In this document: positions 1 through 27,430 of the stretch, piece after piece
How positions within the stretch are numbered: the first letter of the stretch is position 1
Layout of the letters: every line of letters starts with the position of its first letter
Origin: a virus
Length of the DNA: 27,430 nucleotides
Reading direction: 5' to 3' (one strand)
Virus record (IMG/VR): IMGVR_UViG_3300027977_000165
Span: 1 to 27,430 of that record
Notes under the pieces: generated by a model
Database searches by the model: none
The model's input: the letters and a program-made list of their open reading frames with translations, nothing else
What the model was told of the DNA's origin: nothing
Made by a program: the position numbers and the translations under genes

Positions 1-1752
1 CGCTACGGCCTGCCAGAGAAAATGGGCGGGTGGACAGAGTTCGGCAATACCTTGGTCAACTTTGTCGGCGCGGCCAGTGAAATCTTCACGTGGAATGGGC
101 TTGACGGCGTACCCTACGCGGCCCTCGGAACAAACCGTAAGGTCTATGCTTTCTATGGTGGCGCGTGGGCCGACATCACTCCCATTCGGGCCTCTGGGGC
201 ATGTACCTTTACCACCACCAACGGCAGCACTACAGTCGTTGTCAATGACACGGCCCACGGAGCAAATGAAGGAGACTTTGTTACTTTTAGCGCCGTCTCG
301 GGAAACCCAGGAGGGATCACGAATGCCAGCCTTACCAATGAGTTTGAGATTCAAGAAGTATTGACCACTGGCACATACACCATTGTCTCCCCAACTCCAG
401 CCACCTCCACGGTAGCGACGGCCGGCGCGGCCACGGCGACCTACCAGATTAACGTCGGAAGTGACATCAGCTTTGTAGACTTTGGCTGGGGTACAGGCAC
501 TTGGGGCTTGAGCACCTGGGGCACGCCACGGCCGGCTTCTACAGGGTTGTCGTTGCTGGCCAGGGTCTGGCAGTTTGACAACTTTGGTGAGAATTTAATT
601 TTACAGCTGGCGGATGGCGGCATCTACGAGTGGGCTCCAAGCGGAGGCCTCGGAACGCGGGCCACGGCCATCTCAGGCGCGCCCACCAAATCCAAGTACG
701 CGCTGGTGTCTACGCCAGACAGGCACCTGGTGTGCTTTGGCACGGAGTCCACGCTGGGGGACCCAACGAGCCAGGACCCGATGTTTGTGCGCTTTTCTGA
801 CCAAGAGGACATCAACGACTTTGTCGCTACTGCAACCAACACGGCCGGCGGACAACGGCTCACGGACGGTAACGAGATTGTCTCGGCCCTGCGTTCACGT
901 GGCCAGATTTTGATTTGGACAGACACATCCATTCATGGCCAACAGTTTCTTGGCCCACCTTATACTTTTGGCTTCCAGCAGCTGGGTGCCAACTGCGGCA
1001 TCATCGCGCCCCACGCGTCTGCTGACGTAAATGGCGTAGCGTACTGGATGAGCAAGGACGCGTTCTTTGTGTTTGACGGTACGGTCAAGAAGATTCCTTG
1101 CACTGTGCAGGACTACGTTTTTGAAGACCTGAACATTGCACAGGCCACTGCCGTGAACGTGGGCATCAACACCCAGTTTAACGAGGTGACGTGGTTCTAC
1201 CCGTCCCTTAGCAGCGACTATGTCAACCGCTTTGTAACGTACAACTACATGGAAAACGTCTGGTCAGTGGGCACTATGTCGCGCACCGCATGGACAGACA
1301 TTGGTACGTTTGAGAAGCCCTTGGCCACGGAATATGACCCAGCGGACAACGAGGCCACTCTCACCACAATCTACGGCCTCACAGCAGGTCGTAGCCATTT
1401 GTACAACCAGGAAGATGGTGTAGACGCCAACGGTGTGGCAATTGAGGCTTACATTTATTCTGGCTACTTTGATATTGGTGACGGTGACCAGATGCTGCTG
1501 ATGCAAAAGTTCATCCCTGACTTTAAGCGTCAAGTAGGGGAGTTGATAGTGCGACTGCTTTTGCGCCCCTATCCGCAGGCCTCTGCAGTAGCAAGCTCCT
1601 TGGACCCTTATCCAATTACTCCTACCACACAGTTTGTCAGCACGCGTGCGCGAGGCAGGCAAATTCAACTGCGCATTGAGAGCGATGAGCTGGGCGGGTG
1701 GTGGCGCTATGGCACGCTGCGCGTAGATGTTCAACCGGATGGCTTGCGATGA
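1..1752 (+). CDS. Conserved phage virion protein, probably tail-associated (5' end cut by window edge)
   Basis: The reading frame is open from base 1 to the TGA at 1750-1752. The first in-frame ATG (22) sits inside a motif reading GLPEKMGGW, so the true start almost certainly lies upstream and 583 residues are visible. The protein is rich in Gly, Thr, Trp and aromatic beta-type segments. It has an early 'ALGTNRKVYAFYGG...DITPIR' stretch, a Ser/Thr-rich 'NGSTTVVVNDTAHGA' stretch resembling an Ig-like or beta-sandwich insert, and a 'WGTGTWGLSTWG' segment. I recall proteins of this type as conserved structural proteins in aquatic podo- and siphoviruses, upstream of internal virion proteins. No enzymatic motif is seen. 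The stop overlaps the next start (ATGA), which implies translational coupling. Virion role: fairly confident. Exact tail part: unknown. Confidence 0.8.
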   Translation, partial: RYGLPEKMGGWTEFGNTLVNFVGAASEIFTWNGLDGVPYAALGTNRKVYAFYGGAWADITPIRASGACTFTTTNGSTTVVVNDTAHGANEGDFVTFSAVSGNPGGITNASLTNEFEIQEVLTTGTYTIVSPTPATSTVATAGAATATYQINVGSDISFVDFGWGTGTWGLSTWGTPRPASTGLSLLARVWQFDNFGENLILQLADGGIYEWAPSGGLGTRATAISGAPTKSKYALVSTPDRHLVCFGTESTLGDPTSQDPMFVRFSDQEDINDFVATATNTAGGQRLTDGNEIVSALRSRGQILIWTDTSIHGQQFLGPPYTFGFQQLGANCGIIAPHASADVNGVAYWMSKDAFFVFDGTVKKIPCTVQDYVFEDLNIAQATAVNVGINTQFNEVTWFYPSLSSDYVNRFVTYNYMENVWSVGTMSRTAWTDIGTFEKPLATEYDPADNEATLTTIYGLTAGRSHLYNQEDGVDANGVAIEAYIYSGYFDIGDGDQMLLMQKFIPDFKRQVGELIVRLLLRPYPQASAVASSLDPYPITPTTQFVSTRARGRQIQLRIESDELGGWWRYGTLRVDVQPDGLR

Positions 1753-1925
1753 GCAAAATTACCAACGTTCGCCTGCCCAACGCGTCGCCGTCGGGCTACG
1801 ACCCACAGCAGTTTAACCAACTGGTGCGTTCGCTTGAGCAAATTATTTTGCAACTCAACAACACCTACACACCTATCGTTACGGAGGACAAGGACCAAGC
1901 GCAAGCCTGGTTCTTTGGAAAATAA
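1749..1925 (+). CDS. Small virion-block protein, 58 aa, unknown function
   Basis: ATG at 1749 overlaps the TGA of the preceding gene (ATGA). A longer in-frame start at 1698 would overlap that gene by 55 bases and is less likely. The 58-residue product has an N-terminal polar segment, then an amphipathic helix around 'FNQLVRSLEQIILQLNNTY', and ends in 'AWFFGK'. The helix suggests oligomerisation or a short virion connector, but that is inference. Its stop overlaps the next start (TAATG), so it is locked between two coupled structural genes. I do not recognise a named family. Confidence 0.75.
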   Translation: MSKITNVRLPNASPSGYDPQQFNQLVRSLEQIILQLNNTYTPIVTEDKDQAQAWFFGK

Positions 1926-2263
1926 TGGGAAACGCATACAAACGATTTGAAGAAACCTTGACCTCTGCCGTTGCAAACACTGTACTGACGGTTCCTGCGG
2001 CCACAACGGCTATTGTCAAATCTATTTGGATAGCAAACACAAACGCGGCAAGCACCAATATAACCGTCACCTTTTCCCCTAGTGGAAGCGGAACACACTA
2101 TTTAGTGCCTTTGGAAGCAGTAGCCCCCAACAAGTATGTAGACCTCTTGGCCGGTTGGAACGCGGGCCCTCTGGTACTTGAGCAACTTGACGCGTTGGTG
2201 GTCACATCTTCGCAGAGCAGTGTTTACGTTGTGGTAAGCGCTCTTTTAGTAGACAGAAGTTGA
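1925..2263 (+). CDS. Small beta-rich virion protein, 112 aa
   Basis: The start at 1925 overlaps the previous TAA (TAATG). The product alternates hydrophobic strands and turns, with 'VPAATTAIVKSIWIANTN' near residues 23-40 and 'VDLLAGWNAGPLVLEQLDALVV' in the second half. This pattern fits a compact beta-sandwich. I recall similar ~110-aa proteins ('TTAIVKSIYVAN...') in virion blocks of aquatic phages, where they are annotated as structural or hypothetical. A head-decoration or tail-tip role is possible but cannot be told from the sequence. There are no Cys and no catalytic motif. A gap of 86 bases to the next large gene holds only a possible 29-codon frame. Confidence 0.8.
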   Translation: MGNAYKRFEETLTSAVANTVLTVPAATTAIVKSIWIANTNAASTNITVTFSPSGSGTHYLVPLEAVAPNKYVDLLAGWNAGPLVLEQLDALVVTSSQSSVYVVVSALLVDRS

Positions 2264-2270
2264 GAATCTA

Positions 2271-2360
2271 ATGGATAATATTGCCATTAACGCGTCCTTT
2301 CCCGGCGCGCGGCCCGTGAGGCCTTTGGCAAAAACTGGAAAGGACTATCATGGCGAATGA
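2271..2360 (+). CDS. Possible 29-aa peptide between virion genes
   Basis: An ATG at 2271 opens a 29-codon frame (begins MDNIAINASF, ends KDYHGE) whose TGA lies 8 bases inside the next gene. It is Arg/Pro-containing and has no recognised family. The sequence before its ATG has only a weak purine stretch (TTGAGAAT). It could be a coupled leader peptide or chance; the close-packed neighbourhood is the main argument for it. Confidence 0.25.
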   Translation: MDNIAINASFPGARPVRPLAKTGKDYHGE

Positions 2361-4407
2361 AGGAATCATGGCTATGCCTCAGGGCATGGGTATGCAGGGC
2401 GAACAAGCCCAACAAGAACAACCGACCGTCACGAGCGCTGACTCGTATGACGCCGCGATGACCGCCCTTGGCATGGTCAATCCAGGCGAGGACGTTGCGT
2501 TAAAAGAGGCCATTCGCCAAAACATTGGTGACCTTCAGCTCACGCCTGTGCAGCTTGACGTGCTTATTCAGGTTTTTGAATACGTTAGCCAGAATCCTGG
2601 CGACTACAAAAACTTGCTTCAAAAGCTGATGGAAGTCGGTGCCCTTGATAAAGGGGACATGCCAGATGAATACGATCCTGAGTTCATTGGCTCAATGCTC
2701 GCGGTGCTGCAAGAGATGCGGCAGATGCAGGGCGCTGGCGCTCAAGAACCCATGGACCTGTCTCCTGTTGTTCAAAACCTGCAGCCCATGGGCATGGCCT
2801 CTGGCGGCTTGGCTGATGTTGGCCAGTACCTCGCAGGCAAGGGCCGTGGCGGTGACAGCATCCTGGCACACATTACTCCTGAAGAAGCTGAAATGTTGCG
2901 CAGCCGTGGCGGCTCAGGCACGATTAACCCTGCTACAGGCCTACCTGAGTTTAAAGGTGGCGTGCTTGGCAAGGTTGTTAGGGCCGTTAAGGGCGTCGTC
3001 AAAGGTGTTGTGAACGTCGTCAAAGACGTACTGAAATCACCTGTTGGGCGTATCTTGGGCACCATTGCGTTGGCCGCTGTCCTCGGACCAGCAGGCGTGG
3101 GCCTCTCGATGGGCACTGCAGCGGGTCTTGCGGGCGCGGGCACGACGCTCATGGCCGGCGGATCAATCAAGGAAGCCTTGATCTCTGGCGCGATGGGCTA
3201 CATTGGCGGCGGCGGCACAATCATGGGCACAAGCCCCTTGTCCGCAGTTGGCGGTTACTTACCTGGCGCAGCTGGTAGTGCATTGAATACTGGCTTGACC
3301 ACAGGCCTGCTTGGTGCAGGTATTGGCAAGATTGGCGGCATGAGCACGCAAGACGCCTTGAAGATGGGCCTGATGTCTGGTGCATCGTCAGCCGCGCTTC
3401 AAGGTCTTAAGAACAACACAAGCATGATGAACGAGCCCGTCTCACTTAACGAGCCTGGAACACCTGCGGAGGGCACTGGCCGCTTTACCGGTATCAACGA
3501 AACCGGACCTGCTGGACAAATTGGCGCAGCTGGCACAACGGGCACAGCGCAAGACCTGCTTGCAAATCAATCTGGCGGCACTTCTTCTCTGCAATTGCCG
3601 CCTGGAGCAGCCCCAGAGGCAGGATATACCGTTGCGGGCGCAAATGCTCCTAGCGGTTATTCTCCTTTGCAATTGCCCCCGGGTGCAGCTCCAGAACCGG
3701 GTTACACCGTGGCTGGTTCACAGCCGGGCTTCATTGACAAGCTGGTCTCGGGTGCTAAGGACTTGTACACTGAATACCTTTCTCCAAGCCGTGCTGGTCT
3801 GCCGGCAGACGCCGGCATCATCCAAAAATACGGTCCCTTGGCTCTTGCAGGTACTGCTGCCGTAGCAGCTGCAGGCGGCATGAAGACCGACCCTGTCAAC
3901 CAGAATCCTGCGTTTAACCGCAACTACACGGGCTCTGACTACATGAAGGACAACCCTGACAAGTTCAGTGGTGGTCTGAGCAGTTACACCAAGCCTACGA
4001 CACCGGACAGCCCTATTGTTCCTACACCGTCGTATGGCTCGATTCCTATCGGCGCACCCAGCACCGTTGTTCCTATGGGCGTAACCAACCGCCCTGCAGG
4101 GGTTGCACAGCCTTACAACGTATCCGGTTTGTACGGCATTCCAATCATCTACGGTCCAGACGGTAAGCCACGTGGTTATGCCAAAGGCGGCGATGCGCAG
4201 ATGACAAACTTCCCGCGCAAGACCGGCCCTATCAACGGCCCTGGAACAGGAACTTCGGATGACATTCCCGCAATGCTGTCGGACGGTGAATTTGTGTTTA
4301 CGGCCAGGGCCGTGCGCAACGCCGGAGGCGGCAGTCGTCGCAAGGGCGCGGCCCGCATGTACAAGTTAATGAAGAAGCTCGAAGGCGGAGCCGTTAAGGG
4401 GAAATAA
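2350..4407 (+). CDS. Putative internal virion / DNA-ejection protein with C-terminal LSDGEF module, 685 aa
   Basis: The start at 2350 follows a strong site (GGAAAGGA, 7 bases upstream). The N-terminus is Met/Gln-rich, then an acidic helical region. Residues ~205-232 are Val/Lys-rich ('VVRAVKGVVKGVVNVVKDVL', amphipathic). Residues ~233-290 are a Gly/Ala hydrophobic stretch with transmembrane-like helices, and a second one lies at ~494-511. A 17-residue unit is repeated at 414-430 and 440-456. The last ~70 residues carry 'GPGTGTSDDIPAMLSDGEF' followed by a basic helix; I recall this C-terminal module from many marine and freshwater phage virion proteins. Low complexity and membrane-active segments fit a protein ejected with DNA. 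The role is inferred and no enzymatic motif is seen. The stop abuts the next start (TAAATG). Confidence 0.8.
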   Translation: MANEGIMAMPQGMGMQGEQAQQEQPTVTSADSYDAAMTALGMVNPGEDVALKEAIRQNIGDLQLTPVQLDVLIQVFEYVSQNPGDYKNLLQKLMEVGALDKGDMPDEYDPEFIGSMLAVLQEMRQMQGAGAQEPMDLSPVVQNLQPMGMASGGLADVGQYLAGKGRGGDSILAHITPEEAEMLRSRGGSGTINPATGLPEFKGGVLGKVVRAVKGVVKGVVNVVKDVLKSPVGRILGTIALAAVLGPAGVGLSMGTAAGLAGAGTTLMAGGSIKEALISGAMGYIGGGGTIMGTSPLSAVGGYLPGAAGSALNTGLTTGLLGAGIGKIGGMSTQDALKMGLMSGASSAALQGLKNNTSMMNEPVSLNEPGTPAEGTGRFTGINETGPAGQIGAAGTTGTAQDLLANQSGGTSSLQLPPGAAPEAGYTVAGANAPSGYSPLQLPPGAAPEPGYTVAGSQPGFIDKLVSGAKDLYTEYLSPSRAGLPADAGIIQKYGPLALAGTAAVAAAGGMKTDPVNQNPAFNRNYTGSDYMKDNPDKFSGGLSSYTKPTTPDSPIVPTPSYGSIPIGAPSTVVPMGVTNRPAGVAQPYNVSGLYGIPIIYGPDGKPRGYAKGGDAQMTNFPRKTGPINGPGTGTSDDIPAMLSDGEFVFTARAVRNAGGGSRRKGAARMYKLMKKLEGGAVKGK
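3589..3717 (+). repeat. In-gene tandem repeat encoding LQLPPGAAPE-x-GYTVAG
   Basis: Two copies of a 17-codon unit (3589-3639 and 3667-3717), 78 bases apart, encode LQLPPGAAPEAGYTVAG and LQLPPGAAPEPGYTVAG. The DNA copies differ at many third positions while the protein is nearly identical. This suggests an old duplication kept by selection on the peptide. Confidence 0.85.
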
Positions 4408-6645
4408 ATGGCAGAAGAAACAGTCACCCAACAGATAGTCCGGGAAGCCCCGGAGATTGAAGCGTATAAGCTCAAGCTACTGCAAGAAGCCCAGAAGCTG
4501 GCCTTCAACCAGAGCGGAGGCCAACCGCTTGCCCAGCAGCTTCCCGGCTATCAGGTAGCGGGCTTCTCTCCTGCTCAACAAGCGGCTATGAAAGCCGCCG
4601 AGCAGCAAGGTGTAGGGGCGTTTACACCTTACATGACCGCTGCCAACCAGGCACTGGGCGGTGCGTACAACACCACGGCTGAAGCCGCTGACATCTTGCG
4701 CGGCGCAGATACCCGCAACCAGTTTACCGATGCGCAAAAAGCCATCGGACAAGCTGCCGGTGCCACGGGCAACATTACCTCGGGCATTGGCCAAATTAAC
4801 CAAGGCCTGGGCTACCTTGACCTGGCCGCGCAGCGCGCAGCTGCATCCGACACCACTGAGCAGTTTGGCGCGGCGCGTCAAGACATAGGCTCGGGCCTTG
4901 GAGCGCTGTCCACGGCCCAAAACATGGCCGCGTTGTCAAGCCAAGCGGACCTGCGTCCTGCAACGGCCGCGATCGCTCAAGGTATTGGCGGTTTGACTCA
5001 AGCGCAACAATTGGCGCTTGGCTCTGGCGGTGCGGACTTCAGCGGTTCTCAGGCTTTGATGCAGCAGGCTGCCGGTCAGCTTCAAGGTGCACAGCCCCAG
5101 TTTAACCAAGCCAGCCAGCTGATTGGTTACGGCGTTGGCCAAGGCCAGCAAGCTGTTGGCATGGCAGCGCAAGCTGCGCGGGCCCCGGGCATTCAACAGG
5201 GTGTAGGCGCAATGTATGGCGGCGCGCTTGCGTCTTCTATGGCAGCCGAGCAGCCTGGTTTTGGCGCAGCCGAGAGAGCGCTTGGTCAAGGTATTGGTAC
5301 TTTGGGTGGCGCACAGCAAGGGTACGACCCCCGTTCTGCACAATCCTTTATGGACCCGTACCGTCAGCAAGTCATTGACGAGACGATGAAGCAGATGGAC
5401 CGCCAAAGCTCGATTGCTGGCCAAGGCTTGGCAGCGCAGGCGGTAAGGTCTGGTGCGTTTGGTGGTGAGCGTGAAGGCGTTCAACGCGCAGAGATGCAGC
5501 GTAACTTAATGGATCAAAAGGCCTCCACCATTGCCAACCTCTTGTCTCAGGGCTACAGCCAGGCACAAGCAGGGGCGATGGCCTCCTTTGAACAACAGCA
5601 ACAACGTCAAATGCAAGCTGGCCAGGGTATTGGCCAACTGGGCGCGCAGCAAGCCCAGGTCGCAGCACAACAAGCTGGTCTTGGCCAGAACGCAGCGCAG
5701 CAACTCTCGGCAGCGGGCCAGGGCCAAGTAGCTGCATCAGCACAACAAGCCGGTTTGCAGCAGCAAGCAGCACAGTTGGCCGCGCAACAAGGTCAGTTGG
5801 GCTTGCAAGCAGGCTCACAGCTTGGATCGCTAGAAGCACAGCGCGCGCAGCTTGGACAAGCAGGCGCTGGTCAACTTGCCAACATTGGCCAACAGGTGGG
5901 CGCGCAAGCGGCCCAGCAAGCTCAATTGGGCCAGGCGGCAGCCGGCCTTTATGGCAACCTTGCACAGCAGCAGGCCGCAGCAGGGCAAGGTCTTGGTCAA
6001 CTTGGCGTTCAACAAGCGCAACTTGGCCAGGGCGCAGCAAACATCTATCAACAAGCCGCTCAGCAGTACGGCAACTTAGCGTCCCAAGGCGGTGCGTTGG
6101 CTGGCCAAGAGGCTTCCATCAACCAAAACATCTCCAACCTGATGATGCAACAAGCCCAAGCGCGCAACCAAGCCGCTCAGACAGCTGCAGGCATTTACGG
6201 TCAGCAAGCACAGCAGTACCAGGGCCTTGGCCAAGGTATCGGCCAACTTGCTTCACAGCAGTTTGGTATTGGCCAGCAGACCGCTCAAGGCCTTGGCCAG
6301 ATGGCAGGTCAGCTGGGTCAACTTGGCGTACAGCAAGGTGCGTTGGGCCAAACGGCTCAGGCTTTGCAGCAGGGCGACATCAACTTCTTGTACAACGTCG
6401 GCCAGGCAGGTCAAGCGTTCAATCAGCAAACACTGGATGCGCAGCGCGCCAGCGAGTTGCAAAAGGTCTACGCACCGTATCAACAGGCTGGTTTCTTGTC
6501 CGACATCTACAAGGGCGCACCGTCCTCGCAGATGTCCACGGCCGTGGCAAGCCAGCCATCGGCAAGCCCGTTCCAACAAGCGGTCGGCATTGGTTTGGGA
6601 GCAATCTCAACCGCTGCTGGCGCGAAAAAAGCTGGTCTTTTCTAA
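4408..6645 (+). CDS. Ala/Gln/Gly-rich repetitive virion protein, 745 aa
   Basis: The start at 4408 directly follows the previous stop; the upstream site TTAAGGGGAAATAA provides AGGGG. Nearly the whole protein is built of Ala, Gln, Gly and Leu. From roughly residue 390 to 680 it consists of imperfect short units such as 'AQLGQ', 'GQLGVQQAQ' and 'AAQQYGNLA', predicted to be long Gln/Ala helices. A more ordered block near residues 310-385 starts with MDPYRQQVIDETMKQMDRQ and continues with 'AGAFGGER'-type residues (here SGAFGGERE). I recall that block as a recurrent element in aquatic phage virion proteins of the same gene position. There is no signal peptide or enzyme motif. An internal virion protein or helical scaffold is the likely role (inference). 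The next gene starts 9 bases after the stop. Confidence 0.8.
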   Translation: MAEETVTQQIVREAPEIEAYKLKLLQEAQKLAFNQSGGQPLAQQLPGYQVAGFSPAQQAAMKAAEQQGVGAFTPYMTAANQALGGAYNTTAEAADILRGADTRNQFTDAQKAIGQAAGATGNITSGIGQINQGLGYLDLAAQRAAASDTTEQFGAARQDIGSGLGALSTAQNMAALSSQADLRPATAAIAQGIGGLTQAQQLALGSGGADFSGSQALMQQAAGQLQGAQPQFNQASQLIGYGVGQGQQAVGMAAQAARAPGIQQGVGAMYGGALASSMAAEQPGFGAAERALGQGIGTLGGAQQGYDPRSAQSFMDPYRQQVIDETMKQMDRQSSIAGQGLAAQAVRSGAFGGEREGVQRAEMQRNLMDQKASTIANLLSQGYSQAQAGAMASFEQQQQRQMQAGQGIGQLGAQQAQVAAQQAGLGQNAAQQLSAAGQGQVAASAQQAGLQQQAAQLAAQQGQLGLQAGSQLGSLEAQRAQLGQAGAGQLANIGQQVGAQAAQQAQLGQAAAGLYGNLAQQQAAAGQGLGQLGVQQAQLGQGAANIYQQAAQQYGNLASQGGALAGQEASINQNISNLMMQQAQARNQAAQTAAGIYGQQAQQYQGLGQGIGQLASQQFGIGQQTAQGLGQMAGQLGQLGVQQGALGQTAQALQQGDINFLYNVGQAGQAFNQQTLDAQRASELQKVYAPYQQAGFLSDIYKGAPSSQMSTAVASQPSASPFQQAVGIGLGAISTAAGAKKAGLF

Positions 6646-6654
6646 GAGGTCAAT

Positions 6655-8712
6655 ATGAACAAAAAGATGATGCGCGAAGACGACGACATCGAAAACATGG
6701 GAATCATGCAAGGATTCATGGACTCCATGGCCGATGAAGGCGACGACGAAGGTGAGGGCGAAGACCCTGAAATGATGATGGAGCGTCGTCCTGACTCTCC
6801 TGAAATCTTGATGAACAATCTGCGGGGCGACATGCGCTCTGTTGATGCTCGTCGTGACGAATTGGCCGACCTCGTAGGTTACCAAGCTGCTACCGAAACG
6901 CCTGAGCAGGTGCTCGCGATGCTGCAGCCTATCCTGGCGCAGCAAGGCGGTGGCGGTATTGGCGCGCTTCCTCAATCACAAGACATGGCCCAAGGGCCAC
7001 AGCCCCCGATGATGGGCGGTGCTCCTGGTATGCCGCCTCCCGGTATGCCCCCAATGCCTCCTGACGCTGGCATGGCTCCTCCTCCCCCTGATCAAGGCGG
7101 TATTGCGGCGCTGATGGCAAGCATGGGCGGCGGTGCTCCAGGCGGTGCTCCCCCTGGCCCACCGGGCGCTCCGCCCGCGATGCCTCCAGGTGACATGCCT
7201 CCTGTGGCCATGGCACGTGGTGGGTACGTCCAAAATTTTCAAACAGGGTCTAGCCCGGCGGGTGTGACCCCTGTAGAAGAAACAGCTGATTCCGAAAAGG
7301 AATTGCTGGTGTACCCGCCTGACCTGGTTGCAGCTGCCAAAGCGCAGATGAACACCCTGTTGACTTCAAAGCCTCAGGCTGTGCCGACACTTGCAGCAGG
7401 CATGAAGACACGTTTGCCTGAATACCAAGCCTTGCTTGGCGCTGACAAGGGTCGTGGCAACGCAGAAGCACAGCTCTTGTTTGAGTTGGGCCAGCGCGCG
7501 TTTAACTTTGCTTCTAACACGGATGAAGCAGGTCGTCCATTGCGCGGCGGTTTCTTTGGCCGTTTAGCCGGTGCAGCCAAGACGCTCCCAGGAGCCATTG
7601 GCAAGCACGTTGAGTCCATGAACAACATCGACCTGAAACTTAAGACTCTTGCATTGCAAGCGTCTGAGAAGGATAAGGACCAGGTTGTGGCACAGAACAC
7701 CAAACTGCTGGACACCAAGGCTCGCGTCTTTGGCGACATTTTGAGAGAAAACGCCAAGGTCGAGGCTGCAAAGCTCAAGGGCCTTCCCAGCAGCATTTTT
7801 GGAAAAGGCGACTGGCAGTGGAACGTGGTCAACATGCCTGGCATGATGGAGCGTTACGCTGCTGGTGCAACAACGCCAGAAGAAGACAAGCTCGTCTCGT
7901 CTGCCATTACCGTGTTCAAGACACCTCGCTTTGAGACCCGGTTTGACCCAGTCACACGCGACCCGTTTACAGTGCAAATGCCTGTCATGATCCCTGACTT
8001 TGTAAAGGAAGCAGAGGCATCACGTTTAAAGATCGGCAAACCTGGTGCGTCTACTCCAGCATTGGTGCCTCCTGGTAACCCCGTGCGTGTACAAGGCGGC
8101 TCAACAACTGCTCCTGCAGTTAGCGCGGCCCCTGGAGCGCCGACCACGGACCAAGGAGCTGCACCCGCTGTAGCCCCTGCTGCCGCACCGGCGACTGATG
8201 TGCAAACTGGAAAATCTTCGTTGTGGAACGACCGCTTCAAGATTGCAGGACCAGCTGCTGCAGCCATTGGACTTTTTTCCAGCATTCCTGGTCTGGGTGA
8301 CCCAGCCGCACAGATTACCTTGGCGCGTCAAAACGCCGAGTTGGAAGCAGAGCGCTTGATTGAAGCCATGCTCAAGAGCACACAGGGCAGTGTCAACGAA
8401 CAAAAGCGCTTGGAAAAAGTGCTCAACATTCGTCCTTCAACTTGGAACGATCCAGACGCCTACGGCACGCGCTTGATAGCGCTTGGCGGTGCTTTGCAGT
8501 CCGGCATTAAAGAGTTTGACCAGCAGGGCAGCAACACGTCTCCTTTGGCTCCTGCCGACAAGGCAAAGGCCCGTCAAAAGGCCATGGAGTACCGTAAGTT
8601 TTATTTTGAGTTAGGGCTCCCACGAGCAGTCTTCAATCAAGCGGAGGTTGATAAACTGGCCCCTGGAACTGAGTTTCTTTGGCAAGGCACGACGCCTCTT
8701 AAGAAAGACTAG
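6655..8712 (+). CDS. Putative internal virion protein with acidic N-terminus and Pro/Gly/Met-rich linker, 685 aa
   Basis: ATG at 6655 has AAGAGG 6-11 bases upstream and lies 9 bases after the preceding stop. Residues 1-50 are strongly acidic and Met-rich. Residues ~75-95 contain 'ATETPEQVLAMLQPILAQQ', and residues ~115-195 are an extended Pro/Gly/Met linker ('PPPGMPPMPPDAGM'). The rest is helical. It includes a region around 'KGRGNAEAQLLFELGQRAFNF', which I associate with the same class of aquatic phage virion proteins, and a short hydrophobic patch near 'AGPAAAAIGLFSSIPGLGD'. No catalytic signature is visible. Position and composition point to a minor virion or ejected protein. The stop is only 2 bases before the next ATG. 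Confidence 0.8.
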   Translation: MNKKMMREDDDIENMGIMQGFMDSMADEGDDEGEGEDPEMMMERRPDSPEILMNNLRGDMRSVDARRDELADLVGYQAATETPEQVLAMLQPILAQQGGGGIGALPQSQDMAQGPQPPMMGGAPGMPPPGMPPMPPDAGMAPPPPDQGGIAALMASMGGGAPGGAPPGPPGAPPAMPPGDMPPVAMARGGYVQNFQTGSSPAGVTPVEETADSEKELLVYPPDLVAAAKAQMNTLLTSKPQAVPTLAAGMKTRLPEYQALLGADKGRGNAEAQLLFELGQRAFNFASNTDEAGRPLRGGFFGRLAGAAKTLPGAIGKHVESMNNIDLKLKTLALQASEKDKDQVVAQNTKLLDTKARVFGDILRENAKVEAAKLKGLPSSIFGKGDWQWNVVNMPGMMERYAAGATTPEEDKLVSSAITVFKTPRFETRFDPVTRDPFTVQMPVMIPDFVKEAEASRLKIGKPGASTPALVPPGNPVRVQGGSTTAPAVSAAPGAPTTDQGAAPAVAPAAAPATDVQTGKSSLWNDRFKIAGPAAAAIGLFSSIPGLGDPAAQITLARQNAELEAERLIEAMLKSTQGSVNEQKRLEKVLNIRPSTWNDPDAYGTRLIALGGALQSGIKEFDQQGSNTSPLAPADKAKARQKAMEYRKFYFELGLPRAVFNQAEVDKLAPGTEFLWQGTTPLKKD

Positions 8713-8714
8713 GT

Positions 8715-11700
8715 ATGGCAGAAAAAACAGAAAACCAAGAATCAAGCATGCCTGTGGGGGCTTCTCCCATTGGAGGAAGCCCAAGCACGCGCATCGTCAC
8801 TGAGCCTTTTGCAGGAGATGATGCAGCACTGCCTGTGGGAGCTACTACCTCGCGCCCGACTCTTGGCCAACGGGCCACGGAAGTTGGCATTGGAACCGTT
8901 CAAGGTGCAGCGCGTGACACGCCTGTCGTGGCTGGTGCCTTGACTGGCTTTCGCCTGGGCATCCCCATGGCCACAGCGACGGCTCCATTTATTGGGCCCT
9001 ATGCAGGTGCTATCCCTGTTGTAACGACATTGGGTGGCATGGGCGCTGGCTTTCTGTTTGGCAGCGAGCTTGATCGCTGGTTCCCTGCTGTTGACCGCGA
9101 AGACCTTGTGCCTTACCGCGAAGGCGGCAAGACGTTTGGTTCTGCAATTGCCACGGCTCCCGCAGCATTTGGCTTGCCCCTCATGACCGGCAACCGTGTG
9201 TCTAGGTTTGTCTCTGCCCTTGGCGAGACAGCGCGTCGCAGCCCTCTTGCCTTTATGGGCACTGAGGCAGTTACTGCTGGAACAATGGGTGTTGCCGGTG
9301 GTGCGTCTGAATCTTACTTCCCAGGGCAAACAGGTGTTCGCCTTGGAGCGGAGCTGACGGCAGGTGTATTGACCCCTACCAAGCTGCTTGTCAGTGGCTT
9401 GGACCTAGCCAAAACTGGATTAAAGTCAATAAAGTCGAGCTATGCCAATCGGTCTAACTCGTTGGAATTGAAGTCTGCCAATATCCTCTTGGATGCGCTT
9501 GAAAAGAGCGGCGAAGACCCTGTTGCATTAGCCAAGGCCCTGCGCATGCAAATTCCTGGCAGCGTGCCTACGCCTACTTCTGGTCAGAAGACAGGCAGCC
9601 AGGCCTTGATGGACCTGGAAAGTGCTTTGGGTGAGCACCATGCCCAGTTCGGTGGTGAGACCAAGACACAGGCGATCAATGCAATGCGTGCCTACCAGGC
9701 GCTCATTGACAAGTTGCAAAGTATTGGCAACCCAGAGTCGTTGAAGATTGCTGCGCAGCTGCGTCAGCAGAACTTTGACAACATGCTCAACACGCGCTTG
9801 GCTGCTGCAGATGCCAAGGCCGCGCAGAAGATTGCCACGATCAGCAAGGACACCCCACAGGCCCGCGCTGCGATCGGTGACATCGTCAAGACTGAAACTG
9901 AATTGGCCTTGCGCCAGGCCCGCGACTACGAAAGTGAGTTGTGGAACGGGGCTATTGAACAGATGACCAAGCCGGTCACTACCACTAGACAGAGCAAGGT
10001 GCCTATGGAGGGCCGCGAGGCTCAACGTATTTTTGATCGCACCGGCAAGTGGCCCATGGTCACGATCAGCAACCAGGTGATCAAGGCTCCTGTCATCAAG
10101 CCTCAGGCCACAGTTGATGCGTTCTTAAACCGCGCTGCTAACGTAGGCGAAGCGTTGTACGACTCTGCTATTCCTGAGCCTGTGCGCAAGATTATGGAGT
10201 CGCTGCGCGTGGACAAGGACGCTGTGCAGCAGTTCAAAGCAGGAAAGGTAACACAAGAGTATTTGGATACCAAACAGGTGCCCTTTGGCTTCAAGCCCAA
10301 CCCTAGCGAGATTGGTGTTGATGAGCTGGTCAACTACCGCTCTACGCTTTTGAAAATGGCACGTGAAGCTGCTGGCCGTGGCGAAGTAGGCAATGCTGAC
10401 TTCTACGGCTCATTGGCCGAAGGCATGCTCAACGACCTAAACACCCTGAAAAACCCCCTATTTGACCAGGCGCGCCAGTACTCTAAGAGCCTGAACGACG
10501 TCTTTACCCGCACCTTTGCCAAGACAGCCTCCATCACTGGTGACACCACCCGCGCTGGTGCAGAGCGTCTGGCTCCTGAGTTGCTCGTGACCCGTGCTTT
10601 TGGTGCTAACGCGGACGTCACCGCATTGCGTATGGAGCAAATTGAAGATGCTGTAAAGTTTGGTCGCACACAATACGATGAAGCGGTAGCGAAGTTTGGC
10701 AAAAACAGCCAACAGGCCAAGAACCTTAAAGCCATGGCAGAGCTCTCCGACACGCAAGTGGTGTCGATTCAGGACGCACAAAAACGTGTATTGAATTTGC
10801 TTGCAGGAAAAGCAATTAAATCCTCGGAGGACCCCGCCACCGGCAGGATTATTCAGACACTAGATACTAACCAGTTACTTAGATTCGCCCAGGAAAATGC
10901 AGGAATGCTTGAAAAGCTGGGCCTTATGGGTGATTTGCAAGATGCTTCTCGTGCCGGCAATTTGCTTCTTCAGGTGAAAAATCAGAACAGCGCCATCAAT
11001 AAAACTTTGCGCAATCAAACAGCCTTTTCACAGGTACTGGCAGATGAAAATCCGAGCCGGGTTATTCGTGACGCCTTGACAAGCAAGTTCCCTGTCAAGA
11101 ACATCACCAACATCGCCAAGCTGGCCAAGGCAGGCGGGAGTGGCTCTACTGACGGCATGAAGTCCGCTTTGTACGACTACGCCTACACCAAAGCAGGCGG
11201 TAACTCTGGCAAGTTCAATATCCAGGCCTATGAAGACGCACTCTTCAAGCCTATTGCACAGAACCAGCCTTCGATGATAAACATCATGCGCTCAAGTGGA
11301 TTGATGTCCCTCACTGAGGTCAAGGATTTGCGTCGTTTGATCAACCCGATGGTCAAGATTGAAACAGCGGTGAAGAACAACATCCCACTGGATGATGTGA
11401 TTCAAGGCGCTGATGCGGTCACTGAACTGGCTCTGCGCGTCATAGGCGCGCGAATCGGTACGGCTGCATCCCCTGGTGGCCCAGGCTCCCTGATCGCCGC
11501 TTCTGCAGGCTCTAAGGCCGTGCGTCAAATCTTTGACAACCTGCCTAATGCCACTGTGCGTCAAATCTTGGAGAACGCGGTCAAGGACCCTGAGGCCATG
11601 GCCATCCTCCTTGAAAAGGGACGTACACAGAAACAACAGGCGGACACCGCCAACCGCTTGCTCAACTACCTGGGCAGCATGGGTGTGTCGGTCGGCAAAA

Positions 11701-12083
11701 CCGCTATTACGCCAGCACTGAACTACATCGCGCCCGAAGAGCCACGGCCCTCGCAACTTCCACCGTTTGCTCGTGGCCCAGTGCCAGCGGGCATGAAGCG
11801 CCTGTACTACGACGTGTCCAAAGAGAATAACCTGCAAGTTCCTCCTTTTACACCAGAAGGACAGGCCGCGCGCCAGCTGCGTTTGTTGCCACGCGACAAG
11901 AGAATCCCACCAAAGGCTCCAAGCACGCGTGGTGTACCAGGGCTCACGGACCAAGCGCCAAAGCCTCCTGGTGCAGGTGGCAGCGGTGCTCCGACCAATG
12001 CCAACGCACGTGCAATGTTCCAGTCACTCTTCCCGTTTGATACGGTCACTCCGATGGTGGGCGCGCAGCCTCCGAAACAGTAA
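8715..12083 (+). CDS. Large putative internal virion / ejection protein, 1122 aa
   Basis: This is the longest gene in the window. ATG at 8715 is 2 bases after the previous stop. After a polar N-terminal ~55 residues there is a Gly/Ala hydrophobic region around residues 70-118 ('AGAIPVVTTLGGMGAGFLFG') and another near 155-205, suggesting membrane interaction. Residues ~240-900 are predominantly long charged helices with many Lys, Gln and Asp. The C-terminal ~100 residues are Pro-rich and probably disordered. Size and last position in the virion block resemble the large ejected proteins of short-tailed phages (T7 gp16-like in role, not shown to be homologous). No lytic transglycosylase or peptidase motif was recognised. 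The last 38 bases overlap the opposite-strand exonuclease gene tail to tail. Confidence 0.8.
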   Translation: MAEKTENQESSMPVGASPIGGSPSTRIVTEPFAGDDAALPVGATTSRPTLGQRATEVGIGTVQGAARDTPVVAGALTGFRLGIPMATATAPFIGPYAGAIPVVTTLGGMGAGFLFGSELDRWFPAVDREDLVPYREGGKTFGSAIATAPAAFGLPLMTGNRVSRFVSALGETARRSPLAFMGTEAVTAGTMGVAGGASESYFPGQTGVRLGAELTAGVLTPTKLLVSGLDLAKTGLKSIKSSYANRSNSLELKSANILLDALEKSGEDPVALAKALRMQIPGSVPTPTSGQKTGSQALMDLESALGEHHAQFGGETKTQAINAMRAYQALIDKLQSIGNPESLKIAAQLRQQNFDNMLNTRLAAADAKAAQKIATISKDTPQARAAIGDIVKTETELALRQARDYESELWNGAIEQMTKPVTTTRQSKVPMEGREAQRIFDRTGKWPMVTISNQVIKAPVIKPQATVDAFLNRAANVGEALYDSAIPEPVRKIMESLRVDKDAVQQFKAGKVTQEYLDTKQVPFGFKPNPSEIGVDELVNYRSTLLKMAREAAGRGEVGNADFYGSLAEGMLNDLNTLKNPLFDQARQYSKSLNDVFTRTFAKTASITGDTTRAGAERLAPELLVTRAFGANADVTALRMEQIEDAVKFGRTQYDEAVAKFGKNSQQAKNLKAMAELSDTQVVSIQDAQKRVLNLLAGKAIKSSEDPATGRIIQTLDTNQLLRFAQENAGMLEKLGLMGDLQDASRAGNLLLQVKNQNSAINKTLRNQTAFSQVLADENPSRVIRDALTSKFPVKNITNIAKLAKAGGSGSTDGMKSALYDYAYTKAGGNSGKFNIQAYEDALFKPIAQNQPSMINIMRSSGLMSLTEVKDLRRLINPMVKIETAVKNNIPLDDVIQGADAVTELALRVIGARIGTAASPGGPGSLIAASAGSKAVRQIFDNLPNATVRQILENAVKDPEAMAILLEKGRTQKQQADTANRLLNYLGSMGVSVGKTAITPALNYIAPEEPRPSQLPPFARGPVPAGMKRLYYDVSKENNLQVPPFTPEGQAARQLRLLPRDKRIPPKAPSTRGVPGLTDQAPKPPGAGGSGAPTNANARAMFQSLFPFDTVTPMVGAQPPKQ

Positions 12084-12741
12084 GCCGGTCGAGCCATTCG
12101 GACTTAAAAATGTCCCAGGCTCGGCCCGCAATCGTAAACTCCTGCGTCGTCCCGTCCTGCACTGCAATCAGCACTGCAGCGTAGTCAATTAATGTGCCGT
12201 GTTTCCAATCATGCGCAACAGCATAGGCTGCCAGCTGGTGAAAGTAATCGGTAATGTACTCGTAGCGCTTGGGCTTGACGGATTGCTTAAAGTCAATGAT
12301 GGCCAACTTGCCACGGTACGTGGCTACCAGGTCAGTGGTGCCGGCGTAGCGGTCCTGGTAATACAGCCCCACCTCAGAGCCGTGAATGGCAGAAAGCCCA
12401 CCGAAGTATTTGTTGGCCAAGGTAAACGCCATCTCGTGGCCTTTCATGGCCTTCCAATCAGTGCCAAACTTCATCGCATCGCCATTGATGATGCACTCAA
12501 GCGTGGCGTGCATGTTCGTGCCAATGTAGGCCGCTTGCTCACGCTGCCTGTCAGCCTCTGCCTGGCCCACGCGGTTGGCCCATTCCTTGAGCGCTGTCTT
12601 GTCTTTTGTGCGGTCCAGCACCGTGGTCACAGACGGCACCTGTACACCGTTTGGCAAAACATAAACACGTCCTGTGGGCGCGTCGTTTCGCTCGAGCGTT
12701 TCGTACATGTAGTCGTTTGACCAGGGGATTAAATGAGCCAT
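12046..12741 (-). CDS. PD-(D/E)XK nuclease, RecB/Cas4-like exonuclease, 231 aa
   Basis: Family motifs are visible in order: G74-T-N-M-H78 with following 'ATLE', G121-S-E123, G134-T-T-D137, D150-F-K152 (the D-x-K metal-binding core) and Q169-L-A-A-Y173 (the QxxxY motif of RecB/Cas4-type nucleases). Family knowledge: such phage enzymes are Mg2+-dependent exonucleases that resect DNA ends in recombination, replication or host DNA degradation. There is no four-Cys iron-sulphur cluster as in true Cas4, so the likeness is to the RecB-type core only. The start at 12741 lies within the end of the upstream helicase gene (13-base overlap) with AGAGG upstream, so the two are co-transcribed leftward. Its 3' end overlaps the virion block by 38 bases. 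Confidence 0.92.
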   Translation of the reverse strand: MAHLIPWSNDYMYETLERNDAPTGRVYVLPNGVQVPSVTTVLDRTKDKTALKEWANRVGQAEADRQREQAAYIGTNMHATLECIINGDAMKFGTDWKAMKGHEMAFTLANKYFGGLSAIHGSEVGLYYQDRYAGTTDLVATYRGKLAIIDFKQSVKPKRYEYITDYFHQLAAYAVAHDWKHGTLIDYAAVLIAVQDGTTQEFTIAGRAWDIFKSEWLDRLTVSEAARPPSE

Positions 12742-14180
12742 TGTTTAATTTCCTCTCCAAGTACTTGTGTTGCGATGTCAATCTTTGCCCGCAGCGCCTT
12801 GACGATTTTTTCGTCCACGGTGCCCACGGCAATCAGGTCAATGTAAGTTACGTTTTTGGTTTGGCCAATACGGTGTGCACGGTCCTCAGACTGCAGCCGT
12901 TTTTCCAGGTCAAAACTGTTGCTGTAGTAGACCATTGTGTTGGCCGCTGTCAAGGTCAAACCATAGCCGCCAGTGCTGGGATTGCCCACAAAAAAGCGCA
13001 TCTCACTGTCAGGGCTTTGAAACTCTTCCAGCACACGCTTACGCTCGTCCATCTCAGTGTCGCCGTAGTACATGCCCACAGAGTTCATGCCATATTCTTT
13101 TGAAAGCGCTAGCTTGATGGCTTCAATGTCATGCCGGTAATTGGCCCAAATGATCAGCTTTCCGTCGGTCTCTTCAACAATGGCAAGCAGTTCATCCATG
13201 CGCTTGTTTGGCAGCTCAATCACAGTGCCGTCGTCCAGCTTCACGTGGCCACAAACGATCTGATGCAGCCGCATCAGCTGCGTGAGCGCGTTCACAGTGC
13301 TAACCAGGCCGCCGTCAATCTGCGCCATGGCAAAGGCCCTCATTTCGTTGTAGTACTTGAGCTGCTCAGGTGTTAAGTCCACCTCACGCTTAACATACAG
13401 CTTGTCAGGTAAATCCAAGCATTCCTCTTTTTTCACGCGATACGCAAAGCGATCGAGCTTTTCTTTCAGCTCATCCAAGCGGCGGTAGCCAACCACCTGC
13501 TTGAAGCTGTGGGTGTTGAGCTGGCGCTCCACTGTGACGGCGTAGCGCGCCTGAAACACGTAGTAACTACTCACATCCAAACAATCGTCAGACAGGAATG
13601 CGCACTGTTGATACAGGTCCATTGGGCTCTTGGTGACCGGGGAGCCTGTGAGGATGCGCCTGTACCGCGCGCCACGGCCAACCTTCTCAGTGTTCTTGCT
13701 GCGCGCTGACCCGGGCGTCTTAATCGTTGTGCTTTCGTCGATTGCCATCATTGCGTTGTGCACAAGCAAAAAGCGCTTGGCGTATGCCGTGCCCTTGGCA
13801 GTGCTAAAAGCCTCGATGTTCATCACCAGGATTTTTAAATCTTCCGTGACGGTGAACAGATCATCCATCGCCTTTTGCTCGGCCTTCCTGGGGTTGGGCG
13901 ACCATATGGCCATGCGATATACAACATGGTCGGGTAAGTGCTTAGGGATTTCGGTGTCGTACCAGTTGCGGTAGACGCCTTTTGGGGCTACGATCAAAAA
14001 CCCGTTGAGTTTGCCCTTGTCATAAAGCATCGCCACGTTGTTGATCAGCATGAAGCTCTTGCCTGTGCCCATGTCGGCAAAGAGCGCAGCTACCTGGTAT
14101 TCCCAGAAGCGCTGAAGATATGCCTGTTGATGTACAAAAGGCTTGTTCTTAAACGGATAGGTAGATAAAAATTGGTCCAT
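12729..14180 (-). CDS. SNF2-type SF2 DNA helicase/translocase, 483 aa
   Basis: I chose the ATG at 14180, preceded by AGAAAGAAG. An in-frame ATG at 14264 would run through the divergent promoter region. Motifs: Q-motif-like H17-Q18, Walker A M37-G-T-G-K-S42, Walker B D148-E-S-T151, motif III T177-G-S-P180, motif V 'GYGLTLTAANT', and motif VI Q430-x-E-D-R-A-H-R-I-G-Q440 with arginine finger candidates R434/R437. The two RecA-like lobes are complete with little extra, so this is a compact SNF2-family ATPase of the kind common in phages. Known family role: ATP-driven dsDNA translocation or remodelling in replication or recombination. It forms a two-gene antisense operon with the exonuclease, suggesting joint processing of DNA ends or forks (inference). 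Confidence 0.93.
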   Translation of the reverse strand: MDQFLSTYPFKNKPFVHQQAYLQRFWEYQVAALFADMGTGKSFMLINNVAMLYDKGKLNGFLIVAPKGVYRNWYDTEIPKHLPDHVVYRMAIWSPNPRKAEQKAMDDLFTVTEDLKILVMNIEAFSTAKGTAYAKRFLLVHNAMMAIDESTTIKTPGSARSKNTEKVGRGARYRRILTGSPVTKSPMDLYQQCAFLSDDCLDVSSYYVFQARYAVTVERQLNTHSFKQVVGYRRLDELKEKLDRFAYRVKKEECLDLPDKLYVKREVDLTPEQLKYYNEMRAFAMAQIDGGLVSTVNALTQLMRLHQIVCGHVKLDDGTVIELPNKRMDELLAIVEETDGKLIIWANYRHDIEAIKLALSKEYGMNSVGMYYGDTEMDERKRVLEEFQSPDSEMRFFVGNPSTGGYGLTLTAANTMVYYSNSFDLEKRLQSEDRAHRIGQTKNVTYIDLIAVGTVDEKIVKALRAKIDIATQVLGEEIKQWLI

Positions 14181-14203
14181 GTGTTCTTCTTTCTTGCAGG
14201 GGG

Positions 14204-14233
14204 TTGCAATTCCCTGAAAAGATAGTGTACACT
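14204..14233 (+). promoter_or_regulatory. Divergent promoter/operator with palindrome AGTGTACACT
   Basis: TTGCAA (14204-14209), an 18-base spacer and TACACT (14228-14233) give a sigma-70-like promoter facing right, 31 bases ahead of the GTG start at 14265. TACACT is part of the perfect 10-base palindrome AGTGTACACT (14224-14233), so the same -10 hexamer also reads leftward toward the helicase/exonuclease pair. The leftward -35 is poor. The palindrome may be an operator, a shared -10, or both. Confidence 0.5.
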
Positions 14234-14264
14234 GGTCATTCGAATTTAGAAAGGAGAAATTCAC

Positions 14265-14609
14265 GTGCCAAAGGTTTACGTCGTCTCAGAGACTACGCAA
14301 CACAACATAGCAAGCGCTCTGGATTACGGCCAGATCGAAACCATTTTGCCGCCCAACGCGCAGATTGCTTTCTCTGTTGTGCCGACAGTCCGCCGCATCC
14401 AGCGTAAGCTAGAGAAATTTTCCGATGAGGACTTTTTGCTCCTCATTGGAGACCCCTCTGCCATAGGCATTGCCTGTGCAGTAGCTGCCAGTAAAAACAA
14501 TGGCCGCTTTAAGTGCCTCAAGTGGGACAAGCGTGAAAGACGCTATATTCCATTGGAGGTTGATTTGTTCAAGAAAGGAGAAATAGATGAGTCTTACGAA
14601 TTTGTTTGA
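14265..14609 (+). CDS. Conserved phage protein of unknown function, 114 aa
   Basis: The start is GTG at 14265 with AAGGAG 8 bases upstream; no better ATG exists. The sequence begins PKVYVVSE and has a central 'DEDFLLLIGDPSAIGIACAVAA' stretch (strand-turn-helix, Gly-Asp turn), followed by 'LKWDKRERRYIPLEVDL'. I recall this pattern ('DYLLLVGDP...LKWDRQERRYIP') from very many aquatic phages, at the head of the replication module and without assigned function. It has no catalytic triad or nucleotide-binding motif. It heads the rightward operon, its first gene after the divergent promoter, so it is probably expressed early. The last 23 bases overlap the next gene. Confidence 0.88.
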   Translation: MPKVYVVSETTQHNIASALDYGQIETILPPNAQIAFSVVPTVRRIQRKLEKFSDEDFLLLIGDPSAIGIACAVAASKNNGRFKCLKWDKRERRYIPLEVDLFKKGEIDESYEFV

Positions 14610-15141
14610 AGATGACGCAGGTGCGTTAAAGGTATCTGATGACCAGGTATCTGGTATCGCTGGGCTTGCCAAGCGTGCCAAGATGCTGGAAAAAGAGATC
14701 GCTGAGATGGAGGAAGTACTCTCAGAGCGAAACGATCAGTACCGCAAGCTCACCGAGCAGACTATCCCTGAGGCTATGGCCGAGACAGGGATGAAGAAGT
14801 TTGTGATGGAAGACGGCAGCAGCATTGACATTAAGCCGTTTTACGGAGCAAGCATTCCAAAAGCACGTCAAGCTGAAGCGTACCAGTGGCTACGTGACAA
14901 CGGCTTTGACGACATCATCAAGAACACCATCAGCGTCCGTTTCGGTCGCGGTGAAGACGAGCTGTCAGTTCGTCTACTGAATCTACTGGGCACGCAAGGC
15001 TACCCTGCCGAGCAAGCACAGAAGATAGAACCCCAGACTCTCAAGGCCTGGGTTAAAGAGCGTGTCGAGAAGGGTCAAACCGTCGACACAGAACTTTTTG
15101 GCGTATTCATTGGCCAAAAAGCAATCATCAAATCAAACTAA
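14587..15141 (+). CDS. Conserved phage coiled-coil protein of unknown function, 184 aa
   Basis: ATG at 14587 is preceded by AGAAAGGAGAAA located inside the upstream gene. Residues ~27-62 form a strong charged coiled coil ('AKMLEKEIAEMEEVLSERND'). A compact domain follows, with 'GMKKFVMEDGSSIDIKP', 'IKNTISVRFGRGEDE' and, near the end, 'QTLKAWVKERVEKG' and 'LFGVFIGQKAIIK'. The layout (coiled coil, then a small beta domain reading 'GMKKF...DGSSIDI') recalls Gp157-type phage proteins, but I do not claim homology. I recall close relatives with the same 'FGRGED' and 'ELFGVFVG' elements next to the following gene in aquatic phages. A DNA-metabolism role is inferred from position only. Confidence 0.88.
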   Translation: MSLTNLFEDDAGALKVSDDQVSGIAGLAKRAKMLEKEIAEMEEVLSERNDQYRKLTEQTIPEAMAETGMKKFVMEDGSSIDIKPFYGASIPKARQAEAYQWLRDNGFDDIIKNTISVRFGRGEDELSVRLLNLLGTQGYPAEQAQKIEPQTLKAWVKERVEKGQTVDTELFGVFIGQKAIIKSN

Positions 15142-15156
15142 ACAAGGAAAAGAACC

Positions 15157-15930
15157 ATGGCTAAAACCGAAATCGCGGAACAAAAAGCCGGTACCGCACT
15201 GGCAATCATGAGCGACCTGGAACAGGACGCTGGAGCCGGCTTTGACGGCATGACTCAAGAGGACTACGCACTTCCCTTCTTGCGTCTTTTGACAAGTACC
15301 AGCCCTGAGGTAGGTGAAGTAGATGGCGCGCTGCCAGGCATGATGCTTAACAGCGTGACTGGGGAATTGTTTGACGGCAAAAAAGGTATCTCCGTTGTAC
15401 CTTGCGCATACGTGCGACAGTACATCGAGTGGACCCCACGCGGTCAAGGCAGTGGTGCACCTGTGCATATCTATCCTGCAACCAGTGACATCCTGTCAAA
15501 GACTCACAAAGAGCCTGGCGACAACAAGGACTACCTGGACAATGGTAACTACATTGAGAACACTGCAAACTACTACGTGATGATAATCAGCGACGCAGGC
15601 GTGCCTGAGCCAGCACTGATCACCATGAAGTCTACGCAGCTTAAGAAGAGCCGCAAGTGGAATTCTATGATGCAGTCGGTCAAGGTTCAGGGCAAGAATG
15701 GCTTGTTTACACCTCCTATGTACAGTCAGTTGTACAGGCTCTCAACTGTTGCCGAGTCCAACGACAAAGGCAAGTGGTACGGCTGGGAAGTCGAGCGTAC
15801 TGGAGCTATCGAGTCCGCTGACATCTACAACGCTTCCAAAACATTCGCACAGTCGGTCGGTGCGGGTGACGTGAAAGTGAAACACGAAAGTGAAATTGGA
15901 GCAGCCGGTAACGGTTCAGCGCCATTCTAA
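15157..15930 (+). CDS. Conserved phage protein, candidate single-stranded DNA-binding protein, 257 aa
   Basis: ATG at 15157 has AAGGAAAAG upstream and lies 15 bases after the previous stop. The protein has a beta-rich core with 'GKKGISVVPCAYVRQYIEWTP', 'NYYVMIISD', 'LITMKSTQLKKSRKWNSMMQ' (a Lys-rich segment suited to nucleic acid contact) and 'LYRLSTVAESNDKGKWYGWE'. The C-terminus is Gly/Ser-rich and ends NGSAPF. Bacterial and phage SSBs commonly end in acidic-xPF, so the terminal PF is suggestive, although the usual acidic run is missing. I recall this family as widespread in aquatic phage replication modules, usually 'hypothetical'. The SSB idea is inference from the tail, basic patches and position. 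Confidence 0.88.
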   Translation: MAKTEIAEQKAGTALAIMSDLEQDAGAGFDGMTQEDYALPFLRLLTSTSPEVGEVDGALPGMMLNSVTGELFDGKKGISVVPCAYVRQYIEWTPRGQGSGAPVHIYPATSDILSKTHKEPGDNKDYLDNGNYIENTANYYVMIISDAGVPEPALITMKSTQLKKSRKWNSMMQSVKVQGKNGLFTPPMYSQLYRLSTVAESNDKGKWYGWEVERTGAIESADIYNASKTFAQSVGAGDVKVKHESEIGAAGNGSAPF

Positions 15931-15972
15931 TTTTCGGGGTCGAAAGTGTTTGGGAGACTGATAGTTGAGCCT

Positions 15973-15991
15973 TGTAAAGTAGCGCTTTACA
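15973..15991. promoter_or_regulatory. Inverted repeat TGTAAAG-TAGCG-CTTTACA in leader of primase operon
   Basis: A perfect 7-base inverted repeat with a 5-base loop lies in the 119-base gap before the primase gene, extendable by a G-T and a C-G pair. No T-run follows, so it is not a standard terminator; an operator or RNA hairpin is more likely. The same gap also holds the palindrome GGGTACCC (16002-16009) and a weaker GTGAG/CTCAC hairpin (16018-16037) just before the ribosome-binding site. Confidence 0.5.
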
Positions 15992-16049
15992 GGCAAAACA
16001 CGGGTACCCCTTCCGGCGTGAGTAGGCCCCACCTCACTAGAAAGAAGAA

Positions 16050-17582
16050 ATGACCGACATCACTCGGTTCAAAGCGATCTTTTCCGGCCTGGACATCGCC
16101 TATGGAACATACAAAATTGAATCATCCCGGGGAGACGGGAAGCAGGCAGGTAAGGCCGTCGTGGTGCGCAAGCCACCGACTGACGACCTGTGGACTAAGC
16201 ACCTTGAAGGCGTTGAACCGAGTCTGGGAATTATCCCGATCAGGGCGGATAACTCCTGCATCTGGGGCTGTATTGACATTGACCAGTATCCACTGGACCA
16301 CGTTGGCCTCATAAAAAAGGTCAGAAGCCTTGAGCTTCCAATGGTTGTGTGCCGCAGCAAGTCTGGTGGCGCGCATGTCTTTCTGTTCACCAAAGAACCT
16401 ATACCCGCTGCTGAGATGCAGCGGTTCCTCAAAGCCTGCGCCGCCCTCCTGGGTGAGGCAGGCCGCGAGATTTTTCCCAAACAAGCTGAAATCCTGGTTG
16501 ACCGTGGCGACACGGGCAACTTCCTGAACCTGCCGTATTTCGGTGGGGACCAGACCATGCGTTACGCCATCAGGAATGACGGCACGGCTGCCACACTGGA
16601 GGAGTTCTACGAGCTGTACGAGCAGTGGGTGCAAGGCCCTGACCTTAAGTTTCCTGAAGAGCCAAAGGCCCCAGATCATCCGATCAAAGACGGGCCGCCA
16701 TGCTTACAAGCCCTGTGCACTCAGGGCGTGCCCGAAGGCACACGCAACAACGCACTTTTTAACATCGGCATCTACCTCAAGAAAGTCATCCCCATACATT
16801 GGGACGACGCCCTGGTAGAGCACAACCTGAAATACGTTTCACCGCCGCTGCCCAACAACGAGGTTCAAATCCTGGTTAAGCAGCTGCACAAAAAAGAATA
16901 TCGCTACAAGTGCAAAGACTCACCGCTCAACAGCTTTTGCAACAGCGGGCTTTGCAGAACACGCAAGCATGGAATCGGGGCCAACGGGCCAGATGCCCCA
17001 CAGGTGTCATCATTATCCAAATACAACTCGGAGCCGCCGTTATGGTTCCTCGACATTAACGGCAAGCGCATCGAGCTGGATACAGAGAGTCTGTTTGCAC
17101 AAGCGGCTTTCCAAAAAGCCTGCGTCGAAAAGCTCAACCTATTGCCCCCTACCCTGCGCAAGCAAGACTGGGAGCAACTTCTCAACGCATTGCTCAAGGA
17201 AATGGTAGAGACCGAACAGATCACCGAGGCCAGCGAAGACACCAGCATTACGGGCCGCTTCAACGACTTGCTTGAAGAGTTCTGCACACACTTGCAGCAA
17301 GCAATGGACCGCGAAGAAATTCTCATGGGCCGCCCATGGACAGATGACAACGAGGCCAAGACCTACTTCCGCATGAAGGACCTTGAAGCACACCTGGTGC
17401 GCAACAACTTCAAAGGTATGACGCATCCAAAGATGGCGCAGCGCCTGAGAGACCTGGGCGGCGAGCCGATCAGTCTCTTCCTCAAGAACCGCGCAGCACG
17501 CTGCTGGAAAATCCCGCGCTTTAGTCGCCAGGACGCACCGTTTGAAACCCCCGAGCAACGCACACAAAGGAGCCCATTCTGA
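16050..17582 (+). CDS. DNA primase of the archaeo-eukaryotic primase (AEP) superfamily, 510 aa
   Basis: ATG at 16050 follows AGAAAGAAGAA. Catalytic signatures are seen: D76-I-D78 in 'CIWGCIDIDQY' (the metal-binding DxD), S105-G-G-A-H109 in 'SKSGGAHVFLF' (the sxH nucleotide-binding motif), then 'EILVDRGDTGNFLNLPYFGG', a stretch typical of phage and TOTE-type AEP primases. A Cys cluster C288-x8-C297-x4-C302 with H307 may bind zinc. The C-terminal third is helical and probably a helicase- or template-interaction region. Family role: synthesis of RNA/DNA primers, sometimes extension. There is no fused helicase domain, unlike T7 gp4. It is the first gene of a coupled operon with an SF1 helicase and DNA polymerase, which supports a replicative role. 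Confidence 0.9.
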   Translation: MTDITRFKAIFSGLDIAYGTYKIESSRGDGKQAGKAVVVRKPPTDDLWTKHLEGVEPSLGIIPIRADNSCIWGCIDIDQYPLDHVGLIKKVRSLELPMVVCRSKSGGAHVFLFTKEPIPAAEMQRFLKACAALLGEAGREIFPKQAEILVDRGDTGNFLNLPYFGGDQTMRYAIRNDGTAATLEEFYELYEQWVQGPDLKFPEEPKAPDHPIKDGPPCLQALCTQGVPEGTRNNALFNIGIYLKKVIPIHWDDALVEHNLKYVSPPLPNNEVQILVKQLHKKEYRYKCKDSPLNSFCNSGLCRTRKHGIGANGPDAPQVSSLSKYNSEPPLWFLDINGKRIELDTESLFAQAAFQKACVEKLNLLPPTLRKQDWEQLLNALLKEMVETEQITEASEDTSITGRFNDLLEEFCTHLQQAMDREEILMGRPWTDDNEAKTYFRMKDLEAHLVRNNFKGMTHPKMAQRLRDLGGEPISLFLKNRAARCWKIPRFSRQDAPFETPEQRTQRSPF

Positions 17583-17677
17583 TGATGAAAATTGACGGAC
17601 ATGACGACGCAATCATCGGGCCTGCAATGGTCTGGACCGAGGACATGTGGGAAGACTGGGTAGAGGACGACGAATGA
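17582..17677 (+). CDS. Acidic 31-aa micro-protein between primase and helicase
   Basis: ATG at 17582 shares a base with the primase stop (TGATG). The frame's own TGA overlaps the helicase ATG (ATGA at 17674), so it is coupled on both sides; AAAGGAG lies 12-18 bases upstream. The product begins MMKIDGHDDAIIGPA and ends in a Trp/Glu/Asp-rich tail. The 'IDGHDDAIIG' start matches what I recall of a small phage protein family, normally about 50-70 aa and often near replication genes. This copy appears shortened to that N-terminal signature plus an acidic tail. Function is unknown; a DNA-mimic or protein-binding role is only speculation. Confidence 0.65.
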   Translation: MMKIDGHDDAIIGPAMVWTEDMWEDWVEDDE

Positions 17678-19173
17678 CTACCACCAAAGTTTTCGGCCCA
17701 CCCGGCTCTGGCAAGACGACGTTTCTTTTGAGCATCGTTGAGCAGGAGCTGGCAGGCGACGTGCATCCGATGAAAATCGGCTACTTTGCTTTCACTAAGA
17801 AGGCTGCCACCGAAGCGCGCGACCGGGCCATCCAGAAGTTCCCCAACCTGAACCCCGACACCGACTTCCCGTTCTTTCGCACCCTGCACAGCCTGGCATA
17901 CCGATGCCTTGGCATCAGCACCAAGGACATGATGTCGCCAGAGCACTATAAAGAGTTTGCCCTGGAGGCAGGCATTGAGCTGGCCATCGAGAACGGCGAC
18001 GAAGAGTTTGCGGTCAAGGCCGACAACCCCATCCTGAACGAGATCAACATCGCCCGCATTCGCGGCATGGACCTGCGCACGCACTACAACAACTCCAAGA
18101 TGGAAATTGAATGGTTTCATTTTGAGTACGTCGAGCGCGCTTACCGTCACTACAAGACATCACGCAATCTGCTGGACTTCACCGACCTCCTGGAGCATGT
18201 GCTGCTGGAGCCCGAGCGCTTGCCCAAGTTGGAAGCCTTAATCATCGACGAGGCACAAGACCTCTCACGCTTGCAATGGAGGCTGGTCGAGCAACTTGCG
18301 TTGCGAGCCCAGAGGTGCTTTTTGGCAGGCGACGACGACCAGGCTGTCTACACCTGGGCCGGAGCCGATGTCGCGAGCTTCCTGGGGTTTTCGGGTGATG
18401 TCAAAGTCCTTGACCAATCTTACCGAGTCCCCTCGAAAATCCACGCCCTAGCCAACCGCGTGGTGACACGCATCAAGCAGCGCCAGCCAAAGGTCTGGAA
18501 GGCCCGTCAAGAGGAAGGCAGCATCAGTTACTACAACGACTTCAGCCAAGTCGACATCAGCCACGGCAACTGGCTTATCCTGGCCAGCGCCAACTACATG
18601 CTCACCGACATGCACGACTGGATTAAGAGCCAGGGCCTGCTGTTCGAGCGCCACGGACAACGCAGCGTCAGCGAAAGCATCCTGATCGCGGTGCTGGGCT
18701 GGGAGAAGCTGCGCAAGGGCGGAGAAGTGCCATACCACGTGGTTAAGATGATCTACAAGTATATGGACAGTGACTTCATCAAGCATGGCCACAAGATGCT
18801 GCGCACAGCTGACCCGGCAGCCATGTACACGCTTGATCTTTTGACAGAAAAGCACGGACTTCTTTCTACAGAAATTTGGCACAAGGCCCTGACCAAGATC
18901 AGCGAGGACCGCCGGGACTATCTGGTCTCTTTGCTGCGTCGTAATACAAAGCTCACGGGCCACGTGCCTATCAAGCTGTCCACAATCCACGGTGCCAAAG
19001 GTGGCGAGGCAGACAACGTGCTGCTGCTATCGGACCTGTCCACGCGCTTTGCGAAGGACTACGAAAAGAATTCGGACGACATCAATCGTCTGCTGTACGT
19101 GGGTATTACCCGCGCCAAGCAAACCCTGCACATCGTGCTGCCAAAGAACGAACAGAAAGGCTTCAGATTATGA
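17674..19173 (+). CDS. UvrD/Rep-like SF1A DNA helicase, 499 aa
   Basis: I chose ATG at 17674, which overlaps the preceding stop; a start at 17647 would add nine Arg/Gly-rich residues overlapping the micro-gene. Motifs: Walker A G8-P-P-G-S-G-K-T-T16, 'FRTLHSLAYRCLG' (motif Ia region), Walker B D192-E-A-Q-D196, motif III G219-D-D-D-Q223 with 'AVYTWAGAD', motif IV 'LDQSYRVP', motif V 'TIHGAKGGEAD' (H439-G-A-K-G443), and motif VI Y475-V-G-I-T-R-A-K482. At 499 aa it is shorter than cellular UvrD (~720 aa), so the 1B/2B subdomains must be reduced. No nuclease domain is fused. Family role: 3'-5' ssDNA translocation and unwinding. It may serve as the replicative or accessory helicase beside the primase and polymerase. 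Confidence 0.93.
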   Translation: MTTTKVFGPPGSGKTTFLLSIVEQELAGDVHPMKIGYFAFTKKAATEARDRAIQKFPNLNPDTDFPFFRTLHSLAYRCLGISTKDMMSPEHYKEFALEAGIELAIENGDEEFAVKADNPILNEINIARIRGMDLRTHYNNSKMEIEWFHFEYVERAYRHYKTSRNLLDFTDLLEHVLLEPERLPKLEALIIDEAQDLSRLQWRLVEQLALRAQRCFLAGDDDQAVYTWAGADVASFLGFSGDVKVLDQSYRVPSKIHALANRVVTRIKQRQPKVWKARQEEGSISYYNDFSQVDISHGNWLILASANYMLTDMHDWIKSQGLLFERHGQRSVSESILIAVLGWEKLRKGGEVPYHVVKMIYKYMDSDFIKHGHKMLRTADPAAMYTLDLLTEKHGLLSTEIWHKALTKISEDRRDYLVSLLRRNTKLTGHVPIKLSTIHGAKGGEADNVLLLSDLSTRFAKDYEKNSDDINRLLYVGITRAKQTLHIVLPKNEQKGFRL

Positions 19174-21047
19174 AGCGCGAAACAAAAACGCTGCCAATGT
19201 TTCCTCGGATTTCCGAGTGGCTGCCACCTGCCTCTTTCCCTAATCTTAGTGAAGCTAAAGAGATTGCAATTGACCTCGAAACATGTGACCCGAACATGGA
19301 GAGCCTGGGTCCTGGTTGGCCTAGAAATGATGGCTACATTGTCGGTTACGCTATTGCTGTTGACGGTTGGGCTGGCTATTTTCCTGTCGCTCACGCTGGC
19401 GGTGGGAATCTGGACAAGCGCATCGTGGAACGCTGGATTAGCGACGTCTTGGCTACACCCGCAGACAAGATCATGCACAACGCCGCCTACGACCTCGGAT
19501 GGCTCCGGGCCACGGGATTTGAAGTAAACGGCACGATCTACGACACCATGCTGGCAGCACCTGTGCTGGATGAGAACCGTTTTGCCTACAGTTTGAATGG
19601 TCTGAGCTTTGACTATCTCAAAGAAATTAAGTCTGAACAAGGCTTGAAAGAGTCCGCGTCTGACTTCGGTGTGCACCCCAAAAAGGAATTGTGGAAGCTG
19701 CCTGCCATGCATGTGGGCGACTACGCCGAGCAGGATGCGGCGCTCACCTTGAAGCTCTGGCATAACCTTAAACCACTCCTCATCAAAGATGAGGTTGGAT
19801 CAATCTTTGAGTTGGAAACCGAAGTGCTGCCTGTGCTTGTGGACATCACGCTCAAGGGCATCAACTTTAACCGCGCCCAGTGCGAACGCCACATGACTGA
19901 GATGCGCAGGAAAGAAACCGAAATCCTGAAGTACTTAAAAAGCCAGGCTGGCATGCAGGTGGACATCTGGGCCGCGCAGTCCATTGCCGCTGCATTCGAT
20001 CGCCTGGGCATCCAGTACCCCAAGACAGCAGCTGGCGCGCCGAGCTTCACCAAGAGCTTTCTGGACACGCACGAGCACCCTATGTCTAAGATGATCCTGG
20101 AGGCCCGTGAACTGAACAAGACCCACGGCACGTTCCTGGAGCCTTACCTGAAGCACAGTGCCAAAGATGGGCGCATTCACACCCACTTCAACCAGATGCG
20201 CAATGAGGAAGGTGGCACGGTCACCGGGCGTCTGTCGGCCAGCAACCCGAACCTTCAACAAGTGCCCGCGCGCCACGAAATTATCGGCCCGATGGTACGA
20301 GGCTTGTTCTTGCCTGAGGAAGGACAGGTTTGGGCGGCAAACGACTTCTCCTCGCAAGAACCACGCTTATTGGTGCACTACGCGGCACTTCTAGGCCTAC
20401 CAGGTGCGGAGAAAATGGCACAGGCCTACCGGGAAGACCCCAACATGGACTTTCACCAGATGGTCGCTGACTTAGCCGGCATTAAACGCAAGGCTGCCAA
20501 GACAATTGGTCTGGGCCTTATGTACGGCATGGGCAAAGCCAAGCTGGCCACACAGCTGGAGCTGCCCATGGATGAGGCCAGTGATTTGATTAACACCTTT
20601 CACGCCAAGGTCCCGTTCCTCAAAGGCACCGTGGACGCTGTCATGAAACGCATTGAGCATCCCGTCTCTGGCGGGTCCATTCGCACCCTCTTGGGCCGCA
20701 AGTGCCGCTTCCCATTGTGGGAGCCAGTGGAGTGGGGCGTGAACAAGGCGCTGCCGCGTGAGCAGGCCGTCATTGAGTATGGGGTCAGGATCAAGCGTGC
20801 GGGTACCTACAAGGGCTTAAACCGTTTAATCCAGGGGTCGGCCGCAGACCAGACCAAAGCCGGCATGGTGGCGCTGCACAAGGCAGGTTTTAGATTGTTG
20901 TTGCAAGTTCACGACGAAGTAGCCCTGTCCGTCAGAAACATCGACGAGGCCCGCGAAGCCGCTGACATCATGGCCAAAGCAGTGACCCTGGAAGTTCCCT
21001 CCCGTGTTGACGTGGAGACTGGACCGAGCTGGGGAGAAGCAGCATAA
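19170..21047 (+). CDS. Family A DNA polymerase with 3'-5' exonuclease, 625 aa
   Basis: ATG at 19170 overlaps the helicase stop (ATGA). The 3'-5' exonuclease domain is intact: Exo I D35-L-E37, Exo II N104-x3-D108, Exo III Y185-x3-D189. Polymerase motif A is D392-F-S-S-Q-E397-P-R, motif B R440-x3-K444-x3-L448-x3-Y452-G, and motif C V580-H-D-E583. There is no 5'-nuclease domain, as usual for phage PolA proteins of ~600 aa. In motif B the residue equivalent to E. coli Phe762 and T7 Tyr526 is Leu448 (codon CTG at 20511). That substitution is known from aquatic phage PolA surveys and is associated with altered nucleotide selectivity and slower synthesis. This is the likely replicative polymerase and the last gene of the operon, followed by a terminator. 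Confidence 0.96.
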   Translation: MKRETKTLPMFPRISEWLPPASFPNLSEAKEIAIDLETCDPNMESLGPGWPRNDGYIVGYAIAVDGWAGYFPVAHAGGGNLDKRIVERWISDVLATPADKIMHNAAYDLGWLRATGFEVNGTIYDTMLAAPVLDENRFAYSLNGLSFDYLKEIKSEQGLKESASDFGVHPKKELWKLPAMHVGDYAEQDAALTLKLWHNLKPLLIKDEVGSIFELETEVLPVLVDITLKGINFNRAQCERHMTEMRRKETEILKYLKSQAGMQVDIWAAQSIAAAFDRLGIQYPKTAAGAPSFTKSFLDTHEHPMSKMILEARELNKTHGTFLEPYLKHSAKDGRIHTHFNQMRNEEGGTVTGRLSASNPNLQQVPARHEIIGPMVRGLFLPEEGQVWAANDFSSQEPRLLVHYAALLGLPGAEKMAQAYREDPNMDFHQMVADLAGIKRKAAKTIGLGLMYGMGKAKLATQLELPMDEASDLINTFHAKVPFLKGTVDAVMKRIEHPVSGGSIRTLLGRKCRFPLWEPVEWGVNKALPREQAVIEYGVRIKRAGTYKGLNRLIQGSAADQTKAGMVALHKAGFRLLLQVHDEVALSVRNIDEAREAADIMAKAVTLEVPSRVDVETGPSWGEAA

Positions 21048-21095
21048 TTGAGGTGGGGATGACTGCAGTTGCCCCACTCTCCATTTGAGAAGTTC

Positions 21096-21126
21096 GGGCT
21101 GGGGGCTTGCTCCCAGCCCATTTTTT
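21096..21126 (+). terminator. Rho-independent terminator after the replication operon
   Basis: GGGCTGGG (21096-21103) pairs perfectly with CCCAGCCC (21112-21119) over an 8-base loop, followed at once by A and six Ts (21121-21126). It sits 49 bases after the polymerase stop and before the next gene. The strong stem and T-run make it the clearest terminator in the window. Confidence 0.9.
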
Positions 21127-21136
21127 CCGATACACT
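21107..21136 (+). promoter_or_regulatory. Sigma-70-like promoter TTGCTC-N18-TACACT
   Basis: TTGCTC (21107-21112), 18 bases, then TACACT (21131-21136) has the same hexamers and spacing as the site at 14204-14233. It drives the AT-hook/RHH gene through an AGAAAGGAGAAA leader. The -35 lies inside the terminator hairpin, so transcription stops and restarts within 40 bases. Confidence 0.5.
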
Positions 21137-21163
21137 GATAAATTCAATAGAAAGGAGAAATAA

Positions 21164-21550
21164 ATGGGAAGATCACCAAAGCCACGAACTCAAGTTGTAC
21201 CTGCTCATCCAGAGCCGTACATTCGTCAGCCAATGAAGAAACGTGGTAGACCACGGCGTTCAGGTCCTAAGAAGAAGGATCGATATGACGCTGTACGTGC
21301 GTCACCCTCCAAGCGCCCTGGACAACGGTGGATCACCGTGTCGTTACCAGAGAACGCGTACTACATGCTCAAAGAACTCGCCACGTTTTACAAAGTAGGT
21401 ATGGGCGCGTACATGGCTGAGTTACTTAAACCCGCCTTTGACCAGGCCTACAAAGAATCACTGACGCTGCAGCGTATCGCCAATAACCGAGAGAAAGCTA
21501 AAAATGAAATACAAGACCGAGATGACGTTCCCCGTCGAACTCACTTTTGA
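21164..21550 (+). CDS. Putative DNA-binding regulator: AT-hook-like basic arm plus ribbon-helix-helix-like domain, 128 aa
   Basis: ATG at 21164 follows AGAAAGGAGAAA by 3 bases. Residues 25-39 are a dense basic arm (KKRGRPRRSGPKKK) containing the AT-hook core G28-R29-P30, which in known proteins enters the minor groove of AT-rich DNA. Residues ~56-96 read as one strand ('WITVSLPE') followed by two helices, with 'AYYMLKELATFYKVGMGAYM', the pattern of ribbon-helix-helix (Arc/CopG-type) domains. Together they suggest a transcription regulator or nucleoid-type protein. It is the first gene after the terminator, so it is probably the leading gene of the small-gene operon. The RHH assignment is from pattern only and is not certain. 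Confidence 0.85.
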   Translation: MGRSPKPRTQVVPAHPEPYIRQPMKKRGRPRRSGPKKKDRYDAVRASPSKRPGQRWITVSLPENAYYMLKELATFYKVGMGAYMAELLKPAFDQAYKESLTLQRIANNREKAKNEIQDRDDVPRRTHF

Positions 21551-21743
21551 AGTACTCCCCGCCATGCTGGTGGAGGACACCGAGTTGCCTGAGCAGCTGG
21601 ACATCACCAGGATTTTGTTGACCATCACAGGCCCCAGCGGCAAACCTCGCCAAGTGGACATCACCAAAAGTTTTTCAGAGGAACAGATGATGCTGTTTGA
21701 AGACGAGATCATGGAGAACTACAGTGAAAATCCTGCGCTTTGA
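21504..21743 (+). CDS. Small phage protein of unknown function, 79 aa
   Basis: ATG at 21504 lies inside the end of the regulator gene (47-base overlap) with GAGAGAAAG upstream. The protein starts with alternating strands ('TEMTFPVELTFEVLPAMLV'), has a 'LDITRILLTITGPSG' strand pair, and ends in an acidic Met/Glu helix. It is mildly acidic with no recognised motif. Proteins beginning 'MTFPVE(V/L)T' occur, as I recall, in other phages without function. The coupled position supports expression. Confidence 0.7.
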   Translation: MKYKTEMTFPVELTFEVLPAMLVEDTELPEQLDITRILLTITGPSGKPRQVDITKSFSEEQMMLFEDEIMENYSENPAL

Positions 21744-22239
21744 ACGTAAAGATGAGGCCGTTGCCTGGGCCAAGAAAGTCATTGGCATCGACGGCATGTC
21801 AGGCGACGTCACGGCAATAAGCCTGCTGGACGACAAGGGCGACTTCCTGGCCGTCACGGTGTTCTCTGCCTACACAGGGACCAACATCGACATGCACATC
21901 GCTGCACGGCCCAAGAGTCACTGGCTCTCGCGTAGTTTCTTCAACGCGTCGTTTGAGTTGCCGTTCAGAGTGCTTGAAGTACCACGGGTCACGGGCCTTA
22001 TCCGCGCCGAGAATTTAAACGCCCAGCACTTTGTTGCACGCCTGGGTTTCCAATATGAAGGGCGCATGCGCAAGGCTTTTCCCGATGGTGGAGACTTGAT
22101 GCTTTATGGGCTACTTCGTGAAGAATATTTAAAACATCCATGGAGTAAAAATGAAGATATCAGAGGAGCTGTGGGTACTAGCTCAGAAGGCCCCGAAGGA
22201 TCAACAACCCTTGTTGAAGGCAGTGGGCAAACTACTTGA
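21724..22239 (+). CDS. GNAT-family N-acetyltransferase, 171 aa
   Basis: I chose GTG at 21724 (GGAG 7-10 bases upstream, 20-base overlap with the previous gene) over an ATG at 21697 lying deeper in that gene. The fold pattern is clear: strands around 'GDVTAISLLDDKGDFLAVTVF', then 'YPFRVLEVPRV'-like residues (here LPFRVLEVPRVTGLIRAEN), then the diagnostic 'NAQHFVARLGFQYEGRMRKAF', typical of RimJ/RimL-like GNAT enzymes (Asn, Ala and the LGF-x-x-EG turn). 'GDLMLYGLLREEYL' closes the domain. Known reaction: transfer of acetyl from acetyl-CoA to an amine. Phage substrates are mostly unknown and may be host proteins, tRNA or modified bases. The last ~25 residues are low complexity and overlap the next gene by 89 bases. 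Confidence 0.88.
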   Translation: MKILRFERKDEAVAWAKKVIGIDGMSGDVTAISLLDDKGDFLAVTVFSAYTGTNIDMHIAARPKSHWLSRSFFNASFELPFRVLEVPRVTGLIRAENLNAQHFVARLGFQYEGRMRKAFPDGGDLMLYGLLREEYLKHPWSKNEDIRGAVGTSSEGPEGSTTLVEGSGQTT

Positions 22240-22363
22240 AGATCAGAGATTGTGGCGTGAAGCCTGGTTAAATGCAGAAAATAAAGTTGAGTTGTTGACA
22301 AGTGAACTAAATGTGTTAAGATCACAGCTCAAACACAGAAAGGAGAAAGAGCGCAATGATTAA
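22151..22363 (+). CDS. Small helical protein, 70 aa, unknown function
   Basis: ATG at 22151 has GGAG 7-10 bases upstream. The product is almost entirely helical: 'SEELWVLAQKAPKDQQPLLKAV', then a Leu/Glu heptad-like region 'NKVELLTSELNVLRSQL' suited to a coiled coil, then a basic end. It overlaps the acetyltransferase gene by 89 bases, unusually long here. Its 3' half contains a strong promoter for the next gene, so its DNA serves two purposes. No family recognised. Confidence 0.6.
   Translation: MKISEELWVLAQKAPKDQQPLLKAVGKLLEDQRLWREAWLNAENKVELLTSELNVLRSQLKHRKEKERND
22295..22322 (+). promoter_or_regulatory. Sigma-70 promoter TTGACA-N16-TAAGAT
   Basis: A consensus -35 (TTGACA, 22295-22300), 16-base spacer and TAAGAT (22317-22322) lie within the preceding gene, 33 bases before the ATG at 22356. 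It is followed by the AGAAAGGAGAAA leader. It is the best -35 match I found. Confidence 0.55.
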
Positions 22364-22550
22364 AAAAGCCCTTACCAGAGAGCAGCAGGTATTCAAAGAA
22401 CTTGCTGCAACAGGGAAATACTTCAACACCGGCAAAGTATTGATTGGTCTTAAGTGCCAGCCAAAGCCTGCTCCTGTGACACCTGATGAAGCGTTTCTAC
22501 AAAACATTTTGTTAGGTAACTACCGTCCTTTGTTTTGCCGTTCAAAATGA
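22356..22550 (+). CDS. Small basic protein, 64 aa, unknown function
   Basis: ATG at 22356 follows AGAAAGGAGAAA and overlaps the previous gene by 8 bases. The protein is basic, with an N-terminal helix 'KKALTREQQVFKELAATGKYF' and a Pro-rich middle 'KCQPKPAPVTPDEAF'. Its start resembles short proteins built around one helix-turn-helix-like unit, but no motif is convincing. It begins right after the best promoter, so strong early expression is plausible. The stop overlaps the next ATG (ATGA). Confidence 0.75.
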   Translation: MIKKALTREQQVFKELAATGKYFNTGKVLIGLKCQPKPAPVTPDEAFLQNILLGNYRPLFCRSK

Positions 22551-23032
22551 AAAAGCGCAGCAAGTACCGCCCCCGCACCGTGCTCCAGAATCCACTGGAG
22601 TTTGTGCTGTCAGGCATGAAAGCCGTCAAAGATTTGCCTGGCATTTACCTCGACGTACAACTTAGGAACCGCTCCGCCTTGGATCAAATTCGCAAAGGCG
22701 AAGCGACCAAAGAAGACATCGACATGTTGATCGGCGCATTCAATGTGACTGAAGCGCTGGCCACCATGGGCAAAGGCCATGATTGGCTTGAAGAGATTCA
22801 TCAAGGACAAGATGCCCTGCTGCAGCTATCAAGACGCGGCGTGGCCAACGGAATGCGGTTCATCATGACAGCCAAGCAGTGGGAAGCCTTAAAGCTGGTG
22901 ATGGACCTGCATGAGGAGCAGCTGGCGCATGCCACTGTGCATGACATAGAAAAAGCGCACGACCATGTTCTGTCGGTTATCCGCCAGGGCAAGGCACGTG
23001 CAATCGTTCAAACTCAAAAGGAAGCAACATGA
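22547..23032 (+). CDS. Conserved phage protein of unknown function, 161 aa
   Basis: ATG at 22547 overlaps the previous stop (ATGA); an in-frame TTG at 22535 is less likely. The N-terminus is basic ('KKRSKYRPRTVLQNPLEFVL'), followed by a mainly helical body with 'RNRSALDQIRKGEATKEDID', 'FNVTEALATMGKG', 'GQDALLQLSRRG' and 'ALKLVMDLHEEQLAHATVHD'. I recall this pattern from small genes in many phages and prophages of Burkholderiales, always without function. The basic N-terminus could bind nucleic acid (inference). It is coupled on both sides, with the next gene starting 4 bases before its stop. Confidence 0.88.
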   Translation: MKKRSKYRPRTVLQNPLEFVLSGMKAVKDLPGIYLDVQLRNRSALDQIRKGEATKEDIDMLIGAFNVTEALATMGKGHDWLEEIHQGQDALLQLSRRGVANGMRFIMTAKQWEALKLVMDLHEEQLAHATVHDIEKAHDHVLSVIRQGKARAIVQTQKEAT

Positions 23033-23604
23033 ATAAGTCAGACAAAATCAGAGAGTATTTCCGCAAGTACCCCAGCGCCGATGTGGCCAAGGTGGCAGCC
23101 AAGTTCCAGGCCCCCAAGCCAATGACCTATAAGCTGCGAAAGCAGGTTATTGACGGCACCCAGTTGATCACAACACCAGCAACGAATGGTCGCAAGGTTA
23201 CGGTCACTGCCACGCAGCTGGCCGTTGCAAAGAAGCTGGGCATCAAGCCTGAGGACTTTATTCGCGAAGGCCTGAAGCAGGGAGTGCTGCAGTACGACGA
23301 CGAGCGCAACTTCACAGGTGAGGTTCAAGACACCAACATCGACCAGACCATAGACGAGAGGGCCTTGGATTACGGTAAGTTCAAGGACAGTGCTGCGCTG
23401 ATGCAGAGTATCAAACGACTGCTCGCGGACCACGCACACCGCCACGACAAGACGTTCGCTGACGACCAGTGGGAAGCCCTGGAGATGATCGTTCACAAGA
23501 TGGCGCGCATCGTCAACGGCAACCCCGACAAGGTCGATCACTGGGTGGACATCGCCGGCTACGCCAAACTGATCGCGGACCGCTTGCAGGGTAACGCACG
23601 GTGA
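23029..23604 (+). CDS. Two-part phage protein with DUF6378-like C-terminus, 191 aa
   Basis: ATG at 23029 overlaps the previous stop (ATGA), with AAGGAAGC upstream. Residues 1-50 look like a helix-turn-helix-type unit ('KIREYFRKYPSADVAKVAAK'). A linker follows, and residues ~150-188 contain 'WEALEMIVHKMARIVNGNPD' and 'DHWVDIAGYAKLIADRL'. The latter matches my recollection of the DUF6378 signature ('K-ARI...D-WVD-AGYA'), a widespread phage domain without known activity that has an arrangement of His/Asp/Trp like MazG-type helical domains. Fusion with a DNA-binding-like N-terminus would suggest a regulatory or DNA-linked role, but that is inference. The stop overlaps the next GTG. Confidence 0.87.
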   Translation: MNKSDKIREYFRKYPSADVAKVAAKFQAPKPMTYKLRKQVIDGTQLITTPATNGRKVTVTATQLAVAKKLGIKPEDFIREGLKQGVLQYDDERNFTGEVQDTNIDQTIDERALDYGKFKDSAALMQSIKRLLADHAHRHDKTFADDQWEALEMIVHKMARIVNGNPDKVDHWVDIAGYAKLIADRLQGNAR

Positions 23605-23699
23605 TCGTTGAGGAGTACTTCAAACAGATCAGATTGAAGGTATTTATCTTCTTCCTGGTATCTGTTTGGATTTTTTACGAAACCTGGGTAAAGTACTAG
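23601..23699 (+). CDS. Single-pass membrane micro-protein, 32 aa
   Basis: GTG at 23601 overlaps the previous stop (GTGA). The frame encodes ~13 polar residues (VEEYFKQIRLK), one hydrophobic helix 'VFIFFLVSVWIFY', and a short tail 'ETWVKY'. With a basic residue ahead of the helix and few after, the predicted orientation is N-in. Size and topology match small phage membrane peptides (holin-like, superinfection or host-takeover factors), but nothing specific is recognisable. The promoter for the next gene begins in its stop region. Confidence 0.6.
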   Translation: MIVEEYFKQIRLKVFIFFLVSVWIFYETWVKY

Positions 23700-23726
23700 A
23701 CACAATTTGTACGATACCCGTATAAT
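23697..23726 (+). promoter_or_regulatory. Sigma-70 promoter TAGACA-N18-TATAAT
   Basis: TATAAT (23721-23726) is a perfect -10. TAGACA (23697-23702) matches the -35 consensus at five of six bases with an 18-base spacer. The ATG at 23758 follows after an AGAAAGAGAGAAA leader. Confidence 0.55.
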
Positions 23727-23757
23727 TTAATTTCCATTAACAGAAAGAGAGAAATAA

Positions 23758-23952
23758 ATGAACTTCAGTTTGAACATCCATCGCGTCAAGAGCATTCGCT
23801 TGAGCGCGGTCCGTCTTAACCAGGCAAGCGCTACCCGTTACGCTACCAGGGACTTGATCATTGAAACCAGTGAGGGCAACTTTGAATTGTCCTTGTTCTC
23901 GATATACGTTGACGAGGACAGTGAACAGGAGCTGCTGGAGGTCAAGGTATGA
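23758..23952 (+). CDS. Small phage protein of unknown function, 64 aa
   Basis: ATG at 23758 follows AGAAAGAGAGAAATAA. The first half is basic ('NIHRVKSIRLSAVRLNQ') and the second acidic beta-type ('DLIIETSEGNFELSLFSIYV'). Similar short proteins starting 'MNFS(L/M)NI' occur near early phage genes as far as I recall. No function is known. It leads a coupled run of small genes behind a good promoter. Confidence 0.75.
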   Translation: MNFSLNIHRVKSIRLSAVRLNQASATRYATRDLIIETSEGNFELSLFSIYVDEDSEQELLEVKV

Positions 23953-24206
23953 CCGAATTTGAATCCACTTTCTGCGGCATCCCTTGCATCATCCGCGTGA
24001 CGCACTGGGAGGGCTACGTGCCCGCCAGGCTATCCGGCCATCCCGATAACTGGGCACCGTCCGAAGGTGGTGAAGGTGAATGGGAAATCCTCGATATCAA
24101 AGGCCGGGCCGCGCCCTGGCTTGAAGCCAAGATGACCGACAAAGAACGCGTCCGTATCGATGCAGAAGTTTTTGAACGCATGGAGAATCAAGATGAAGAT
24201 TACTAA
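23949..24206 (+). CDS. Conserved small phage protein, 85 aa, unknown function
   Basis: ATG at 23949 overlaps the previous stop (ATGA). The sequence has the pattern 'F-CGIPCIIRVTHWEGYVPAR', then 'GHPDNWAPSEGGEGEWEILD', then 'GRAAPWLEAKMTDKERVRID'. I recall it as a common hypothetical protein of phages and prophages of Gram-negative bacteria ('GIPC...PAEGGE-E...APWLE'). The Glu/Trp/Gly-rich middle may form a small beta domain. There is no signal peptide; the two Cys are five residues apart (FCGIPC). Confidence 0.82.
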   Translation: MTEFESTFCGIPCIIRVTHWEGYVPARLSGHPDNWAPSEGGEGEWEILDIKGRAAPWLEAKMTDKERVRIDAEVFERMENQDEDY

Positions 24207-24378
24207 ATACAAACGCCGCACCTTTAAAGATGTGGCAGCCGAGGCCTACGCCAGGGGCTGGAGTGATGGGCGCGAACAAGGGCGCAAGGATGCCCAAAGC
24301 ACGCCGGTTGCAGTGTCCCTGCGCAAGTTGGCCTGGTCACGGATCACGGGCCTGTTCAAAAGGGATCGCCATGACTGA
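24193..24378 (+). CDS. Small basic protein, 61 aa, unknown function
   Basis: I chose ATG at 24193 (GGAG 8-11 bases upstream, 14-base overlap) over one at 24160. The product is strongly basic: 'KITKYKRRTFKDVAAEAYARG', 'SDGREQGRKDAQ', and a C-terminal 'RKLAWSRITGLFKRDR'. The 'A-A-YARGWSDGREQGR' helix resembles the Gly/Arg helices of other small phage proteins. Nucleic acid or membrane-surface binding is possible. No family recognised. Confidence 0.65.
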   Translation: MKITKYKRRTFKDVAAEAYARGWSDGREQGRKDAQSTPVAVSLRKLAWSRITGLFKRDRHD

Positions 24379-24631
24379 TAAACGTATGGGCCTGGAAGAG
24401 ACGTTGGAGTACGTCAAAACCCTGACCGAGGACCAACAAAAGGTCTTTGAATTGGGAGTTAACAGTGGCAAGCTGCAGCATCACGTAGGTGCCGTGACCC
24501 GACATTACACCGCAGGCTGGAACGCGGCCCTGGACCTCATTGCGTTTGACCTTATTAACGAATTTAAGCATGCATTTGGCGACGACACGCTCGAGAGTAT
24601 CGCTGCATGGATCAAGGAGCATAAAGAATGA
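24371..24631 (+). CDS. Small helical protein, 86 aa, unknown function
   Basis: ATG at 24371 has AAGGGAT 5-11 bases upstream and overlaps the previous gene by 8 bases; a longer in-frame start at 24230 would read a Pro/Arg-rich shadow of the neighbour and is rejected. The protein is helical and acidic, with 'LEETLEYVKTLTEDQQKVFE', 'GWNAALDLIAFDLINEFKHA' and a terminal 'SIAAWIKEHKE'. No motif points to function. The stop overlaps the next ATG. Confidence 0.72.
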   Translation: MTDKRMGLEETLEYVKTLTEDQQKVFELGVNSGKLQHHVGAVTRHYTAGWNAALDLIAFDLINEFKHAFGDDTLESIAAWIKEHKE

Positions 24632-24948
24632 ACTTTACAGAATGGTGGGAACAATTGACCAAGTTTGAACAACACGCCATCGGCGAACACAACGCCAAGT
24701 TTGTCTGGGAAGAATGCCAGAAGTACACCCTCATGACCATTGAAGACGCGTGCAAGGCCCAGGTGGCCTATGACCAGGGCATGAAGGACGGCAGAGAACG
24801 CTACGAGGTCCACGTGGCCGGCTGGGTCCTATCCCCAGGTATGCAGCCAGGCATGATTTGGATCAGCGACGCAGGAGGCGAAGGCGGTGATTTTCACATC
24901 GCAGAGCTGGCCGAGGTCATCGGCAAGTTTTATCGGGAAAAGTTTTGA
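24628..24948 (+). CDS. Small phage protein, 106 aa, unknown function
   Basis: ATG at 24628 overlaps the previous stop (ATGA). The N-terminal two thirds are helical and aromatic ('TEWWEQLTKFEQHAIGEHN', 'FVWEECQKYTLM'), followed by 'AYDQGMKDGRERYEV', a helix also echoed in the next gene ('YAKGYEDGMAAQ') and at 24193. The remainder is beta-like ('GWVLSPGMQPGMIWISD'). No enzyme motif. Part of a coupled run, with a 15-base gap to the next gene. Confidence 0.75.
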   Translation: MNFTEWWEQLTKFEQHAIGEHNAKFVWEECQKYTLMTIEDACKAQVAYDQGMKDGRERYEVHVAGWVLSPGMQPGMIWISDAGGEGGDFHIAELAEVIGKFYREKF

Positions 24949-24963
24949 TTTAAGGAGAAACAC

Positions 24964-25260
24964 ATGATTATTAAACGTGCTATTGCGGTAGAAAGCCTCA
25001 CGAAAGTATGTGAGGAAAGTTTAGGCCTTATTAAGCAAATGATTGAAGCTGACAACGAGGTGTACGCCAAAGGATACGAAGATGGTATGGCGGCTCAGGC
25101 TGAAGTTCAAAAGACTTTAAGACCTTGGGTTGGGTTAACGAAGGACGAACAAAGTTTTGTTTACAGCAGCTTGCACGAATCAACTTTAAGAGAAGATTCT
25201 TTTTGGGTAGATTTTGCAAACGCCATTGAAGCCAAACTCAAGGAGAAGAACAATGGATGA
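24964..25260 (+). CDS. Small phage protein with WVGLT...AKLKEKN C-terminus, 98 aa
   Basis: ATG at 24964 follows AAGGAG. The N-terminal half is helical ('KVCEESLGLIKQMIEADNEV'). The C-terminal 44 residues start RPWVGLTKDEQ and end AIEAKLKEKNNG, the same module as in the gene at 25619. I recall this 'WVGLTDEE...AIEAKLKEKN' ending from many small phage proteins of Betaproteobacteria and their relatives; no function is known. The KEKN codons contain the ribosome-binding site of the next gene, whose ATG lies 8 bases inside this one. Confidence 0.78.
   Translation: MIIKRAIAVESLTKVCEESLGLIKQMIEADNEVYAKGYEDGMAAQAEVQKTLRPWVGLTKDEQSFVYSSLHESTLREDSFWVDFANAIEAKLKEKNNG
25240..25255 (+). promoter_or_regulatory. 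Ribosome-binding site embedded in KEKN codons, copy 1
   Basis: AAGGAGAAGAACAATG combines a strong Shine-Dalgarno sequence with the start at 25253 and simultaneously encodes the C-terminal Lys-Glu-Lys-Asn of the upstream gene. It decides the start of the 61-aa gene. Confidence 0.85.
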
Positions 25261-25438
25261 ACTAACAGAAGCCAGCTTAGAAGCCGTGCTCATAAAAATT
25301 CGCAAACACTTGGATGAAACTAGCAAAAGGGTCAGCTTGATACCAACTCAGTTGATTGTCCGACCATCAGATTTAGAGGCGCTTGGACTAACTGTGGATG
25401 AAGTTACAAAAATGATTAAGGAGAAGAACAATGTATGA
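25253..25438 (+). CDS. Small phage protein, 61 aa, unknown function
   Basis: I chose ATG at 25253 because of the perfectly placed AAGGAGAAG; an in-frame start at 25214 lacks one. The product is a charged helix ('ASLEAVLIKIRKHLDETSKR') followed by 'QLIVRPSDLEALGLTVDEV', reminiscent of a short ligand- or ACT-like turn, and ends TKMIKEKNNV. It shares the KEKN ending with its neighbours but lacks WVGLT. It overlaps the next gene by 8 bases with nearly the same junction as upstream. Confidence 0.75.
   Translation: MDELTEASLEAVLIKIRKHLDETSKRVSLIPTQLIVRPSDLEALGLTVDEVTKMIKEKNNV
25418..25433 (+). promoter_or_regulatory. Ribosome-binding site embedded in KEKN codons, copy 2
   Basis: The same 16 bases as copy 1 (AAGGAGAAGAACAATG) recur here, again encoding KEKN upstream and starting the next gene at 25431. 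The junctions continue GATGA in copy 1 and TATGA in copy 2. Confidence 0.85.
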
Positions 25439-25622
25439 CGATGGTCTACACGAAAAGGCATCCGTTTTTGCCAGCAATCGCAGAGATGGTTACCTTGCAC
25501 AGATGCAACTTGGCAAGGTTAAAAAGAAAACTCAAGACGAATTAAATTGGATTTGGGTGGCGCACTACGAAGGTTACAAAGAAGGTTATTGGACGGCAAC
25601 AGCCAAAGGAGAGCAAGCATGA
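25431..25622 (+). CDS. Small phage protein, 63 aa, unknown function
   Basis: ATG at 25431 has AAGGAG 8 bases upstream. The protein is short, charged and aromatic: 'LHEKASVFASNRRDGYLAQM', a Lys-rich 'GKVKKKTQDELNWIW', and 'HYEGYKEGYWTATAKG'. The 'YEGYKEGYW' part resembles the Gly/Tyr helices of neighbours at 24628 and 24964. No known domain. The stop overlaps the next ATG (ATGA). Confidence 0.72.
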   Translation: MYDDGLHEKASVFASNRRDGYLAQMQLGKVKKKTQDELNWIWVAHYEGYKEGYWTATAKGEQA

Positions 25623-26038
25623 CACAAGATGAAATCATTGAGATGGCTAGACAGGCGGGATTTTTTGTTAAGGACGACGAGGCGTATAGCCCGTCAAACC
25701 AAGAAGACCACGAATTAACACCTTGCCTTGAGGTCTTTGCCAACCTTGTAGCAGCTAAAGAACGAGAACGAATCATTGCGGCGAATGCGCCAGAGCTTGA
25801 GAAAGCTAACGCGCACATCAAAAGACTTGAAGAGCAGGCATACGACTTGTTGGGCGAACTAAAAGTTGCCAACATTAAACTGTCCACCCCACCACAGCGC
25901 ACATGGGTGGGGCTGACGGATGGGGAAATCGCAAGAGTTGTCAGCCTTGCGGGGTTTTCTCCGGACTGGGCTGAAGCGCATATTGCAACTCAAATTGTCA
26001 GGGTACTCGAAGCCAAACTTAAGGAGAAGAATACATGA
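25619..26038 (+). CDS. Phage protein with N-terminal helical domain and PPQRTWVGLT C-terminus, 139 aa
   Basis: I chose ATG at 25619, overlapping the previous stop (ATGA) with GGAG upstream; a longer in-frame start at 25547 is inside the neighbour. The N-terminus 'TQDEIIEMARQAGFF...LEVFANLVAAKERERI' is a pattern I recall from many small phage proteins. A coiled coil follows ('LEKANAHIKRLEEQAYDLLG'). From ~residue 95, 'STPPQRTWVGLTDGEIARVV' to the terminal 'RVLEAKLKEKNT' is the same 44-residue module as in the 98-aa gene at 24964. Function unknown; the mosaic of a known start and a shared end suggests domain shuffling. Confidence 0.82.
   Translation: MTQDEIIEMARQAGFFVKDDEAYSPSNQEDHELTPCLEVFANLVAAKERERIIAANAPELEKANAHIKRLEEQAYDLLGELKVANIKLSTPPQRTWVGLTDGEIARVVSLAGFSPDWAEAHIATQIVRVLEAKLKEKNT
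26021..26037 (+). promoter_or_regulatory. Ribosome-binding site embedded in KEKN codons, copy 3
   Basis: AAGGAGAAGAATACATG repeats the arrangement of the two upstream junctions with one small spacing change. It encodes Lys-Glu-Lys-Asn-Thr and starts the gene at 26035. Confidence 0.85.
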
Positions 26039-26256
26039 AAACCATCATCCACGTCAACCAACACGTCGTTAAAGCCAACACAAAGAATGGCACAAACGAC
26101 CCCGTTCTGACCATAAAAACCTATAAAACCAATAACTACGCACACGCCGTGGAAATTAAAGGCCCCAGTAAAATCATGTATTCTCCTAATAAGCCGCTAT
26201 CGTGCGGAGCAAAAGTGTGGGTTGAAACCCAAGCACCAGTAGAGGTAATCGCATGA
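26035..26256 (+). CDS. Conserved small phage protein, 73 aa, unknown function
   Basis: ATG at 26035 overlaps the previous stop (ATGA). The pattern 'MKTIIHVNQHVVKANTKNG', 'TIKTYKTNNYAHAVEIKGPS', 'YSPNKPLSCGAKVWVET' is one I clearly recall as a widespread hypothetical protein in phages of Gram-negative bacteria. It is basic and beta-rich with one Cys in a conserved LSCGA turn. Nothing indicates catalysis. It is translationally coupled on both sides. Confidence 0.85.
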   Translation: MKTIIHVNQHVVKANTKNGTNDPVLTIKTYKTNNYAHAVEIKGPSKIMYSPNKPLSCGAKVWVETQAPVEVIA

Positions 26257-26501
26257 GACCCGCTATCTTTTCAACAGAAAATCCCCCGCAACCAATCACC
26301 TGCGTAGAAACTCTTGAGTACATCAACGGCCTGCGCAGAAGAATTGAAGTGCAAAACGACCAAATGGAGCAGCTGGCCGCCCAATCGCAGGAGCTTTTGG
26401 GAAAAGTCCAGCACCTGACAGGAGAGGTCGAGAAGCTCTCCCTGGACCTGGGTATCCAACAAGGGGATGCCGGGCCAGGGTGGCAGAAGGTCGACCAGTG
26501 A
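26253..26501 (+). CDS. Small coiled-coil protein, 82 aa, unknown function
   Basis: ATG at 26253 overlaps the previous stop (ATGA). After a Pro-rich start ('STENPPQPITCVETLEYING') the protein is one long coiled coil with regular Leu/Gln heptads ('DQMEQLAAQSQELLGKVQHL', 'GEVEKLSLDLG'). It has no membrane anchor, so a spanin is unlikely. An oligomerising adaptor is possible. The stop overlaps the next GTG. Confidence 0.72.
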   Translation: MRPAIFSTENPPQPITCVETLEYINGLRRRIEVQNDQMEQLAAQSQELLGKVQHLTGEVEKLSLDLGIQQGDAGPGWQKVDQ

Positions 26502-26755
26502 CCACCGACAAAGAGCTGGCGGCAAAGTTTGCCCAAGCCCTGTGGATGGGCCACGAGCCACGGCCCATGGTCCAAGTGGTTTGCCTCACCATCGATGGAC
26601 AGAAGGTTGTGTGCCTGGGGCCCGTGTTGCATGTGCCGCCCTTAGGCCTGCACGTCGGGGCTATCCAAGAGATTGAGTTCGGGGAGCTGATCCCCGCTGA
26701 GATGGCCGCCAGGCTGCTTAATGGGGAGTTTGCACAAGGGATGGGGGTTCAATGA
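26498..26755 (+). CDS. Small phage protein, 85 aa, unknown function
   Basis: I chose GTG at 26498, overlapping the previous stop (GTGA) with AGAAGG upstream; an ATG at 26480 would overlap more. The product has a helical start 'DKELAAKFAQALWMGHE', then beta-type 'VVCLTIDGQKVVCLGPVLHV', and ends in a helix. A perfect hairpin, ATGGGCC/GGCCCAT (26546-26568), lies in the coding DNA. It is the last gene of the rightward array and overlaps the HNH gene by 38 bases tail to tail. Confidence 0.7.
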   Translation: MTTDKELAAKFAQALWMGHEPRPMVQVVCLTIDGQKVVCLGPVLHVPPLGLHVGAIQEIEFGELIPAEMAARLLNGEFAQGMGVQ

Positions 26756-27029
26756 GCGCCAGGTTTTCGATTCGGTTGTCCAGGGTGTCGCCGTTGGCGT
26801 GCTCTACAGGGGCCACGGGCCACTCGCCATGGCCCAAGAACCAGGCAATGTCGTGTGCGTCCAGCAGCCTCCCGGCAATCCCGATCTTGAGACGACCATT
26901 GCGGTCCAGCGATCCGGCAGGATCACCGGCACGGACACGGTTGCAAGGCCTGCGACGCCAAAAAATCTCGCCGGTGTCTTCGTCATAGCGCAGGAGGTTG
27001 TCGATGGCGGTAAGATAGTCAGTGCTCAT
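26718..27029 (-). CDS. HNH endonuclease, 103 aa
   Basis: ATG at 27029 has AAAAGG upstream on the minus strand. The N-terminus 'LRYDEDTGEIFWRRRP' and the core 'AHDIAWFLGHGEWP' (H59), E76-H77-x-N79-G-D81 and D84-N85-R-I-E-N89-L90 match the small HNH (HNH_3-type) endonucleases common in phages. The residue before the catalytic His is Glu rather than the usual Asp. Family role: metal-dependent DNA nicking or cleavage, often as a mobile free-standing homing-type enzyme or in packaging. It is the only leftward gene in this half, single and without partner, which fits a mobile insertion. No intron or inverted repeats are seen around it. Confidence 0.9.
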   Translation of the reverse strand: MSTDYLTAIDNLLRYDEDTGEIFWRRRPCNRVRAGDPAGSLDRNGRLKIGIAGRLLDAHDIAWFLGHGEWPVAPVEHANGDTLDNRIENLALIEPPSLVQTPH

Positions 27030-27061
27030 GTCGTTGCCTTTTAACGATGGTGGGAAGTAAG

Positions 27062-27088
27062 GCCCAGGTGGTCCAACACCTGGGCTTT
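27062..27088 (+). terminator. Hairpin, probable terminator for the rightward small-gene operon
   Basis: GCCCAGGTG (27062-27070) pairs perfectly with CACCTGGGC (27077-27085) over a 6-base loop, then TTTGCGCATTTT. The T-run is interrupted, so termination may be moderate. Read leftward there is no T-run, but the hairpin would lie in the HNH gene's leader. Confidence 0.6.
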
Positions 27089-27156
27089 GCGCATTTTAGG
27101 GGTTGCATGGTGGTTTTGGGGCGGAAAAGGGTGATTTGTTAGGGTTTGTAGGTACG

Positions 27157-27177
27157 CGGATCACGGATCACGGTCAA
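27157..27177. repeat. Short tandem repeat CGGATCA x2 plus degenerate third copy
   Basis: CGGATCA occurs at 27157-27163 and 27164-27170 and is followed by CGGTCAA. This is a possible protein-binding iteration or slippage product. Confidence 0.6.
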
Positions 27178-27244
27178 TTTCGGCCTTTTAGTAGGACAGA
27201 AATGAAAAAGTAGTTTTATTTTTTTTATTTTTTTAAAATTAGAC

Positions 27245-27334
27245 GTAATAGGAGTAATGGTGTAATAGTTAAATGAAATCAATGTGTTATGAGAACACGT
27301 TACATTACACATAGTCAATAGATGTAATTTACAT
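27245..27334. repeat. Clustered GTAAT words and inverted repeats, iteron-like
   Basis: GTAAT occurs at 27245, 27254, 27262 and 27324 on the + strand and inverted (ATTAC) at 27304. GTGTAAT (27260-27266) faces ATTACAC (27304-27310). GTGTT-ATGAG-AACAC (27284-27298) and ATGTAATTTACAT (27322-27334) are perfect small inverted repeats. Such clustering in AT-rich DNA resembles operator or origin sites. Confidence 0.45.
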
Positions 27335-27339
27335 AAAAT
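27312..27339 (+). promoter_or_regulatory. Possible rightward promoter TAGTCA-N16-TAAAAT overlapped by a palindrome
   Basis: A weak -35 (27312-27317), 16-base spacer and TAAAAT (27334-27339) point out of the window to the right. The palindrome ATGTAATTTACAT fills the spacer, a classic operator position. Confidence 0.3.
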
Positions 27340-27430
27340 GCGCGCGGACTGACTTTTTGAAAAAAAAAAAACATACTCTTCCTCCACAGAAGCTACATAA
27401 AACCCTGAATTTGCCCGTTTTTGCCCTTGT

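Follow-up and report, generated by a model that had tools for sequence, protein, structure and literature searches.

What function does the AT-rich segment at the end of this viral contig serve? The window, that is, the whole stretch of DNA analysed, is the entire contig of 27,430 bases, which is classed as linear, and the segment occupies its last 260 bases. The A+T content is 69% over 27173–27430 and 61% over 27030–27430, compared with ~39–55% in the other 1-kb intervals. The initial annotation noted this drop and proposed a replication origin or early control region. The five GTAAT/ATTAC words that it listed are present at 27245, 27254, 27262, 27304 (inverted), and 27324, all inside 84 bases. 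Dinucleotide-preserving shuffles of 27030–27430 contain 1.26 such words on average, and 0.5% of 2000 shuffles reach five. The tandem CGGATCA heptamer (27157–27163 and 27164–27170) and small inverted repeats were likewise found in the segment. Three features had been missed: an IHF-consensus match at the centre, a pair of long inverted arms on the outside, and the coincidence of the window end with the contig end, beyond which the sequence 3′ of the element can be read only in relatives.

The element is composed of the following parts, given in window coordinates.

27157–27170, plus strand: tandem heptamer CGGATCA ×2, bordering the left arm on its outer side; relatives have degenerate heptads at this place
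27170–27225, plus strand: left outer inverted-repeat arm; matches the right arm, read as its reverse complement, in 41 of 59 aligned columns (z = 5.0)
27213–27234, no strand: T-rich tract at the inner end of the left arm, read from the sequence and conserved in class-A relatives
27245–27266, plus strand: three direct GTAAT words (27245, 27254, and 27262), 9 and 8 bp apart, in conserved columns
27277–27289, plus strand: AATCAATGTGTTA, agreeing perfectly with the IHF consensus WATCAANNNNTTR and lying close to the dyad centre of the arms
27304–27308, minus strand: inverted word ATTAC; 27305–27308 conserved 100, 98, 91, and 95%
27324–27328, plus strand: fifth word GTAAT, terminase-proximal; conserved 100, 98, 100, 100, and 96%
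27340–27347, no strand: G/C block GCGCGCGG; other subtypes carry other G/C-rich blocks instead
27355–27371, no strand: T/A tract (TTTTG, then an A-tract) at the inner end of the right arm, read from the sequence
27360–27418, minus strand: right outer inverted-repeat arm, pairing with the left arm (z = 5.0)
27419–27430, plus strand: contig end; relatives continue with a promoter-like stretch, in most cases a small ORF, and then terS

The contig encodes tail and virion proteins, an AEP primase, a UvrD-like helicase, and a family-A DNA polymerase, followed by a run of small ORFs. An HNH endonuclease gene (HNH_3, phrog_99; 26721–27029, minus strand) lies directly left of the element. The left flanks of related loci are mixed, with p26253 present in 42 of 65 and a related HNH sequence in only 14 of 65, so the HNH gene looks like a mobile insertion. 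A near-perfect inverted repeat, AAGGCCCAGGTG / CACCTGGGCTTT, is located at 27059–27088 and followed by TTTGCGCATTTT; the two together are terminator-like and may serve the early operon. TTTGCGCATTTTA is found again in loci L037 and L114. Relatives carry degenerate heptads of the GGAYCACGGAYC type to the left of the element; such heptads also occur at a few further sites in genomes G001, G002, G004, G005, and DSL-LC04, and the intergenic regions of HTVC027P carry heptads of different sequence.

The closest named phage found is DSL-LC04, whose polymerase is 77% identical to that of the window. HTVC023P-type pelagiphages are next, with 46–49% identity. The DSL-LC04 genome was assembled from a Dishui Lake metagenome, and its authors proposed a new family for it (PMC10611076). 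A polymerase scan of IMG/VR found 488 relatives, 80 of which were kept, and 14 of the polymerase-selected loci were aligned with the window. Scanning with a degenerate word pattern yielded 98 stretches, 97 of which were used as loci. Column conservation was computed from 80 pattern loci with 55 distinct cores, including the window. An exact 31-base query spanning the words had no match in viral_contigs.

The alignment of the 14 loci with the window delineates a conserved noncoding block from ~27215 to 27416. In relatives, the element is a noncoding stretch of ~250 bp that contains three GTAAT words, a central IHF match, further words, a G/C block, and T- and A-tracts inside inverted arms. Columns 27254–27267 and 27272–27281 are fixed by the search pattern and were excluded as evidence. 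The best conserved of the other columns are T27287, T27288, and A27289 (98, 100, and 95%), 27305–27308, and 27324–27329 (96–100%). Columns 27245–27249, also outside the pattern, are conserved 76–96% each, and the three direct GTAAT words are present in the DNA-polymerase-derived relatives as well. Conservation of the words in relatives, a check that the initial annotation had proposed, supports a functional site. Locus L002 is a mosaic, with a polymerase 97% identical to that of the window, a UvrD 75% and a primase 82% identical, a very different TerS, and the words kept.

The pattern of conservation at the centre is that expected of an IHF site. WATCAANNNNTTR is the IHF consensus, a string that also turns up in the IHF literature, and its four N positions coincide with columns 27283–27286, which are variable (71, 62, 45, and 89% conserved) and flanked by constant columns, the constraint that this consensus would impose. 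An unbiased test was made on loci chosen by polymerase or by the DSL-LC04 TerS, 85 of which had a TerS match; 19 with a short upstream region and 9 duplicates were dropped. The perfect consensus is present on the terS strand in 45 of the 57 distinct upstream regions, with a near match in one and none in 11. The chance expectation, from the density in six complete genomes, is 0.016 per upstream region. Nine loci without the match were inspected. Seven of them have GTAAT words in the usual left-hand order around a different centre, and in most of these seven, ATTAC words follow in inverted order beyond that centre. Upstream of terS in L303, L308, L329, and L345, for instance, there is no IHF match; three GTAAT-like words are followed by a different centre and then by ATTAC in inverted order. 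In the pelagiphages, a perfect match occurs in just 1 of 55 distinct upstream regions. These counts, read as consensus matches, argue strongly that IHF binds the element in the freshwater group and that it is not a universal part of the element, since the perfect match is found in 45 of 57 freshwater regions and 1 of 55 pelagiphage regions.

The outer arms form an inverted repeat around this centre. In a first set of 78 elements, the arms have a mean local score of 21.5; shuffled arms score 10.2, as do the real arms when compared in direct orientation. A second set of 92 elements, which includes DSL-LC04 and the window, was selected on centre and words without regard to the arms. The outer inverted repeat reaches z ≥ 3 in 76 of the 92, with a median z of 7.45. 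Relative to the IHF start, the arms extend from −99.5 to +135 (medians), and the arm centre lies 11.5 bp from the IHF centre (interquartile range 10.5–11.6), a near-constant spacing. The arms of L046 are identical at 47 of 52 positions, and those of L002 are weak (z = 1.5). Among repeats of its geometry, the inverted repeat ranks first in the genomes of DSL-LC04, G002, G003, and G004 and second in G005; in the same scan, that of G001 and the HTVC023P element fall outside the best eight.

The arms co-vary in the freshwater group. Their mean score is 21.5 with their own partner and 15.0 when swapped with other genomes. The own partner scores higher in 88–89% of pairs at a core similarity of 0.60–0.85, in 69% at 0.85–0.93, and in 55% above 0.93. 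Co-variation is absent in the pelagiphage group (own 19.3, swapped 21.3) and was dropped as a general rule. Compared with shuffles, the window element shows no excess folding as RNA or single strand (z −0.6 to 0.4). Four relatives (L125, L146, L046, and DSL-LC04) give folding z values of −4 to −9 on both strands, which are due to the inverted arms and indicate no strand. An Rfam search of the element gave no match.

The right flank of the element is as constant as the left is mixed. In 92 of the 97 pattern loci, the element is followed on the same strand by the small terminase gene terS, and the other five loci end 61–558 bp from the pattern. A tblastx match is shared by 100% of right-flank pairs versus 52% of left-flank pairs. 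All 86 right flanks long enough to judge contain terS, and 79 contain a small ORF between the element and terS. The element-to-terS distance is 181–183 bp in seven loci without the small ORF and 403–469 bp in 85 loci; the presence or absence of this ORF accounts for the two spacings. The ORF (MKIDKNIPLPGGVDPRERYPFPDMALGDSF...) is located at 18239–18457 in L013 and at equivalent positions elsewhere, and is missing in L002-type loci. A 59-residue stretch of the small-ORF region had no match in Pfam. When eight TerS proteins were combined into a profile, it matched three small-terminase domains of solved structure, 4zc3, 3zqp, and 2cmp (E values 2e-5 to 6e-5), the latter two of which are from phage SF6. 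PF03592 (Terminase_2) scores above the cut-off for the TerS of L002 and below it for that of DSL-LC04, the two proteins tested. Judged by these matches, the N-terminal helix-turn-helix DNA-binding domain of TerS is of the SF6/SPP1 type.

The constancy of terS as a partner points to packaging at least as much as to replication. Together with the SF6-type TerS, it makes initiation of packaging the most economical reading. We tentatively propose, at somewhat below an even chance, that the element is a pac-like packaging-initiation site recognised by TerS and folded by host IHF.

The neighbouring sequence could also suggest that the element controls transcription of terS or of a late operon, with the words and an IHF complex placed upstream of a promoter. 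The rightward promoter cluster initially reported inside the window did not stand out in a sigma-70 consensus scan of 25900–27430, which gave 2 promoter-like sites against 0.9 ± 1.0 in shuffles. In relatives, a conserved rightward promoter-like stretch (GTTGCGTT ... TTGTTGCACAAT) does occur just past the position of the window end; both it and a small ORF start directly downstream of the element, which favours a control region. However, the seven L002-type loci that lack the small ORF keep the full word set, and the downstream stretch inspected for this type lacks the promoter-like sequence just described. Long inverted arms with fixed spacing are unusual for promoters, and the word cluster occurs once per genome where it is found. 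A role in transcription control is quite improbable.

A replication origin is a stronger competitor. An initiator would bind the GTAAT words, IHF would bend the DNA, and the T/A tracts would melt. Repeated words, an IHF site, and AT tracts are the usual layout of an iteron-type origin, and here an AT-rich region does lie beside repeated words; the element is the most AT-rich 200 bp in four of the six complete genomes. Subtypes with the same GTAAT words have strongly different TerS recognition-helix regions, and retention of the words despite this change would suit an origin, as polymerase (75–97%) and primase (77–97%) stay similar across subtypes. Polymerase, primase, and TerS all diverge together, and the comparison did not single out the reader of the words. 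On the other hand, strand composition does not switch at the element in any of the six genomes. The minimum and maximum of the detrended circular GC skew lie away from it in all six, which removes the skew support for an origin; a cumulative skew that appeared to start at the element was an artefact of rotating the sequence there and disappeared on detrending. No replication or initiator gene adjoins the element, and the polymerase gene ends ~6 kb upstream in the window; not every phage origin has an adjacent initiator gene. The words are spaced 8–9 bp apart, and iterons are usually spaced by roughly 20 bp. Among these objections, only the skew speaks directly against an origin, which we consider possible but rather doubtful. 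The function first proposed for the segment is half borne out. What stands is a cis-acting site that is conserved and combines iterated words with the consensus of a DNA-bending site; the skew support for an origin is gone.

Contig ends bear on whether packaging would start at a fixed cohesive end. In a cos site of the lambda type, the G/C block would be the nicking site. The block that follows the last word varies by subtype (GCGCGC, GGGGGGCTCCGCGAG, GGGGTGTCCCTACG, GGGGTGTGCGCACG, or GGGAATCGTTGG), and the GCGCGC form is missing in some of them. It lies beside the words, next to an IHF match and an adjacent terS, and the contig of L014 (the same contig as L195) ends inside it, all of which a cos site could explain. 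Nevertheless, only 1 of 97 pattern loci has a contig end at the G/C block, 61 bp after the pattern. In five complete-length contigs and the DSL-LC04 record, the element is located 5 to 53 kb from the left end. A cos site is very improbable. The varying position fits headful packaging better than fixed cos ends, bearing in mind that metagenome contigs do not show virion ends. In 6 of 80 pattern loci, the contig begins no more than 80 bp before the pattern, at scattered points in or near the T tract, and pelagiphage contigs often start upstream of terS too. Trouble in assembling homopolymers explains these starts as well as real ends would. An integration site (attP) was also considered and rejected, as no integrase is named in the DSL-LC04 annotation.

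The packaging reading suggests the following sequence of events. Host IHF would bind 27277–27289 and introduce a sharp bend near the dyad centre. The bend would bring together the GTAAT words, T/A tracts, and outer arms of both sides, and one multimeric protein could grip both. TerS, encoded downstream on the same strand, would assemble on the folded DNA through the words or the arms. The large subunit would make the first cut near the element, and headful packaging would then proceed along the concatemer.

Several observations count against packaging. As the TerS recognition helix varies while the GTAAT words stay, TerS may not read the words. The position beside terS might simply reflect synteny where early genes give way to late ones. 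The IHF match, as counted above, is rare in pelagiphages and missing in 11 of the 57 freshwater regions, some of which keep words and arms. In addition, HTVC027P has a related TerS gene without a recognisable element before it. Its terS (L362, 15254–15781) is inverted and lies ~5 kb before terL, moved relative to the large subunit. A ~550-bp intergenic region before gp35 (17670–18219) has its own inverted repeats of another kind. HTVC027P appears to be an exception or to have lost the element–terS layout.

In HTVC023P and its relatives, copies of the word CTAGGAAA flank a centre on either side, within the ~200 bp preceding terS. The order of word, centre, word, and terS is kept in these pelagiphages, although the word differs and TerS is only 31–32% identical. 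One may speculate that the freshwater DSL-LC04-type phages and the HTVC023P-type pelagiphages share a previously undescribed class of phage genome-recognition site of ~250 bp, with arms at a near-constant distance from a central bend. The freshwater arms would change together, and recognition would depend on the match between arms and on the fixed words; the site could gate both replication and packaging. We regard this proposal as unlikely. If it were true, arms that vary between genomes and yet match within each would amount to a novel principle of self-DNA recognition by a phage. The analysis yields one precise candidate of ~250 bp per genome, with a named host protein (IHF) and a named phage protein (TerS). 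In the literature within reach, which leaves out most subscription journals, no packaging or replication start site was found described for HTVC023P-type pelagiphages or their freshwater relatives. Titles and the opening parts of abstracts on DSL-LC04, HTVC023P, cosB, IHF and terminase, P1 pac, IHF with headful packaging, and pelagiphage origins contain no description of this element, and no paper was found that brings together an origin, an inverted repeat, IHF, and TerS. The terms "replication origin", "intergenic", and "GC skew" are absent from the available part of the HTVC023P paper (PMC9599517).

Comparison with known systems reveals partial likenesses. The element resembles iteron-type origins with IHF in its repeated words, IHF match, and AT-rich tracts, but differs from them in that its adjacent gene is terS rather than an initiator gene and that the skew does not switch. 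P1 pac and P1 parS combine short repeated sites with an IHF site. No partition proteins are named in the DSL-LC04 gene list, unlike the situation at P1 parS.

The cosB site of lambda lies upstream of the small terminase gene Nu1. As outlined in PMC4856287, TerS sites R3 and R2 flank the IHF site I1 (R3-I1(IHF)-R2-R1), and the IHF bend brings them together. The present element likewise has repeated short sites on both sides of an IHF match beside a small terminase gene, where TerS binding is putative. Unlike cosB, it has outer inverted arms of ~55 bp and T/A tracts, and its contig ends do not pile up at the G/C block as fixed cohesive ends would. Its TerS is of the SF6/SPP1 type, whereas that of lambda is a winged-helix protein.

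In SPP1, TerS brackets a bent region of pac and is held to wrap the bent DNA, according to the same source (PMC4856287); a review questions the SPP1 TerS binding data (PMC9611059). The element differs from the SPP1/SF6 pac (pacL-pacC-pacR) in its IHF-consensus match, repeated pentamers, and matched arms; pacL and pacR of SPP1 share no sequence (PMC4856287). It shares with the SPP1/SF6 pac the family of the TerS DNA-binding domain and a predicted bend bracketed by recognition-like sequences. As in SPP1/SF6, the site adjoins terS. The complete contigs end at varying places, as headful packaging would give, but metagenome contigs do not show virion ends.
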